Assembly (NCBI GenBank): GCA_022865705.1
Contig: JALHTG010000019.1
Coordinates: 115,784-179,783, forward strand
Direction: 5' to 3'
DNA from: Candidatus Bathyarchaeota archaeon
Lineage (GTDB): Archaea > Thermoproteota > Bathyarchaeia > 40CM-2-53-6 > JALHTG01
Length of the DNA stretch: 64,000 bases
Part shown: positions 1 to 64,000 of the stretch, piece after piece
Layout of the letters: each line of letters opens with the position of its first letter
Position numbering within the stretch: the stretch's first letter is position 1
Made by a program: the position numbers and the translations under genes
The notes under the pieces: model-generated
The model's input: the letters and a program-made list of their open reading frames with translations, nothing else
Told to the model about the DNA's origin: nothing
Databases searched by the model: none

Positions 1-63
1 CATCGCTGGGAAACTTCTAGTTGTGTCAGCCAGGACATCAGAAGAATTACTCTATCCAAAGCA

Positions 64-741
64 TCAGGGCAAGATCTGCTTCAGGAACTGGAGATACAGT
101 CTATCGAGATCATGCTCAGATTTGACCTGTATTTCAAGTCGTTTTGTGAACTCGTTCTCAACGACGGTCGCAATCTTCAGCTTTTCATAGAGTTCGTCTA
201 GAACTTCTTTGCGAGCGCCCGTGGCAGGCTTTCTAGGAGTGACAGTGCAGCACCCCACATGTTTTTCGCGCCAAAGGCCGACTCTACGAGATACCCTCTC
301 TATCTCAACCTTGTCAAAACCTATAAGCGGTCTCAGAATCGGAAACGTCACCCCGTGAGAGGTCGCCGACAGATTCCGAAGAGTCTGGCTTGCTTTCTGT
401 CCGAGCGACTCCCCAGTTACAATGGCCTGTGCGTTCACTGACATGCAGACCAGTTCTGCAGCTTTGAACATTCCTCTTCTGCAAATCACACACATGAATC
501 TTCCAGCTCGGCTGCTCAGGATCGTAGATAGAATCTCCCCCCATGGATACAGAACCACTTTCTCAAAGGGAATCCTTTCCCTCAGAGCCTTCAGCGATTC
601 CATGACCAGTTCAAAAGAAACCTCACAGTAGAACGGGTGGAGACAAAAATGCAGAGGGATCACTTCCATCTTTCTGCTGGCCAGATACATTGCCACAGGA
701 GAATCTATTCCACCCGAAATGAGTGCTACAGCTTTCGTCAT
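64..741 (-). CDS. ThiI-like PP-loop tRNA sulfurtransferase domain protein
   Basis: The 225-residue protein matches the ATP-pyrophosphatase part of ThiI, which adenylates tRNA U8 for 4-thiouridine formation. The PP-loop SGGIDSP lies at residues 9-15. The family stretch TGESLGQKASQTL is near residue 110 and the LRPLIG block follows it. Two cysteine sites are visible: CVIC near residue 84 and a GCC near 163. Full ThiI proteins also have an N-terminal ferredoxin-like/THUMP RNA-binding region, which is absent here. The protein is therefore either a stand-alone catalytic domain that needs an RNA-binding partner, or a paralogue acting on another substrate. The start is the ATG just before the PP-loop. 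Confidence 0.8.
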   Translation of the reverse strand: MTKAVALISGGIDSPVAMYLASRKMEVIPLHFCLHPFYCEVSFELVMESLKALRERIPFEKVVLYPWGEILSTILSSRAGRFMCVICRRGMFKAAELVCMSVNAQAIVTGESLGQKASQTLRNLSATSHGVTFPILRPLIGFDKVEIERVSRRVGLWREKHVGCCTVTPRKPATGARKEVLDELYEKLKIATVVENEFTKRLEIQVKSEHDLDRLYLQFLKQILP

Positions 742-778
742 AGCCCTCTCTCTCAGTGAAGCGTAACTAGTGTTTCAA

Positions 779-1390
779 TCATGAGGAATGAACTTCCACG
801 ATGCGTTCCTTCTTCCTTCGCAGAATCGCCAAGGCTGCTGCAAGTGCAAGAGTCACTACCACGACCCGTGTATCAAACTCTGGGACTATTACCTCAATCT
901 TTGACTGCAGAGTGGTTTTATCCGTCAATCCTTCATGCCGGTTTCGAATGTATCCAGTTTGGTCTATGAGGATTAGTGTGGGAATCACTGTAACTTGGTA
1001 CTTCCGTGCGACACTAACGGTGTCCTTTGCCACTATCCAAGTCATGCCATAACCCTTCGCGAAAACTCTCAACACTGAATCCGAGTCATGCATAGGATCT
1101 ACACTGATTGAGATTATCACAACTGTATCGTTAGGATAGGTGTTTGTTAGAGCCTTGAGATGATGGATTTCTTCTTGACATGGGCCACACCAAGTGGCGA
1201 AGAAATCGATCAGGATGATTTTTCCTTTGAAGTCTGAAAGCGAAAATCCAACTCCATTGATGTCAGTTAAGGTGAAGTCCGGGGCTAGGGTCTGTCCGTA
1301 GGATATCCCAGCTTCGACAAGAATCAGGGTCATCATGGCCAATGGAATAAGGACGAAGGATGAGCGTCGCATACTTGTCATGATGGACAC
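779..1390 (-). CDS. TlpA-like membrane-anchored thioredoxin-fold protein
   Basis: This 203-residue protein has an N-terminal hydrophobic signal segment (about residues 12-32). A redoxin domain follows with the active-site motif WCGPCQ near residue 68, preceded by FFAT. It ends in a hydrophobic segment followed by RRKK, a likely C-terminal membrane anchor. This is the architecture of extracytoplasmic TlpA/ResA thiol-disulfide oxidoreductases, which reduce or protect thiols of exported proteins. An internal cis-proline motif (VIPT) is present. The gene is divergent from the stress-protein genes that follow. The exported substrate is unknown. Confidence 0.82.
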   Translation of the reverse strand: MSIMTSMRRSSFVLIPLAMMTLILVEAGISYGQTLAPDFTLTDINGVGFSLSDFKGKIILIDFFATWCGPCQEEIHHLKALTNTYPNDTVVIISISVDPMHDSDSVLRVFAKGYGMTWIVAKDTVSVARKYQVTVIPTLILIDQTGYIRNRHEGLTDKTTLQSKIEVIVPEFDTRVVVVTLALAAALAILRRKKERIVEVHSS

Positions 1391-1575
1391 GGTTTCGCCA
1401 TATCTATTAAACGTTTACAGGAAATATGGTCTACATCGCGCGAAATGCGCGTGTTCTTTTCTTCGGCTTGAACGGAAAAAGAATGCTTTGGTCCATTCTG
1501 TTTTCGGTTGTTGATTCTTGGAATTCGGCAACTCTTATTAGAGGAGGTGCCATTCGAGAAGTTGCGGTCGAAACC

Positions 1576-1998
1576 TTGGTTGAGAAGATTCTAGTTCCTG
1601 TTGATGGTTCCAGAGTAATGGAGCGGAACGTCAAGTTCGCATGTGATCTCGTCAAGGCATTGGGTGGAACCATGACTTTGATGCATGTTGTGGTTCTGCC
1701 TGCCTCCATGGAGCCTGGAGTGCCCATTGATCCTACTCCTTTGGAACAAGCAGGAGCGAGGATTCTGGAGGCTGCGCAAAGAATTGCTCAGGAGAATGGA
1801 TGTAAGGCAGAGGGGATCCTTGAAACAGATTTCGGCAACGCAGGTCACAGAATCGTTAGGATAGCCCAAGAGAAAGGATTCACTCTTATCATGATCGGTG
1901 CAAGAGGCGGAAGCAAGATCGTGAATCTGCTTCTTGGAAGCGTCTGTCACACAGTGGCACATAACGCCACATCTCCAGTGTTGATTATCCGGCCTTAG
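1576..1998 (+). CDS. Universal stress protein (UspA family), ATP-binding type
   Basis: A typical Usp fold of about 140 residues opens with KILVPVDGS and closes with SPVLII. The nucleotide-binding signature G-x2-G-x9-G-S is intact (GARG...LLGS), so this is the ATP-binding class. The frame is open upstream to 1426, but the extra residues do not look like Usp. I place the start at the TTG just before KILVPVDGS, although the strong purine-rich GAGGAGGTG at 1541-1549 lies about 27 bases upstream, so the start is uncertain. A second Usp gene follows on the same strand. Confidence 0.85.
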   Translation: MVEKILVPVDGSRVMERNVKFACDLVKALGGTMTLMHVVVLPASMEPGVPIDPTPLEQAGARILEAAQRIAQENGCKAEGILETDFGNAGHRIVRIAQEKGFTLIMIGARGGSKIVNLLLGSVCHTVAHNATSPVLIIRP

Positions 1999-2077
1999 TG
2001 GCAACTCAACGGCCGTGTTCTTGATAAGGAAAGCCTTATTGTTTCGTCAACCAGAAATTACGGGCGTGGATCAGGAA

Positions 2078-2482
2078 ATGTTTCAAAAGGCTCTTGTTCC
2101 CGTTGATGGCTCACCATTTACTGCCGGGCTCGTGGCCTACTCAATAGCTTTTGCAAAGAAGGCAGGCTGTTCTTTGACTCTTGTGTATGTTTTGGATAAG
2201 CCTCAGATGGCCTCCGTGGCGGAGGTAGAGAAACAGAAGGCCGCCAACATGGGAATTCCAGAACAGTCTCGGGAGAAGGCGGTTGGAGAGGGAGTTTCTG
2301 CTTCGTCAAGAGTCGAGGTGGGGACTCCGGCTGAAACAATAATCTCTTTGGCTGAGCGTGAGAAATTCGATCTAATCATCTTAGGGTCAAGAGGCTACAG
2401 TCAGCTGAGAAGGCTAATCGTGGGGAGCGTCGCCGATAAGGTGATGGAACACGCACCGTGTCCCGTCTTGATCTTTAGATAA
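2078..2482 (+). CDS. Universal stress protein (UspA family), second copy
   Basis: This 134-residue Usp starts MFQKALVPVDGS and ends CPVLIFR. The ATP-binding pattern GSRG-x9-GS is present near the C terminus. An upstream extension to 2015 is open, but the ATG at 2078 gives the family-typical N terminus. It lies about 80 bases after the first usp gene in the same orientation. The two copies differ clearly in sequence, so this is not a recent duplication. The pair may form heterodimers, which is inference. Confidence 0.87.
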   Translation: MFQKALVPVDGSPFTAGLVAYSIAFAKKAGCSLTLVYVLDKPQMASVAEVEKQKAANMGIPEQSREKAVGEGVSASSRVEVGTPAETIISLAEREKFDLIILGSRGYSQLRRLIVGSVADKVMEHAPCPVLIFR

Positions 2483-2515
2483 TCTCATACGGTCGCTCGT
2501 AATTGGCTAGGATGT

Positions 2516-4327
2516 TCAAGCTGTTTGCGTGGTTATCTCTTCTGATTCCCTGAACTGCATCTGGTATAGCCGTGCGTAAAGGCCTCTCCTTGCAACTAGT
2601 TGGTCATGTGTGCCTTCTTCAACTATTTTTCCTTGATCCAGAACTACTATTCTATCGGCATTCCTGACAGTGGACAGTCTGTGAGCAATTATCAGTGAGG
2701 TGCGATTCTTCAGAAGGCTTTCTAAGGCTCGTCTAATCAGGAGTTCTGTGTAAGGGTCGACACTCGAGGTGGCTTCATCCATTATGAGGATTCTGGGATC
2801 GGCCAAAAGTGCTCTGGCGAAAGAGATGAGTTGCCTCTGGCCTATTGAGAGGTTCGTTGCACCCTCACGGATTATTGTATCGTAGCTGCTAGGTAACTTT
2901 TCGATGAAGTCATGCGCCCCCACAGCTTTTGCCGCTTCAATGATTTCTCTGTCCGATGCGTCTGGTCTTGAATAGCTTATGTTCTCCTTGACTGATCCTG
3001 CAAAAAGGAATGGTTCTTGAAGAACCATACCAATCTGTCTGTGAAGTGATTGAAGCTTTACATCTCGAAGGTCATATCCGTCAACTCTGATTGATCCGAC
3101 TGTAGGATCGTAGAAGCGGCAGACGAGATTTATCAGAGTGGTCTTGCCAGCGCCTGTGGGGCCAACAATAGCCAAGGTTTCATTGGAAGCGATCCCCAGG
3201 TTTATGTTGTTCAAGACCAAAAGCTTCGGGTCATAGCCAAATGAGACATCTTCGAAGCTTATCTCTCCCATTAACCTCTTAAGTTCAATCGAGTCACTCT
3301 TGTCGGCTATGTCTATGGGGGCGTCAATCAGTTCGAACATTCTTTCCGCGCCGGCCATAGCAGACTGAAAGTTTGTGTAGAATATGCTCAATTGAAGGAG
3401 TGGCCGGAAGAACATTGTCAGGTAAGACATGAAAGCCACAATTGTTCCTATGGTTATTGTGCCTAAGAAGGCTTGAAGACCACCGTACCAGAGTACTGCA
3501 CATGTTCCAACGGCAGAAATCATCTCAACTCCCGCAGGGAAGACTGCGAATAGTCTCGCTGCCACCAGATTTGCCTGAAGATTTTCAATGTTGACTTGGC
3601 CGAATGCTTGCTGTTGGTCTGATTCTCGCGTGAATGATTGTATGACTCGCATTCCCATAATGCTTTCAGCGAGCTTAGCCGTCACGCCCGCCATCTTCTG
3701 TTTGGTCGTCAGATACGCACTTCTTGCCTTCGCTTGGAAGACGTAGATCAATGCGATAAGCATGGGCACTATGATCATTGATGCAAGAGTCAACTGTGGG
3801 CTCAACCAAACCATTATTATGAAGACTCCAGCAACCGTGACGGCATCGCTCATCACTGTAAGGATTCCCGATGTCAACAGTTCCTGGAGCGAATCCACAT
3901 CATTTGTTACTCTTGAGACTATGCTGCCAGACACGTTTTCTGAATAGAACTTTAGCGAAAGCCTTTGAAGTCGAGAGAACATCTCCTCTCGGAACTTGTA
4001 GATCGTTCTCTGCCCTATGCCGGACATTAGGTATAGCTGTCTGTTGCTCGTGACAAAGTTCACGAAGTTGATCGCTATGTACGCCAGTATGATGTTAGTT
4101 AGGCCAGTGATGTCTTGTGTAGCGATGTATCTGTCAATCGTAATTTTGAGAATGTAGGGGCCGGCAAGATTTGTTGCCGCGGTAATCAGGAGAAAAATGA
4201 TGCCACCAATGAGGGGGGCTCTAAATGGAAGGGCGTATGTGCTTAGTCTCCGCAGTAGGACTCGGTCTGGAACCTTTCTCTCCGCTGGTTTTTCACCGAG
4301 AAAATCCGCGGCGTGCCAGTGGGCCAT
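2516..4327 (-). CDS. ABC exporter half-transporter, catalytically complete subunit
   Basis: The 603-residue fusion has an exporter-type membrane domain of six helices (about residues 30-330) and an ATPase domain. Walker A is GPTGAGKTT, Walker B is ILIMDEATSS with the catalytic Glu, and the switch His is in LIIAHRLS. The signature motif is altered to LSIGQ instead of LSGGQ. It starts 4 bases after the stop of the next half-transporter (4332-6140), so the two are co-transcribed and probably form a heterodimer exporting lipid or hydrophobic compounds. The altered signature pairs with the degenerate site of the partner. Confidence 0.9.
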   Translation of the reverse strand: MAHWHAADFLGEKPAERKVPDRVLLRRLSTYALPFRAPLIGGIIFLLITAATNLAGPYILKITIDRYIATQDITGLTNIILAYIAINFVNFVTSNRQLYLMSGIGQRTIYKFREEMFSRLQRLSLKFYSENVSGSIVSRVTNDVDSLQELLTSGILTVMSDAVTVAGVFIIMVWLSPQLTLASMIIVPMLIALIYVFQAKARSAYLTTKQKMAGVTAKLAESIMGMRVIQSFTRESDQQQAFGQVNIENLQANLVAARLFAVFPAGVEMISAVGTCAVLWYGGLQAFLGTITIGTIVAFMSYLTMFFRPLLQLSIFYTNFQSAMAGAERMFELIDAPIDIADKSDSIELKRLMGEISFEDVSFGYDPKLLVLNNINLGIASNETLAIVGPTGAGKTTLINLVCRFYDPTVGSIRVDGYDLRDVKLQSLHRQIGMVLQEPFLFAGSVKENISYSRPDASDREIIEAAKAVGAHDFIEKLPSSYDTIIREGATNLSIGQRQLISFARALLADPRILIMDEATSSVDPYTELLIRRALESLLKNRTSLIIAHRLSTVRNADRIVVLDQGKIVEEGTHDQLVARRGLYARLYQMQFRESEEITTQTA

Positions 4328-4331
4328 GGTC

Positions 4332-6140
4332 CTATTTGGTCCTTCGCTGCACGGCTTGAGCCTCTAGAATGTCTTCCTGTTCCTTGAACTGTGTGCGATA
4401 GATCTTTGCGTAAATTCCATCCTTTGCGAGTAGCTCTTCATGGCTTCCTTCTTCAACAATTGCACCGTTTTCAAAGACCACAATTCTTGTTGCGTTCTTT
4501 ATTGTCGAAACTCGCTGAGTTATTATGAACGTCGTACGATTCTTCAACAGGATCTGTAACGCTTGTTGGATCTCATGCTCTGTTTCAACATCTACGCTGG
4601 AAGTTGAGTCGTCAAAGATCAGTATGCGTGGGTTAAGAAGAAGAGCTCTCGCAATCGCAATCCTCTGTCGTTGGCCGCCTGAAAGTGTGACTCCCCTTTC
4701 ACCAACCTTGGTATCATATTTGTCTGGGAATGACATTATGAAATCGTGAGCGCCGGCTATCTTTGCTACCTTTTCGATATCCCCCATTGTTGCGTCAGGC
4801 CTACCGTAGGCTATGTTTTCTCTTATTGAAGCGGAGAAAAGGAATGTTTCTTGGAGAACTATTCCGATTTGCTGTCTCAGGGACCTGAGCGTCACATCTC
4901 GAAGATCGTAACCATCTATTGTTATGCTTCCCTCAGTTACATCGTAGAATCTAGGAATCAGCTGTATCAACGAGCTTTTGCCTGATCCAGTTGCGCCAAG
5001 CAGTGCGATCGTTTCACCCATCTTCACTGCCAAGTTGATCCTATCCAGAACTCTTGCGCCAGGAGCGTATTCAAAGAAAACATCTTTGAACACGATTCCT
5101 CGCTGTATTGGTGGCAGCTCGATGGCGTCAGGCTTGTCTTCAACCTCAGGTTTTGCATCCATTATCTCGAAGATTCTTTCCGCACCAGTAATTGCTTGCT
5201 GATAGAACGTCATGAGGAATCCAATGAATCGAACCGGCATTACTAGCATCGCTAGGTATGCGGCTGAAGCCACAAGTGAACCGATTGTCATATTCCCTCG
5301 GATTACCTCTCCTCCTCCGTACCAGTAGACCAGAGCCGTTCCAAGGCTCACCGTAAAGGCCATGAAAGGCATGAACATGGAGCGATAGCGCCAGATCTCA
5401 AGATTCGTCTTCAAGTATCTGCTATGTGGTACAGAGAACTTTTTCTTCTCATGTTCTTCTTGTGCGAATGCTCTTACGACCCTTGTTCCAACGATTGTTT
5501 GCTGAATCACCGAGGTCATATCTCCAAAGATCTCCCTCGTCAAAGCGAAACGTGGTCTGATCCTCTTTGAGAAGTTGTAGGCTGCCACAAGAACAAGTGG
5601 TATCGTTGCAAGATAGAACAACATCAAGCGTGGATCAATCGTAGATATGACCAAGACAACACTTCCTACCGTCAGAACGGATGAGACGAGGGTTTCAAGC
5701 CACCATGCGAGTAGCGCTCTTACTTGTTCCACGTCGCTGGTAACTCTTGACATTAGTTGGCCTGTTTGAGCCTGATCGTAGAAGCTGAACGATTTCTCTT
5801 CAAGGGATTTGAACAGGTTGTTTCTTAGATCAAACACGACTTTCTGGCCAATGTATTGCTGGGTGAATCTCTGGGTGAATGAGAAGACAGATCGAAGGGC
5901 AGCTATGACGATGATGGAGAGTGAAAGCCAGGCTAGCTGGTCATACATGTTTTGGACTAGGACCTTGTCCACGACTTCTCTGATTATGAGTGGAACAATA
6001 ACGTTCAGGTAGGTAACTGCAACCACGCATAACATGGCAACTGTCGTTGCAGGCCAGTACTTGGCCATGTATTTCAGAACTCGAAGGAATGTACCCCGCC
6101 TTCGATGCTTCTGTTGGCTTTGAAGGCTCTGCGATGCCAC
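4332..6140 (-). CDS. ABC exporter half-transporter, degenerate-site subunit
   Basis: This 602-residue half-transporter has six predicted membrane helices followed by an ATPase domain. Walker A (GATGSGKSS) and the signature LSGGQ are canonical. The residue after Walker B is Asp (ILIFDDSTSS) where catalysis needs Glu, and the switch His is replaced by Gln (FIITQRVS). This is the hallmark of the degenerate half of heterodimeric exporters such as TM287/288 or BmrCD. It is the first gene of the two-gene operon. The exported substrate cannot be read from the sequence. Confidence 0.9.
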   Translation of the reverse strand: MASQSLQSQQKHRRRGTFLRVLKYMAKYWPATTVAMLCVVAVTYLNVIVPLIIREVVDKVLVQNMYDQLAWLSLSIIVIAALRSVFSFTQRFTQQYIGQKVVFDLRNNLFKSLEEKSFSFYDQAQTGQLMSRVTSDVEQVRALLAWWLETLVSSVLTVGSVVLVISTIDPRLMLFYLATIPLVLVAAYNFSKRIRPRFALTREIFGDMTSVIQQTIVGTRVVRAFAQEEHEKKKFSVPHSRYLKTNLEIWRYRSMFMPFMAFTVSLGTALVYWYGGGEVIRGNMTIGSLVASAAYLAMLVMPVRFIGFLMTFYQQAITGAERIFEIMDAKPEVEDKPDAIELPPIQRGIVFKDVFFEYAPGARVLDRINLAVKMGETIALLGATGSGKSSLIQLIPRFYDVTEGSITIDGYDLRDVTLRSLRQQIGIVLQETFLFSASIRENIAYGRPDATMGDIEKVAKIAGAHDFIMSFPDKYDTKVGERGVTLSGGQRQRIAIARALLLNPRILIFDDSTSSVDVETEHEIQQALQILLKNRTTFIITQRVSTIKNATRIVVFENGAIVEEGSHEELLAKDGIYAKIYRTQFKEQEDILEAQAVQRRTK

Positions 6141-6302
6141 GGTTTACCACGATATTTCTTTGATAGACTAAGGGGGGAATGGGAACGGTGGAATAAGGGT
6201 TGTGTCGTTTTCTGAGACTCAATTGCAGGCCGAAGCATAGAGATGATGGACAAAGGGATATTGCCCGCAATACGATAGTTTGACACCGCAAGGTGCGTGT
6301 AG

Positions 6303-6842
6303 ATGGAGAAGGTCTACAGAGAATTTCATAGTAAGGATGGGCGAAAAGTAGTTCTTCGAACTCCGCGAATAGGTGATCTGGATGATTTTCTTGAATTCAT
6401 CAATTCGCTAGTTGACGAAGAGGCGGACATACTAGTTAACGAGAAGACGAGCCGCGATGCTGAGGCCGATTGGCTTGGCAAGCTACTGGCAGAGATCGAG
6501 AAGGGCAAGGTGATCAATGTTACCGCGGAAGTCAAAGGAAAGGTTGTTGGGAATTCGGATGTTCACAAAGGAACCGGGAAGAGGAGTCACACAGGGGCTT
6601 TGGGGATCGCTCTCAGGCATGGCTATCGTGACGTTGGAATTGGAACTGAGATGATGCGAGTTCTTGCGGAGGAGTCTGGGAAGGCTGGGTTGAAGCTTCT
6701 GCGGTTAAGCGTCTTCGATTCGAACTTGCGGGCTAGGCATGTCTATGAGAAGGTTGGTTTTCGAGAGGTTGGGAGAATACCTAAGGCGATACGCAAAGGA
6801 GACAGCTATGTTGATGAGGTGTGGATGGTACTGGAATTGTAG
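6303..6842 (+). CDS. GNAT family N-acetyltransferase
   Basis: A 179-residue single GNAT domain resembling RimI/RimL-type acetyltransferases. The acetyl-CoA-binding region is visible as GYRDVGIGTEMM, followed by the beta5/alpha4 region NLRARHVYEKVGF typical of N-terminal or small-molecule acetyltransferases. The ATG is only a few bases after a TAG and has no clear ribosome-binding site, so a leaderless transcript is possible. The substrate is unknown. Confidence 0.85.
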   Translation: MEKVYREFHSKDGRKVVLRTPRIGDLDDFLEFINSLVDEEADILVNEKTSRDAEADWLGKLLAEIEKGKVINVTAEVKGKVVGNSDVHKGTGKRSHTGALGIALRHGYRDVGIGTEMMRVLAEESGKAGLKLLRLSVFDSNLRARHVYEKVGFREVGRIPKAIRKGDSYVDEVWMVLEL

Positions 6843-6941
6843 CTGTAGAAGCCTTTTCAGCCGAACTTATCTGTTCCGCCGCAATTCTGCAGTAGATCTA
6901 TCAAAAATGTCAAAAGAGATTCCCTTGCTTAGGATTCTCTG

Positions 6942-7403
6942 TTGCGAGTGAGTAGAGCCTTGCAGAAGAGCAAGAGGAAGCGAAAGGAGACTGATTCTGA
7001 CAGGCTCTTCCGGCTGATCTCTGAAAATCAAGGATTGAGTACTCAGGAAATATCTGAGAAACTGGCATGGACTAGCAGTAAGACCAACCGCATGCTTGGT
7101 GTTTTGGAGAGAAAAGGATGGATAGTCAAAAGAGTCTTTCCTGCAGCTCAGCCAAGAATATTGGTGAAGCCCGACGAGACAGTTCAACGTCTTAATTACC
7201 AATTCGCAAGACTGGTGGAATGGAAAACTAAGTTAGAATTCAGAGAGAAAGAGCTTTTCGACAAATGTGTTTCGGCGCAAATGGAAGGAGATTCTACAAA
7301 GGCAACTATGTATGCTAACCAATGCGCTGAGATACGGAAGATCATTAAGCTTGTTTCTGGAGCGGAGCAGACTTTGTCGCTACTGAGCACTCCACGAAGC
7401 TAA
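6942..7403 (+). CDS. Winged-helix protein fused to a CdvB/ESCRT-III-like helical hairpin
   Basis: The 153-residue protein begins at a TTG (or the GTG two codons later). Residues 20-80 are a MarR/ArsR-like winged helix (LSTQEISEKL, then an NRMLGVLERKGW recognition region). Residues 85-150 resemble the first two helices of the archaeal ESCRT-III protein CdvB: the pattern LFDKCV...GD...MYANQCAEIRK matches the family's conserved hairpin. In crenarchaeal CdvB the winged helix sits at the C terminus, so the order here is reversed and the ESCRT part is short. The link to cell division or membrane remodelling is inference. It could also be a transcription regulator with a coiled-coil dimerisation tail. 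Confidence 0.6.
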   Translation: MRVSRALQKSKRKRKETDSDRLFRLISENQGLSTQEISEKLAWTSSKTNRMLGVLERKGWIVKRVFPAAQPRILVKPDETVQRLNYQFARLVEWKTKLEFREKELFDKCVSAQMEGDSTKATMYANQCAEIRKIIKLVSGAEQTLSLLSTPRS

Positions 7404-7499
7404 TCCTTTGATTGTGCTTTTCGCTCTAAGTGGATTCGAATGGCCCAATTGAATATCTGCCCCATACCTTCGAAGTGACTTCGATGTCAGGTTGGCAAG

Positions 7500-8015
7500 A
7501 GTGTCTCGCGCGCGCTCAAGGAGAAGCAACTGTGCTTCTACGGGACCATATGTCCGCTTGAGGCATGCTCAGAAGTTCCTGAGGCAGAACGTACACCTGA
7601 ACTGAAGGAGGCACTGGAAAGAGCTGCAGAGTTCTTGTTGATGCATCGCCTGTACAAAGCAGACCACCATGGCTATCGCGTAATCAATCTTGGATGGTTG
7701 AAGTTCAGCTTTCCTTGGTTCTACGGATACAATGCTCTGAGAGGGCTCTCAGCTGTTACAAAGCTGGGCTATGTTGACGATGAACGCCTGGCAGACGCCA
7801 TACAGGCGCTCGTTTAGAAACGTCGCTCAGATGGAACATGGCCGCTTGATAGCTCGCCGGTTGGCAGAATGCAAGCGAACATTGAATCAGTTGGCAGACC
7901 TAGCAAGTGGATAACACTGAACGCTCTGAGAGTACTAAAACGTCTGTATAAAACAAGAAACGAAAAGGTGAGAGAAGCACTGTCAGAGAGTCGACGCGCT
8001 TTCTCACAGCCATGA
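7500..8015 (+). pseudogene. Decayed prenyltransferase/squalene-oxidase-repeat protein
   Basis: One reading frame from about 7500 to the TGA at 8013-8015 encodes a family-like C-terminal region (LLMHRLYK, GWLKFSFPWFYGY, then GRPSKWITLNALRVLKR). It is broken by a single in-frame TAG at 7815-7817, in a place where relatives usually carry a Ser-Lys or similar pair. No plausible start or N-terminal half precedes it, and the end overlaps the 3' end of the opposing hydrolase gene. I read it as a 5'-truncated pseudogene. Amber read-through is a less likely alternative. Confidence 0.6.
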
Positions 8016-8645
8016 TTTCGCGTTCTCATATGCTGTCGCAAGATGCGTTCTAGCGTCCGATGTGACTGGCTCCATATGTCCCGGTAGAATGAAGTCTACT
8101 TTCAACATGGCCAGACGTGCCAGTGATTCTACTAGTTTGCGGCTTTCTCCACCAGGAAGGTCTGTGCGGCCAAACCCTCCATCTGGAAAGACGGTGTCTC
8201 CTGAGAAGAGAATCTTGTCTTGCCGTTCGTAGAGGCATATCGCTCCCGGCATGTGGCCTGGCGTATGAATCACCTCAAGTCTGCGGTTTCCTGCTAAGAC
8301 GGAATCTCCATTATGAAGCTTAGAGACGCCAAGGCCAAATCCTACAACATCATCGATCTGATCTTCGTGCAGGAGCACTCTTGGCGAGGCCATGCTGGCT
8401 AATGCCTCAATGCCTCCGGTGTGGTCGAAATGCGTATGCGTCAGGATGATCTGTTTCACGTTTCTCGGGTCAAGATCCAGAGTTTTCAGTTTGGGAGGCA
8501 ATGTGTTCATAGGGTCACCTGCGCCAGTATCAATGACCGTTATCTCATCTACTCCTATCGTGTAAACGTTGGAGCTTAGACCTATGCCTTCTACGTAGCA
8601 GATTCCTGAAAGACGGGGGCTGTAAATCTCCAGCTTTACGATCAT
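8004..8645 (-). CDS. Metallo-beta-lactamase-fold hydrolase
   Basis: The 213-residue protein has the metal-binding motif THTHFDHTGG (HxHxDH) near residue 70. A later HTPGHMPG supplies the next His, FSGDTVF supplies the Asp, and LPGHMEP supplies the last His. This set is typical of glyoxalase-II-like or general MBL-fold hydrolases that bind two metal ions. Nothing in the neighbourhood fixes the substrate. Confidence 0.87.
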   Translation of the reverse strand: MIVKLEIYSPRLSGICYVEGIGLSSNVYTIGVDEITVIDTGAGDPMNTLPPKLKTLDLDPRNVKQIILTHTHFDHTGGIEALASMASPRVLLHEDQIDDVVGFGLGVSKLHNGDSVLAGNRRLEVIHTPGHMPGAICLYERQDKILFSGDTVFPDGGFGRTDLPGGESRKLVESLARLAMLKVDFILPGHMEPVTSDARTHLATAYENAKSWL

Positions 8646-8875
8646 GTTGGTCTTCTCGCTTTCTTACGAAGGGTTCCAGCAATAGGCGTGATAAAGCGAG
8701 CGCCATCAATTTCTGAAGATTTCATTGGTTTAACTGTTCGGTTCATGAAATCGTCGCATGACAACTGGGAGAACGTGTTAATATGTGCACATAGAAGCGT
8801 TCGACTCCGTTGTTTCTTTTTGCCTAGGATGCTGCTGTATAGGCTCACTCCCATAGAGACTCGTCACGAGAGTAG

Positions 8876-8884
8876 CTTTAATTG
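8876..8884 (+). promoter_or_regulatory. TATA box of the tRNA-Leu gene
   Basis: CTTTAATTG lies about 30 bases upstream of the first base of tRNA-Leu, the spacing expected for an archaeal promoter that starts transcription just before the tRNA. Confidence 0.5.
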
Positions 8885-8909
8885 CGAATCAGGCCAGAAT
8901 TGTGTGGCT

Positions 8910-9055
8910 GCGGGGGTACCCGAGACCCGTCTATCTCTAGAAGGGCGGGATTCAGGTCTAAGGGGCAGGGCCTCACGCTCCGGAATGGGCCGTGGGGTGC
9001 AAAGCTTAGGACCCTGTGGCAAAGGCCTTCGTGGGTTCGAATCCCACCCCCCGCA
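8910..9055 (+). tRNA. tRNA-Leu(UAG) with two introns
   Basis: The acceptor strands GCGGGGG (8910-8916) and CCCCCGC (9048-9054) pair fully, and A9055 is the discriminator. The T arm (GTGGG TTCGAAT CCCAC) and a class II variable arm (GGC-AAAG-GCC) are intact. The 146-base gene is too long. Removing 8928-8954 (27 bases, D loop) and 8972-9005 (34 bases, anticodon loop) leaves an 85-base molecule with D stem CCC/GGG, anticodon stem CAGGG/CCCTG and loop CTTAGGA, giving anticodon UAG. AGACC and GGTCT flank the D-loop intron and can pair. Exact splice points may shift by one base. CCA is not encoded. Confidence 0.85.
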
Positions 9056-9202
9056 CTTCTACTCCTCAGTAGCAACATGATTTCAATGTCATTTGATGAA
9101 ACCCAAGACTGTCAATTAGCCTCGATTGCGTGACGGACGATCCTCGCACTGATGCCTCGCTGCTATGAGGGTTACATCAGAGTTTGAATGGAATAGTCGC
9201 AC

Positions 9203-9432
9203 TCAGATTTCTTCCAGTAGCTTGAGAAACTGCTCTCTAGTGATCCCGCTATCTCTGATTATCTTGGACAGCATTCCTCTCCTAGGTCTTCTCCAAGATG
9301 CACCGGAACAACGGTCACTCTTCCATCGGAGTGTTTCATGATGACGTGACTGCCTCGTTGCCTGACGACTTCAAATCCTATCTTGCTAAGAAGCTTGATG
9401 ACTTTCTTGGCAGGTGTGGGTCTCAGGCTCAC
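9203..9432 (-). pseudogene. hicA: HicA-like mRNA interferase toxin, frameshifted
   Basis: A GTG start at 9432 overlaps the hicB stop as GTGA. The first frame reads a HicA domain: KKVIKLLSKIGFEVVRQRGS followed by the catalytic-type His in GSH, then a VVPVH strand. It runs into TAA at 9259-9261 after 57 codons. The expected C-terminal part (MLSKIIRDSGITREQFLKLL) continues in another frame to 9203. One missing base near 9270-9280 (GGAGAGGA where GGAAGAGGA would keep the frame) explains it. The toxin is therefore probably inactive, unless this is a sequence error. Confidence 0.7.
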
Positions 9433-9650
9433 TTGACCGGGACCTCTATGAACTGAACGCCGACGATCTCGATCTTTCCATCGGGTTTCGTCCCCTCAGT
9501 TTCCAAGTATAGCTCGATCGCCTCTTTGATCCTGCCTGTTATTTGGTCAAGCGTCTTGGCTTGAGTGTGACAACCCGGCAATTCTGGGACTGAGGCGATG
9601 TAGTATCCATCCTCATCCCTCTCAACCAGTACGCTGAACTTCATTTGCAT
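9429..9650 (-). CDS. hicB: HicB-like antitoxin
   Basis: This 73-residue protein has the partial RNase H-like fold of HicB/UPF0150: an N-terminal strand, then DGYYIASVPELPGCHT, then a helix with AIELYLE. It overlaps the start of the hicA remnant by the sequence GTGA, so the two are translationally coupled. It lacks a C-terminal DNA-binding extension and is of the short HicB type. It would neutralise HicA if the toxin were intact. Confidence 0.82.
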   Translation of the reverse strand: MQMKFSVLVERDEDGYYIASVPELPGCHTQAKTLDQITGRIKEAIELYLETEGTKPDGKIEIVGVQFIEVPVK

Positions 9651-10027
9651 CTCCTAGAATCCGAATGTTATAGCCACTATTAAAGCATCACAGGACGAAG
9701 GCCGGCTGAACGGTCGGTCGCCGTACTCATCGATCAAATGCTTGATCCAACATTGGCAACACTGAAACATATCCAGGCAAGATGCTTGGTCGTCTCAGAA
9801 TGTAAGAGCGAAGGGAAAAGCGCGATCCCGATCTGAGTTTGGAGACGCACCCCCGCACCAAGAGATACACACTACGACTAGCACTCAAGATATGCACAGC
9901 AGGAACAGCGGCCGCCATACAGCTGAGAATGAACCGCTCTGGCTTTCCTTGAGCAACCTTAAATCGCTCCTGAATCCAACCGCTTTGACCGAAAACATAG
10001 AGAGACGGTAACAAGTAGGCGCAGATC
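9651..10027. other. Intergenic region upstream of the double permease
   Basis: No supported gene. A 110-codon open frame on the minus strand overlaps the permease start and has no recognisable domain. A possible TATA element (CTTAAAT near 9958) lies about 65 bases before the permease start. Confidence 0.35.
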
Positions 10028-11704
10028 GTGAGAAGAGAAAGGCAGGCAGCGATCTTCATTGCTGGGTTGCTTGCAATTGTTGCAGCATATTGGCTGGTAA
10101 TGAGATTCGTTCAGAACCCTGAGGTTTCGTCTCTGCCCTACTACACGTTCAGAACTCTTCTGAGAATAACGCTAACTCTGGGAATTTCTATAGTCTGGGG
10201 CGTCCCCTTCGGAATACTGGCCTCAACGAACAAGACCGCCTCGATGATCCTCGTACCTTTCATCGACTTGTTACAGTCAGTTCCGATTCTCGGCTATTTT
10301 CCTGTCATAATACTGTTCTTCGTATCGCTTTTTCATGGAAGTGAAATCGGAATTGAGCTGTCCGCAATATTGCTACTTTTCACTTCTATGGCCTGGGCTA
10401 TATTCTTCGGGGTCGTGGGCGCCGTCAAAGGAATTCCCGTCAACATAATTGAAGCTGCGCAGGGATTCGGAGTGACCGGCATCAATTACATACGCCACGT
10501 GCTTCTTCCTGCAATTGGGCCCTCTCTGATCTCTGGAGCCACGCTGGCATGGTGCGACGGATGGTTCTTCATGATAGCGGCAGAGTACGTAGTCTATTTG
10601 GGCGCAACCTATTCCGTGCCCGGCCTTGGGTCCTATTTGGCGAAGGCCGCCTATGTCTACAACGATCTGAATCTTTCCCTCATCCTACTAGTTCTAATCA
10701 CTGCAATAGTTCTCTACATTAACTTCCTGACTTGGCATCCACTTATGGAGAGAGTTGCCACTGGTACCTACAAACCTGTTGTCAGAGTAGGTCTCTCTGG
10801 GCTTGGAAAACTTGGAATAATTGGACCGAGGTGGCTGCGAATAGGAGACCGATTTCACAGACCGAAGTCAATCATTCTAGCCTCTAAGTGGCTGAAAAAG
10901 TACACGCGCCTAGAGAAAGCGATCGCATTGGCTATGTCATTGGGCGGGGTCTTCGCAATGATATACTTCGCTCTCGGGCAGATTCCCAGCCCAGAAGCGT
11001 TTCGTGAGGCTTTCTCAGATCCAGAACTCCTCAATCTTCCCATCTACATTGTCTTGACCATGGGAAGGCTTGCAATTGCATACACCATCTCTCTGGGCAT
11101 TGCGTTGGGGATGGGCGTTTTGGCTGCGGAACACAAGAGGTTCGCGGCAGTCTTCTATCCGATATACGATATTGGACAGGCAGTTCCGATTTTGGCACTA
11201 TTCCCCATATTTTTCGTCTATTTCAGTCGGATATTCGGAGGGAGGATTGGCTTAGAGATGACCGCAATCCTCGTTCTGGTCCTAGACATGATATGGTACA
11301 TGTTTCTGAACGTTGTTGGAGCTGTGAAGAGTATCCCAGGTGAGATAAAGGAAGTTGGTCGTCTTCTTGGATTCAAGGGTATAGGACGCATCGTACACAT
11401 GGTCATCCCGGCAATTCTCCCGGCAATTGTCACAGGAAGTATTCTATCCTGGGGCACAGGGTGGAACACCATAATATTCGCTGAATACATGCCGTATGGA
11501 ATGGATATGTTCGGAGGGCTCCCTCTCGAGCTTCCTGGTCTTGGATCATATCTGGACAAGACTGGCTACTTGCCCCCTCCAAAAGGCAATCCTATTCGAC
11601 TCTTCTTCCTACTGGGTATCGTTGCCTCCATCGTTCTTTCGATGGAGGGTCTGGTGTGGAGAAGATTACTGAAGAGATTCGAGAAATATCGAGTCGAGGT
11701 CTGA
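10028..11704 (+). CDS. Fused double ABC permease (nitrate/sulfonate/taurine type)
   Basis: The 558-residue protein consists of two BPD_transp_1 permease domains in tandem. Each has a multi-helix bundle and an EAA-type loop (GVVGAVKGIP...AAQGFGV in the first, NVVGAVKSIP...GRLLGF in the second). The organisation is like two SsuC/NrtB subunits joined head to tail by a polar linker around residues 250-290. It starts with GTG and is followed 3 bases later by its ATPase. No periplasmic binding protein gene lies nearby, so the substrate is open and the binding protein must be encoded elsewhere. Confidence 0.87.
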   Translation: MRRERQAAIFIAGLLAIVAAYWLVMRFVQNPEVSSLPYYTFRTLLRITLTLGISIVWGVPFGILASTNKTASMILVPFIDLLQSVPILGYFPVIILFFVSLFHGSEIGIELSAILLLFTSMAWAIFFGVVGAVKGIPVNIIEAAQGFGVTGINYIRHVLLPAIGPSLISGATLAWCDGWFFMIAAEYVVYLGATYSVPGLGSYLAKAAYVYNDLNLSLILLVLITAIVLYINFLTWHPLMERVATGTYKPVVRVGLSGLGKLGIIGPRWLRIGDRFHRPKSIILASKWLKKYTRLEKAIALAMSLGGVFAMIYFALGQIPSPEAFREAFSDPELLNLPIYIVLTMGRLAIAYTISLGIALGMGVLAAEHKRFAAVFYPIYDIGQAVPILALFPIFFVYFSRIFGGRIGLEMTAILVLVLDMIWYMFLNVVGAVKSIPGEIKEVGRLLGFKGIGRIVHMVIPAILPAIVTGSILSWGTGWNTIIFAEYMPYGMDMFGGLPLELPGLGSYLDKTGYLPPPKGNPIRLFFLLGIVASIVLSMEGLVWRRLLKRFEKYRVEV

Positions 11705-11707
11705 CTC

Positions 11708-12472
11708 TTGACTGTACTTGACATAGAACATGTAACAAAGACGTTTCAATTCGAACAAACTAGAATCCGCGTCTTGGAGGATGTCAGCTTCTCTGTCAAA
11801 GAAGATGAGTTCCTATGCATAGTTGGCCCGTCCGGATGCGGTAAGTCCACACTTCTAAGAATAATTGCAGGTCTAGAGCACGCTGATTCAGGCGAAGTTC
11901 TCTTCCACGGCCAACCACAAAGATCTCCAACACCGAAGATCACCATGATATTCCAACTCTTTGGTTTACTTCCATGGAAGACTGCGTTCCAGAACGTGGA
12001 GGTCGCGCTGGAGGTACTCGGAGTCAGGAAGGAAACAAGATTGGAAATAGCTAGGTCTCATCTCAAGATGGTCGGCCTGGAAGGTTTCGAGAACACCTAC
12101 CCTCACGATCTTTCAGGCGGAATGAAGCAAAGGGTGGGAATTGCAAGAGCATTGGCTCTACAGCCCGAGGTTCTCCTCATGGATGAACCTTTCTCTTCAT
12201 TGGACGAGCTGACAGCAAAGAATCTCCGCTCCTTGGTGATGGATCTCAGAAGGAAGTCCTCGCTTTCAACAAACACTTTCATCATGGTCAGTCACAATGT
12301 TGAGGAGGCCGTATTCATGGCCGATCGAGTAATCGTGATGTCACCCAGGCCTGGAAAAGTCGTTGAAGAAGTCAATGTAGATATTCCTAGACCCAGAATG
12401 AGTTACCTAAGAGATCCAATCTATTTCAAGTACGTTGACCAGGCTGTTGGCATTTTGGAAAGAACGAAGTAG
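11708..12472 (+). CDS. ABC transporter ATPase (SsuB/NrtD/TauB-like)
   Basis: The 254-residue ATPase has Walker A GPSGCGKST near residue 40, signature LSGGMKQR, Walker B VLLMDEPFSSLDE and the switch region VSHNVEEA. Met-Lys in the signature and the C-terminal VDIPRPR stretch are typical of the nitrate/sulfonate/taurine family. It starts with TTG 3 bases after the double-permease stop, so both are on one transcript. A strong hairpin follows the stop. Confidence 0.9.
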   Translation: MTVLDIEHVTKTFQFEQTRIRVLEDVSFSVKEDEFLCIVGPSGCGKSTLLRIIAGLEHADSGEVLFHGQPQRSPTPKITMIFQLFGLLPWKTAFQNVEVALEVLGVRKETRLEIARSHLKMVGLEGFENTYPHDLSGGMKQRVGIARALALQPEVLLMDEPFSSLDELTAKNLRSLVMDLRRKSSLSTNTFIMVSHNVEEAVFMADRVIVMSPRPGKVVEEVNVDIPRPRMSYLRDPIYFKYVDQAVGILERTK

Positions 12473-12776
12473 ATTCTCATGAACATGTGGCGCGACATAC
12501 CTGCAGGAGACAATCCTCCTGAAATAGTCGCGCGTGCATTCAGTTCGCCAAGTTGAGTTTCTTGTTGCTTTATCAACCAGCCTCGATATGATACATAAGC
12601 GCGGAAGAAGACTTGGCTGGACTAGAGCAAAGCCGCTGGGATACGTGTCGCAAATGGTAGAGCCGTTATCAATGTGCTTGGTGATGGTCCAGCAGTGTCC
12701 CGCTATCCAAACGCGTGCGACATCATGCAAAAACAGAGAATAGACCTTTGGACACAGATGAAGCTGGTCAGCCATA
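12473..12776. other. Intergenic region with hairpin, no supported gene
   Basis: Besides the nested hairpin at 12490-12533 I see only short open frames without a recognisable domain. The region probably holds the promoter and leader of the ECF S-component gene. I could not match the leader to a known riboswitch. Confidence 0.4.
12490..12533. repeat. Nested inverted repeat after the ABC operon
   Basis: GCGCGAC (12490-12496) pairs with GTCGCGC (12527-12533), and inside it CAGGAG (12504-12509) pairs with CTCCTG (12516-12521) around a 6-base loop. It lies 18 bases after the ATPase stop and could stabilise the 3' end of the mRNA or form a small RNA. It lacks the T-rich tail of a simple terminator. 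Confidence 0.6.
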
Positions 12777-13277
12777 ATGAGCAAGCCCGCTAAAACGAGA
12801 TTCGTTGCTTTTGTTGCGGCGATGAGCGCACTTTCAAACGCCCTTGGGCTATTAGTTATCCCAACAGGTTTCGTAACACTTCACCTCGCACAGTTGCCGG
12901 TCGTATTTTCCGGGTTGGCCGCCGGATCTGTGGCAGGTGGATTAGTGGGTTTCTTCGGTACATTCGTGATGGCTTTCACATTGGCCAGACCAAATCCCTA
13001 CGTAATCGGCGGGAATGCGATCTTGGGTTTTTTGACGGGGGTCTTTTACCTTAGAATAAAGGGGATGTCAAATAGGTTGATTCTTCCACATATGATCTCT
13101 GTAGCTCTTGCATATGTGGTTCAGATTCCCTACGTCTATGTGACTGACGTCTATCTTATGGGAATGCCTAACTTGGTGGTCGTAGGTATCCTTAGTGTAC
13201 TTTTCATCGAGGACCTGATAAGCGCGCTGATATCACATGTGATTCTTTACCGAGTTGATGTTCACGCGCTACTCTAA
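12777..13277 (+). CDS. ECF transporter S component (substrate-binding membrane subunit)
   Basis: The 166-residue hydrophobic protein has about five to six membrane helices and the general look of vitamin-uptake S components: an N-terminal TRFVAFVAAMSAL helix, a glycine-rich GLVGFFGTFVM helix and a GNAILGFLTGVFYLR segment. S components bind a vitamin or metal and work with a shared EcfT/EcfA module, which is not in the window. The bound substrate is not predictable from what I see. Confidence 0.7.
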   Translation: MSKPAKTRFVAFVAAMSALSNALGLLVIPTGFVTLHLAQLPVVFSGLAAGSVAGGLVGFFGTFVMAFTLARPNPYVIGGNAILGFLTGVFYLRIKGMSNRLILPHMISVALAYVVQIPYVYVTDVYLMGMPNLVVVGILSVLFIEDLISALISHVILYRVDVHALL

Positions 13278-13394
13278 TGCGCGTCTTGACTAGTGCCTTG
13301 ACCGTAATCTCAACGTAGATGATTCGTTACTTCTAGTCTGCGGCAACAATCTTACATACCAGGCCTTAACAGAACTAGTTGTAAAACTCAAAGG

Positions 13395-13880
13395 GTGTGT
13401 CCATTGTCTTATTACTATCTGCCCCGCCCTTCAATCAAAGTAGAAATCCTCCCACCAAAGCAGGAGTTCTCTTACCAACCTCCCCCAGAGGAGGTCTTGG
13501 TTGAACAACCACCAGAACTCTACTATCTTCCTCCACAAGAGGTTCACTACGTTGAGTCGCCACCACAGCGTTACGTGTATCAGCCTCCTCCACAGGAGTT
13601 CTACCTTCAGCCTCCCCCTCAGGCCTACTACTACCAACCACCTGCGCAACCTGTCCCCTACCAATCCCTCCCCTCCCAAACGTCATATGCCATAACACCA
13701 CTCGATCCGTACCAGGTCTACAATGAACCCTATCCATCCGCATACTATCCATATCAGCCCCTCTCAGTTTCACAAGTCTTCTCACCGGATCTTCGATTCC
13801 CTCCCGCCCCATACACAGTACGAACTGTTCCTTCATCGACCAGAATCTACAACCCACGAGAACTACCCATCAAGAGATAG
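13395..13880 (+). CDS. Pro/Tyr/Gln-rich low-complexity protein
   Basis: A 161-residue frame starting with GTG. Nearly the whole length is built of short repeats of the type YQPPPQEF / LQPPPQAYYY / PPQEVHYV, dominated by Pro, Tyr, Gln and Glu. There are almost no hydrophobic aliphatic runs, no membrane segment and no cleavable signal. The protein is surely disordered. A conserved-looking start (CPLSYYYL) and basic end (RELPIKR) flank the repeats. Similar compositions occur in adhesive, cell-envelope or condensate-forming proteins, but no function can be assigned. The opposite strand is also open because of the base composition, so coding is likely but not certain. Confidence 0.55.
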   Translation: MCPLSYYYLPRPSIKVEILPPKQEFSYQPPPEEVLVEQPPELYYLPPQEVHYVESPPQRYVYQPPPQEFYLQPPPQAYYYQPPAQPVPYQSLPSQTSYAITPLDPYQVYNEPYPSAYYPYQPLSVSQVFSPDLRFPPAPYTVRTVPSSTRIYNPRELPIKR

Positions 13881-14045
13881 ATAGCCCATCCAGCTGAGCA
13901 CTGATTAGACGCGAACAGTAAACTCAGCGAGCACTGGGCGAGCTAGTCGAAGGGCTCGAAATCACGAAGATCTCGTTGCAGCAATACTTATCAAGGGATA
14001 AGAGTGAGCAGTCAAATCACGCTACTTCGCGAGATCGAAATGTAA

Positions 14046-15146
14046 ATGCCAATATTCTCAGATAGATGCAGAAAAGCTCAAACAAGAATGCACGAAACAG
14101 GGATCGATTACCTATTCGTTTCCGTCGGATCGGACATGTTCTACCTTACTGGATACTCAAAGAAGCCTAGTGAACGCTTGACTCTTTTTGTCTTGCCGAA
14201 GAACGGGGACCAGAGCATGGTGACGGCGAAATTTGAAGCTGCAAGATTGGCTAATGTAGATCAATTCTATACGGTGCGTACTTGGGATGACGCGGAAGAC
14301 CCCATGACGATCCTTCGCACACTAGTGAATCCAGACAAGAAGGCCACAATTGGAATCGACGACCAGATCTGGGGAATATTCGTCTTGAGAATGCAGAGTA
14401 CCTTGCCCGAAGCAAGATTCGTGTCCGCGGGGCCCGTCCTTTCACAATTGCGCATAATCAAAGACTCCCACGAGATCAGCAGACTACGAGAGATGGGAAG
14501 AAAGATGGACAAAGTCTACGAAAAGGTCGTCAAACTCCACTTTACAGGTTCCACAGAATTAGATCTCGCAGAACAGATTCAGGAAATCGTGAAGGATCAA
14601 GGACTGAAGCCGGAATATCATGCTGGGATTGCAGGTGGGCCGAACGGAGCTTCACCTCACCACTCTACTTCCGACAGAGTAATGGAAAAGAGCGATGGCG
14701 TCTGGATGGAGCTGGGCTGCGGAGGTCATGTGGACGGCTATTGGGCAGACAAAACCCGTTCTGTACAAGTGGCACCTAGTACCGACACGTTCAGGAAGAC
14801 CTACGAGATTGTGAGGGAAGCACAGCAGAGTGCCTTTGAGGCTATCCGTCCAGGTGTAACATGCGAAAGCATTGATGCAGTGGGAAGAAAGATCATAACA
14901 GAAGCTGGGTATGGTGAGTATTTCTCCCATCGCCTAGGACACGGCTTGGGCTTAGATATACATGAGCCACCGTACATAGTGCAAGGCAACACTATGCGTC
15001 TTCAGGAAGGCATGGTCTTCAGCGATGAACCTGGGATCTACCTTCCGGGAGAGTTCGGTATAAGAATCGAAGACATTGTCGCGGTAACAAAGGACGGGGC
15101 CGAGAGGCTCTACGATTCAACCCATGAATTGATTGTAGTCAAATGA
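14046..15146 (+). CDS. M24 family metallopeptidase (Xaa-Pro dipeptidase-like)
   Basis: The 366-residue protein has a creatinase-type N-terminal domain (1-125) and a pita-bread catalytic domain. Metal-ligand regions are GYWADKTRSV (Asp), HRLGHGLGLDIHEPP (His), DEPGIYLPG (Glu) and GIRIEDIV (Glu). The position that normally gives the first Asp ligand reads MELGCGG, so it is Glu. The family cleaves Xaa-Pro dipeptides in the cytoplasm. The gene converges with the HAD gene, and their 3' ends overlap by 8 bases. Confidence 0.87.
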   Translation: MPIFSDRCRKAQTRMHETGIDYLFVSVGSDMFYLTGYSKKPSERLTLFVLPKNGDQSMVTAKFEAARLANVDQFYTVRTWDDAEDPMTILRTLVNPDKKATIGIDDQIWGIFVLRMQSTLPEARFVSAGPVLSQLRIIKDSHEISRLREMGRKMDKVYEKVVKLHFTGSTELDLAEQIQEIVKDQGLKPEYHAGIAGGPNGASPHHSTSDRVMEKSDGVWMELGCGGHVDGYWADKTRSVQVAPSTDTFRKTYEIVREAQQSAFEAIRPGVTCESIDAVGRKIITEAGYGEYFSHRLGHGLGLDIHEPPYIVQGNTMRLQEGMVFSDEPGIYLPGEFGIRIEDIVAVTKDGAERLYDSTHELIVVK

Positions 15147-15954
15147 TGCGCAGATCAATGAATTGTAGTGCTTCCTTGAGAGAACTGATTCGGCCGTCGG
15201 GTTTGATCTCAGAATCTTCTATTGATCTCGTGGCTCTGCTGAGTGCAAATAGAGAGCCCGGCTGTCTTCTGAATGCCTCAGGAACCTCATGTTCAAACAA
15301 CAATGCTCGCATACCTGCCTGTTTGGCTCCCCAGACATCGCGTTCAGGGTCATCTCCTATGTGAACGATGTTCCCAGTTTCGACTCCAAGCTTCTCGGCT
15401 ACCGCTTTGAAGATTCGCCGATCAGGCTTGAGCCATCCCACTTCATCAGAGAAAACAGTTGCATCAAAGAACTTGAGGACTCCAAGATCGATAAGGAGCT
15501 TGCGAAGGGTTCTGCCGGGGCTGCGACCAGTATTACTAATTAACCCTATTTTATGGGCGCGTTTCCGCATCTCTTCTAGTGTCGAAACCGCATCATGGTT
15601 CAAGACAGGGGGAACAGAGAGAACCGGGGTAACATATGCTTCTTGAAGTTCCTCGATTACTTTCGGCTCTTCTGATAAGGCAACGGTGTTTCTGGAAGCA
15701 ATATTCACAATGTAGCGAATTTGTTCAACCGTAGGTATGTCTTGGTTACGCTTCCAGAAGGATTGAAACCAACCGACACTTTCATCGTACCCTCTTAGCA
15801 GCCCCTCAAGAGGAAGTTCTATGCCAGAACGCGATAGCGTGCGCTGGAGCTCTTCGCATCTCTCTTTGCGCCGAAGGAGATCCTTCTTAGGGTCATCTAT
15901 GATGATTGTTTCCCACAGATCAAAGGTTACGCAGATAGGAGATGTTGATCTCAT
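15139..15954 (-). CDS. HAD superfamily hydrolase
   Basis: The 271-residue HAD protein has motif I TFDLWETI, a helical cap (about residues 20-110), motif II ISNTGRS, motif III KPDRRIF and motif IV HIGDDPERDVWGAK. The second Asp of the usual DxD motif I is replaced by Trp (D-L-W), as in some subfamily IA members, so it may not be an ordinary phosphatase. The 3' end overlaps the M24 peptidase gene on the other strand. Confidence 0.85.
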   Translation of the reverse strand: MRSTSPICVTFDLWETIIIDDPKKDLLRRKERCEELQRTLSRSGIELPLEGLLRGYDESVGWFQSFWKRNQDIPTVEQIRYIVNIASRNTVALSEEPKVIEELQEAYVTPVLSVPPVLNHDAVSTLEEMRKRAHKIGLISNTGRSPGRTLRKLLIDLGVLKFFDATVFSDEVGWLKPDRRIFKAVAEKLGVETGNIVHIGDDPERDVWGAKQAGMRALLFEHEVPEAFRRQPGSLFALSRATRSIEDSEIKPDGRISSLKEALQFIDLRII

Positions 15955-16124
15955 TTCCTACAGCTTCCTCGTTTCCGGTTCGGCGATTGACTCGCATCGC
16001 AATGTTCGATGTCTCCAGCTTCCAATGGCCGTTGAAGAAATAAGAGTCACCACAGGGCATAATGGTCTACCTAGGACAACAAGTACCATAGGCGTTCTAG
16101 ACGAAGATTACCGTGAAAAAGTGA

Positions 16125-17057
16125 GTGGACGAAGTGGATACGTGGCACAAGATTGTTTTTGGCAACTGCAGAGACATGCATGAGATTCCATCCAACTCGA
16201 TTCACTTGATGGTGACTTCTCCGCCTTACTATAATGCTCCATTTGATTATCCAGGTTTCTTCAAGGATTACGAACAGTTCCTGCAGTTGATTGGAGACTT
16301 CTCAAGGGAACTGTCCAGAGTTCTGGCTCCAGGAAGAATCGCAGCGTATGTGACAGATGACATGCTCGTCGAAGGAAAGAAGTATCCTGTTGTCGCTGAC
16401 GTTACGAGGATCATGATTGAGAACGGTTTCAGATATCGTGACAAAATAGTGTGGGTGAAACCAAAAGGTTACAGTAGAATCAGCAGAAGAAGTGGCGTTG
16501 TTCTACAGAACCCGTATCCAATGTACTTCTACCCGGACAATATACAGGAGAGCATCCTGATCTTTCAAAAGGGGACGTTCGACTACGGATACGCTCGGAA
16601 ACTAGATCGCAAAATAAGGGTCGATTCAAGAATAGATACAAAGGAATACAATGAACATGAATGGTATCTCACAGTATGGAGAATAACGAACGTTCTGCCA
16701 CTGCCACGGAGACCTGAGATAGGAATAGCCGCCTTTCCTGACGAAATTCCTCGAAGATTGATCAAGCTCTTCTCCTATGTTGGCGAAACAGTGCTCGACC
16801 CATTCCTCGGATCTGGCACAACTATGAAGGTGGCAAAGGAGCTGGGCAGAAACTGTTGGGGCTACGAAATTGATCTAGAACTCAGACCCGTTATCCTCAA
16901 GAAAATCGGCTACAAACAGCCAGCATCTAGCAAGGCCGAGTCAGTTGAAATTGTCAGGAGAAATGACGCGGGCAGATTTCGAAGCTCCCTGCAAAAGAGA
17001 GTAAGCAGCAAGAAGTCTGTAACGAAAGGTAGGCTCGGATTTCATCAACCGAATTAG
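16125..17057 (+). CDS. DNA (cytosine-N4 type) methyltransferase, orphan
   Basis: A 310-residue class-beta amino-methyltransferase: the catalytic motif TSPPYYN comes first (about residue 31), and the SAM-binding motif DPFLGSGTT follows near residue 226. SPPY is the form usually found in N4-cytosine enzymes. The C-terminal 45 residues are basic and probably disordered. No restriction endonuclease gene is adjacent, so it looks like an orphan methyltransferase for regulation or protection. The GTG at 16125 is the likely start. Confidence 0.87.
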   Translation: MDEVDTWHKIVFGNCRDMHEIPSNSIHLMVTSPPYYNAPFDYPGFFKDYEQFLQLIGDFSRELSRVLAPGRIAAYVTDDMLVEGKKYPVVADVTRIMIENGFRYRDKIVWVKPKGYSRISRRSGVVLQNPYPMYFYPDNIQESILIFQKGTFDYGYARKLDRKIRVDSRIDTKEYNEHEWYLTVWRITNVLPLPRRPEIGIAAFPDEIPRRLIKLFSYVGETVLDPFLGSGTTMKVAKELGRNCWGYEIDLELRPVILKKIGYKQPASSKAESVEIVRRNDAGRFRSSLQKRVSSKKSVTKGRLGFHQPN

Positions 17058-17152
17058 GAGGCAGAACAATTGGAACAACAGTAGGAGTCGAAATGGGGCA
17101 GATCTGCCCCTATCCAAGAGAGCTTGTATAGGCCTTTCTTCTTCTAGCTTGT

Positions 17153-18115
17153 ATGGTACTCATGCAGATCCGTCTGTGGGAACAAGGCAATCTGAAGCCC
17201 TCACCTCTCGATGATCTCAGGGCCAACTTCAATCGTCCAGCTTGGATTGATGTTACTGATCCAACCGTTGGAGATATGCAAAGTGTTGCCGACGCCCTAA
17301 GTATTCCGAGACACGTATTGATCGGTAAGTTGCGTTCAAACTATCCCCATGTCGACACATATCCGGAATATGTGAAGATCTTTGCCTGGCATCTGACCTC
17401 TTCTTTAGAAGGAAGGGAATCTTCGTATCACAAGAATCCAGTGATAGTGCTCGCCAACAGGAATTGCGTGGTCACCATATCACATTCTAGAACGAATATC
17501 CCTGAAACGATCTCCAACGAACTGGGTGAGAAAGGGCTCACAGATCTTTCTCTGCGGGCAAGGGTCATCTATCTTGTAATGAGGTATCTGCTAGAGCGAT
17601 ACGAGCATTTCGCTGAACAGTTCGAGAGAGCAGCAGAGAAACTTGAAGAAGCGATCCCACCATGGCCTCGCGACTTCTACGCGGAGTCGTTCAATATAAG
17701 GAAAGATGCGAGTCGCTTTCTTAGACTGCTCAGACATTTCAGAACGCTGGTTGAATCTTTACCGAAAGGGAGGTTTTCTTTGTCTTTTACAGAGGAAGAG
17801 ATGCAGCTCTTGGACACGGTATATGATCGAGCTGTGGGAGCTGAGGAGACCACGGAAATGTCTCTTGAAATAGTGAAGGATCTTATTGAGATGCACTTGG
17901 ATACTGTTTCTCATGACATGAATAGGGCCATGAGACTGATGGCTGCTATTACTTGCATCGTGGCCATTCCATCTGTGATTGGTGCATTGCTCGGAATGAA
18001 TCTGATTGATGTTCCATGGCCTTGGCAGCTTTGGCAGGTTACTTCGATCGTTGCTTCAGCCGCCATATTGTTAGCGGCCTACTTCTATAGAAAAGGATGG
18101 CTTAGAGGCACCTGA
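17153..18115 (+). CDS. corA: CorA-family magnesium/divalent cation transporter
   Basis: The 320-residue protein has the long cytoplasmic alpha/beta and helical domain of CorA. Two C-terminal membrane helices follow, with the selectivity motif GMN at the end of the first (LLGMNLIDVPWP) and a short positively charged tail. It should form a pentameric inner-membrane channel for Mg2+ or Co2+. The first start is GTA/ATG-proximal; the ATG at 17162 is another possible start. Confidence 0.88.
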   Translation: MVLMQIRLWEQGNLKPSPLDDLRANFNRPAWIDVTDPTVGDMQSVADALSIPRHVLIGKLRSNYPHVDTYPEYVKIFAWHLTSSLEGRESSYHKNPVIVLANRNCVVTISHSRTNIPETISNELGEKGLTDLSLRARVIYLVMRYLLERYEHFAEQFERAAEKLEEAIPPWPRDFYAESFNIRKDASRFLRLLRHFRTLVESLPKGRFSLSFTEEEMQLLDTVYDRAVGAEETTEMSLEIVKDLIEMHLDTVSHDMNRAMRLMAAITCIVAIPSVIGALLGMNLIDVPWPWQLWQVTSIVASAAILLAAYFYRKGWLRGT

Positions 18116-18221
18116 GGCGGTCTAGTGATAAGAATAGAACTGAATCTCGTTAGACAAGAGAATATCTCCATTGGCAGAACGAGCGGACGCAGACAGGGTC
18201 CCAATAGATCTCAGGGTCAGT

Positions 18222-18593
18222 TCAGAAGCACAGGACCCCGTCGGATTCTAGAACAAGATCATTCAGAGTCGCTGCTCCAACGACTCTTGCGGAGTCCACG
18301 AAGTTTCCTCTATCGAGCCCTAACAACATGCAGCTTTGCTCGCAAACCATGAGCCTCACTCCAGTCCTAACAGCTTGATCCATGACTTCCTTGAGGCTAG
18401 GAAAGCTTCCTACCTTGATCTTCTCCGCCTCCCCTTTTTTCAGCGCTGTGACTCCCTTCATGACAAAGTAGATGGTCGCGTCAAGATCCATGGCCCTCGC
18501 GGTGCTTGCAAGAACAAACGGGGCATACAATCGCTCCGGAGTATCTACCCCACTGGTCTGAACATAGAGAAGTTTCTTTCTAACTTCAGGCAT
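18222..18593 (-). CDS. DsrE-like sulfur-relay family protein
   Basis: About 123 residues with a Rossmann-like DsrE/F fold: KKLLYVQTSG at the start, a central DATIYFVMKG strand, and a cysteine motif VCEQSC near residue 84. The upstream nine codons of the open frame are probably not used, and the ATG at 18593 gives the expected start. DsrE proteins pass persulfide sulfur between carriers or act in thiol redox. A second DsrE-like gene lies at 59526-59879 beside a DsrC-like gene. Confidence 0.78.
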   Translation of the reverse strand: MPEVRKKLLYVQTSGVDTPERLYAPFVLASTARAMDLDATIYFVMKGVTALKKGEAEKIKVGSFPSLKEVMDQAVRTGVRLMVCEQSCMLLGLDRGNFVDSARVVGAATLNDLVLESDGVLCF

Positions 18594-18791
18594 GCTCCAT
18601 CCTCCGTCGAGAACACTCAATCTCCTTGAAGGAATAGCAAATAAGCAAATCGCTTACCTCCCTTCAAATCAACAATGGCTGTGTGTTCTTGTCTATCGAG
18701 CGCAGGCGCAGTGACTAGCGCAACTGAAACCACCCTATGTGGAAAGACAGATGAGTAAGTAGCGACGCTCGTTACCCACTCACCGATTGAG

Positions 18792-19568
18792 GTGGCAGAA
18801 TTGCAGAATGTGTTGAAGTCTAAGTTGAAGCGGGGGGAAGTCACCTTTGGAGTCACACTTGGAATAGGAAGTTCCGAAGTCTCAGAAGCGCTGGGCAACT
18901 TGGGCCTGGATCACATTATGTTTGATATGCAGCACACCAGTCTTGACACTGAAACCGTTCAAACGATGATTCAGGCGATAAGCTACTCGCAAAGTGTGCC
19001 AATGGTTCGAGTGATATCCAACGATCTGGGCCTGATTAACAGGGCCTTGGACATAGGGGCGCACGCAGTGATTGTCCCGCTAGTGAATTCCAGAGAGGAT
19101 GCGGAGAAGGCTGTGCGTGCCTCAAAATATACGCCGGAAGGAATAAGAAGCTATGGTCCCAGGCGCCCCCAATTGAGAGACCCAGATTATGCTGAGACGG
19201 CAAACGCTGAAGTCATGATCATCCCGCAGGTGGAGACAGAACTGGCCTTGCAAAACTTGGAAGATATCGTGACTACAAAGGGGATAGATGCAGTCACTGT
19301 GGGGCCTAACGATCTATCAATGTCACTTGGAGTCTTTCGACAATTCGAGAGTCCGAAGTTCCTGAAAGCCGTAGAAAAGGTCGTTTCGACATGCAGGGCT
19401 CATAACGTTTTTCCAGGTCTCTTAGCTCCAGCCGGACCAGTGGAGACGAGTATTCAGCAAGGTTTCAAAATGATCCAGCTAGGAGGCGACTTGGGCCTGC
19501 TAGCAGAAAACGTCGCAAGGATCCTGAAGAATGCAAAGAGTAAGGTAGATGCTGCTAGGCGCGACTGA
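18792..19568 (+). CDS. HpcH/HpaI family aldolase
   Basis: The 258-residue TIM-barrel protein resembles HpaI class II pyruvate aldolases. Landmarks are FDMQHTSLD (catalytic His region, with Gln where Glu usually precedes His), VPMVRV (substrate-binding Arg), PQVETELAL (metal Glu) and VGPNDLSMSLG (metal Asp). These enzymes split 4-hydroxy-2-oxo acids to pyruvate and an aldehyde with a divalent metal. It begins with GTG. No catabolic operon is adjacent, so the true substrate is unknown. Confidence 0.85.
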   Translation: MAELQNVLKSKLKRGEVTFGVTLGIGSSEVSEALGNLGLDHIMFDMQHTSLDTETVQTMIQAISYSQSVPMVRVISNDLGLINRALDIGAHAVIVPLVNSREDAEKAVRASKYTPEGIRSYGPRRPQLRDPDYAETANAEVMIIPQVETELALQNLEDIVTTKGIDAVTVGPNDLSMSLGVFRQFESPKFLKAVEKVVSTCRAHNVFPGLLAPAGPVETSIQQGFKMIQLGGDLGLLAENVARILKNAKSKVDAARRD

Positions 19569-19600
19569 CGCAATTCAGACCTCGGCCGTACTGGGTACGT

Positions 19601-19621
19601 TGTTACGTGACGAGAGTAACA
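19601..19621. repeat. Perfect inverted repeat TGTTAC-N9-GTAACA
   Basis: Six-base arms with a 9-base spacer lie between the aldolase stop and the NUDIX gene. It shares the half-sites GTTAC/GTAAC with the two palindromes at the dnaK promoter, but has a longer spacer. It may be an operator or chance. Confidence 0.35.
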
Positions 19622-19742
19622 GTTTTTCTTATGAAACTCAGTTAGGTGTTTAGAGGCAAGTTTGCTGAAGTAAGCGATCTAGTGAAGCTGATCCGGAAGA
19701 AGTATGGCGTTCTGATATCTCCTTGACAAGGCTTGTGTAGAT

Positions 19743-20276
19743 TTGAGTGACGAATATCTCTGGGCCATAGACTCGAAGGGACGAGTTCTTGGCAGAAGAA
19801 CGCGAGCTGAGTCCCACGAGCGAGGCTTAATTCACAGGGCAGTTCATGTTGTTGTGCTGGATCATAAGCATCGGATTTTTGTGAAGAAGAGGAGTCAATC
19901 GAAGGACATGTTTTCAGGCCAATGGGAAACGAGTGTAGGTGGCCATGTTACGTATGGAGATAACACGAGAGAGACAGCGGCAAGAGAGCTTGAGGAAGAA
20001 CTTGGCATTGTTGAAAAGCCCATCTATCTGAGGAGATTCAGATATAGAGGGGAAGAGGAGAAGGAGAACATTACTTTCTTCTACGTTGTCACTGGCAAGA
20101 AGTTGAAGCTGAACCGATCGGAAGCCACAAAAGGCGAGTACTTCACAATTCACGAACTTGAGAAAGCTCTTACGCGAAGGACGTTCGTCGACGGTACTGA
20201 GGATGAACTATGCATAATTGGGAAGCTGTTGCGAAAATTGCTGGAAGCTAATGCGCGCAAGCACGCACAGCAATAG
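19743..20276 (+). CDS. NUDIX hydrolase (IDI-like)
   Basis: A 177-residue protein with a complete NUDIX box, GGHVTYGDNT...REL-EEELGI, near residues 66-88. The N terminus (LWAIDSKGRVLGRRTR) and the general layout resemble isopentenyl-diphosphate isomerase-like NUDIX proteins. The cysteine typical of the isomerase active site is not obvious, so hydrolysis of a nucleotide or dinucleotide is more likely. Start TTG. Confidence 0.83.
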   Translation: MSDEYLWAIDSKGRVLGRRTRAESHERGLIHRAVHVVVLDHKHRIFVKKRSQSKDMFSGQWETSVGGHVTYGDNTRETAARELEEELGIVEKPIYLRRFRYRGEEEKENITFFYVVTGKKLKLNRSEATKGEYFTIHELEKALTRRTFVDGTEDELCIIGKLLRKLLEANARKHAQQ

Positions 20277-20291
20277 TACTGAGGGACATCA

Positions 20292-21485
20292 ATGACTGAG
20301 TCAAATGGCAAGAAACAGTCGAAGGAATTGGGTTTCAAGAACGTTGTAAGACTGGGATATGTAAGTCTCTGCACAGACGTATCAACCGAGATGATTCTCG
20401 GTGTATTGCCGTTGTTCATTGTAAGGGAGCTTGGAGCAACTGCACTAGTCTTGGGGCTCATCGAAGGTGTTGCTGAAGCGATCAACTATTTTTTCAGAGT
20501 TCTAGCTGGTGTGATGACTGACAAGATTGGCAGGCGTAAGCCGCTTGTATTGCTCGGATATGGGCTCTCTTCAGTCGTCAAACCACTTTTTGCATTTGCG
20601 AATTCTTGGGGTCATGCCTTTGTGGTTAGGGTGGCGGACAGAGCTGGGAAGGGAGTCCGAACCTCGCCCAGGGATGCACTCATTAGTGATTCGGCCGCGA
20701 AGTCTCAAGCTGGAAAGGCGTTCGGTCTTCACCGGTCGCTCGACCAAGTTGGCGCTATTGTGGGGCCTCTCTTAGCGTTTGTCGTTCTTCCTGTTGTTGG
20801 AATCCGCGGCGTTTTTTGGCTTTCCTTCATTCCTGCTGCATTAGCCCTGGTGATACTCTTATTCTTCGTAGTTGAGACGCGCGGATTAGCGAAGCAGAAG
20901 AGTATATTCGAAAATGCGAGGGAAGTGTTGAGTCATAACTTCGTTCTCTTACTGTTGATACTAGGGGTGTTTACGGTCGGAGCTTACAACTTCTCATTTA
21001 TTCTCTTGAAGGCTGGTTCTCTGGGCGTTCAGGAAGCTAACATTCCGCTCGTATACGCATGTCTCAATCTTGCAACTGTGGTACTTGGACTACCGGCGGG
21101 AATGTTGGCTGATAGAGTGGGGAAAGTACCAATACTTGCTCTCAGTTACGCAGTATTCTTGGTCACTTCTGTGGCAGGTGCTCTTCTCACAGGCAACCCT
21201 CTCTATGCATTTCCGTTGGCCTTCCTCTTCGGAAGCTACCTTGCAATATCTGAGACAGTTCAACGCGCCATGATCCCAGATTTCACCAAACCTGAACTCA
21301 AAGGGACTGCCTATGCATTATACTACACACTTGTCGGCATGGGCTCATTGGTCTCGAACCTCATATTCGGAGCCCTCTGGACCAACATGGGCCCGGCAAC
21401 GGCATTTCAGTACAGTATTGCAACGTCAGCAGTCGGGATCGTTGCGTTGATCGTTTTCATTCTAAGAACAAATCTAAAGACATAG
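20292..21485 (+). CDS. MFS transporter
   Basis: The 397-residue protein has twelve predicted membrane helices and the MFS loop motif DKIGRRKPL after the second helix. A second conserved segment is RTSPRDALISDS. It begins 16 bases after the NUDIX gene on the same strand and may be co-transcribed with it. The substrate cannot be deduced. Confidence 0.87.
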   Translation: MTESNGKKQSKELGFKNVVRLGYVSLCTDVSTEMILGVLPLFIVRELGATALVLGLIEGVAEAINYFFRVLAGVMTDKIGRRKPLVLLGYGLSSVVKPLFAFANSWGHAFVVRVADRAGKGVRTSPRDALISDSAAKSQAGKAFGLHRSLDQVGAIVGPLLAFVVLPVVGIRGVFWLSFIPAALALVILLFFVVETRGLAKQKSIFENAREVLSHNFVLLLLILGVFTVGAYNFSFILLKAGSLGVQEANIPLVYACLNLATVVLGLPAGMLADRVGKVPILALSYAVFLVTSVAGALLTGNPLYAFPLAFLFGSYLAISETVQRAMIPDFTKPELKGTAYALYYTLVGMGSLVSNLIFGALWTNMGPATAFQYSIATSAVGIVALIVFILRTNLKT

Positions 21486-21540
21486 AGACTGTCGTGCAGC
21501 TTCAGGCGGAGTAGATGTCTTCATTGAAGCCTAGATTTGC

Positions 21541-23271
21541 TCAACTCTGTTCGTGTAGAAAGAATAGCCGCCTAGACTTACCAATCCTTGGCCCAAAGAG
21601 ATCTTGAGCCCACATCACGGCTAGAATGATTGAGAGAGACAACAGAATAAGTAGGTCGGCAGGCCGAAAAGATCTAATTGAAACTGGGCGTTCCTCCTTC
21701 TCGATTCTCCCTCCTGTAATTGGATTGAGCAGTGTTTCAACAGGGGCATAGTCATCTGTCAAAACTATCTGGCTGTTTGCAGCCCATTCTCCTTCGACCA
21801 GAGTTCCAACATATTCGTGATAATTGGCAATCTTGATGATTGGACTCGATCTGGCCATCGTAGCAAGTTCTTCTCTCGAGTATCGCTTTGGCATTTTTGT
21901 GGCTACGAGCGCTAGATTCTGAGTCATGCCGTAGTCTTTCGAGCTTTCCGCGACTTGCATCCCTGCTTGAAAGATGTAGACATTGCTGAAGACTTCTCTG
22001 ACTGTGTTGGATTCCGCCTTGAGGAGTTCTGAGGACGGGCCAGTTAAGGAAGCGATTATGTTCGAGACTATTACTCCATTCTGGTTCAGGTCTTTGCTTA
22101 TTTCTCTGAAGAATTCTAGAGTCATCAGATGAAATGGCACATAGGTTCGAGAATAGGCATCGAGTACGATCAGATCATATTTCTTCTCCGATCCAACTAG
22201 GTAGAGTCGCCCGTCGTCGTTGAATATCCTCAAGCGAGGGTCATTCTTGACGTCAAAGTATTGTCTGGCTGCATTGATGACTTCTTCATCTATTTCGACA
22301 ACATCTACATTTACGCGCGGGTAGTCGGCGAGGAATCTCTTTGGTCCAGAGAAACCCCCTCCTCCTATAAACAGAACATTAGTGATGTTGGGATTGAAGA
22401 CGAATCCTACGTGGAAGTAGTTGTTATAGTTGTAGATGATTCTCTGCGGGTCATTCAGATCCATGGCACTGTGAAGGTGGTCATCCAGAATCATCGTTCG
22501 AACCTTTCCACCATGAAAAGGATCTATTCCTTCCAAGATTGCCATGTGATGATAGAGTGTTTCCTTCTCAAGAATCACCTCGTTCAAGCTCAATTTGAAG
22601 AGCATCACGTTCGGACTTATCGAGGTAGGTGGAGCCAAAAACGCCGATATGACCAAGAGCAATACCAATACCACTCGAATCTTTCCTTTGAGTCCAAGAA
22701 GTGAAAGCCCGACAAGTACAATGCCAGAAACTTGAAGGATCTTAACTATTCCTAATTCGGGAATCAGGATGAAAGCAGTGACAAAAGTGCCAAAGATACT
22801 TCCCGCCGTCGAGAGCGAATACAACTTCCCAGCCAGATTGCCAAGGTCAGATAGAGTCTTCGCAGCAAGCCTTATCGCGTAAGGTGAGACCATGCCCAGA
22901 AGAAAACTCGGCATCGCTAGGATCGCAACTGAGGCAATCAAAGAAGAAATTCTCTCCCCCAAGTTGAGCGAAATGATAAGATCAAAGACTACGGGCGTGA
23001 CCAGAGGGATTAGAAGGACGAAGATGCCGGCGGTCAGGACTACTAAGCAGAAGGTTCCGAAATCAGGCCGCTTGTCAGCAACTCTACCCCCGATGTAGTA
23101 TCCTGCCGACAGTCCCGTCAGTACCACTCCTATTAGACTGCCCCAGACAAAGATACTGTTTCCAAAATATGGTGCCAGAATTCTGCTCGCCGTGAGTTCC
23201 AAAGCCATAACCACGGCACCGCACAGAAACACCTGAAGCTTCAGCCGCTGTTCCATACTCATGTCCATCAT
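21541..23271 (-). CDS. Membrane-fused spermidine-synthase-like methyltransferase-fold protein
   Basis: The 576-residue protein has an N-terminal membrane domain of about seven helices (residues 10-210). A spermidine-synthase-like domain follows, with the nucleotide-binding loop FIGGGGFSGP, the acidic VVEIDEE, DDGR and LDAYSRTYVPFH. One more helix lies near the C terminus. Such fusions are widespread in prokaryotes and often lack full polyamine-synthase residues. The reaction is unknown. Confidence 0.83.
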   Translation of the reverse strand: MMDMSMEQRLKLQVFLCGAVVMALELTASRILAPYFGNSIFVWGSLIGVVLTGLSAGYYIGGRVADKRPDFGTFCLVVLTAGIFVLLIPLVTPVVFDLIISLNLGERISSLIASVAILAMPSFLLGMVSPYAIRLAAKTLSDLGNLAGKLYSLSTAGSIFGTFVTAFILIPELGIVKILQVSGIVLVGLSLLGLKGKIRVVLVLLLVISAFLAPPTSISPNVMLFKLSLNEVILEKETLYHHMAILEGIDPFHGGKVRTMILDDHLHSAMDLNDPQRIIYNYNNYFHVGFVFNPNITNVLFIGGGGFSGPKRFLADYPRVNVDVVEIDEEVINAARQYFDVKNDPRLRIFNDDGRLYLVGSEKKYDLIVLDAYSRTYVPFHLMTLEFFREISKDLNQNGVIVSNIIASLTGPSSELLKAESNTVREVFSNVYIFQAGMQVAESSKDYGMTQNLALVATKMPKRYSREELATMARSSPIIKIANYHEYVGTLVEGEWAANSQIVLTDDYAPVETLLNPITGGRIEKEERPVSIRSFRPADLLILLSLSIILAVMWAQDLFGPRIGKSRRLFFLHEQS

Positions 23272-23481
23272 CTTCTCAGCTTGCGTTCATTGGAGGTGAT
23301 TAGTGTGCCTCCAGCCTTGTCCACCTACGATATTTCCCTTTCCCCTAACTCATACATGAAATCGATCGACACAGAAGCGTGCTGAAGAACCCATTCGAAA
23401 CTGATAAAGCGATAAGGAAGATATCTAAGACACTCTACGATCACTTTCCTGCAATGGATCAAGAAGCGGAGAACAGGCTTG

Positions 23482-24546
23482 ATGCGCTGCGTTATCATAA
23501 TGGCGGGAGGATTTGGCCAAAGATTCTGGCCTGCAAGTCGAGATGCGTATCCAAAGCAACTTCTCACTTTGTACGGGAATCGCTCCCTTCTACAATATAC
23601 GTATCAGAGAGCCAGACGGATCACAGACCGAAAACACATCTACGTATCGACCCGATCCGGACTGGAATCTCTAATCCAAAAACAGATTCCAAGCTTGGGA
23701 AAGGACCAACTCATTGTGGAGCCTATTGGCAAAGATACGGCACCATCAATCATGCTCAGTTGTGTATGGATACAAAGGAGAGTTCCAGATGCGACGGTGA
23801 TGTTCCTACCTGCTGATCACTATGTCAGCCCCATAGAACGATTCGTTAAGACCGCAGCCAAAGCTCTATCCTTCGCCGAAGGAACCGATAGCATAGTGAT
23901 AATCGGCATCCCCCCGACCTATCCATCGACGGGGTATGGATATGTCCAGTGTGATCATGCTTCACAAGAGAGGCGGTTACCATATCAGGTATTGAGTTTC
24001 AGAGAGAAACCAGATCTGAAGGCAGCAGAACGGTATCTCAAACAAGGGAACTACTACTGGAATAGTGGAATATTCGTTGCAAAGACAGATGTGATGATGG
24101 AGCAGATTCGTAATCATGCTGCGCACATATTCAAACTTGCCAAACCTCTGCTTTCTCTTCCTGAATCAAGATTTCGAGCAAAACTGGCAGGAGTATTCAG
24201 AAAGATGCCGAAGGTTTCACTCGACTACGCAGTTATGGAGAAGTCAAGGAATGTCGTCATGATTCCTGCAGAGTTCAAATGGAATGACCTTGGCTCTTGG
24301 AGTTCTTTGGACGAACTACCTCATCTCAGAAAGGGAGGGAACGTCTCTTCAGGGCCTATTCTGTCATTTAGCAGCCGTGGAAACATTGTGTCAGCGGGAC
24401 GAAAACTTGTGACGTTGGTCGACGTGGAGAACTTAGTAGTGGCTTTGACAGACGACGCATTGCTTGTCTGTAGCAAGAACTCGGCACAGAAAATCAAGCA
24501 GGTTGTGACGTCTCTCAAACGTGGAAAACATGCTTCTTATGCCTAA
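23482..24546 (+). CDS. manC: Mannose-1-phosphate guanylyltransferase-like nucleotidyltransferase
   Basis: About 354 residues with the sugar-nucleotide pyrophosphorylase signature GGFGQRFWPASRDAYPKQ at the N terminus. FLPADHY (metal Asp), GYGYVQ and FREKPD, followed by YYWNSGIF, are diagnostic of GDP-mannose pyrophosphorylase. It forms GDP-mannose from mannose-1-phosphate and GTP for glycan or glycolipid synthesis. It lacks the phosphomannose isomerase domain of bifunctional forms. The ATG at 23482 follows a TTG. Confidence 0.85.
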   Translation: MRCVIIMAGGFGQRFWPASRDAYPKQLLTLYGNRSLLQYTYQRARRITDRKHIYVSTRSGLESLIQKQIPSLGKDQLIVEPIGKDTAPSIMLSCVWIQRRVPDATVMFLPADHYVSPIERFVKTAAKALSFAEGTDSIVIIGIPPTYPSTGYGYVQCDHASQERRLPYQVLSFREKPDLKAAERYLKQGNYYWNSGIFVAKTDVMMEQIRNHAAHIFKLAKPLLSLPESRFRAKLAGVFRKMPKVSLDYAVMEKSRNVVMIPAEFKWNDLGSWSSLDELPHLRKGGNVSSGPILSFSSRGNIVSAGRKLVTLVDVENLVVALTDDALLVCSKNSAQKIKQVVTSLKRGKHASYA

Positions 24547-24591
24547 TCATTCACGAAGTGGTTCTTCACGTGATGTCTTCCTCATAGGACC

Positions 24592-25185
24592 TTAGCTTGT
24601 CGTGTCTTTCTTTTCAAAAGCTTCTTGGGCTAAGGTTAGAAAGTCACCCAGTGGAACTCCTATCTCTCGGCACATCTCGATTCGTTCTTTCAAATATCTG
24701 AGTTTTCGAAACGATTTCTCCTCAAATCTTATTTGATAGATCTCTAGGTTCAATCTCGGCAGTTTGTCTGCTTCTCGATCTCTCAGTTCTGAGAGGAATC
24801 TGGTTACGGCATCTGATGCGATCAATGCTTTGTCAATAATGCTTCGGGGAGGTACTCCCGTTCTATGATCGTGGGCCCTAATCGCTTGCAAACAGTCCCT
24901 TGAGAGGCGTCCCTCAAGTAATTCTGCTGTCATTAGCCCATGCTTGCTCATGTCGCCCTGAATCTCTTCATGGTCGAGATCGTGAAGAAGGCCGCAAAGT
25001 TGCCATTCTTCCGGGTTCATTTTCAGCCTCATGGCAAACTCTTCCATCACTTTTGCAACAGTGATAGAGTGTTCTCGTGCTTCCTTGTTCTTCAGGTGTT
25101 TCCTCAGTAGTTTGACCGCTTCCGTCCTCGCAAGCATGGGGAAAAATCTGCTCACAGAGGTTAAAAGAGATCGCCTTTTCGACAT
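24592..25185 (-). CDS. HD-domain phosphohydrolase (HDIG type)
   Basis: The 197-residue HD protein has the first His in EHSITVAKVM, the HD pair in LLHDLDHE, KHGLMTAELL and AIRAHDHRTG. This is the layout of small HDIG hydrolases acting on nucleotides or phosphate esters with a metal ion. The substrate is unknown. It converges with the pyrophosphorylase gene. Confidence 0.83.
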   Translation of the reverse strand: MSKRRSLLTSVSRFFPMLARTEAVKLLRKHLKNKEAREHSITVAKVMEEFAMRLKMNPEEWQLCGLLHDLDHEEIQGDMSKHGLMTAELLEGRLSRDCLQAIRAHDHRTGVPPRSIIDKALIASDAVTRFLSELRDREADKLPRLNLEIYQIRFEEKSFRKLRYLKERIEMCREIGVPLGDFLTLAQEAFEKKDTTS

Positions 25186-25386
25186 GACCTACTGTATTTC
25201 TGCGAAAACAGGCGTGGTAGCGCGGCCTCGACAGCTAAGACGCTTGAATGTTAGACTAAGTCCTGTTCGAGTAGGAGCGAATGCCTTAATTGTCGGTGTG
25301 TGCAACCCAAGCGGCAGTATACAAGGGATTCCTACTTCCTAGTAAGATCCGGTGTATAACTAGCTAGAAAGGGAGTGAAGAGAAGA

Positions 25387-25539
25387 ATGGGTTTCGAAAG
25401 GCGAGGATTTGGCGGCCCAAGAGAGATGCATAAGGCCACTTGCGCCGATTGCGGTAAGGAATGTGAGGTTCCGTTCAAGCCGACCGAAGGTAGGCCGGTC
25501 TACTGCAACGAGTGTTTCCAGAAGCATAGGAAATTCTAG
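25387..25539 (+). CDS. Small CxxC zinc-ribbon protein
   Basis: A 50-residue protein not found by longer-ORF scans. It begins with a flexible FERRGFGGP stretch, then KATCADCGKECEVPF and GRPVYCNECF, which gives two CxxC pairs 22 residues apart and a basic tail KHRKF. This is a widespread small zinc-binding family (archaea and candidate-phyla bacteria), probably nucleic-acid or ribosome associated. A purine-rich GGGAGTGAAGAG precedes the ATG. Confidence 0.8.
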   Translation: MGFERRGFGGPREMHKATCADCGKECEVPFKPTEGRPVYCNECFQKHRKF

Positions 25540-25739
25540 ATCGGTTGACCGCTAGCCGAAGCTGGTTTACTTTTCTCTTTTTCTTTGTTCCTGTTCTGTA
25601 TCGCTGCTGAAAGCAGGCAGATCTTCCACTCCGGCATTTCATCTCACAATTCGGGAAGGAATAATAAACAGAACGGCCTATGTCTGTGCCAAATCGATCG
25701 CACATTTCCCTGATCAAGATCAAGGGTTGGGATGTTTGA

Positions 25740-27053
25740 TTGGAACAAAAGACTTTGAACCGATGGATCGTGGTCGCAGGCGCTATCCTGATACAGCTTT
25801 CCCTTGGAGCCATATATGCATGGTCAGCTTTTACAGCACCGCTCCAAGGCACTGCGGCAAATCCTAGCCAATACAATTTCACGAAGACCGAGACACAAGC
25901 AATATTCTCAGCAGGACTCGCGACCTTTGCAGTCGTTATGATCATTGCTGGACGGCTTCAACAGAAGATTGCCCCCAGGATCGTCGCCCTTGGCGGGATA
26001 CTCCTTGGCGCGGGATACATAGCCGCAGGCTTCACTGGAGCCTCATTTGTCGGAAAACTCCTCACAATTGGCATAGTCGGAGGCGCTGGCATAGGTTTCG
26101 CATATGTCGTGCCTATCGCCGTGGGAGTCAAATGGTTTCCGGACAAGAAAGGTCTATTATCCGGGCTTGCGGTAGCGGGATTCGGTTTTGGCGCTTTCAT
26201 TTGGATAATGCTTGCGAGCCCTCCTGCTGTCCTAGGCATACAAGGCATGATTCAAACAAAGAACGGAATCTACGCAGTAGCTAACATAGACTGGGTCTTC
26301 ATAGTATATGGAATAATCTTCTTGGCTTTGATTGTGGCCGGATCCTTGGTCATGGTGAACCCTCCTGCAGGGTACAAGCCCGCAGGATGGGTCCCTCCCG
26401 AACCAAAGGGCAAGAAGGATCGGGGAAGCAGTGGAAGAGATTTCACTTCAGGCGAGATGTTGAGGAGTTGGCAATTTTACGTCGCGTGGACCATGTTCAT
26501 GTCTGGTGCCCTTGCTGGCCTGATGGTCATAGGAAATGTGCAAAACTTTGCCAAAGATTTGAACTATGGATTCCAAGGCCACGGCTTTTCCGTAAGGCAG
26601 GCCGGGGACTTTGCGGTCATAGGCGCTGCGATCTGCCTACCAATACTTAACGGAATAGGACGAATCGCTTGGGGGACCGCATCTGACAGGATCGGAAGCA
26701 GAAGAGCTCTCTTGCTAATGTTCTTGTTCCAGGGAACAATGACGGCGGTGTTCTTCTTCACGACTGTGAACGACTATCTATTCTATACGGTGGCTGCGCT
26801 GATAGGTTTCAACTTCGGTGGCACCCTTGCACTCTTTCCACCAATCACAGCAGACTTCTTTGGTAGCAAGAATCTGGGTGCGAACTATGGTTTGATGTTC
26901 ACTGCCTATGGTGTAGGCGGCATAGTTGGACCAATACTTGCTGGAATGGTTCAGGACTATGGCCTAAGCTTCCTCTATGCTTTCATACCAGCTTCTTTGC
27001 TCTGCTTTGTGGCAGCTGTTTTGGCGTTCTTGGTGGAGGCGCCCAAAGCATAG
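25740..27053 (+). CDS. OFA-family MFS transporter (oxalate/formate/monocarboxylate antiporter-like)
   Basis: The 437-residue protein starts with TTG. The first helix has the family pattern LGAIYAWSAFTAPLQ, followed by twelve helices; the loop ASDRIGSRRALLL is in the second half. OFA proteins exchange or import small carboxylates such as oxalate, formate, lactate or acetate. The next gene, convergent, is acetyl-CoA synthetase, which fits uptake and activation of acetate or a similar acid; that link is inference. Confidence 0.85.
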   Translation: MEQKTLNRWIVVAGAILIQLSLGAIYAWSAFTAPLQGTAANPSQYNFTKTETQAIFSAGLATFAVVMIIAGRLQQKIAPRIVALGGILLGAGYIAAGFTGASFVGKLLTIGIVGGAGIGFAYVVPIAVGVKWFPDKKGLLSGLAVAGFGFGAFIWIMLASPPAVLGIQGMIQTKNGIYAVANIDWVFIVYGIIFLALIVAGSLVMVNPPAGYKPAGWVPPEPKGKKDRGSSGRDFTSGEMLRSWQFYVAWTMFMSGALAGLMVIGNVQNFAKDLNYGFQGHGFSVRQAGDFAVIGAAICLPILNGIGRIAWGTASDRIGSRRALLLMFLFQGTMTAVFFFTTVNDYLFYTVAALIGFNFGGTLALFPPITADFFGSKNLGANYGLMFTAYGVGGIVGPILAGMVQDYGLSFLYAFIPASLLCFVAAVLAFLVEAPKA

Positions 27054-27145
27054 CAAGACTCCTGTCTAATCAGTACACTGATCATTGTTTAGAAAAGAAA
27101 GGAGTCGCAGAATGCTTGAGTCTTGCATTCTGCAAAGCGTTTTTG

Positions 27146-29125
27146 TCAATTGTTTTGTTTCTTTCGTTCTTCAATCAGATTCTGAACTACGGTTGGATCA
27201 GCTAGAGTTGTTACGTCTCCTAGTTCACCGAATTCTCCAGCGGCAATCTTCCTGAGAATTCTACGCATGATCTTGCCACTTCTTGTCTTCGGTAAGCCTT
27301 CGGCGAACTGTATCCTTTCTGGAACTGCAATAGGGCCGATTGTCTTACGGACGTGCAGAGCCAGATCTTTCAAAAGGGATTCAGAAGGTTGCACTCCTTC
27401 TTTCACGGTCACATAGGCGTAGATTGCTTCACCTTTGATTTCATGTGGAACTGGAACCACAGCGGCTTCGGCAACGCTCGGGTGACTGACCAGAGCACTT
27501 TCAACTTCAGCAGTTCCTAATCTGTGCCCAGACACCTTTATGACGTCGTCTACTCGTCCCATCAACCAGTAGTCTCCGTCTGAATCCACGCGGGCTCCGT
27601 CACCTGTGAAGTAGACACCTTTGTACTTGGACCAATAGATCTCCTTGAATCTCTCATGAGCCCCGAACACTGTTCGCATAAGGCCTGGCCAAGGCTTCTT
27701 GATGACTAGGTATCCTCCTTCGTTAGGAGCGGCAACAGAACCATTGTCTCGGAGTATCGCTGGTTCAATACTGGGGAAGGGTCTGCTAGCTGAACCAGGC
27801 TTCAACGTATGTGCTCCTGGCAGCGGAGTGATCAATATTCCTCCCGTCTCTGTTTGCCACCATGTATCAACTATGGGGCATCTTCCCTTTCCTATGTTAG
27901 TGTGATACCACATCCATGCTTCAGGGTTGATCGGTTCTCCCACCGTTCCAAGGAGACGGAGACTTGAGAGGTTTCTCTTGGCTGGCCACTCTGTGCCACT
28001 TTTCATCATGGCCCGAATGGCGGTTGGTGCCGTGTAGAAGATGTTGACTTTGAACTTCTCCACGACTTGCCAAAATCGATCTGGCTCAGGAAAGTCAGGG
28101 ACTCCCTCAAACATCAGAGTGGTAGCTCCCGCTGAGAGCGGTCCATAGACAATGTAGCTGTGGCCTGTTATCCAACCGATGTCAGCAGTACACCAGTAGA
28201 TGTCTTCGTCATGGTAATCGAAGATCCATTTGAATGTCAAAGTGTTGTAAAGCATGTAGCCTCCAGTTGTGTGGAGGGCTCCCTTTGGCTTTCCAGTGCT
28301 GCCGCTTGTGTACAATATGAATAAGGTATCTTCAGCGTCCATAACTTCAGGTTCATATTTGTCTGAGGCCTTTCCTGTTTCTTCGTTCCACCAGAAATCT
28401 CGGCCCGCTTTCATCGGAACTTCCTGGCCGTGTCTCTTGACAACAATTACCGATTGAACGCTCGGGGATTCTGCAAGGGCGGCGTCGGCATTCGCCTTGA
28501 GGGTGACAACTTTTCCGCGTCTGTAGAATGCATCAGCTGTGATCAGCATTTTGCATTCGCTATCGTTCAGTCGGTCTCGGAGTGATTCGACGCTGAATCC
28601 ACCGAAGACAACATTGTGTATGGCGCCTATTCTGGTACATGCCAACATCGCTATGGGGAGTTCGGGGATCATGGGAAGATAGATACCGACTCTATCCCCT
28701 TTCCTCACACCTTTTGCTTTCAGGACGTTAGCGAACTTGCACACTTCTTTGTGAAGCTGGTCATAGGTAAGCGTTCTGGTCTCGTTCTCGGGTTCCCCTT
28801 GCCAGATGATCGCCGCCTTGTTTTTTCGGGGGGTCTTCAAGTGTCTGTCAAGGCAGTTGTAGGAGGCGTTGAGCTTTCCTCCCTTGAACCATGTGAATTT
28901 CGCCTCGTCAACATCCCACTCGAAGGCTTTCTTCCATCCCTTGCTGAACCATTCCAGCTCGTCTGCGTGACTTTCCCACCATTTAGCAGGATCCTTGATA
29001 GACTCTTCGTATATCCTTCTGTACTCATCCATTCCTTTGATTATCGCTTTCTTCTTGAACTGCTCACTCGGAGGAAAAGTCCTTTCTTCTTTCATTATTG
29101 ATTCGATGGTCTTAGTGGCCGACAC
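27146..29125 (-). CDS. acs: Acetyl-CoA synthetase, AMP-forming
   Basis: The 659-residue adenylate-forming enzyme is full length for Acs. Core motifs are [12 protein letters not shown] (ATP phosphate), [24 protein letters not shown] and the C-terminal [10 protein letters not shown], whose Lys forms the adenylate and is the usual acetylation site. It makes acetyl-CoA from acetate, ATP and CoA in the cytoplasm. Short-chain acyl specificity cannot be separated by eye. Confidence 0.93.
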
Positions 29126-29340
29126 TATTCATTCCGCCTTGCTTTGGTTCGGATTACTCCCCGCACTGAAAGTGCTTCTGCTTAAAAGTCTTTCAGGAGA
29201 AAGAAAGTCACTCTCAACATTATATCGAACTTCGACTTGATCCTAATGACCTTGCCAAAGGAGGAGTCGTTTCAGAGTCCGAGATTGATCTCGCTACGGG
29301 CAACCTAGATCCCTAGTCTCTCTTTGGGAATGAATGTGAC

Positions 29341-30465
29341 ATGCAATACTATGTGACCCTTACCACAGACTGCAACCTTCATTGCAAGTATTGCTATGAA
29401 AAGTGTTGCAACGACATCGGAGTCGATCTTGGACAGCTTGAGGTAGATTACTCGGTTCCCAGCTCCATAAAGTATGACATAGCAGAACTCAAGAGATTCT
29501 GCGAAAGAGATCCTGATTCAACTATCATTTTCTATGGCGGAGAACCCCTTCTCAAGACCGACCTACTAGAGGACATCATGCACAAGGTGCGAGTCAGCAA
29601 ATTCATGATCCAGACAAATGGTATCTTGCTTCACAAGCTGAGTTCTGAATGTTTCAAGAGGATGGATACGATCTTGGTGTCCGTGGATGGAAACGAAGAT
29701 TTGACTGACTACTATCGAGGAAAAGGTGTTTACAACCAAGTGATTCGAAACCTCAAACGACTCCGCGAGAAAGGATTCGCTGGAGAGACGATTGCGAGGA
29801 TGACTGTAGGAAGGGAGACAAGAATCGATCAGGAAGTCTGTCATCTCCTGTTTTGCGAAGATGTGTTCAACTCTGTTCATTGGCAGCTTGATGCACTCTT
29901 CTGGCACAATGATTACGACAAAGAAGGATTCTCAGAATGGATACGAACTGAGTACAGCCCGAGAGTTAGGAATCTCATTAGCATTTGGATCAAGGAAATG
30001 AAGGATCACGGAAGAGTCCTCAGAATCTACCCGTTGATCGGGACTATGCAATCCCTACTCCTGAATGAGCCCACAAGACTAAGATGCGGAGCGGGGTGGA
30101 CGATGTTCAACATTCAGACAGATGGCAACATCACCCCATGTCCTGTGATGGCAGGGATGAGAGACTTCTACCTAGGCAATATCAAGCAGACAAACCCAGA
30201 AGACCTGATGTCACGGGCGGTACATGTGTCTGGACCATGCACTGACTGTTCCATATGCTCAATTTGTGGCGGGCGATGCCTCTATGCGAACGTGACGAAG
30301 CTCTGGGGGCAAGAAGGCTTCGAACTTGTCTGCAACACAGTGCATGAACTGGTAGGCGCTTTGAAAGATGCTGTTCCCACGATCCAACAGCTCATAGCGA
30401 AGCAACAAATCTCGCTGGAAGACTTCCAGTACCCGAAGTACAACAGCTGCGAGATTATCCCATGA
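29341..30465 (+). CDS. Radical SAM/SPASM enzyme, probably peptide- or protein-modifying
   Basis: The 374-residue protein has the radical SAM cysteine motif CNLHCKYCYEKCC at residues 11-23 and FYGGEPLL as SAM-binding glycine motif. A C-terminal SPASM region carries extra cysteines (CGAGW...TPCPV, then CTDCSICSICGGRC) for auxiliary Fe-S clusters. The layout resembles the archaeal AF1577-type family annotated as putative peptide-modifying enzymes; I name that family from memory. I found no clear small precursor-peptide gene upstream or downstream. The following small gene is a likely partner. Confidence 0.85.
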   Translation: MQYYVTLTTDCNLHCKYCYEKCCNDIGVDLGQLEVDYSVPSSIKYDIAELKRFCERDPDSTIIFYGGEPLLKTDLLEDIMHKVRVSKFMIQTNGILLHKLSSECFKRMDTILVSVDGNEDLTDYYRGKGVYNQVIRNLKRLREKGFAGETIARMTVGRETRIDQEVCHLLFCEDVFNSVHWQLDALFWHNDYDKEGFSEWIRTEYSPRVRNLISIWIKEMKDHGRVLRIYPLIGTMQSLLLNEPTRLRCGAGWTMFNIQTDGNITPCPVMAGMRDFYLGNIKQTNPEDLMSRAVHVSGPCTDCSICSICGGRCLYANVTKLWGQEGFELVCNTVHELVGALKDAVPTIQQLIAKQQISLEDFQYPKYNSCEIIP

Positions 30466-30597
30466 GAATGCGTGGGCACCGAGTCCTAGAATTTCCGTAG
30501 GCATTCGTTCAAACGAAGATTACAGGCATATCTTACATCCGCTTTATCTCCAGTCAGAGGACTACCTACAAGGACGAAAGAATTAGAGGAAATAGGA

Positions 30598-31119
30598 TTG
30601 AGCGCCGACAAGGATCACGTACTGCTTTCCAGTCTGACAAAGAAGAAACTGATAGACCTGCTCATGTTGCACACGCGGAACGTCTTTCGTGTCGACGGTC
30701 TCTACTTCTTAGGCATAGAGGAGAAATTTGGAACAGATAGTGCAGTCCAGATCGATAGACAGTGTTGGAAGACGATGGGGGCAATGGAGGCACATGAGAT
30801 CAAGAAGTATATGGGAAAATCTCACTTTCTGGTAGCGGACGTTATGAACGCTCTTCAATTCACAAGCTGGTCACTAGATCAGAAACACAAGACAGTGGAA
30901 GTTAACATGGAGAAAGGCGTTTTTCGAGTAGTTCAATGTAGAACTCAGTTGACTAGACTAGAGAAGGGGCTACCTGAATTCCCATGCAAAGAGGTAAGGT
31001 ATGAATATCTGAAGGCATTTACGATGGAACTTAATCCTCAGATCAATGTTGCTTGCAGAACGTGTCCACCGGATAGACGTTCAAAGGACTATTGGTGTGA
31101 ATGGGCATTTACAATGTGA
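30598..31119 (+). CDS. DUF6125-like small protein with C-terminal Cys motif
   Basis: The 173-residue soluble protein starts with TTG about 130 bases after the radical SAM gene. The middle contains RQCWKTMGAMEAHEIK, and the C terminus carries CRTCPPDRR followed by YWCEWAF. This is the general form of a conserved family of unknown function (DUF6125 as I recall). The three C-terminal cysteines could bind a metal. Co-orientation with the radical SAM enzyme suggests a shared pathway but does not prove it. Confidence 0.6.
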   Translation: MSADKDHVLLSSLTKKKLIDLLMLHTRNVFRVDGLYFLGIEEKFGTDSAVQIDRQCWKTMGAMEAHEIKKYMGKSHFLVADVMNALQFTSWSLDQKHKTVEVNMEKGVFRVVQCRTQLTRLEKGLPEFPCKEVRYEYLKAFTMELNPQINVACRTCPPDRRSKDYWCEWAFTM

Positions 31120-31200
31120 TTTTGTCTGTCAAGCGCGCGAAACCACTGATCCTCGCGCATCTCGTAACGGTTATTTCGCAGGATTATACATCACCTGCGC

Positions 31201-31692
31201 ATGTTCGGTGTCGAAATAAACAGAGATGTCAGGATCACTCTGCATAGTTTCACTGGCCACTTCAAGGGTTTCGAGAAAGTCGAAGCAGTACGAGAAATCT
31301 TTGGAGACGAAACTGAGAAGGTTCTCAATAATCTGAAGGTTGAGTTCTATTCCGCAAGACGAGGATACATGGGTGTGAGTGACCAGGATGGACACTTGCT
31401 GATCAGCGCGCACTATCTCAGAAACGGGAATGAGAGAGATCTATATCTGGACATAGTCCACGAATTGGTCCATGTGAAGCAGTTCTTAGAAGGCAAGGAG
31501 CTTTTCGAGAATAGATGGGAGTACGTTGACAGGCCCACAGAGATTGAAGCATATCAACACGCAGTGAAGGAGGCGCGGAGAATCGGTATGAGCGAGGACG
31601 AGATTTACGAGTATCTCAAGACAGAATGGATGAGTGACGAAGAACTACAAAAGCTTGCAAAGTCTGTTGGCGTGAAGATTCCGTCTGGATAG
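31201..31692 (+). CDS. Zincin-type metallopeptidase-like protein
   Basis: A 163-residue protein with the HExxH motif in DIVHELVHVKQ near residue 96, and a downstream EIEAYQHA whose Glu can be the third zinc ligand (gluzincin pattern). No signal peptide or membrane helix is present, so it acts in the cytoplasm. The true substrate is unknown. The start ATG is at residue 1 (MFGVEINRDV). Confidence 0.75.
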   Translation: MFGVEINRDVRITLHSFTGHFKGFEKVEAVREIFGDETEKVLNNLKVEFYSARRGYMGVSDQDGHLLISAHYLRNGNERDLYLDIVHELVHVKQFLEGKELFENRWEYVDRPTEIEAYQHAVKEARRIGMSEDEIYEYLKTEWMSDEELQKLAKSVGVKIPSG

Positions 31693-31711
31693 CGGATGCA
31701 TAGCCGTTCGT

Positions 31712-32383
31712 TCAATGCGGTTTGATCTGCTTATCCTTCTCACACCATTCGCAATAGTCTTGTAGTCGACATGTGGAGCATTTAGGTCCAATCGACCTGC
31801 AGACCCTCTTACCGAATCGAACCATGATCTCATTTACTTCTATCCACTGCCCTTTCCTGAAGTATTGAGAGAGCTGACGTTCTGTCTGCTCAGGCGTTCT
31901 GCTATTGACGAGCCCCAGCCTGTTTGAGATCCTGTGAACATGAGTGTCAACAGGGATCGCAGGTTCACCGAAACCGTAGACTAGAACACAGTTCGCAGTC
32001 TTCCTTCCAACCAGCGGAAGCTCCAATAAGCTCCCCAAATCCCTCGGTACTTCTCCTTTGTATCGCCCTGCAATGACTTTCGCTACTTCCCTGATCTTCC
32101 TCGCTTTGACATGGTAGAAGCCTGCTGGACGGATTAGTCGTTCCACGGTTCTCACGGGAGCCTTGGCCAAGGCTTCCGCCGAAGGAAACTTGGCGAAAAG
32201 CTGTGTGGCGGCTCTGTCAGTATTCTCGTCTCTCGTTCTCTGAGAGAGTATGGTTGCGATTAGAACTCTGAAGGGGTCTCTTCTCTTGGTCCTGGCTACT
32301 TTCTTGAGTGTGGTTTCGCCGTGATTTCCTTCGCTTATCTCGTTTCTCATTTCTTCGATTAGTCGGTGCGGGGTAAGCTTCAT
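31712..32383 (-). CDS. nth: Endonuclease III (DNA glycosylase/AP lyase)
   Basis: The 223-residue HhH-GPD protein carries the helix-hairpin-helix LPLVGRKTAN with the catalytic Lys, the catalytic Asp in IPVDTHVHR, and the C-terminal 4Fe-4S ligands in the spacing C-x6-C-x2-C-x5-C. It removes oxidised pyrimidines from DNA and cuts the abasic site in base excision repair. Confidence 0.93.
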   Translation of the reverse strand: MKLTPHRLIEEMRNEISEGNHGETTLKKVARTKRRDPFRVLIATILSQRTRDENTDRAATQLFAKFPSAEALAKAPVRTVERLIRPAGFYHVKARKIREVAKVIAGRYKGEVPRDLGSLLELPLVGRKTANCVLVYGFGEPAIPVDTHVHRISNRLGLVNSRTPEQTERQLSQYFRKGQWIEVNEIMVRFGKRVCRSIGPKCSTCRLQDYCEWCEKDKQIKPH

Positions 32384-32474
32384 GTGGCGTGCCCTCTAGA
32401 TATGTTCACTCAGACATGCGACGGTCTATTACCGCGTTTCCATACTGCTTCTCACTTCTATTGACCGACATACC

Positions 32475-33536
32475 TCAAATAACGTGAACTGAAGACGCCT
32501 TGAAGTTGAGGTACACCTGTGATCCGAGGTTTAGTTTCATTTCTTCGAATGACTTTCTTGTTATTACAGCGGTGAACTCCTTTCCTGTATCCACCTTGAT
32601 CTGAACCTGTCGATTCAGGTCAACGACTTCGATCACCTTTCCCTTCAACATGTTTCTCGCACTACTTTGAATAGGGCTGGTTGAAACGATGATCTCTTCA
32701 GGTCTGATGAAGATAGTCACGTTACCTTCTTTCTGAGTTGTCACCTCAATTGTGACGTTGCCTCCTATGTCGATCAGAGCAAGACCAGGTTCAATTACTC
32801 TGGTATGCCCAGAATAGACGTTCTGGAGCTTCGCGAAATCTGTGAGGAAATCCGAAGGCTTCTTGAACACTTCTTCGACACTTCCGATTTCAGTAAGCTC
32901 TCCTTCGCGAAGAACTGCTGCCTTAGACGCCAAGTTCTGCGCTTGAAGCATGTTGTGAGTTGCCATGACAACAGTCACCTTGCGTTCCCGATTAACCTTG
33001 GAAACTATTTGTTCGATTATGACAGAGTTCTTCGGGTCGAGATTGGCGGTGGGCTCGTCCAACAGCAATAGCTCAGGTTCAAAAATCAGGGCCTGAGCTA
33101 AGGAAACCCTCTGCATTTCGCCTCCTGAGAGTCTTGTCGCTCTTCTTTCCTCAAAACCTTCTAGCCTTACGAGCGCCAGGGTGTCAACCACTTTTTGAGT
33201 GAGATCCCGATTCGCTCCTCTGATTCGAAGAGGATATGCAACGTTGTCGTAGACGGAGGTGTTGAACATGACGCTTTGTTGGAAAACGATGCCAATATGC
33301 CGGCGAATAGTCAATCTTTCTTTCTCAGGCTGGGCTGTATCAACGCCGTCGTAGAGTATCTGACCTTTTGTCGGTTCATCTAGAAGGTCTAACAGTCGCA
33401 GGAATGTAGTTTTGCCGCTTCCACTAGGCCCCACAACGGCGAGGAAATCCCCTCGATCAATTCCCATGTTAATGCTCTTCAGAGCAATCTTCTCGTGGTA
33501 CTGCTTTGTCAACTTTCGTGCCTCAACTATTGGCAT
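32475..33536 (-). CDS. tupC: Tungstate/molybdate ABC transporter ATPase with TOBE domain
   Basis: The 353-residue ATPase has Walker A GPSGSGKTT, signature LSGGEMQR and Walker B LLLLDEPTANLDP. A C-terminal extension of about 120 residues has the TOBE oxyanion-sensing fold (RNMLKGKVIEV, GSQVYLNFKASSVHVI). It begins one base after the permease stop. It powers tungstate (or molybdate) import together with the next two genes; TOBE may give feedback inhibition by the oxyanion. Confidence 0.88.
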   Translation of the reverse strand: MPIVEARKLTKQYHEKIALKSINMGIDRGDFLAVVGPSGSGKTTFLRLLDLLDEPTKGQILYDGVDTAQPEKERLTIRRHIGIVFQQSVMFNTSVYDNVAYPLRIRGANRDLTQKVVDTLALVRLEGFEERRATRLSGGEMQRVSLAQALIFEPELLLLDEPTANLDPKNSVIIEQIVSKVNRERKVTVVMATHNMLQAQNLASKAAVLREGELTEIGSVEEVFKKPSDFLTDFAKLQNVYSGHTRVIEPGLALIDIGGNVTIEVTTQKEGNVTIFIRPEEIIVSTSPIQSSARNMLKGKVIEVVDLNRQVQIKVDTGKEFTAVITRKSFEEMKLNLGSQVYLNFKASSVHVI

Positions 33537-33537
33537 C

Positions 33538-34236
33538 TTACCTTCTCATCCCTTTCCATTGCATCTGCGTCAACACCCAATTGACTAAGAACGACATCAG
33601 AAGGAGAATAATACCCAGAGCCATAGCCACACTGAATTCACCGAGTTCTGTTTCGAGCACAATTGCTGTCGTTAAGACTCTTGTCGCCCATCTTATGTTT
33701 CCCCCAACAATCATGACAGCGCCGACTTCGGATATTGCAGCGCCGAACGCTACGATTATCGCCATCAGAAGTCCGAGTCTGGCCTCTTTCAGAATGGTCA
33801 TGGTAACCTGCGATCTTGTTGCCCCGAGCGACACGGCCTTGTCATGAATGATTTTGTCCACTGCGCCTATCGATGAAATGGTCACGCCAGCAACAATAGG
33901 CACAGCCATGATCGATTGGGCTATTATCATCGCCGTCGGTGTATAGAGAAGCTGCAATGGCCCGAGAGGCCCGGATGTTGATAGCATCAAGTAGACCAGC
34001 AGACCAACTACAACAGGGGGAAGGCCCATCAACGTGTTTACTATGCTTATCAGGAGGCGCTTTCCAGCAAAATCCCTTAACGCAATTGTCGCTCCTGTTG
34101 GGATGCCGAGAAAGGCTCCAATAGCAATGGCAATACCTGAGACTCTCAGTGTCAATAGTATGATGCTGTATACTTCTGGATTGAAAGATATCAATAGCCA
34201 TAGGGCCTTGACTAAGCCCTCAAGGATTGCACTCAA
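33538..34236 (-). CDS. tupB: Tungstate ABC transporter permease
   Basis: A 232-residue BPD_transp_1 permease with five to six membrane helices and an EAA-type loop (DKAVSLGATRSQV). The stretch PPVVVGLLVYLMLS is typical of TupB-like permeases. It lies between the binding protein gene (upstream, 120-base gap) and the ATPase gene (1-base gap) on the same strand. Confidence 0.87.
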   Translation of the reverse strand: MSAILEGLVKALWLLISFNPEVYSIILLTLRVSGIAIAIGAFLGIPTGATIALRDFAGKRLLISIVNTLMGLPPVVVGLLVYLMLSTSGPLGPLQLLYTPTAMIIAQSIMAVPIVAGVTISSIGAVDKIIHDKAVSLGATRSQVTMTILKEARLGLLMAIIVAFGAAISEVGAVMIVGGNIRWATRVLTTAIVLETELGEFSVAMALGIILLLMSFLVNWVLTQMQWKGMRR

Positions 34237-34356
34237 CTCTGCTTCCCATCCCTTAGGAAATGGAGCTTCTGACCTGAAAAAGAGGTTGGTGGAAGACCTG
34301 CATATCCTTGGATTCCTCTTTTGAAATGTTGATTGAACGAAGGCAGGTCATCATAG

Positions 34357-35286
34357 CTACGAATTCTGTGAATCATACCAAGCGATTTCTTTCTCTTGGA
34401 TTGGAAAACCGAGTTCACTTGCTCTACTGAAGTTCCTCGCGATCGGGAAGAACATGGTTTCACCGCCTTTCTTGTAATCTGTGATGAGTCTCTGTCCCTC
34501 CTCTGAGATCAGGAACTTGGCGAAGGCAAGTGCCATCCTGTAGTTTCGCTGCGGATACTTCTCTGGGTTGACGGGAATAACAGCATAGGGATTCAGCAAA
34601 TCTGCATCTCTCTCAGCAACAACATCAAGATTCGTCAACTGATCTTTGAAGGCTAGCCAAGTAGCTCTATCTGTCAATGTGTATGCTTTCTTTTCATTAG
34701 TCATACGCAGCACTGTCCCCATCCCAGCTCCAGCTTCGAGATACCAAGAGAAGGTTCTGTTTGATGGTTTGATGCCGATCTTTGTCCAGATGCTCAGTTC
34801 CTTGGTATGTGTGCCAGATTTGTCAGCGCGAGAAATGAAAACAGCAGCGCCCTTTTCGCCTGTGTTGGCAATCTTCTGGAAAGCCAAGGAAGCATTGGTT
34901 GAGCCTCTAATCCCGGCTGGGTCGTCTCTGGGGCCGATTATGACGTAGTCATTGTACATGACTCCGACTCTGTGCACCCCGTATCCTTCCTTGACAAAAG
35001 GTTCTTCCAGTTCTCTTGCATGGACTAAAACCACGTCGGCATCTCCTCTCTTCGCTATCTCGATTGATTCGCCTGTTCCCTTCGAAAGAATCTTGACTTG
35101 CGCGTTGTATTTCTTCTCGAAAACCGGAGTCAGATAGTCAAGGAGACCTGTGTCGAACGTGCTTGTGGTGGTGGATAGGATGAGTTGTTGTTTAGGAGGA
35201 GGCTGCAGATAGATGTATGCCAGGGATGCTCCTGCAATGAGTACCATGGCGACTACGATAATCAGAATTCTATTCAGTTTGTTCAT
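34357..35286 (-). CDS. tupA: Tungstate-binding extracellular protein
   Basis: About 309 residues from the ATG at 35286. One N-terminal membrane anchor is followed by the TupA hallmark LILSTTTSTFDTGLL, whose TTTS residues bind the oxyanion, then GTGESIEIAKRGDADVVLVH and SRADKSGTHTKE. It captures tungstate outside the membrane and hands it to TupB/TupC. Tungsten use fits tungsten-dependent oxidoreductases of anaerobic archaea. Confidence 0.9.
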   Translation of the reverse strand: MNKLNRILIIVVAMVLIAGASLAYIYLQPPPKQQLILSTTTSTFDTGLLDYLTPVFEKKYNAQVKILSKGTGESIEIAKRGDADVVLVHARELEEPFVKEGYGVHRVGVMYNDYVIIGPRDDPAGIRGSTNASLAFQKIANTGEKGAAVFISRADKSGTHTKELSIWTKIGIKPSNRTFSWYLEAGAGMGTVLRMTNEKKAYTLTDRATWLAFKDQLTNLDVVAERDADLLNPYAVIPVNPEKYPQRNYRMALAFAKFLISEEGQRLITDYKKGGETMFFPIARNFSRASELGFPIQEKEIAWYDSQNS

Positions 35287-35365
35287 CGTATTCGACACGA
35301 GATGTTCGTCCATACATAACGGATCTCTACATAAGTATGAGCTAGGATAATCGGCATGAATTCAG

Positions 35366-35764
35366 TTGGTTCAGAAACGAGAGAGCCTGACTCCTTCCTT
35401 CAAGGTGTGGCTGAAGAAGCGTGAACAGGACGTTCTGGGTGAAGGAGGCACTTCTCTCCTAGAGGCTATTGGCAGTTGTGGTTCAATAGCGCGCGCGATA
35501 GGGATGGGTGAGGCTGAGACGCTTGTGTTGGCTAGGAGCAGAAACGCCTTGGCTGTGTTGGATGATAAGGAGGCAAGAGCCATAGCAAAAAGCTGGAATC
35601 TAGAATATACGAGCACACTGATGGTTCTGTATGAAGCATTTGCGAAGAATCTGATCGGCTATGATGAATTGGTTGAGGATCTGGCCAAGCTCACTAAGAT
35701 CATGTGGATTTCAACCGACGTGATAACCGATATCATTAGAAGAGCAAAGGAGGTGAAAAAATGA
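35366..35764 (+). CDS. Chimera of ModE N-terminal domain and a PIN-type (DUF3368) toxin C-terminal half
   Basis: Residues 8-45 match the start of the ModE molybdate-regulator DNA-binding domain (FKVWLKKREQDVLGEGG, then GSCGSIARAIGM), but the recognition part is cut off. From about residue 47 (GEAETLVLAR, then LDDKEARAIA) the sequence is the C-terminal half of a VapC-like DUF3368 PIN protein. The N-terminal PIN half with its first catalytic Asp is missing. The gene overlaps the antitoxin gene by ATGA, starts with TTG and diverges from tupABC, where a ModE regulator would be expected. A deletion that fused modE to a neighbouring toxin explains it. Function is uncertain. Confidence 0.7.
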   Translation: MVQKRESLTPSFKVWLKKREQDVLGEGGTSLLEAIGSCGSIARAIGMGEAETLVLARSRNALAVLDDKEARAIAKSWNLEYTSTLMVLYEAFAKNLIGYDELVEDLAKLTKIMWISTDVITDIIRRAKEVKK

Positions 35765-36081
35765 AGAAAGAAGAGTTGGTTGCAACGAGGCTGCCCAAAA
35801 GCCTGGTATCGGATTTGAAGAAGATCGAGAGCGCGGAGCAGTCTGATCGCTCCACAGTCCTACGGAAGCTGCTTTACAAAGCGGTTACGGACTGGAAGAA
35901 GGAGCATGCAGCTAGACTGTATGCTGAGGGCAGGGTGACCATGGAGAGGGCTGCCATGGAGTGCGGAGTTTCTGTTAGAGAGATGATGGAATACCTGAAA
36001 GCGAGAAAGATACCCGCGCAATATGACGTGGAGGATTTGGAGGAGGATATGAAGAACTTCTACAGGAGGATAGGACGATGA
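35761..36081 (+). CDS. UPF0175/RHH-type antitoxin
   Basis: The 106-residue protein has a ribbon-helix-helix N terminus (ATRLPKSLVSDLKKI) and a UPF0175-like C-terminal region (EGRVTMERAAMECGVSVREMM). UPF0175 antitoxins usually pair with DUF3368 PIN toxins, which matches the toxin remnant it overlaps. With the toxin active site lost, it may now be a free regulator. Confidence 0.8.
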   Translation: MKKEELVATRLPKSLVSDLKKIESAEQSDRSTVLRKLLYKAVTDWKKEHAARLYAEGRVTMERAAMECGVSVREMMEYLKARKIPAQYDVEDLEEDMKNFYRRIGR

Positions 36082-36427
36082 AGCCTCCCCGGACTATTGC
36101 TTAAAGGGATGCAAAGGCTTCCCTGGACCCAAGGAATCGCATGTGATACTGCTGTGAGTGTGAATCACGCCCGATCCATAGTCCCACTGTGCTTGGATGA
36201 GTGAATTCACTGCGTTCAAGAACTCTCTGATTAGGGGCATTCGCATATATGCTCTGGTTAAGGTAGGCCCGCAAGCCGAAATGGCTCCATTCACATCGTC
36301 TGCGAGAAGTGCGTGATGATCACAACTATGAAAGTGCGAGTCTCCTCAGTCTGGGGCTGGAGAATCGAGTTCAGGCTCGTTTGATCAGGGTTTGACGACT
36401 GGAAAAGGCCCCTGATAAAAGATTAGG
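36082..36427. other. Intergenic region, no supported gene
   Basis: A 66-codon minus-strand frame (36094-36294) with no recognised domain covers part of it. Its stretch YGSGVIHTHSSITC is unusual enough to search, but I cannot call it. No repeat or promoter stands out. Confidence 0.3.
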
Positions 36428-36542
36428 TGGACCGGGCGGGATTTGAACCCGCGGCTTCCGCGTCTCTGTGCAAGATGCGAACTCGGCGTATGTACTGACG
36501 ACGTCTAAATCGCCATTCATACCAAGTTGAACTCCCCGGGTC
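36428..36542 (-). tRNA. tRNA-like gene, degenerate or intron-interrupted, isotype unassigned
   Basis: On the minus strand the T arm (GCGGG TTCAAAT CCCGC), 3' acceptor CCGGTCC and A73 (36428) are perfect. A D-arm-like GTTC...GGTA...GAAT lies near 36535. The only 5' acceptor candidate, GACCCGG (36536-36542), has two mismatches, no anticodon stem closes cleanly, and the length (115) exceeds a tRNA. Unlike the other tRNAs here there is no TATA box 25-35 bases upstream. It is a tRNA pseudogene or a multi-intron tRNA I could not resolve. Confidence 0.5.
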
Positions 36543-36942
36543 GGTGAATCATACGGCACTAGCATGCTGCGTCGGAACCTGCCATAGTCTAGGCTGTTTC
36601 AGGAAAAGCACTCAAGGAGCATCATGAGTACATTCGAGTTCACGCTAGAGAATCCGTATGTGTCGCATTTTCTCCACGCACTTCATCGCCATACTCAGAA
36701 ACATGGCAACTCAAACCGAACCATAGCCCACAAGAAAACCGCGGAATAGACCAGGCTGAACTACCGGACCCGGCAGATCACAACGATGTTGGACGTGCCT
36801 AGCGACACACATGAATCCTCACGAGCGCAACCACGCCTAGCACTTTCACCCAACCCAATGAAACAACAAAAACGTTCTAAACTCCAGGATGTCTAAGACC
36901 CTTCGGTTGGAGCAGAAGTCTGCTCGATGAGAGAGAACGATC
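36543..36942. other. Gene-poor region after the tRNA-like gene
   Basis: The only candidate is the 41-codon frame at 36624-36749. I see no known domain, repeat or RNA in the rest. Confidence 0.3.
36624..36749 (+). CDS. Possible small protein of unknown function
   Basis: A 41-codon frame starts with ATG 4 bases after an AAGGAG ribosome-binding-like sequence (36614-36619). It is His-rich (SHFLHALHRHTQKHG). Nothing else supports it, so it may be chance. Confidence 0.25.
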   Translation: MSTFEFTLENPYVSHFLHALHRHTQKHGNSNRTIAHKKTAE

Positions 36943-37788
36943 TTGAGTATCGTTGTACGTTCCATGAAAGAAACAGACCTAGAATTCGCCATGGAGTTGG
37001 CCAATCAGGAAGATTGGGACTACGATCTGAACGACATAAGACGTCTAAGGTCTCTCTTTCCTTCGGGTTGCTTTGTTGCAGAATACATGGGGGCAAGAGT
37101 AGGTTGGGTTGTGGCATGCACCTACGTGAGTTTGGCGTGGGTAAGCAGCCTTGTTGTTCGAGATGATTTAAGGGGAAAAGGAATCGGAGCTGCGCTCGTC
37201 GATCGGCTGGTCGAATACGCTCATGACTTCGGGATAAGGACGGTAGGTCTCTACTCCTACAGAGATACAGTTGGTTTCTACGAGAGAATGGGATTCAGGC
37301 AGGATTGCGAATTCGAGCATCTTGAGGGATCAAGTCGAGGAACGAACAACACAACTGTGAGCCAACATGTGACGGATCTCAAACAAGTAACTGAATTTGA
37401 TCGCGAATATTTTCACGGCAATAGAGAGTCACTGCTGAAGCTTCTACACCAAGAATATCCCGATCTGCTGCTCAAGTCTCAGGGTGCTCACATGTCGGGG
37501 TACATTGCTGGAAAGATGTTTTCTGACAATTCCGCTGAGATCGGCCCATGGGTCTGCTACCCGACGCGAACCTTGGTCGCTGAGCAGTTGTTTGCTTCTG
37601 AGCTCGGTCAACTGAGATCTAGCAAGATTGGAATCACAATCCCGTCTGGAAACTCCAATGCACACCGCATTGTGGAAAAACATGGTTTCAAGGTCGAGCA
37701 TAGAATCCTCCGAATGTTTCAAGGTAACGCTGAAGATCTGCCAAGCATCAAGGGAATCTACGCTACGGCAGGCCTAGATGTTGGGTAG
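36943..37788 (+). CDS. Tandem GNAT acetyltransferase
   Basis: The 281-residue protein has a full GNAT domain at residues 1-135 with the acetyl-CoA motif RGKGIGAALV and YERMGF. A second, more divergent GNAT-like region of about 120 residues follows, ending in NAHRIVEKHGFK. This two-domain form resembles YitI/DUF1248-type proteins. The start is TTG. The substrate is unknown. The 3' end overlaps the decayed MFS gene by 15 bases. Confidence 0.82.
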   Translation: MSIVVRSMKETDLEFAMELANQEDWDYDLNDIRRLRSLFPSGCFVAEYMGARVGWVVACTYVSLAWVSSLVVRDDLRGKGIGAALVDRLVEYAHDFGIRTVGLYSYRDTVGFYERMGFRQDCEFEHLEGSSRGTNNTTVSQHVTDLKQVTEFDREYFHGNRESLLKLLHQEYPDLLLKSQGAHMSGYIAGKMFSDNSAEIGPWVCYPTRTLVAEQLFASELGQLRSSKIGITIPSGNSNAHRIVEKHGFKVEHRILRMFQGNAEDLPSIKGIYATAGLDVG

Positions 37789-38010
37789 TTTCGAATTCAC
37801 GGGAAGTCGTTTGGGCTCAATAAGTATCATCTGAATAATCAATGCCAAAACTGCAACAAAAGGAAGAGCAAGCAAGTAAGGCGCTTTTGGATGCCAGTTT
37901 TCTGCTAGATCACTCCCTATGAATGGACCAAGAATCCTGGCAATGGCTGTCACTGTCATCCATGTCCCAACGGCGCACACGAAATGCAGGAGTATTCTCT
38001 TCTTGTCCTC
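37774..38010 (-). pseudogene. MFS transporter remnant (last two helices)
   Basis: The frame encodes only the C-terminal part of an MFS protein: a GTWMTVTAIARILGPFIG helix, then LPFVAVLALIIQMILI and a short basic tail. An in-frame stop (TGA) lies just upstream of DKKRILL, and no other transporter part precedes it. It is a truncated leftover. Confidence 0.6.
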
Positions 38011-38150
38011 GCTTCACCGTACAATGTCGAGAGGAAGTTTTCCCAGTTCGAAGATTATTCTTCTCGTTCTGCGAATGTCTGAGATGACCGCCTTGTGCAC
38101 GAGCGATTTAAGAAGATGGAAGCAAGTATCTGAACAAGGAAGCTCTGGCT

Positions 38151-39380
38151 TTGAGATATGTGGATTTTGTAGATCTTAGATACAGGCCTAAGGAAACTGA
38201 TGTTGTCTGCACCTTCTACGTTGAACCTGAAGGTATCAGCATAGAGGAAGCGGCCGGGGGAGTTGCCGCTGAAAGCTCCATAGGGACATGGACCGAACTC
38301 ACAACAACAAAACCGTACGTGGAGGAACTGGCGGCACACGTTTTTATCATAGAAGGAAACAATGTGAGAATAGCGTATCCGGTAGAGCTTTTCGAAAAGG
38401 GAAACATGCCCAACTTACTTAGTAGCGTTTCAGGAAACGTTTTCGGGCTGAGGGCTCTTAGGAATCTGAGGCTCAACGAGATTAAACTGCCAAATGATCT
38501 CGTTCGAAGCTTCAAAGGCCCCAGATATGGTGTGGAAGGAATCCGCAGGCTTTTGAAGGTCTATGATCGTCCTCTCGTAGGGACTATAATCAAACCTAAG
38601 CTGGGACTGAAGACATCTGATCATGCAAGAGTCGCTTATGAGGCTTGGATTGGAGGCTGCGACATAGTCAAGGATGATGAGAACTTGAGTAGCCAAGGGT
38701 TCAATCCTTTCGAAGAGCGTCTGATGGCGACCTTGGAGAGCAGGGACAAGGCTGAAGCAGAGACCGGTGAAAAGAAGGTCTACATGGTTAACGTCACCGC
38801 TGAAACAAGGGTGATGCTGAAAAGGGCAGAATTTGTGGTGAAACATGGTGGGGAATATGTTATGGTTGACATCCTAACGTGCGGGTTTGCTGCTTTACAG
38901 ACGTTGCGTGATCAGGAGTTTGATCTTGTGATTCACGCGCACAGAGCGGGGCATGCTGCGGTCACTAAGAACTCTAAGCATGGAGTCTCAATGCAGACAA
39001 TAGCACGAATTGCGAGAATACTCGGTGTAGATCAGCTTCATGTCGGCACTGTTGTCGGCAAAATGTTCGAGACGAAAGAGGAAGTGGCTGAGAACTGTAG
39101 GGCTTTGAGAGAGAAGGTGGAGCACTTGAAACCTGTTCTTCCAGTTGCTTCTGGCGGATTACATCCTGGGTCCGTTCCAGCGCTAATCAGTTTCTTTGGA
39201 AAAGATTTCGTTATCCAGGCTGGTGGAGGTATTCACGGCCACCCGGACGGAACAGTAGCAGGAGCAAAGGCCATGCGCCAATCCGTTGACGCAACTCTAC
39301 AGAGTATGTCGCTGAGTGAATACGCTGAGACGCACAGAGAGCTTGAATCTGCACTCGAAACTTGGAAGCAGAGCGACTAG
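38151..39380 (+). CDS. rbcL: Form III ribulose-bisphosphate carboxylase large chain
   Basis: The 409-residue protein has all active-site regions: GTWTE near residue 46, IIKPKLGL (both Lys), VKDDEN with the carbamylated Lys and metal acids, HAHRAGHAA, QLHVGTVVGKM, ASGGLHPG and QAGGGIHGHPDGT. KDDEN without Thr before it, and the short N terminus, indicate the archaeal form III, which works in AMP/nucleoside salvage to 3-phosphoglycerate rather than a Calvin cycle. No phosphoribulokinase, AMP phosphorylase or ribose-1,5-bisphosphate isomerase is in the window. Start TTG. Confidence 0.93.
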   Translation: MRYVDFVDLRYRPKETDVVCTFYVEPEGISIEEAAGGVAAESSIGTWTELTTTKPYVEELAAHVFIIEGNNVRIAYPVELFEKGNMPNLLSSVSGNVFGLRALRNLRLNEIKLPNDLVRSFKGPRYGVEGIRRLLKVYDRPLVGTIIKPKLGLKTSDHARVAYEAWIGGCDIVKDDENLSSQGFNPFEERLMATLESRDKAEAETGEKKVYMVNVTAETRVMLKRAEFVVKHGGEYVMVDILTCGFAALQTLRDQEFDLVIHAHRAGHAAVTKNSKHGVSMQTIARIARILGVDQLHVGTVVGKMFETKEEVAENCRALREKVEHLKPVLPVASGGLHPGSVPALISFFGKDFVIQAGGGIHGHPDGTVAGAKAMRQSVDATLQSMSLSEYAETHRELESALETWKQSD

Positions 39381-39458
39381 CGAGCGCGATAGAGAGAATC
39401 TCACAAATAGCTGTGACCTGTACTATGCTTTCTGATCGAAAACGACTGAGACTCTGAA

Positions 39459-39665
39459 TTGTTGCCCAATACCAGGCAAGTAGGATTGGCTGTACCCTTC
39501 GGAGTGGTTGGATTCGTATTCAAAGCGGCCGGGCTTGTGGCGTCCGTACCACTTTCTAGGACTCCACCCATAGACATTGACCTTGGTGCGCTCATGCTAT
39601 GTCTAGCAGGCATGGCAACCGGGCCAATCATTGGAATCATAGTTGGCGCGCGCCTAATCAGATGA
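39459..39665 (+). CDS. Small membrane protein resembling a truncated ECF S component
   Basis: A 68-residue frame from TTG has two hydrophobic segments and the pattern TRQVGLAVPFGVVGF, a lone IDIDLGALML and GPIIGIIVGARL. The first part resembles the N-terminal helices of vitamin-type S components, but the other helices are missing. It may be a remnant or a real small membrane protein. Confidence 0.4.
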   Translation: MLPNTRQVGLAVPFGVVGFVFKAAGLVASVPLSRTPPIDIDLGALMLCLAGMATGPIIGIIVGARLIR

Positions 39666-39726
39666 TAACCGGAGTTGGGTCTTTTCAGACATACTTCTGA
39701 TGAGGATGTCCTGGCCCACCAAATGG

Positions 39727-39894
39727 TGCTCCGGGCGGGATTCTCGTAGCGCTAGTCGCCAATTCGAATTCGCGAACCCGGAAGTCACTCCTAGGTTTCC
39801 CGCGATCAGCGACTCGATTGGCCTTCGCGTCGAAAGCGAATAAGGCCGCTATGCTATCGGCCCTGTGTGGCTAACCGGGCTACACCACCGGAGC
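39727..39894 (-). tRNA. tRNA-Glu(UUC) with four introns, CCA encoded
   Basis: Acceptor GCTCCGG (39894-39888) pairs with CCGGAGC (39734-39728), A73 is 39727 and CCA follows at 39726-39724. The gene is 168 bases. Removing four segments, 39855-39871 (17 bases, D arm), 39818-39841 (24 bases, anticodon loop), 39777-39798 (22 bases, end of T stem) and 39743-39772 (30 bases, T loop), gives exactly 75 bases. The mature arms are D stem GTGT/GCAT, anticodon stem GCGGC/GTCGC with loop CTTTCGA, variable TGATC, and T arm GCGGG TTCGAAT CCCGC. Every stem closes only after this removal. Splice points may shift by a base or two. Confidence 0.8.
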
Positions 39895-39920
39895 ACCGTA
39901 GGAAAGCAAGTCCTTCAGAC

Positions 39921-39930
39921 TTTAAGCTCT
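39921..39930 (-). promoter_or_regulatory. TATA box of the tRNA-Glu gene
   Basis: AGCTTAAAGT on the minus strand is centred about 32 bases upstream of the tRNA 5' end, matching the spacing seen at tRNA-Leu. Confidence 0.45.
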
Positions 39931-40066
39931 TTCGTGGGTCTAGTCCTCTTGTCTTAGTGAAGTATTCGATTTGACGATATTGGACACGAAATAACCTTTC
40001 GTAGCTCTTTAGGGATTTTGGAAATCGTTCAACAATGAGAGGGATTCCGTATCTGAAGTATTCTCG

Positions 40067-40318
40067 TCACTTGTAGACGACGTCGCCGGGTCGCACTCGA
40101 TCCTTTACCTTTAGCCCGATCGACTGACTTGCCTCCGCCCTTGGGATGTTCTGGTGTTCGATCTGCATCGACTCAATCGCCTGCTCGAAGTTGGTTGTAT
40201 CACCTTTGATCAGGATCTTGTCTCCAACATTCACTGGGGCAGTCAGCTGTACAACAGCTACGCTGATCTTGGAGTAGAAATTGGTTACGTTTCCTATCTG
40301 GGTCTTGCCCTCTGCCAT
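40067..40318 (-). CDS. EF-Tu domain-2-like small translation-factor protein
   Basis: An 83-residue beta-barrel protein related to the second domain of elongation factor Tu. It has IGNVTNFYSKISVAVVQL, GDKILIKGDTTNF and VRPGDVVYK. Proteins annotated 'translation elongation factor-like' have this size in archaea. It lacks a GTPase domain, so it binds RNA or protein at most. Confidence 0.75.
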   Translation of the reverse strand: MAEGKTQIGNVTNFYSKISVAVVQLTAPVNVGDKILIKGDTTNFEQAIESMQIEHQNIPRAEASQSIGLKVKDRVRPGDVVYK

Positions 40319-40369
40319 ATGACCACCTAATCAACGGTAACTGTATTAGTGATGACTCTGCTTTTTACG

Positions 40370-40642
40370 CTATCGCTTTGCAGCGAAGTCTTTGAATTTT
40401 CCAGTCCAGCTTTCTTCTTTGAGTTCAACCTTTGTGACATGGGCGCTGGGAGGGCCTTCTTTACAGAAGGCAATCATCCGGTCCACTGAGCCATCCTCAC
40501 CCTCGAAGACAGCTTCAACTCTGCCATCAGGGAGATTTCTTACCCAACCAGTGACACCGAGTTCCAGCGCTCGCTCTTTGGTGTGATGTCTGAAAAAGAC
40601 CCCTTGAACGACACCAGAGATGTAGACGCGAATCCGTTTCAT
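40370..40642 (-). CDS. acyP: Acylphosphatase
   Basis: The 90-residue protein has the phosphate-binding loop GVVQGVFFRHHT with the catalytic Arg and GWVRNLPDGRVEAVFEG with the catalytic Asn. It hydrolyses acyl phosphates such as carbamoyl or acetyl phosphate. The size is standard for the family. Confidence 0.92.
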   Translation of the reverse strand: MKRIRVYISGVVQGVFFRHHTKERALELGVTGWVRNLPDGRVEAVFEGEDGSVDRMIAFCKEGPPSAHVTKVELKEESWTGKFKDFAAKR

Positions 40643-40900
40643 TCAAACCTTCTTCCTTGCACTATGACCGCATTGCTATGGGAAGGAACGTGCGTTGACT
40701 TCTAGTTCGTGAGCGCACGTGCTTCTATCTTTCTAAGACATCTGATCTTAGCCGCTTCTCAGCTTGAGAAGTCGTTTCTTTGGAAGTTTAGGTCTTTTCG
40801 CTCTTCTAGCATCAGCAGTTGCCATATCTCGACACCAAATAGTGAATCGCGCGCGCTGAAAAGAAGAAGGTGTTGGACGAAACCGGAGTCACAGCTTGAT

Positions 40901-41086
40901 CTACTTTGTTAGATCTTGAAGCACTGCTATTGGAGCGTCTTTCTTGACCGCCGCGATTCCTTTCTCGCATCCAGCCTTGACTTCATAGGCTTCACTAGAC
41001 GCTATTACCTCTCCGTTCGCAGCCCTCAATCTCCATCTGAATTTTCCGGCTTGGTCTTTATAGATCTCAAATTGCGGTTGCGCCAT
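40901..41086 (-). CDS. DUF1508 (YegP-like) protein
   Basis: A 61-residue protein with one DUF1508 repeat: FEIYKDQAGKFRWRLRA, then GEVIASSEAY and a helix with GIAAVKK. Bacterial YegP often has two repeats; this has one. Its molecular role is not established. Confidence 0.85.
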   Translation of the reverse strand: MAQPQFEIYKDQAGKFRWRLRAANGEVIASSEAYEVKAGCEKGIAAVKKDAPIAVLQDLTK

Positions 41087-41152
41087 ACCTAATATCCCAA
41101 GTATAGATCGTCGTCAAGAGATTTAACAATTCCGCGTGCGACCACTAGTTAG

Positions 41153-41244
<92 letters not shown>

Positions 41245-42123
41245 AAAGCACCTGTAGCCATAGTTGCACGTTATTTCGATTAAGCCTTGCGCCTTGGCCG
41301 TTGCCTGATTGGTGTGCCGATGGAAATAGAGTCTACGGGATTGGAGAACTGAGAAAGCGGCTGCAGCGCAGCCGAGAAGGCGAGCCTGTTGGAAGACTGG
41401 TCCTAGAGCTAAGAGGATTGATTCTAAAGTCGTTCGAGAAGCAGACTCGCTGAACGCATTCTGATGAAACGATCCTATTCGTTGATACTGGTCTCCAGAA
41501 TCCTTCTTAGAGCAACGTAGGCCTGCAGAAGCGGGAACGCGCTTTCTTCACTGGAAGGAAGAACGGGCGATGCACCGGACGACTTCGGGGCTAGGCTTTC
41601 CGTGTCCATGATCCTGCGGTCCTGCAAATCCAACCCTCCAACACAACAGCCAGTTGCAGTATCAAATACGTAGAGTATAGAAGACTTTTCGACAAATGCT
41701 TGTCCAGGCGCGCGCTACCAGTCATTGACGAATTGAATATGGAACTGCTAGTGCAACAAGTCAGCAAAGATTAGTCTTCTGAGACAGTCTGGCCGCATCT
41801 AATGCATTTCTTCAGGTGAAATTCAACTTGGTTGACTATGTACTTCCATCTGTGATCGCAGACGGAGGAATATCTCATCATGTGTTCCACTCTCTTCGCC
41901 CCCAGGATGACGGTTCGCTGCGCCTAGTATAAGCAAGAGAGATGGCCGAATGTGATGGGGAAAGAGATGAAACCTCGCTGCATAACCTTGCAGCGTTTCA
42001 CAACGGTCTAGCTGTAGAACCCTCTGTCAAGATTGGCTAAATATCAGAGATAGCGACGAGATTTAGGAGAAATCGCTCTGAGCGATAGGATCTAGGGCCG
42101 CAACCGCAGCAGCATATCTGTGA
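41245..42123. other. Large gene-poor region
   Basis: About 880 bases hold only one supportable small frame (41771-41890, minus). I see no rRNA, repeat array or other conserved frame. A GC-rich CTGCAGCGCAG inverted motif near 41363 may be part of an untranslated leader. Confidence 0.4.
41771..41890 (-). CDS. Possible small zinc-finger protein
   Basis: A minus-strand frame starting at GTG 41890 (or ATG 41881) encodes about 36-39 residues with SVCDHRWKYIV near the start and KKCIRCGQTV near the end. The C-x-H plus CxxC spacing suits a single zinc site, and the sequence rhythm is protein-like. It is too short to be certain. Confidence 0.45.
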   Translation of the reverse strand: MEHMMRYSSVCDHRWKYIVNQVEFHLKKCIRCGQTVSED

Positions 42124-42591
42124 TTAACGCCAGAGCCCTTCTAGGCCCATTAGCATCAATGCGCGGATAATTAGACCTAGCCCTATGACGACGATCAACA
42201 ATGCCAGGAATGACCCGAAAGACAATGATGTAGCTGCGATTTTGTCAAGCAGGTAGGCAGTCCCAATCCAAAAGACGCAGTCACCTGCTGTTTGCGCCAC
42301 TCTCTTAGGGCGATCCCTAGTGGCCAGCTCAATTAGTACGAGCAACCCAAGCCATGCACCCCAGGTGATAGAGAAGTTCCTAAGGATATGATAGAAGAGG
42401 GGGTGAGCGGATGAGGGCGCTGGGTAGTAAACATGGTCAATGATCCGAGTTAGTTTCAAATCCGTGAAGAAGGCTCGGCTCTCCTCAACCAGCGGATACA
42501 TTATGAGGAAAAGTCCCACGAGGACTAGGAATAGGCCGAACGAGGCGGCCCTCAGGTTTCGGCTAAGGTAGGGGTGAGTCTGATCGGTCAA
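42124..42591 (-). CDS. Membrane protein of unknown function
   Basis: A 155-residue protein with four hydrophobic segments (about residues 13-33, 70-88, 100-120, 125-147). It lies 21 bases after the PspC-domain gene on the same strand, so both probably form one transcript and act in the membrane. Confidence 0.7.
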   Translation of the reverse strand: MTDQTHPYLSRNLRAASFGLFLVLVGLFLIMYPLVEESRAFFTDLKLTRIIDHVYYPAPSSAHPLFYHILRNFSITWGAWLGLLVLIELATRDRPKRVAQTAGDCVFWIGTAYLLDKIAATSLSFGSFLALLIVVIGLGLIIRALMLMGLEGLWR

Positions 42592-42612
42592 GGTCGGGGT
42601 CCGCCTAGAAGG

Positions 42613-43074
42613 CTATCTTCTCTTCAAGGCTGAGGCGATTATGACCAATCCAACCGCTACTAGCAAACCTGCCCAAAAGAGCTTACCAGACATCCGGATG
42701 AGGGGCCAGAAATTCCAGTACGGCCAGAACCCAGGAGTCACCTGCTCAAGAACTGAAGAAGCTCCAAACCCGACTAATGCAAGGCCTATCAGAAGAAGAA
42801 TCAATGCGCCCACGTTAAGTTGGGTCGTAGGTACGGTCGCAGGCAAAGCTCCAGTTGGGGCTCTGGGTACAATAATTGCCAAGACTATGTACAGCAGGAT
42901 TGCCGATCCGCCAGCAAATGCCAACAATACAAAACCAAGGCGGACCAGGGTAGGATCCATGTTCAGATATTCAGCGATTCCACCGCAAACTCCCGCAATG
43001 ATCTTGTTCTGATTCGATCTGTAGAGTCTTCGAGGTTGGTTTGATTCTGCGCTCAAGTCGCTTCCCTGCCGCAC
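42613..43074 (-). CDS. PspC-domain membrane protein
   Basis: The 153-residue protein has a PspC domain: RLYRSNQNKIIAGVCGGIAE, then NMDPTLVRLGFVLLAFAGG and IVLAIIVPRAP. Two further hydrophobic segments follow. PspC-like proteins sense membrane stress in bacteria; the archaeal role is unknown. First gene of a two-gene unit. Confidence 0.87.
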   Translation of the reverse strand: MRQGSDLSAESNQPRRLYRSNQNKIIAGVCGGIAEYLNMDPTLVRLGFVLLAFAGGSAILLYIVLAIIVPRAPTGALPATVPTTQLNVGALILLLIGLALVGFGASSVLEQVTPGFWPYWNFWPLIRMSGKLFWAGLLVAVGLVIIASALKRR

Positions 43075-43249
43075 AGAGGAAATGACAGAAGTTTAAACAT
43101 GTTGGTTCGATATTTCGTCCTTTCTCTGCAGGAGTCAAGGCACTCATTTCAGTAACATCATCGGATTGCCTATACATAGGTCAGTGAGCCACCAAGGGAA
43201 AACGGTTTAACTTAGCCGCTTCCTAAGCTTGGATCGGTGTCTAGTATCG

Positions 43250-44248
43250 ATGAATATCGGAAGACTTCCAAGAGTCCGCTTGGCAACACTTCCCACACCT
43301 TTGGATGAGGCTCCTCGGCTAACCAAGATGCTGGGAGGTCCAAGAATTCTATTCAAGAGAGATGACAATGACGGTTTTGCTCTTGGGGGAAACAAGGCTC
43401 GGAAACTGGAGTTTCTTATCGCCGACGCGATGCAGAAAGGAGCAGACACTATAATAACAACAGGGGGCGTCCAATCGAATCATGCAAGGATCACTGCAGC
43501 CGCCGCAAAGAGGTACGGGATGCGGCCGATACTCGTTCTCAGAGGCGATTCCTCAGCTGAATATGATGGTAATTTGCTCTTGGACAAACTCTTCGGCGCC
43601 GAGATCAGAATCGTTGCGCCTGATATGAGAGACACCATGCCCATCATGCAGGACATTGCGGAAGAAATGAGAGATGGCGGGAGAGAGCCATATATCATAC
43701 CCTCTGGAGGCTCGAACCCAGTTGGCGCCATAGCATACTCGAACGCAATGCTGGAAATAATCTCTCAGGCAGTAGAAATGAGCGTGAAAGTTGACCACGT
43801 TGTTTTCGCCTCAGGCTCCGGCGGAACCCAAGGAGGTCTTCTGTTCGGAGCGAAGGCATTGAACTTCCAAGGCCGAATCCTTGGGATCAGTGATGGGGCT
43901 TCACGTGACCCCCTCGCCAGCAAGATCGTGGAAATCGCCAATGGCTGTGCGAGACTGATAGATTCCCATGTCTTAGTCTCCTTGAAAGATGTGGATTTCC
44001 TCGACCAGTACGCTGGAAAAGGCTATGGAATCCTTCAGAAAGAAGTCGTGGATGCAATCATGACGGTGGCAGGAACTGAAGGAATCCTCCTCGACCCTGT
44101 CTACACAGGGAAGGCCATGTGGGGCCTAATGGATCTGATTCACCAAGGCTACTTCGAAAAAGATGAAACGGTCGTCTTCATCCACACCGGCGGAACTCCA
44201 GCTCTATTCGCGTACAGAAAAGAGCTAGTTTCTTTCTTAGGGTCGTGA
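43250..44248 (+). CDS. D-cysteine desulfhydrase / ACC-deaminase family PLP enzyme
   Basis: About 332 residues from ATG 43250. The PLP Lys is in GGNKARKLEF, and TTGGVQSNHAR, GGSNPVGA and FASGSGGTQGG are typical of the D-cysteine desulfhydrase/1-aminocyclopropane-1-carboxylate deaminase family. The enzyme releases ammonia and pyruvate (with sulfide for D-cysteine). Which substrate is used cannot be told by eye. Confidence 0.88.
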   Translation: MNIGRLPRVRLATLPTPLDEAPRLTKMLGGPRILFKRDDNDGFALGGNKARKLEFLIADAMQKGADTIITTGGVQSNHARITAAAAKRYGMRPILVLRGDSSAEYDGNLLLDKLFGAEIRIVAPDMRDTMPIMQDIAEEMRDGGREPYIIPSGGSNPVGAIAYSNAMLEIISQAVEMSVKVDHVVFASGSGGTQGGLLFGAKALNFQGRILGISDGASRDPLASKIVEIANGCARLIDSHVLVSLKDVDFLDQYAGKGYGILQKEVVDAIMTVAGTEGILLDPVYTGKAMWGLMDLIHQGYFEKDETVVFIHTGGTPALFAYRKELVSFLGS

Positions 44249-44301
44249 TTGGAGCACAGCCTCATCGGAAGAGACCATCTCTCTGCGAGAGCACTATGAT
44301 T

Positions 44302-45075
44302 CTACAGGCGAAATGCTTTTCTCGCGTTTCTCGCGGTGATCTCAGCGACCTGAACAGGAGACACCTCTCTGATTCTTGCGATCTGTCTCACCAAGTCCAG
44401 CAGATACGAAGGCTCGTTCCTTTCTCGTCTTGGTGAGAGGAAGGGAGAATCTGTCTCGATCAACAAAGATTCGAGTGGCACATGCTTTGCCAACGCCCGG
44501 TGGTGGTCTGAGTAGCACACCGTGGTAGCCAACGATATGTAGAATCTGCGTTCCACTATCTCTCCCATCGTCTCAAGGCTTCCACCGAAGCAATGAAAGA
44601 TCACCTTGTCAAGCGATCTGACCATTTCGAAAGCTTCCTGCTCTGCCTTCCTTGCATGTATGATCAGCGGCAGATTCAGTTCTAAGGCAAGATCCATGGC
44701 TTGTCGGAAGACTTCGCCTTGTCTTATCCTCATGGCAGGGTCGGTGCAACGATAGTAATCTAGTCCCGCCTCACCCACACCCTTGATCTCACCCGCATGT
44801 CGTCTTATTTGATCAAACAGCGCTTTGAGATCATTCTTGCCTGCCCTGCTAACGTAGCTCGGGCTCAATCCTAATGTTGGGTAGATGAATGAGTGCCCGC
44901 GAGCCAGTTCAAGAGTCTTCTCATTAGTATCTTGGTCAACGCCGGAGTTGATCATTATTTCAACCCCAGCAGCTCTAGCCCGCTCAATGACTTCTTCTCG
45001 GTCTTTGTCAAATCTTCCAAAGTCTAGATGGCAGTGGGAATCTATTACACCATCTATGCGATCAGCTTGACTCAA
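44302..45075 (-). CDS. tatD: TatD-family metal-dependent deoxyribonuclease
   Basis: The 257-residue TIM-barrel hydrolase has SHCHLDF (metal His pair), GEAGLDYY (Glu), LIIHARKAE (His), FHCFGGS (His) and IETDSPFLSP (Asp). It degrades DNA in repair or turnover. The gene is divergent from cysS. Confidence 0.88.
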   Translation of the reverse strand: MSQADRIDGVIDSHCHLDFGRFDKDREEVIERARAAGVEIMINSGVDQDTNEKTLELARGHSFIYPTLGLSPSYVSRAGKNDLKALFDQIRRHAGEIKGVGEAGLDYYRCTDPAMRIRQGEVFRQAMDLALELNLPLIIHARKAEQEAFEMVRSLDKVIFHCFGGSLETMGEIVERRFYISLATTVCYSDHHRALAKHVPLESLLIETDSPFLSPRRERNEPSYLLDLVRQIARIREVSPVQVAEITARNARKAFRL

Positions 45076-45234
45076 CCATCTCCCTCAGATCTAGAGTACT
45101 CATTAGGCTTCGCGACACTCGGAGCTTCTTTTCGGTCGCCTAGAAAGGACATCATACTTAAATCTCCGCCGCCAATGTTGACATCTGGTGCGCGTAGATG
45201 AAGCACGGTGAGCTAGTTTGCTTCTCCTTCGCCG

Positions 45235-46758
45235 ATGAGTCCTAGCGCATCCTATCCAAGTTCCACATCTACGAAACCTGAGGGCAATGAGTCTCAACTC
45301 TTACTCTTCAACAGCATGACCAAGCGTTTGGAGCCTTTTGCCTCAATCGACTTGAACCGAGTTCGGATGTACACGTGCGGCTTGACTGTGAATGACGTGA
45401 TGCATCTTGGCCACGCTAGAGCCTACGTCATATGGGATGTATTGACACGATACTTGGAGTACCTGGGTTACGAGGTTTTTCACGTTTCAAATGTGACAGA
45501 CATAAGCATAGATGACAAGATACTCAGACGAGTCAACGAATCGAACGTAAGTTTCCAGCAACATGTCAACCGTTACACTCAATTGTACTTGGAAGACCGA
45601 CTGAAACTTGGAATTGCACCTGCAAACGTCCACCCTCTTGCAACACAGCATATCCAAGAAATGATAGATCTAGTTCAGAAATTGATCGAGAAAGGATTCG
45701 CGTATGAGACAGATGATGGAGTCTATTTTCGAATCTCAAGATTTCAGAGCTATGGAAGCCTTTCTGGGGTGGCCAGAGATCGACTTGAGGCTGGCTCAAG
45801 CGGTCGGGTGAGTAAGGACGAGTACAGCAAGGAAGAAGTTGGAGACTTCGTTCTCTGGAAGAAGTCAAAGCCCGGTGAACCCTATTGGCATAGTCCTTGG
45901 GGCCTTGGTAGACCTGGATGGCACATTGAATGCTCCGCGATGGCGATGAAATATCTTGGCGAAAGCTTCGATATACATTGCGGAGGGGAGGAACATGTCT
46001 TTCCTCATCATGAGAATGAGATAGCTCAAAGTGAGGCAGTGAGCGGCAGACCTCTTGCAAGATACTGGTTACATGTCAGGCATCTTGTGCTTGATGGCGG
46101 AAAAATGTCGAAATCTACAGGTGAGTTCGTTTCGGTGCGAGATGCAGTTGAACAGTATGGCCCCCTTTCTGTTCGAGTATTCCTTCTCTTGACTCACTAC
46201 AGGAAAACCATGAGTCTTGACCAAGATGTCTTCAAGACGGCATCCAAGCATGCTGACAAACTAGGTGCTCTCTGGGCCGCCATACAACACTTCTCAGTCA
46301 AAGGTCAACCGTTTCCTCAGACTGGTGAAGACCGATTGCTAATGCAGTTGAGTCAGTCAAGATCAGTGTTCGAGGAAGCGATGAGTCGAGATCTGAGCAC
46401 GCCTCTCGCATTGTCTGCAATCCTGAAACTCGCTCGAGAAACGGCAAGACACTTGGACAATCATGGCAGCATTAGCAAGGATACAGCTTTCATGATCCAT
46501 GTTTTCCTCAAGACAGTCGGAACAGTGCTTTTCGGTGATCTAGTTGCGTCCGAACTTGAACAGAAACAAGAGGGAGTATTCAAAGATCTCGTTGAGTTTG
46601 CTGTTGAGCAGAGGGACAAGCTGCGATCGGAGCAAAAGTATAACGATGCTGACCTTGTCCGCAAAAGACTGGAAGGACTTGGCATGGTGCTACAGGATCT
46701 ATCTGGTTCTACCATCTGGAGACGAGTTCATAGAGGAAATAGAGAATCTCAAGGTTGA
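45235..46758 (+). CDS. cysS: Cysteinyl-tRNA synthetase
   Basis: The 507-residue class I synthetase has the HIGH motif as HLGHAR and KMSKS as GGKMSKSTG. Zinc ligands are the Cys in MYTCGLTV, the Cys in ECSAM and His/Glu in the [13 protein letters not shown] region. An N-terminal Ser/Pro-rich tail of about 20 residues precedes the catalytic core. The C-terminal anticodon-binding helices are complete. The tRNA-Cys gene begins 2 bases after the stop codon. Confidence 0.95.
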
Positions 46759-46759
46759 A

Positions 46760-46831
46760 GCCGGGGTGGCCGAATGGTTAGGCAGCGGCCTGCAGAGCCG
46801 CATCACACAGGTTCAATTCCTGTCCCCGGTT
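46760..46831 (+). tRNA. tRNA-Cys(GCA), no intron, CCA encoded
   Basis: GCCGGGG (46760-46766) pairs with CCCCGGT (46824-46830, one G-T pair) and the discriminator is T46831, followed by encoded CCA (46832-46834). The anticodon loop CTGCAGA gives GCA, and the T arm is ACAGG TTCAATT CCTGT. It lies 2 bases downstream of the cysS stop codon. Confidence 0.92.
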
Positions 46832-46980
46832 CCAAAACCGCGTCAACATCTGTCTGATCTATACTGGCATGCTATGCTTGGATGAAGGAGGTTTCTGGGT
46901 TCCAATATCCCTCTGAGTTCAGCAGTCCCTTGCGATCTCGAGGAATCAAAGGAACCGGAGATTTTCAATTCCGTGAACGA

Positions 46981-48144
46981 TCAGCGCCTAAGTACTTTGG
47001 AGATTCTTTTGCAGGCTTCTTCGATTTCTTCTTTCGGTCTGGTCAATGCGAATCTGATGTGGTGCTCGCCGAATTTGCCGAATCCTATTCCCGGGGTTAC
47101 CACCACGCCAACATCTAGTAGCTTCATCGTGAGATCCATCGATTTCTCTTCGCATCTTGGCCACACGTAGAAGGTGCCCTTGGGTTTCTCACATTCCAGA
47201 CCGATGCTCTTCAGACCTTCTACCAGTGTGTCGCGTCTCTGTCTATATGTCCTGTTGGCCGTCTTGAGATGTTCAGGCGGATCACCATTAACGTAGCTTT
47301 CCAAAGCCTGCTTCGCGACTTTCTGTATGTATACCGGTGGACCTGAGTCAATCTGGGTCTTGACTTTCACCAATCCCTCTATGAGCTTTCTGTTTCCAAC
47401 GGCAAATCCAATTCGATCTCCTGTCATATTGAATGTCTTTGAGCACGAGTGGAATTCTACGGCCACATCCATGGCACCATCAATCTCTAGGATGCTAGGA
47501 GCCTTGTAATCATCAAACACGATTTCTGAGTAGGCGTTGTCATAGCATACTATGATATTCTTCTCCCTTGCGATATCAATAACCTTCTTCAAAAAGCTCT
47601 CATTCACAACTGCGCCTGTGGGGTTGTTGGGGTAGTTGAGAAACATCATCTTGGCATCGTTCAGCGACTCAAGATCTGGTCTGTAGCCGTTCTCTTCCAG
47701 CAAAGGCATCACCAATGGTACACCGTCATTCAACAACGCGCCTCCATTGGAATAAACAGGGTATGATGGATCTGGAACTAAGACACGATCGCCAGCATTG
47801 ACAAAGGCTCTAGCTATGTTTGCTATACCTTCCTTTGATCCCAGTAAAGCTATGACCTCACTCTTTGGATCTATCTTAACCTTGAATCTTTTTTCGTACC
47901 AGTTGGCGACTGCTTCTCTGAAGTCGGGTTCACCCTGGCTGAAGGAGTACTTGTGATTTGCCGGGTTCGCTGCCTCTTTCCGGAAAGATTCCAGTACAGA
48001 TGGTGGCGGTGGAAGATCCGGGTCTCCTATGCTTAGAGAGATAATGTCTTTGCCCTGCCTTTTCTTCTCAGCTATGATTCTCTCCAGCTCCGCGAATAGG
48101 TACGGCGGAAGTCGACTAATTCTCTCAGAGAAGTCTATTCTCAT
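46981..48144 (-). CDS. dapL: LL-diaminopimelate aminotransferase-like class I/II aminotransferase
   Basis: About 387 residues with SLSIGDPDLPPP at the N terminus and the PLP Lys in SCSKTFNMTGDRIGFAVGN. FLNYPNNPTGA and the C-terminal FVRFALTR-type motif (HHIRFALTR) are also present. It directly follows lysA and dapF, which points to the aminotransferase that makes LL-diaminopimelate from tetrahydrodipicolinate in one step. Sequence alone does not exclude an aspartate aminotransferase role. Confidence 0.85.
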   Translation of the reverse strand: MRIDFSERISRLPPYLFAELERIIAEKKRQGKDIISLSIGDPDLPPPPSVLESFRKEAANPANHKYSFSQGEPDFREAVANWYEKRFKVKIDPKSEVIALLGSKEGIANIARAFVNAGDRVLVPDPSYPVYSNGGALLNDGVPLVMPLLEENGYRPDLESLNDAKMMFLNYPNNPTGAVVNESFLKKVIDIAREKNIIVCYDNAYSEIVFDDYKAPSILEIDGAMDVAVEFHSCSKTFNMTGDRIGFAVGNRKLIEGLVKVKTQIDSGPPVYIQKVAKQALESYVNGDPPEHLKTANRTYRQRRDTLVEGLKSIGLECEKPKGTFYVWPRCEEKSMDLTMKLLDVGVVVTPGIGFGKFGEHHIRFALTRPKEEIEEACKRISKVLRR

Positions 48145-48157
48145 TTCTTTCTCGCTC

Positions 48158-48982
48158 CTAGAACAATATCCCATGAAATATCTTTTGAGCTGGTCCTGTC
48201 ATTAGAATGCTTTTCAGGATCTCGATCTTCAGATCTCCACCAGGTAAGTGAGCAACTATTTTTGCATCAGTCTTTCCAAGAAGATGGGCAGCGGCTGCGC
48301 TTGCACATGCCCCCGTGCCGCAGGCGAGAGTTTCTACTACGCCTCTCTCCCAGACTCGCACTATCAACTCCCTTCTATTCAATGCCTGAACAAATTCTGC
48401 ATTGGTTCTTTTGGGAAAAATCTTGTGATTTTCGATCTTGGGCCCCATCGCTTCCACCGGGAAGTTCTTCACATTGTCGACGAATGTTACACAGTGCGGG
48501 TTTCCCACTGAAAGGCATGTTACCTTGAAGGTCCTGTCTCCTACCTGCAGGTCCTCGTTTATGCAGGTTCCATCGCCTAGCATGGGGATGAACTGTTTCT
48601 CGTAGACCGGCGGCCCCATATCCACCCTCACGTTCTGTACGTTTGCGTCGACAATATTGAGCCAGACTTTCTTTGTACCTGCCAAGGTTTCTATGTTGAT
48701 TTCATTCTTCTTCGTTATGTCGTTCTCATAGCAATACTTCGCGAAACAACGGATTCCATTGCCACACATTTCTGCTTCACTTCCATCGGCATTGAAGATT
48801 CTCATCTTTACGTCGGCTATTTCTGAGTCGTAGATGAGAAGCATGCCGTCGGCTCCTATGGAAAAGTGCCTCTCACAGAGTGTCTGAGCTATTCTCTGCA
48901 GTTCATGTTCGCGTATCTCTTCCTTTCTATTGTCTACGACCACGTAGTCGTTTCCCAGTCCGTGCATCTTCCAGAATCTCAT
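48158..48982 (-). CDS. dapF: Diaminopimelate epimerase
   Basis: About 274 residues with the two catalytic cysteines in DGSEAEMCGNGIRCFAKY and LACGTGACASAAA, plus an N-terminal KMHGLGNDYV. It interconverts LL- and meso-diaminopimelate without cofactor. The ATG overlaps the lysA stop as ATGA, so translation is coupled. Confidence 0.93.
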   Translation of the reverse strand: MRFWKMHGLGNDYVVVDNRKEEIREHELQRIAQTLCERHFSIGADGMLLIYDSEIADVKMRIFNADGSEAEMCGNGIRCFAKYCYENDITKKNEINIETLAGTKKVWLNIVDANVQNVRVDMGPPVYEKQFIPMLGDGTCINEDLQVGDRTFKVTCLSVGNPHCVTFVDNVKNFPVEAMGPKIENHKIFPKRTNAEFVQALNRRELIVRVWERGVVETLACGTGACASAAAAHLLGKTDAKIVAHLPGGDLKIEILKSILMTGPAQKIFHGILF

Positions 48983-50259
48983 TTTAACCACGGCGCGAAT
49001 TCCTGACCGGTCAACAGGTCTTCTAAGGTCTCCCTGCCTCGAACCAAAGCATGTTTCCCTCGATTAACAAGGATCTCCGCCGGTCTTGGCCTTGAATTGT
49101 ACTGTGAACTCATCGAGAATCCATATGCGCCCGCGTTCAGGATTGCCAGTAGGTCCGCCTCCTGAAGCTCGGGCAATCTCCTATCTCGGCCCAAGATATC
49201 CCCAGATTCGCAGAGAGGTCCCGCTATGTCATAAACTTCACAGGGGCTCTCATTCATCCTATTCGCAACCACAATGTGGTGGTACGAACCGTACATGGCT
49301 GGTCGGATTAGAGTATTGAATCCAGCGTCGATACCAGCATATTTCTTGAAAGGCGTCGTTTTTATCGTATTCACAGCCGAGAGAAGTATACCAGCCTCGG
49401 CAACGATGTAACGACCAGGCTCAAAACCTAGTGTTGGTTCCCCTAGACCATACTCTTTCAGTCTCTGCTTTATGAGAGAGAGGATTTTGTCTGAGAACAG
49501 ACCGATATCAAGAGCTTTCTCTTCCGGCCTATAAGGCACGCCGAAGCCACCGCCGATGTCGACAAGATCAAAGGAGATATTGAGAGTATCATGTACTCTC
49601 TTGCCGATCTGCAAAAGCCTTTCAACAGCCAAGGCGAAGGGTTCAATGTTCAGAACACCTGAACCGATATGCATGTGTAGGCCGAATTGTCTGACGCCGT
49701 GTGCTCTAGCAATCTCGTAAGCCTTCAGGAGATCGTCCTCCCACAAGCCGAACTTTGACTGTTTTCCAGCGGTTATGACATGCTCGTGATGTCCGGCACC
49801 TATCTCAGGGTTCACTCTAATGGATATGAAGTCTGGCGTGACCATCTTCAGAAGTCTCCTTAGCTCAGAGATTGAGTCTATGTTTATCTTGACGCCAGAA
49901 TTCAACAGAAATCTGAGTTCATCGTCAGTTACGCTTGTACCTGTAAAAAGAATCTTCTCCGAAGGGAAACCAGATTTCAAAGCGAGGAAAACTTCGCCAG
50001 GGCTTACGCTGTCTACGTAGGCACCTTCGTCCCTAAGTATTCTCAAAACAGATAGACTCGTATTCGCCTTCGCTGCATAGAAAATCCTGATCTTTTGATA
50101 TTTACTGGACATGGCGTGGAACATATTCCTGTATTTTTCTCTGATGACTGATTCACTCATCACGTACAAGGGGGTTCCGTACTTCTTTGCCAACTCGATA
50201 TTTGATACGCCGTCGATCTGTAGTTCGCCATCTCGATTCTCAAGGATTTTAGGGAGCAT
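48979..50259 (-). CDS. lysA: Diaminopimelate decarboxylase
   Basis: About 426 residues from ATG 50259. The PLP Lys is in YAAKANTSLS, and GGGFGVPYRPEE, EPGRYIV and CESGDILGRDR match LysA. It decarboxylates meso-diaminopimelate to lysine. It is the first gene of the lysA-dapF-dapL operon. Since archaea lack murein, diaminopimelate here serves lysine only. Confidence 0.93.
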   Translation of the reverse strand: MLPKILENRDGELQIDGVSNIELAKKYGTPLYVMSESVIREKYRNMFHAMSSKYQKIRIFYAAKANTSLSVLRILRDEGAYVDSVSPGEVFLALKSGFPSEKILFTGTSVTDDELRFLLNSGVKINIDSISELRRLLKMVTPDFISIRVNPEIGAGHHEHVITAGKQSKFGLWEDDLLKAYEIARAHGVRQFGLHMHIGSGVLNIEPFALAVERLLQIGKRVHDTLNISFDLVDIGGGFGVPYRPEEKALDIGLFSDKILSLIKQRLKEYGLGEPTLGFEPGRYIVAEAGILLSAVNTIKTTPFKKYAGIDAGFNTLIRPAMYGSYHHIVVANRMNESPCEVYDIAGPLCESGDILGRDRRLPELQEADLLAILNAGAYGFSMSSQYNSRPRPAEILVNRGKHALVRGRETLEDLLTGQEFAPWLK

Positions 50260-50577
50260 AAGCGCCCACTGCGCCAAGAGATTGCATGCGCGCTATGTAA
50301 AGTTAGTCGCTTCCCAGATAGCGCGGAGGCGGCTAGGTGGATACGCGTTTTCTAAATACCTGGTTTTTTCCCAGACGGAAAAAGCCGCTCACGAGAGAAT
50401 AGTCCCCTACCTGCAGATTTCTTTTTGCACTCAGTCGATTGTCGTGTCTCTTCTCTCAAAAGACTGCCGTAGTGGCTATGGATCCAGTCTCCCAGCTGCC
50501 TGCCGTAGGGAGTCTTTTTCTTCCTACCGCAACATCTAATATTCTTGGACTGATCAGTTGGCTGAGAGGTGGTTGAT

Positions 50578-50961
50578 ATGGCAAAGGTAGTCGTCAGGGG
50601 TGGAGGGCTTCCCAAGCCTGCTGGACCATATAGTCCCGCAATAATGGCGGGTGACTATGTTTTCTGTGCGGGCCAAGTTGGACGGAACCCGGCAACTGGC
50701 GAGATGGGCACAACAATTGAAGAGCAAACGAGACAAGTCCTGCTTAATCTACAGTCTATTCTGAAAGCAGCTGGGGCTTCTCTGGACAATGCGGTCAAGA
50801 CAACGGTCTTCATGGCTGATATGAATGAATTCTCACGAATGAATGCAGAGTACACCAAGTTCTTCCCGAGAGATCCTCCCGCTCGTTCAACAGTCGGTGT
50901 AACGATGGCTCCGGGCATAAAGGTCGAGATAGAACTCGTTGCTTGCGTTGGCAAGAAATGA
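50578..50961 (+). CDS. ridA: RidA-family enamine/imine deaminase
   Basis: About 127 residues. The YjgF/RidA signature region is GPYSPAIMAGDYVFCAGQVG, with the catalytic Arg in ARSTVGV and VEIELVACVG at the end. It removes reactive 2-aminoacrylate-type intermediates in the cytoplasm. The ATG has an AGGTGG about 10 bases upstream; an earlier GTG at 50569 is less likely. Confidence 0.92.
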   Translation: MAKVVVRGGGLPKPAGPYSPAIMAGDYVFCAGQVGRNPATGEMGTTIEEQTRQVLLNLQSILKAAGASLDNAVKTTVFMADMNEFSRMNAEYTKFFPRDPPARSTVGVTMAPGIKVEIELVACVGKK

Positions 50962-50982
50962 CTTGACGCATGGGTGAACTCG

Positions 50983-51399
50983 ATGCCCGTGAAGGTTAGA
51001 GTTGAATGGGCAGGCGAGCTAAAATTCACTGCAGAGAACGAGAACGGTGTTTCCACAGTCATGGATGCAACCGACGCGGGAGATCGCCTTGCCGGCATCA
51101 CTCCAATGGAGCTTCTATTGATGGCTCTGGGAGGATGCACAGGCATCGACATTGTAATGATCCTCAAGAAGCAACGTCAGAAACTTACCAAATTAACATT
51201 GAACGTGACTGGGCATAGAAGATCAGAACCGCCGAGATACTACGAGCAGATACATGTTGAATATGTTCTCAAAGGATCAAGCCTGGATGAGAAGAAAGTC
51301 CAGAGGGCAATCCAGCTATCGGAGGAAAAGTACTGTTCTGTGAGTGCTGCGCTCAAGGAAAGAGCTCGAATAACAAGCTCATACAAAATCGAACAGTAG
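50983..51399 (+). CDS. OsmC/Ohr-like peroxiredoxin-fold protein
   Basis: About 138 residues. The active cysteines are in LGGCTGID and EKYCSVS, the two-Cys layout of OsmC/Ohr hydroperoxide reductases. It begins 21 bases after ridA, on the same strand; a GTG at 50974 is an alternative start. It probably reduces organic hydroperoxides. Confidence 0.85.
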   Translation: MPVKVRVEWAGELKFTAENENGVSTVMDATDAGDRLAGITPMELLLMALGGCTGIDIVMILKKQRQKLTKLTLNVTGHRRSEPPRYYEQIHVEYVLKGSSLDEKKVQRAIQLSEEKYCSVSAALKERARITSSYKIEQ

Positions 51400-51749
51400 G
51401 CGATTCGCAAAAAAGGAAAAACTGAGCATCGAAGCGCTCGAAGAACTTGGATAGCGGTTCGATACTATTACTTCCTTTTCTTCCCAGCTCTTCTGGGTGT
51501 TCTCAGCTTACTCTCTAAGCTTTCTCAGCTTTTGTCAAAGATTTCCACTGCTTGATTCTATCCCCTACGATCAGGATTCCAATGAGCTGTTGGTTCGTGG
51601 CCGAAACTGATCAGAGGTGCATGTCTGACTGGGAGGGACTTATCTGTGTGTCGCAGAGAATACTATCGTAGATCTGCTTGCTAGGGAAGAAATAATCGAA
51701 GAAAAGAGGGGAAGATAGTAGGATCGTCTAGAAGGTTCTCTTCTGGATC
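51400..51749. other. Intergenic region between osmC and the thermosome operon
   Basis: Convergent 3' ends. I see no gene; T-rich patches near 51465-51540 could be transcription terminators for both directions. Confidence 0.35.
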
Positions 51750-53414
51750 CTACTCGAATTCAGAGGAAGATTCCTCTTCTCCGCCCGGAGGTTTCGGAGG
51801 TCCTCCAGGTGCTCCACTTGGCTTGCCCGCCGCTATGACATCGTCTATCTTCAGGATCATTGTTGCTGCTTCTGTCGCTGACTTCACCGCTTGCTCCTTG
51901 ACGACAACAGGCTCGTAGATGTTCAATTTGCTGAGGTCGGTGACTTTTCCTTCGAATATGTCTATGCCGGCCCACTTTTCTCCTTTGTCGTGGTGGGATC
52001 TAAGGTCTGCCAGCATGTCTATGGGGTCGAGGCCTGCGTTCTCAGCCAAAGCCATCGTGACTCCTTCCATGGCCTCAGCGAAAGCGAGCACAGCCAGCTG
52101 CTCTCTTCCTGAGAGTCCTTGTGCCCAACGCCTAAGGTTGGAGGCTACTTCGATCTCAACTGCACCTCCACCTGCCACAACCCTGGGGTCGCGAACGACA
52201 TCTCTGACCACGCACAACGAGTCATGGATGGATCTCTCGGTCTCGTCAATCATTCGTTCTGTTCCGCCTCTGATGAGAATTGTCACGGCCTTCGGATCTT
52301 TGCAGCCTTCGATGAAAGTCATCTTGTCGTCAGCAATCTTCTTCTCCTCTACGAGTTGGGCCGAGCCAAGATGCTGTGAGGAGAGGTCGTCAAGGTTTGT
52401 GGCAAGCTTCGCTCCGGTAGCTTTCGCCAGTTTCTCCATGTCTTTCTCAGAAGCACGTCTAACTGTCAGAATGCTCTTTTTCGCCAGGAAGTGTTGGGCT
52501 ATGTCATCTATGCCTTTCTGGCATATGAGAACATTTGCCCCAGCCTTGGCCACTTTCTCGACCATATCTTTCAGCATTTTCTCTTCTTCGTCGAGGAACA
52601 TCTTCATTTGCTCTGGCTCTGTTATGTTTATCTTGGCGTCGAACTCGGTCTTCTCGATTTCCAAGGCGCAGTTCAACAGTGCTATTTTGGCGTTCTCCAC
52701 TCTCTTGGGCATGCCTGAGTGGACCACTTCCTTGTCTAGGACTATGCCTTTGATGAGTGTGGTATCATTTGTCGACTGTCCAGTTTTCTTCTCTATCTTG
52801 ATGTCGTCGACGTCTGCCTTGAAACCTTCTTCGGTTTTCTCGGCTATTTGAAGAACCGCGTCTATCGACAGATTCGCGATGTGGTCTGAGTATTCTCGCA
52901 GCGATTTTCCTGACTGAGAAACTACTGCAACGTGCTTCAGCATCTGTTTGTCTGTGGGCTGTACTTTGATTGCGAGTTGCTTGATCAGGTCAAGGGCTTT
53001 CTCAGACGCCTTCTGGTACCCGTCTATGATGACTGTGGGGTGTATTTCTTTGTCTATCATTTCCTCTGCCTTTGTCAGGAGTTCTCCAGCGAGCACGACT
53101 GCGGTGGTTGTTCCGTCGCCTACCTCATCGTCTTGGGCTTTCGCTACTTCAACCATCATTTTTGCGATTGGGTGCTGGATGTCCATTGTTTTCAGTATGA
53201 CTGCACCGTCGTTTGTGATGATGATGTCGCCAAAACTTTCGACGAGCATCTTGTCCATGCCTTTTGGGCCTAGGGACGATCGCACAACGTCTGCCACGAT
53301 CTTGGCGGCGGAGATGTTTGATCTCTGTGCTTCTTTGCCAACGGTTCTTTGTGATCCTTCTCTCAGGATTAGTACTTGTTGTCCACCTATGGTTGCGGGA
53401 ACTGCTTCAGTCAT
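51750..53414 (-). CDS. Thermosome subunit (group II chaperonin), first copy
   Basis: The 554-residue chaperonin has LGPKGMDKML, the ATP-binding [15 protein letters not shown] near residue 98, and AGGGAVEIEVA with the catalytic Asp region. A Pro/Gly-rich tail ends in a Glu/Ser-rich segment. It forms an eight-membered double ring with the neighbouring subunit for ATP-driven protein folding. It begins 15 bases after the upstream subunit's stop, so they form one operon. Confidence 0.94.
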   Translation of the reverse strand: MTEAVPATIGGQQVLILREGSQRTVGKEAQRSNISAAKIVADVVRSSLGPKGMDKMLVESFGDIIITNDGAVILKTMDIQHPIAKMMVEVAKAQDDEVGDGTTTAVVLAGELLTKAEEMIDKEIHPTVIIDGYQKASEKALDLIKQLAIKVQPTDKQMLKHVAVVSQSGKSLREYSDHIANLSIDAVLQIAEKTEEGFKADVDDIKIEKKTGQSTNDTTLIKGIVLDKEVVHSGMPKRVENAKIALLNCALEIEKTEFDAKINITEPEQMKMFLDEEEKMLKDMVEKVAKAGANVLICQKGIDDIAQHFLAKKSILTVRRASEKDMEKLAKATGAKLATNLDDLSSQHLGSAQLVEEKKIADDKMTFIEGCKDPKAVTILIRGGTERMIDETERSIHDSLCVVRDVVRDPRVVAGGGAVEIEVASNLRRWAQGLSGREQLAVLAFAEAMEGVTMALAENAGLDPIDMLADLRSHHDKGEKWAGIDIFEGKVTDLSKLNIYEPVVVKEQAVKSATEAATMILKIDDVIAAGKPSGAPGGPPKPPGGEEESSSEFE

Positions 53415-53428
53415 TATTCATCACCTCA

Positions 53429-55063
53429 TTACATCGGGGGCATTCCTTCGCCCGGCGGTCCCCTCGGAGGCATGGGCGGTGTTTTCGCCGCGGCTATTAC
53501 GTCGTCAACTCTTAAGATCATTGATGCTGCCTCAACCGCTGATTTTATTGCTTGTTCCTTCACTACAACCGGTTCTATTACTCCCTGCTTCATCATATCA
53601 ACGGGCTTACCGGTGACGACATCGACTCCCATCCACAATCCATCAGGTTTCTCATGTGCGGATCTTAAGGCTACCATTATGTCGATGGGGTCTAGGCCAG
53701 CGTTCTCTGCTAGGATTTTCGGTATGGTTTCAACTGCTTCAGCAAACGCTTCTACAGCCAGTTGTTCTCTTCCTCCAACCTTTGTAGCGTGTTCTTTCAA
53801 TCTCTTCGACACTTCCATTTCGATTGACCCTCCACCCGCAACTATCTTGTTCTTCTTCACTATGTCCGCGACCACATGCAATGAGTCTTTGAGGGCTCTT
53901 TCCACCTCATCCACCAGTCTCTCCAGTCCGCCTCTGATCAGTATTCCAACCGCTTTTGGATCCTTGCATCCCTCAATGAAGACCATCTTGTCCTCGCCAA
54001 ACTTCCTTTCTTCAACCAGGCCTGCGCTGCCAAGATCTTGGGACTTGAGATCATCTAGGTTCGTTATGACTCTGCCGCCGGTCGCTCTCGCAAGCTTCTC
54101 CATGTCTGACTGTTTGATTCTTCGAACAGCCATAATGCTCTCCTTGGCCAGGAAGTGTTGGACCATGTCATCTATGCCTTTCTGGCAGAGTACGACGTTG
54201 GCTCCTGATCCTTTGATCTTGTTAACCATGTTTTTCATCATCTCAATCTCCTGGTCCAGAAAGAGCTTCATCTTTGTCGGATCAGATATCCTGATCTCAG
54301 CGCTCATCTCTGTCTTCTCGATCTCCAGCGCAGAGTCGAGAAGGGCGATCTTCGGATTCTTCAGGGACTTGGGCATTCCAGAGTGAACAACTTCCTTGTC
54401 CACGATCACTCCTTTGACGAGTTGAGTGTCCAGGATGCCTTTTCCCTGTTTCTTGACGAGTGCAATATTGTCAACGTCTGCAAGGAAAGCGTTGCCTCTT
54501 TTCTCTTTGACTAGATCAACTGCTTCGATCGAGATGTCCGCCAGATGCCCTCGAGCACCCTCGACTACTTTACTGCGTACAGATGTAAATGCAGCGTTTC
54601 TCAAGATGTTCTTGTCGTCTAGGTTCACCGTGACCGCGAGTTGGTCTAGGATTTCAAGCGCTTTGTCTGCTGCGTTTCTGTAGCCAGCGACTATGGTTGT
54701 TGCATGTATCTGGTCCTGCGTTAGTTCTTCTGCTCTTCTTAGCAGTTCTCCGGCCAGTATGACTGCGGTGGTTGTTCCGTCTCCCACTTCCTTGTCCTGC
54801 GCCTTCGCGACCTCAACCATCATCTTTGCCGCGGGGTTCTGGACTTCAATCTCATCTAGGATTGTTGCACCGTCATTGGTGACAGTCACGTCGCCTAGCG
54901 TATCAACGAGCATCTTGTCCATGCCCCGTGGACCAAGCGTGCTCTTGACAAGTTCCGCGATGATTTTCGCAGCCGCTATATTCGATCTCTGAGCATCTCT
55001 ACCTCTATTTCTAGAGGTACCCTCTTTCAGGATAAGTATAGGTTGACCTGTTAGATATGCCAA
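53429..55063 (-). CDS. Thermosome subunit (group II chaperonin), second copy
   Basis: The 544-residue subunit is paralogous to its neighbour: [57 protein letters not shown] and a Met/Pro/Gly-rich tail (PGEGMPPM). The two subunits differ across the apical domain, so a hetero-oligomeric ring is likely. It is the promoter-proximal gene, divergent from grpE. Confidence 0.94.
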
Positions 55064-55094
55064 ACAGATTTTTCTCCTTCTTCAACGGAGCTGA

Positions 55095-55114
55095 CGCGCG
55101 CGCGCGCTTAAACA
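55095..55114 (-). promoter_or_regulatory. Thermosome promoter: TATA element followed by a CG-alternating tract
   Basis: On the minus strand a TATA-like TGTTTAAGC (55114-55106) is followed by 13 bases of perfect C/G alternation (55107-55095), which lies where the template must melt or be bound before the start site near 55085. Confidence 0.4.
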
Positions 55115-55198
55115 TTGCGCCGCCGATGCTCCTCGAGCAATTATAGTCAGGTTAGATAGGTTGATTATGTAGGCGGGCTTAGGGGTGATGGTCGAACA

Positions 55199-55807
55199 TT
55201 GATTCCGCAGGATACTCCTCAACAAGAGCCTAATGAGCATCCTATCGATAGGAAGAAGGATGCCTCTGCCAAGAGGACCTTCGTTCCAGTTTCTGAGGTT
55301 ACCTTGCTTCGAAAGGTTTTGGAGGAAGAGAAGAAGAAGAACGAAGAGTGTGTGACTCGCCTCAAATATCTTCAGGCCGACTTCGAAAATCTCCAGAAGC
55401 GCAGTAAACGAGAGATAGATGATGCAACAAAGTATGGTGAAACGGATCTCACACTCAACCTCTTGCCAATCCTGGATGACCTTGAGCGCGCATTGGCCGC
55501 AGGTAAGAACTCGGACAACAAAGAAGCAATCGTCGGGGGATTGGAGATGATACTGAAGGCAGCTCAGAACGTACTGTTCAGAAGAGGCTTATCGCCCATC
55601 GATGCTGTTGGAAAGAAATTCGATCCAGCAAAACACGAGGCGATTGGTTTCGTTTCTTCCTCAGACCGTGAAGAGAACACTGTGGTACGTGAGTTGAGGA
55701 AAGGCTACATGTTCGGCGAGAAAGTCATCCGACCGAGCATAGTTGAGGTTGCACGAAACCCTAGCTCTGAACAGCCTACGAGCTCTCCTAAGACTGCTAG
55801 TCAGTAG
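55199..55807 (+). CDS. grpE: Nucleotide exchange factor GrpE
   Basis: The 202-residue protein has a charged N-terminal tail, a long coiled coil (about 45-100) and the GrpE signature in the C-terminal beta domain (GLSPIDAVGKKFDPAKHEAI, then VVRELRKGYMFGEKVIRPS). It releases ADP from DnaK. Start TTG after GGTGATGG. The dnaK gene follows 157 bases later with its own promoter. Confidence 0.92.
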   Translation: MIPQDTPQQEPNEHPIDRKKDASAKRTFVPVSEVTLLRKVLEEEKKKNEECVTRLKYLQADFENLQKRSKREIDDATKYGETDLTLNLLPILDDLERALAAGKNSDNKEAIVGGLEMILKAAQNVLFRRGLSPIDAVGKKFDPAKHEAIGFVSSSDREENTVVRELRKGYMFGEKVIRPSIVEVARNPSSEQPTSSPKTASQ

Positions 55808-55879
55808 TTTGTGAGGGGATGTGCAAGTTGCGCGGGCGCATCGGTTCTGTTATGAGTGATCGGCTGCGTGAGTGCTACT

Positions 55880-55926
55880 GTTACTCTAAGTAACGTTTAT
55901 AAACCTCACTCGTTACCTTGAGTAAC
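55880..55926. promoter_or_regulatory. Two palindromic operators flanking the dnaK TATA box
   Basis: GTTACTCTAAGTAAC (55880-55894) and GTTACCTTGAGTAAC (55912-55926) both fit GTTAC-N5-GTAAC. Between them the palindrome GTTTATAAAC (55895-55904) holds the TATA box. The centres are 32 bases apart, about three helical turns. The downstream copy covers the expected start site (about 25 bases after TATA). This is the geometry of a repressor-controlled archaeal heat-shock promoter. Confidence 0.75.
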
Positions 55927-55964
55927 TCGCATAGCATAGAACAGTCTCAGTTGAGGTGTACGCC

Positions 55965-57851
55965 TTGGCAAAGGTTATCGGAATAGATCTTGGAACAACT
56001 AATTCCGCTGCAGCAGTGATGGAGGCTGGTAGGCCAGTTGTGGTTCCAAGTGCTGAAGGACCAACGATGGCCGGCAAGATGTTTCCATCTGTTGTTGCTT
56101 TCACCAAAGATGGTACCTTGCTGGTTGGCGAGTCTGCCAAGCGTCAAGCAAGCTCAAACCCAGAAGGCACGATCATTGAGATAAAAAGAAAAATGGGAAC
56201 CGACTACAAAGTCCAAGTCTTCGGAAAAGAGTATACCCCACAGCAAATATCCGCATTTATTCTGCAGAAGATAAAACGCGATGCCGAAAGTTTCCTAGGA
56301 GATAAAGTGGATACAGCTGTGATTACCGTTCCTGCCCACTTCAACGATAATCAAAGACAAGCCACCAAAGATGCCGCAGAGATAGCCGGGTTCAAGGTTC
56401 CTAGATTGGTCAACGAGCCTACTGCAGCGTGTCTGGCCTATGGGTTAGGCTCATTCGGCAAGACAATGAAGGTAATGGTGTTCAGTTTCGGCGGAGGAAC
56501 TCATGACGTTACTCTGATGGAAATGGGTTTCGTAAAGGAGACAAAAGAGAGCACGTTTGAAGTTCTCTCAACAAGTGGAGATACAAAGACAGGTGGTGCC
56601 GATGTTGACAATGCTGTGACAGAGTATCTGGTTGAAGAGTTTCGGAGAGGGAACGGGATCGACCTGAGCGGGGACAAGATGGCGATGACGCGCCTTAGGG
56701 AGGCAGCTGAGAGAGCGAAGATAGAACTGTCAGTTATGGTGACAACTGATATCGATATGCCGTTTATTGCCCAGGACACTTCTGGGCCAAAGCATTTTCA
56801 CCTGACTCTGACCCGAGCAAAGCTTGAGGAATTGGCGCGCCCGATCGTTGACCGTATTAGGGGTCCGATCACGCAGGTGTTGGCTGACGCCAAGGGCGGT
56901 TCTCTACAACCAAACGACATAGACAAGATCATCCTGATAGGAGGCATGACGAGGATGCCTCTAGTCCGGAGCTTCGTGGAATCCATCATGGGTAAGCCTG
57001 CTGAACGAGGATTGGATCCAATGGAATGTGTGGCGGTTGGAGCTGCGATTCAAGCCGGTGTAATGACGGGCGAAGTGAAGGATCTTCTTCTTTTAGACGT
57101 CACACCTCTTTCGCTCGGTGTGGAGACCCTTGGAGGGATCCTCACTAAGCTCATAGAGCGAAATACTACTGTACCGACAAGAAAGAGCCAAGTCTTCTCA
57201 ACAGCAGCAGACTTCCAGACCACAGTCACGGTTCATGTACTTCAAGGCGAGAGGCCAATGGCTGCGGACAATGTTTCATTGGGCATGTTCAATCTCACAG
57301 GTATACCTCCGGCACCACGAGGAGTGCCGCAAATAGAGGTCACCTTTGACATCAATGCGGATGGGATCCTCAATGTCGCCGCCAAAGACTTGGGAACAGG
57401 GAACCAACAGAAGATCACAATCACTGCTTCAACCAAGCTGTCGGAATCAGAGAAGGAACGAATGGTCAAAGAGGCTGAACAGTTCGCAGAGCAGGACAAG
57501 AAGAAACGTGAGGAAGCAGAAACACGTAACAATGCCGACTCAATGATCTACACTGCTGAGAAGACCAAGACAGATCTGAAGGAGAAAATAGGCAAAGACA
57601 ACGTTGAGAAAATTGACAAAGGAATCGCTGAGATGAAAGAAGCCCTCAGCGGAAAAGACGTGCCTAAGATAAAGGTGAAGACCGACGAGCTGGCGAAGAT
57701 GCTTCAACAGATTGGGGCAACAGTGTATCAACAGGTTAGCCAACAACAGGCACAGCAACAGCAGCAGACTCCTCCACCTGGACCTGAGAAGCAGCCTGAC
57801 AAAGTAGTGGATGCAGACTACAAGGTTGTTGATGAAGAGAAGAAGCCGTAG
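55965..57851 (+). CDS. dnaK: Molecular chaperone DnaK (Hsp70)
   Basis: About 628 residues from TTG 55965, with GAGGTG 6 bases upstream. ATPase motifs are [13 protein letters not shown], the Lys in [18 protein letters not shown] and [12 protein letters not shown]. The substrate domain ([14 protein letters not shown]) and a Gln-rich tail ending [13 protein letters not shown] are typical. In the second phosphate loop the usual DLGGGTFD reads FSFGGGTHD, so the Asp matching E. coli D194 is Ser. It refolds proteins with DnaJ and GrpE; the operator pair lies upstream. Confidence 0.94.
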
Positions 57852-57884
57852 TTTTGATGTCAAAGATGAATGGTCCGGTCACAG

Positions 57885-58988
57885 ATGGAAAAGAGAGACT
57901 ACTATGAGATCCTCGGCCTCTCCAGAGATGCGACTAAAGAGCAGGTGAAGGACGCTTACAGAAAGCTCGCACTTCAATACCATCCTGATAGAAACAAGTC
58001 TCCTGACGCTGAGGAGAAGTTCAAAGAGATCTCCGAAGCATACGCTGTTCTCTCTGACGACGAAAAAAGACAGCAGTACGATCAGCTCGGCCACGCCGGA
58101 ATCGATCAGAGATACACCTATGAAGACATATTCAGAACAACCGACTTTGAATCCATCTTCCGTGACCTAGGGTTTGGCTTCGGAGGATTCGGTAGCATCT
58201 TCGATACGTTCTTTGGTCGTGGAAGAGGTTGGGGAGAAGAAAGACCTGGACGAGGTTCTGACCTCAGGTACGATCTTGAGATTCCACTCGAAGAAGTAGC
58301 CACAGGGGCGACGAAAGAGATCACAGTGCCCCGAAGAGAGAAGTGTGATGTGTGCAATGGAAGTGGAGCGAGAAAGGGCACCACGCCTAAGACCTGTTCA
58401 CGTTGTCAGGGTAGGGGGCAGGTCCAGCATGTACAAGAAGCAGGATTCGCTCGATTTGTCAGAATTGAAACATGTGACCGATGTCAGGGAAGGGGAGTCA
58501 TCATAGAATCTCCCTGCCAGAAATGTCGAGGAACAGGAATTGTCGAACATACACGCAAAATCACCTTGAAAATTCCACCTGGCGTTGAAAGTGGGACAGC
58601 GCTAAGATTGGCTGGCGAAGGAGACTCAGGAGGTTCAGGAATATCGACTGGCGATCTCTTCGTGTATGTCATGGTGAAACCTCACAGCATTTTCGAGAGA
58701 GATGGAAGTGACATCTACTGTGAGATACCGATTGGGTTCGCAGAGGCTTCTCTGGGTGCAGAAATCGAAATACCCACATTGAGCAGTCGTGCCAGCCTAC
58801 GTATTCAGGGGGGAACCCAAACCGGAACAGTATTTCGGTTAAGGGGAAAGGGACTTCCAGAGTATCGGGGGCGGGGCAGAGGGGATCAGCTGGTGAAGAT
58901 CATCGTTAGGACCCCCACTAACCTGACTGAAAGACAACGAATGATTCTGAGTGAGCTGAAGAAAGAGGAGCGCCCGGTAAGAAAATAG
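57885..58988 (+). CDS. dnaJ: Co-chaperone DnaJ
   Basis: About 367 residues. The J domain has the HPD tripeptide in [11 protein letters not shown], followed by a Gly/Phe-rich region ([16 protein letters not shown]) and four zinc-binding CxxCxGxG-type repeats ([32 protein letters not shown]). The C-terminal peptide-binding domains are complete, making it a type I DnaJ. The ATG at 57885 gives [11 protein letters not shown]. It follows dnaK by about 30 bases. Confidence 0.94.
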
Positions 58989-59090
58989 GGTGTGTTACGC
59001 TCACGCTTCATAGTCTCACTGTTTTTCTAATAGAGCTTGAAAAACCTAGGGGGGCTGGCTGACACCTTTGCTTTCATATGAAACAGAGCT

Positions 59091-59483
59091 TTACAATCCG
59101 ATGCAGTTCTCGCCTTTGCCAACACATCCTATGACACAGTAGAATTCAAAATCGGAATCAAATTCGTTTCGAAACCCGTGAAGTTCGTTCGCTGCGAAGT
59201 AGAATACGTCTCCTTGATCTGCGGCAACAGTTTCCTTCTCAGTTACAACTTGAGCCTTGCCTTTCGTTACGATTATCTCCTGCTCCCACGGGTGCTTGTG
59301 AGGAGCCATGTTCCCCTTCGGTTTGATGTTGAAGTGTCGAAGTGCAAAGTTGTGTAAGTATTCGTCGCCACCAGTTCGTTTTTCTGAGATCCATCGAATC
59401 GTCACGCCTTCAGCGTCACTTCCATAGGCTTCCTTCACGTCGTACCCTTTGACTTGCTCTGTTCTTCGCCTAATCAAGACCAA
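59091..59483 (-). CDS. Cupin-domain protein
   Basis: A 130-residue single cupin with HKHPWEQEIIVTKG (His/His/Glu metal ligands) and GDVFYFAANELHGFRN. The metal-bound activity is unknown. It is the last gene of the DsrC-DsrE-cupin group on the minus strand. Confidence 0.82.
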   Translation of the reverse strand: MVLIRRRTEQVKGYDVKEAYGSDAEGVTIRWISEKRTGGDEYLHNFALRHFNIKPKGNMAPHKHPWEQEIIVTKGKAQVVTEKETVAADQGDVFYFAANELHGFRNEFDSDFEFYCVIGCVGKGENCIGL

Positions 59484-59525
59484 TACCTCATTCTCTATCT
59501 TGTATGTGTCGCTTGAAAACTTAAT

Positions 59526-59879
59526 TCAGACTGTTATCACGCTCTTCGCTTCCATAGCCATATCCAAGAAAGCCGCGTACCCCATCGAGGAAATTGATGA
59601 GACCAAATCCTTCTCCCCTATTGCCCGTTTGTGCAGTGCCTCAGAGCATGCATAGAACCGCACTCTCTCATTCCTCATGACTTTTTTGAACCTCTCTCCA
59701 ATATCTGGGTCCATCTTCTCGGCGGTCCCTGTTCGAGCCAAGACAACTCCTTCCGCGTACAGGAAAACTCTGACATCTAGATCAATGCTCGAGGCTGTTT
59801 CCGCAAGATACAGGAGCGAAGATGTCCTTCCTATCTCTTCTGGGCCCCAACCGAACAAAAACACTATTCTCTCTGTCAT
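59526..59879 (-). CDS. DsrE-like protein next to DsrC
   Basis: About 117 residues from the ATG at 59879. ERIVFLFGWGP begins a DsrE/F-like fold, and a single Cys lies in RFYACSEAL. The open frame extends upstream, but the extension overlaps dsrC. Linked to the DsrC-like gene by 14 bases, it fits a sulfur-relay pair. Confidence 0.75.
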   Translation of the reverse strand: MTERIVFLFGWGPEEIGRTSSLLYLAETASSIDLDVRVFLYAEGVVLARTGTAEKMDPDIGERFKKVMRNERVRFYACSEALHKRAIGEKDLVSSISSMGYAAFLDMAMEAKSVITV

Positions 59880-59893
59880 GTTATCGATCGCCT

Positions 59894-60205
59894 CTAGCAA
59901 CCTGCGGCGATACAGAGATTCCTCGGCAGTCCACTTATTTTGCATAGGACTCCCCGAGCGCTGCTTTCACCTCTCTTGAAGAGGCGTTCAAACTCGTCTG
60001 TCGTCAGTTTTGCTTCGTTTCGAACAGTCTTAACCATCGGTAATGATGACCACTTTTCATAGTACGTTCTCACATAGCGAATGCATGTCCAGTGTGCTTC
60101 TGTAAGCTTCATGCCCAACTGGTTTTCCGCGATTTCAGAGGCAATCCTTTCGCTCCAAGTTCTTGGATCAATCAAGTATCCTTCATCATCAAACAGCGCC
60201 AACAC
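59894..60205 (-). CDS. DsrC/TusE-like sulfur carrier
   Basis: The 103-residue protein matches DsrC/TusE: DDEGYLIDPRTWSERIASEIA, TEAHWTCIRYVRTYYEKW, and a C-terminal arm LCKISGLPRNLC followed by a terminal Cys. DsrC carries sulfur on two C-terminal cysteines, usually spaced C-x10-C; here the spacing is C-x9-C with an extra Cys at the very end. No sulfite reductase is in the window. Start GTG. Confidence 0.82.
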   Translation of the reverse strand: MLALFDDEGYLIDPRTWSERIASEIAENQLGMKLTEAHWTCIRYVRTYYEKWSSLPMVKTVRNEAKLTTDEFERLFKRGESSARGVLCKISGLPRNLCIAAGC

Positions 60206-60410
60206 CTACAGCATCTCCCGGTAACTAGATCAAAGCCCCGTATGAAAAAGCCATTGCTCTCTTTCGTTGGGAAACACGTACCGCGAGGCATTCTGATCGC
60301 ACGTAGAAGGCTCAGGCAGATCGTTTCTCTCTTCTACGTCGAATCATGCGATTCGCGTGTGAGCTCCATGAACACGATTCCTATATCGCAGCGTTGTTGA
60401 AGAACGCCTA

Positions 60411-61040
60411 ATGATGCCAGTAACTATCTGTGTGCGGCCGTGCCGACGCGCAGATCTACGCATCTTGCTGGGAATCTATCGAGAAGGGTTCGAACAGGAG
60501 TTGACCTTCTTTTTCAGAAGATTCTGCAGGTGCTTCTTCCAAGCACTCTTCCGTTATCTTGCCGGAGACGCGATCGTAGCTGAAGTGAACAATAGAGTCG
60601 TGGGCTTCATAGTTGTAGTACCTGGATCCATACCAGCAACACGGGCCGGAATCCTCCAATTGATGTCTACATTGCCGACGCTACTATTGGCAGTGAGATC
60701 CTCTTTCTTCATCTACGTTTTGCAGAAGGTGAGGAATATGGATTGGAGTCGATGTCATGTTGGCATAGGATGCGTCGCTGTGAAGAAAGATTTTCGAGGA
60801 AAAGGAATCGGGGCTTCTCTCATGCGTGAAGCGCTCGCCAGGTATCCGAAAAGAGATGCGGTCTTAGATGTACGGCCGTGGAATGAGAGTGCCATTCGCC
60901 TCTATTCCAGTGCGGGTTTCGAGCGAATGAGTGCATGGAGAGATCCGCTTGGGGAGTGGATCATAATGAGTCGACCGCAGCTTTCTCGTGCCAGAACTGA
61001 ACCAGAAACTGAACGCTTCAATTCACGGTGTGTTGGCTAA
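60411..61040 (+). CDS. GNAT family N-acetyltransferase
   Basis: A 209-residue GNAT with RGKGIGASLMREAL (acetyl-CoA loop) and NESAIRLYSSAGFERM. The N-terminal part contains several Cys residues. The C-terminal 25 residues are charged and probably disordered. Substrate unknown. Confidence 0.8.
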   Translation: MMPVTICVRPCRRADLRILLGIYREGFEQELTFFFRRFCRCFFQALFRYLAGDAIVAEVNNRVVGFIVVVPGSIPATRAGILQLMSTLPTLLLAVRSSFFIYVLQKVRNMDWSRCHVGIGCVAVKKDFRGKGIGASLMREALARYPKRDAVLDVRPWNESAIRLYSSAGFERMSAWRDPLGEWIIMSRPQLSRARTEPETERFNSRCVG

Positions 61041-61142
61041 TTCGTCTTATCGTAATCTCATACGGCCAAGATCGTAGCAACCAGTGCTCGCCACATCGTG
61101 TATATATGTCCGATCCGTTATCGATGGGAGAGTTGACTACGT

Positions 61143-61484
61143 ATGAGTGAGGTAGCGTTTCCTTGCAGAATCACAGCTGTCCATCCGCATTATGATCCTT
61201 TTGGAAACGAGTATGTGTGCGTTGAGTTCTCAGTTGAGGCACAGCGCCCTCCTAGTGTTATTCAGATGCCAAGGGGGGCACCTGAAGAACTCTCTGCGGT
61301 CATACCGATTATTTCTCAGATCCCGAAGATGATGGTTCAGGGCAAGGCGTATAGCAACAGGTTTGTTCTCTTTCTCACAGTTCAAGAATGGGAAAAAATG
61401 GAACGAAAGTATCAGTACGGTGACGATGCAGAGGTAACCATAGGCAAAGACGGTTCCATCCACGTAAGAGTTGTACAGGGATAG
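61143..61484 (+). CDS. Hypothetical protein
   Basis: A 113-residue soluble alpha/beta protein that I do not recognise. It has the stretch YDPFGNEYVCVEF and ends KDGSIHVRVVQG. The ATG follows a possible TATA element (TATATATG near 61100). It converges with the AN1-finger gene; function unknown. Confidence 0.6.
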   Translation: MSEVAFPCRITAVHPHYDPFGNEYVCVEFSVEAQRPPSVIQMPRGAPEELSAVIPIISQIPKMMVQGKAYSNRFVLFLTVQEWEKMERKYQYGDDAEVTIGKDGSIHVRVVQG

Positions 61485-61525
61485 AAGCATTGAGCTCCTA
61501 GAGCTAGGTTCAGTCAACGTGCGCT

Positions 61526-61999
61526 TTAGGCGCACGGAAGTCGTACGGCGACGATCTCTTCTTTCTTTTCTTTGTTTTGCTCTTTTCTGCTTGTTTCTTT
61601 TCGTTGTGTACGTTTGGCAAGAGATTCTGCTCCTTCGTCCGGGCAGTTGTGTCTTTCAGGAAGTCGATGTTCCTCGCAGTACCATCCTCCGCATCTGTGA
61701 CATCTGTAAGTCAAAGAAAATGAGGCAAGGCAGTAGTTGCAGTGGCTTGAGGCATATCCGATCGAGTTTATCTTGATTTCCGCATCCGGCTTCAGTTTCT
61801 GGAGGAGCTTCTTTACGATGCTCTCACATTTCTCGCGGGGGTAATCTGGAAGGACTATGTAGACTTCGCCGCCTCTTTGCACCACAGTATACTTGTGGTC
61901 TTCCACTGAACCGTCGCCGACCCCCTTCTCTCTTTCCCTGAGGCCGAGGAGGCGAACTATTTCTGACCAGTTCAGGAGGAGGGAGGCGAGGAAGATCAT
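61526..61999 (-). CDS. AN1-type zinc-finger protein
   Basis: The 157-residue protein has a hydrophobic N terminus. A C-terminal half carries the full AN1 ligand set C-x2-C-x9-C-x2-C-x4-C-x2-H-x5-H-x-C (CNYC...CHRC...C..H...H.C), followed by a very basic, Lys/Glu-rich tail. AN1 fingers in archaea and eukaryotes bind ubiquitin-like or stress-related partners. The archaeal role is unknown. The N-terminal hydrophobic segment may tether it to the membrane. Confidence 0.78.
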   Translation of the reverse strand: MIFLASLLLNWSEIVRLLGLREREKGVGDGSVEDHKYTVVQRGGEVYIVLPDYPREKCESIVKKLLQKLKPDAEIKINSIGYASSHCNYCLASFSLTYRCHRCGGWYCEEHRLPERHNCPDEGAESLAKRTQRKETSRKEQNKEKKEEIVAVRLPCA

Positions 62000-62033
62000 G
62001 TTTGACGTAGGTTGCAGCTCCTGAGGCTGTTTC

Positions 62034-62330
62034 CTATCGTCTAACGCGAATTATGACAAGCAACAATAAGATGAAGGACACGCCTAGAAGTATCCACAAT
62101 AGCATTCCGTTACGTTCTAGGATGGCTAGTAAGGCGTTGATCTGGGTTATCGGGTTCTTGGATGCGAGGAGTTGATACAGTTGCGCAGCCTCGTCGCGCT
62201 TGAAAAGTCCGCTGTCCACTCTGATATCATCGGCATCTGTTTTCTCGAACTTGTGGCCAGCAATGTAGAAGGCGCCGCTGTAGCTCGATTTCAGCCAGAG
62301 GTTAAACTCTTCTTGGCTCAAACCTCTCAC
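62034..62330 (-). CDS. Small membrane-anchored protein coupled to UPF0182
   Basis: About 98 residues from a GTG that overlaps the upstream stop as GTGA. EEFNLWLKSSYSGAFYIAG begins it, and a single C-terminal membrane helix (WILLGVSFILLLLVIIRV) ends it. Longer open frames upstream are the UPF0182 coding region. The two are translationally coupled and probably form a membrane complex; function unknown. Confidence 0.6.
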   Translation of the reverse strand: MRGLSQEEFNLWLKSSYSGAFYIAGHKFEKTDADDIRVDSGLFKRDEAAQLYQLLASKNPITQINALLAILERNGMLLWILLGVSFILLLLVIIRVRR

Positions 62331-64000
62331 CTTACACGAATTGTCATGTAGTAGAGTCTGACTATGCCTCCTTGGAAAACCAGTACGCCGAGATTCATGC
62401 TGTTTGGATCTTGGTTCCAAGTATAGACTTCTGTTGCTCCTGTCTTTGATACGTATTCCTTTAGGAAGCTGTCGATGGTCCGAGTGGTCTGTTGCCACTG
62501 AGTTTCGTCAAGATAGTTGATCTTGCCAACTTCTGTTTCGGCGTTTGCGGTTATCTTGGTCACGTTGATGAGCGGGAGTTTCTTTGTCTCTAGATAAGTT
62601 CTGATGTTCGTCAATCTGTTTTCATGGCCTGTTACGACAGGAGGTCTTCCTCCAACCAAGGCGTAGTATGCTTGAGCAGCGTCTGATCCTGTTGCAACTT
62701 TGGCGCCTGTCAAGGCATCTATGGCGACAACGAAGGCCATCTTCGTTATGACCGCTGTGGCTTCTTGTGCAACTATGTAAACCGGAATGAAATAGTACAG
62801 TTTTCCTGCAATGGAATAGAGAAGAATATTGCCAAGTCTCCTGTTTGTCAGCAGAGTCAGCTGGGTTCGCACGTAATCGTCCGTTTCCAATGCTTGGAGT
62901 GCAGCTGACGGGCCGATAAGTTGAGTCATCGTCGCATTTCCAACTCCATATAGAACTACTTCGCCAAGCCCTGGGCCGCCATAAGCGACATACAGGCCAG
63001 CAAGGTTCTTCCCAGCAGAGGCCCTGAATTCCACAAGTTGGATGCCTACGAACCGCACATCTTCATCGGACAAGAGCAATATGTAGTGAACCAAGGTGGC
63101 AGGCGGCCTCTCGAAGAATGCAGAACCGGCGCGCCAAACAAAAGGGTCAGTAACATGGAACTTGAAGTCAATGTCTAGTTGTCCTGAGTAGTCGTGCATG
63201 CCAAGCAGCTGCTCAGAATATCTTAGTTGAGGTACCAGCCAAGAGGGAGGAGATGTCCAATTGGGATAGTAGTCCTTGTAGAAATCCACCAAGAAACCAT
63301 CCGGCTTTGCAACCACATATCCCTGTAATCGCCCGTCCTCTACGTTGACAAGAACGTACCCGAAGAGGCGCTGATAGGTACTTGCCGAGAAACCTGACTG
63401 GAGTGGGTAGTCTATGAGGACCTGTGCAGCGTAGTAGATGCTTTGTCCATCGCTAACCAGGTAGACATCTTCATCCGCCGTAAGCCCGTAGATCAGAATG
63501 CTTTGGACTCTGGTTAGGATGTCTCTCTTGTACAGCATCTTGATCTCGTCTTGAGGAGGGGAAAAAGCGAAGCCGAGTTGTCCCTCGGCTAGGAACCATA
63601 GCATCCTCTGCCATCCAGACAATGCGTAGTCTGCATCTTTCGAGTAAGATATCTCTTCAACTTCTTTGAAGCCTTTGACTTGGACGTAGACTGTCTCCCT
63701 GAAACCTTCTCCGTAGTATATTGGCGGTTCTGCTTTGAGACCGAAGACATTTCTTACAGGCACGTACTCACCATTGTGGCTATCTAGACATATCACCTTT
63801 GAAGCGTGAGTATAGATCAACCGTCGGCTGATCCAATCAGAGCTTGGGTAGAGGACTGTGGTCGGGGCGACCCAGTATTCTCGGCCGCCGTAGTAGATTA
63901 CGTCGGAATCTGCAAGCTTCATCCAGTTGACTCCGATCTGGTTCTTCATCTTTGTTATCGCAGCTTCCTGATCCCATTGCCTAACCACCGATAGAGTCCG
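62327..64000 (-). CDS. UPF0182-family membrane protein, 3' part (5' end outside the window)
   Basis: The frame is open to the window edge, so at least 553 residues are only part of the gene. It contains a conserved extracellular-type domain (WDQEAAITKMKNQIG, then YWVAPTTVLYP). The family usually has an N-terminal membrane domain, which lies beyond 64000. The C terminus ends GGIVRLYYMTIRVR. The function of UPF0182 is not established. Confidence 0.75.
   Translation of the reverse strand, partial: RTLSVVRQWDQEAAITKMKNQIGVNWMKLADSDVIYYGGREYWVAPTTVLYPSSDWISRRLIYTHASKVICLDSHNGEYVPVRNVFGLKAEPPIYYGEGFRETVYVQVKGFKEVEEISYSKDADYALSGWQRMLWFLAEGQLGFAFSPPQDEIKMLYKRDILTRVQSILIYGLTADEDVYLVSDGQSIYYAAQVLIDYPLQSGFSASTYQRLFGYVLVNVEDGRLQGYVVAKPDGFLVDFYKDYYPNWTSPPSWLVPQLRYSEQLLGMHDYSGQLDIDFKFHVTDPFVWRAGSAFFERPPATLVHYILLLSDEDVRFVGIQLVEFRASAGKNLAGLYVAYGGPGLGEVVLYGVGNATMTQLIGPSAALQALETDDYVRTQLTLLTNRRLGNILLYSIAGKLYYFIPVYIVAQEATAVITKMAFVVAIDALTGAKVATGSDAAQAYYALVGGRPPVVTGHENRLTNIRTYLETKKLPLINVTKITANAETEVGKINYLDETQWQQTTRTIDSFLKEYVSKTGATEVYTWNQDPNSMNLGVLVFQGGIVRLYYMTIRVR

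Follow-up and report, generated by a model that had tools for sequence, protein, structure and literature searches.

Paired palindromes around a Bathyarchaeia dnaK TATA box as candidate operators of a small proteostasis regulon

Introduction

Which protein reads the two palindromes that enclose the TATA box of dnaK in an uncultured member of the Bathyarchaeia, and does it serve dnaK alone? The locus lies in a 64,000-nucleotide stretch of a 'Candidatus Bathyarchaeota' genome (contig JALHTG010000019.1), referred to below as the window. Dedicated heat-shock repressors of archaea have so far been reported from Euryarchaeota alone (Phr and HSR1), with none in Crenarchaeota (PMC10653856, PMC10746257), a group for which no thermal-responsive regulator is known (PMC10746257). 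Our own literature search, whose coverage left out most subscription journals, returned no report of this operator or of the regulator proposed here.

Results

The operator pair and the dnaK promoter

An earlier note on this DNA had described two copies of GTTAC-N5-GTAAC, 32 bases apart, around the dnaK TATA box. Both copies are present (Table 1), 32 bp apart from start to start and with 17 bp between the sites, and the TATA box TTTATAAA begins one base past the upstream operator GTTACTCTAAGTAAC. When the whole window was scanned, the exact motif was found only at this pair, the next best match having two mismatches. Two tandem thermosome subunit genes occupy positions 51750-55063 on the minus strand, divergent from grpE, and 157 bp separate the stop codon of grpE from the start of dnaK. 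The upstream regions of the thermosome genes and of grpE hold neither an exact nor a near match, as the earlier note had also observed; with no operator copy at the thermosome genes, the group II chaperonins seem to stand outside the regulon.

Start sites usually lie 26-27 bp from the centre of the TATA box, and by this spacing the transcription start of dnaK would fall near 55926, where the second palindrome ends. The most likely translation start is the TTG at 55965 behind GAGGTG, about 39 nt past the predicted transcription start, an arrangement compatible with the use of this TATA box. Probably dnaJ is co-transcribed with dnaK. The earlier proposal that one palindrome blocks the entry of TBP/TFB and the other the start site agrees with this promoter geometry.

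Table 1. Positions of the dnaK promoter elements and genes in the window, and of the related promoters and loci elsewhere.
Feature	Position	Strand	Remarks
Upstream operator GTTACTCTAAGTAAC	55880..55894	+	Right arm adjoins the TATA box and lies over the BRE
TATA box TTTATAAA	55896..55903	+	Same position in every copy
Palindrome GTTTATAAAC	55895-55904		Contains the TATA box TTTATAAA
Downstream operator GTTACCTTGAGTAAC	55912..55926	+	Expected overlap with the transcription start (about -14 to +1)
Shine-Dalgarno-like GAGGTG	55953..55958	+	6 nt ahead of the likely TTG start
dnaK (Hsp70)	55965..57851	+	First controlled gene; TTG 55965 preferred over GTG 55956
dnaJ (Hsp40)	57870..58988	+	18-bp gap after dnaK
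grpE	55199..55807	+	Gene upstream of dnaK; without operator
Promoter a: dnaK-dnaJ	Window
Promoter b: hsp20	L040:489-1088		PF00011
Promoter c: 116-aa winged-helix gene	L039:3876-4226	minus	G000:C16
cdc48	L039:1629-3806	minus	Behind the winged-helix gene at promoter c
Promoter d: HExxH protein	L041:3692-about 4210	minus	HEYLH, metalloprotease signature
Weak homologues, family f29	L195, L196, L198, L199, L202		G364, G369, G379, G389, G394
Type II loci	L206-L235, e.g. L210, L213, L226		Many Bathyarchaeia families

Four operator pairs in the genome

The genome scan that the earlier note had suggested returned eight exact sites across the 2.17 Mb of the genome; the reversed control pattern gave three. 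All eight fall into four pairs (32, 31, 30 and 32 bp from start to start), each of which brackets a TATA box. Between the upstream palindrome and TTTATA stands a single purine, without exception among the four promoters. By our arithmetic, taking about one site per 4^10 bases, some 1e-4 pairs within 50 bp would be expected by chance, so the pairing cannot be fortuitous. Allowing up to two mismatches added only one more candidate in this genome, fewer than in the control, and we therefore regard the regulon as small and sharply defined. The fixed geometry of site and TATA box also gives the direction of the promoter on contig C99, which reads from the minus strand.

Besides dnaK-dnaJ, the pairs stand ahead of hsp20, of a gene for a 116-aa winged-helix protein that is followed by cdc48, and of a gene for an HExxH protein (Table 1). 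No redox or metal genes were found among these targets. Since the same operator pair occurs at three other promoters, including that of the candidate repressor itself, the earlier idea that dnaK-dnaJ may have its own repressor has to be given up; on the evidence of the sequence, dnaK-dnaJ is part of a predicted small proteostasis regulon that includes a regulator gene. The HExxH protein has no family match at the Pfam/NCBIfam cutoffs, and one of its orthologues gives a sub-threshold SprT-like match. Proteins of this HExxH (HEYLH) family, of about 160-170 aa (L041:3692-4210, minus; L094:3368-3853; L151:2334-2819; L163:2319-2813), are linked repeatedly to hsp20, cdc48 and the heat-shock regulator, and the family is possibly a stress protease.

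The genome bin is 91.6% complete and has 6.3% contamination; with a G+C content of 48-50% in all four contig stretches, these contigs likely come from one cell. A second cdc48 gene lies on another contig (L146, G000:C41, 4061-6520, minus) with a truncated regulator remnant and no operator upstream; the remnant is 78% identical over 64 aa and clearly degraded, and the locus is either a decayed duplicate or a contaminating contig.

Archaeal regulators can act both ways, depending on the position of their sites, which would allow the pairs to be activator sites instead of operators. In all copies, however, the upstream site lies on the BRE by the TATA box and the downstream site on the expected start. 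Both positions would hinder initiation, so we disfavour activation as very improbable.

The candidate regulator

The likely autoregulated repressor of the regulon is the 116-aa winged-helix protein, whose gene starts about 14 bp past the downstream operator of its own promoter. Its orthologues are about 250 aa long and consist of an N-terminal domain and a C-terminal winged helix with an invariant NPK-L-Y-N, while the local protein is the winged-helix half alone, with the helix NPKLVYEN intact. The predicted N-terminal domain of the orthologues is similar to PD-(D/E)XK nuclease domains, for example those of Can2 and OkrAI (a weak match, E 1e-3); in type-I regulators, L120, L094 and L158 among them, residues 1-135 look like a degenerate PD-(D/E)XK fold fused to the winged helix. 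As it lacks this domain of about 130 aa, the local protein might be a remnant.

For the local protein AlphaFold predicted a winged-helix fold and a long helix at the C-terminus (pLDDT 83), and the nearest folds by Foldseek were dimeric repressors of the ArsR/MarR/HxlR type (probability 1.00, TM about 0.6). The model thus has an ArsR/MarR-like fold, a predicted winged helix with flanking helices of the dimer type. In the Pfam/NCBIfam scans the regulator stayed below family cutoffs and no metal-sensor family reached its cutoff; for PF25213 (HVO_A0261_N) the local protein scored 33.1 bits, below the gathering cutoff of 35, and the orthologues 15-21 bits. A search of the PDB with the single local protein gave no match, and with the regulator profile the best match was Phr (2P4W, E 0.072 and 0.029), over the winged helix only. 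Weak homologues of about 270 aa, some with internal stops, occur in another group of the phylum (family f29; Table 1).

Among the nearest folds of the local protein are ArsR/HxlR-type sensors of redox state and of metals, which would suit a stress regulator that answers to a non-heat signal (oxidative, metal or thiol), with chaperone targets by coincidence. Against this reading, those targets that can be recognised comprise chaperones and an unfoldase, without redox or metal genes, no metal-sensor family is matched at cutoff, and a similar set is under Phr control on heat shock (PMC10746257). We therefore consider a non-heat signal unlikely and keep protein-damaging stress as the preferred one.

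The regulator and its operator in relatives

We scanned 257 genomes of the class for the site followed by N and YTTAT. The pattern was present in 25 of them, against one for the reversed control; 24 of the 25, this genome included, belong to the same order, and the remaining one to family f13. Outside this genome there were 27 matches: 25 lie directly before an orthologue of the regulator gene, one lies before cdc48, and the last falls at the end of a contig. Behind the regulator comes hsp20 in family f3 and in G070, cdc48 in family f4 and a homologue of the HExxH gene in G033 and G036, and one locus (L094, identical to L190 over their overlap) has the regulator, the HExxH homologue and cdc48 in one row. 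As these partners are the genes that carry separate operators in this genome, the relatives lend the regulon independent support.

Moreover, among 101 genomes searched for the regulator, the exact pattern was found in 25 of the 29 with it (one of them, G012, recognised through the operator) and in none of the 72 without it (Fisher 7e-20, a nominal value, since the test ignores kinship). Of the other four, G022 has TTTAAA where TTTAT is expected, G014 deviates by a single base in its upstream site, and G054 and G083 have a spacing of N6.

This co-occurrence bears on the proposal that another DNA-binding (ArsR-like) protein reads the operators and that the 116-aa protein is merely a target or a decaying remnant. 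The truncation of the local protein relative to its orthologues speaks for such a protein, as do other ArsR/HVO_A0261-like proteins in the genome, among them a 218-aa protein on contig C70 that matches the Phr model weakly (24 bits). Yet operator and regulator orthologue occur together in the relatives, the local copy has an intact NPKLVYEN helix, and the exact operator pairs of the genome are all accounted for, none of them at another regulator gene. We judge the involvement of a different protein improbable and retain the 116-aa protein as the candidate.

A global scan for site pairs in 84,980 species gave 74 stretches; the TATA-bracketing pairs among them number about two dozen and come nearly all from archaea of the 'Candidatus Bathyarchaeota' or 'archaeon RBG_16_50_20' type. 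Matches in Methanomicrobiales were rejected as instances of the same system; they are GTTACA-N3-TGTAAC-like site arrays with no TATA box between the sites. At L077, L080, L105, L127 and L136 such arrays consist of two or three tandem GTTAC-N5-GTAAC sites, AT-rich in the middle and spaced by 31-32 bp, and they probably belong to another regulator with similar spacing. The remaining bacterial matches are mostly unrelated repeats or chance.

Operators at dnaK are found in this genome alone among 30 loci

Conservation upstream of dnaK, which the earlier note had expected in close relatives, was not observed: a position-weight scan found no operator upstream of dnaK in any of 29 relatives, a comparison at the level of the order, this genome being the sole member of its family among those compared. 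Conservation is strong instead upstream of the regulator gene (25 of the 27 outside matches). The predicted operator control of dnaK is thus peculiar to this genome among 30 dnaK loci; in several relatives grpE and dnaK almost touch, or dnaK has different neighbours. The module of regulator and operator is conserved across the order, unlike its use at dnaK. The simplest reading is that dnaK was recruited into the regulon in this lineage, and loss of the dnaK operators elsewhere is possible.

A second type of regulator in the class

A shorter winged-helix protein of about 138 aa, which we call type II, is related to the first type (profile match, E 1.3e-12). It was found in 87 of the 257 class genomes at E <= 1e-10, with some weak cross-matches to other types in the count; this genome has none at that threshold. 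In 28 of 30 loci (Table 1) two or three TTAC-N5/7-GTAA palindromes, mostly N6, lie around a TATA box, and hsp20 is next to the regulator in 29 of the 30, with the HExxH gene also present in two. The best PDB match of the type II profile is again Phr (E 7.6e-4). A predicted type II regulator-hsp20 operon with TTAC-N6-GTAA pairs is thus widespread in the class.

Discussion

On balance, an autoregulated repressor for heat shock (proteostasis) probably uses the palindromes as its operators, and the most likely candidate for it is the 116-aa winged-helix protein. From the promoter geometry, the autoregulatory placement of its gene and the parallel to Phr and HSR1 we infer binding of these sites by this protein, its repressing action and heat as the signal. 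An ArsR-like dimer would sit on each palindrome; the distance between the paired sites, about three helical turns, places both on the same face of the helix. On the upstream site the dimer would cover the BRE and adjoin the TATA box, hindering TBP/TFB, and on the downstream site it would cover the start site and hinder RNA polymerase. Under protein-damaging stress (heat or unfolded protein) the repressor would leave the DNA, dnaK-dnaJ, hsp20, cdc48, the HExxH gene and the regulator gene would be turned on together, and the induction of the regulator itself would reset the circuit.

A broader reading, which we hold only tentatively and think unlikely as a whole, gives the Bathyarchaeia their own general heat-shock circuit, with a regulator family of two types, both of which control their own genes through TTAC-N5/6-GTAA operators on either side of the TATA box. 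Such a circuit would drive hsp20, cdc48 and the HExxH protein, and in this lineage it would have captured dnaK-dnaJ, a bacterial-type operon, while the regulator shed its nuclease-like domain. Given both the capture and the shedding, DnaK may have become the sensor; if true, this would be a chaperone-titration feedback like that of HrcA or sigma-32.

Operator, regulator and regulon are here predicted together for uncultured Bathyarchaeia, and should the probable reading hold, a heat-shock circuit that had been hidden becomes visible. Its promoter design is unusual, with a TATA box caged between two operators, and within a single lineage such a regulon would have taken in Hsp70 (dnaK-dnaJ). With the 47-bp fragment and the 116-aa protein, the circuit can be tested in vitro without culturing the organism.

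Comparison with known heat-shock systems

Bacteria control dnaK through HrcA and CIRCE, a repressor and an inverted repeat, and a repressor with an inverted repeat at dnaK is what we propose here. CIRCE itself (TTAGCACTC-N9-GAGTGCTAA) is absent upstream of dnaK and grpE, where the closest matches have 8-9 mismatches of 18, and the family scans of the regulator returned no HrcA family. The predicted winged helix with flanking helices is shared with repressors of the ArsR/SmtB type, from which the regulator differs by scoring below the family cutoffs and by the extra N-terminal PD-(D/E)XK-like domain of its orthologues.

Among archaeal systems, the HSR1 (AF1298) operon of Archaeoglobus fulgidus contains, like the operon at promoter c, a cdc48 gene. 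HSR1 is an autoregulated protein with a site CTAAC-N5-GTTAG upstream of its own gene and with hsp20 downstream in the operon (PMC9133787). Both operators are palindromes of 5-bp arms around N5, and in both cases the regulator gene heads an operon, with cdc48 or hsp20, behind its own operator. The arms here are, however, GTTAC/GTAAC, not those of CTAAC-N5-GTTAG, the TATA box has a site on each side, and the targets extend to dnaK-dnaJ. The accessible parts of the sources do not mention Hsp70 among the targets of Phr or HSR1 (PMC9133787, PMC10746257).

Phr of Pyrococcus furiosus is a winged-helix repressor of HSP20 and VAT1 (PMC10746257), and a regulon with hsp20 and a VAT/cdc48 ATPase is also found here. 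In contrast to the two TATA-flanking palindromes, Phr is reported to bind one 29-bp region overlapping the start site, with TTTA, TGGTAA and AAAA (PMC9133787), and its winged helix is N-terminal, that of the orthologues here C-terminal. For the Phr model NCBIfam NF053602 (cutoff 320 bits) no match was listed for the local protein or the type-I orthologues; type II proteins reached 13 bits, and the only match of the genome, at 24 bits, lies at another locus. The earlier remark that known archaeal repressors bind other sites is right for Phr and incomplete as a whole, because the HSR1 site shares the layout of the palindromes (PMC9133787). Since the Phr model is not matched and the site is not that of HSR1, we file the regulator under neither name. 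Our best model is that it would work like Phr and HSR1, though it scores far below the Phr family cutoff and its operator arms are not those of HSR1.
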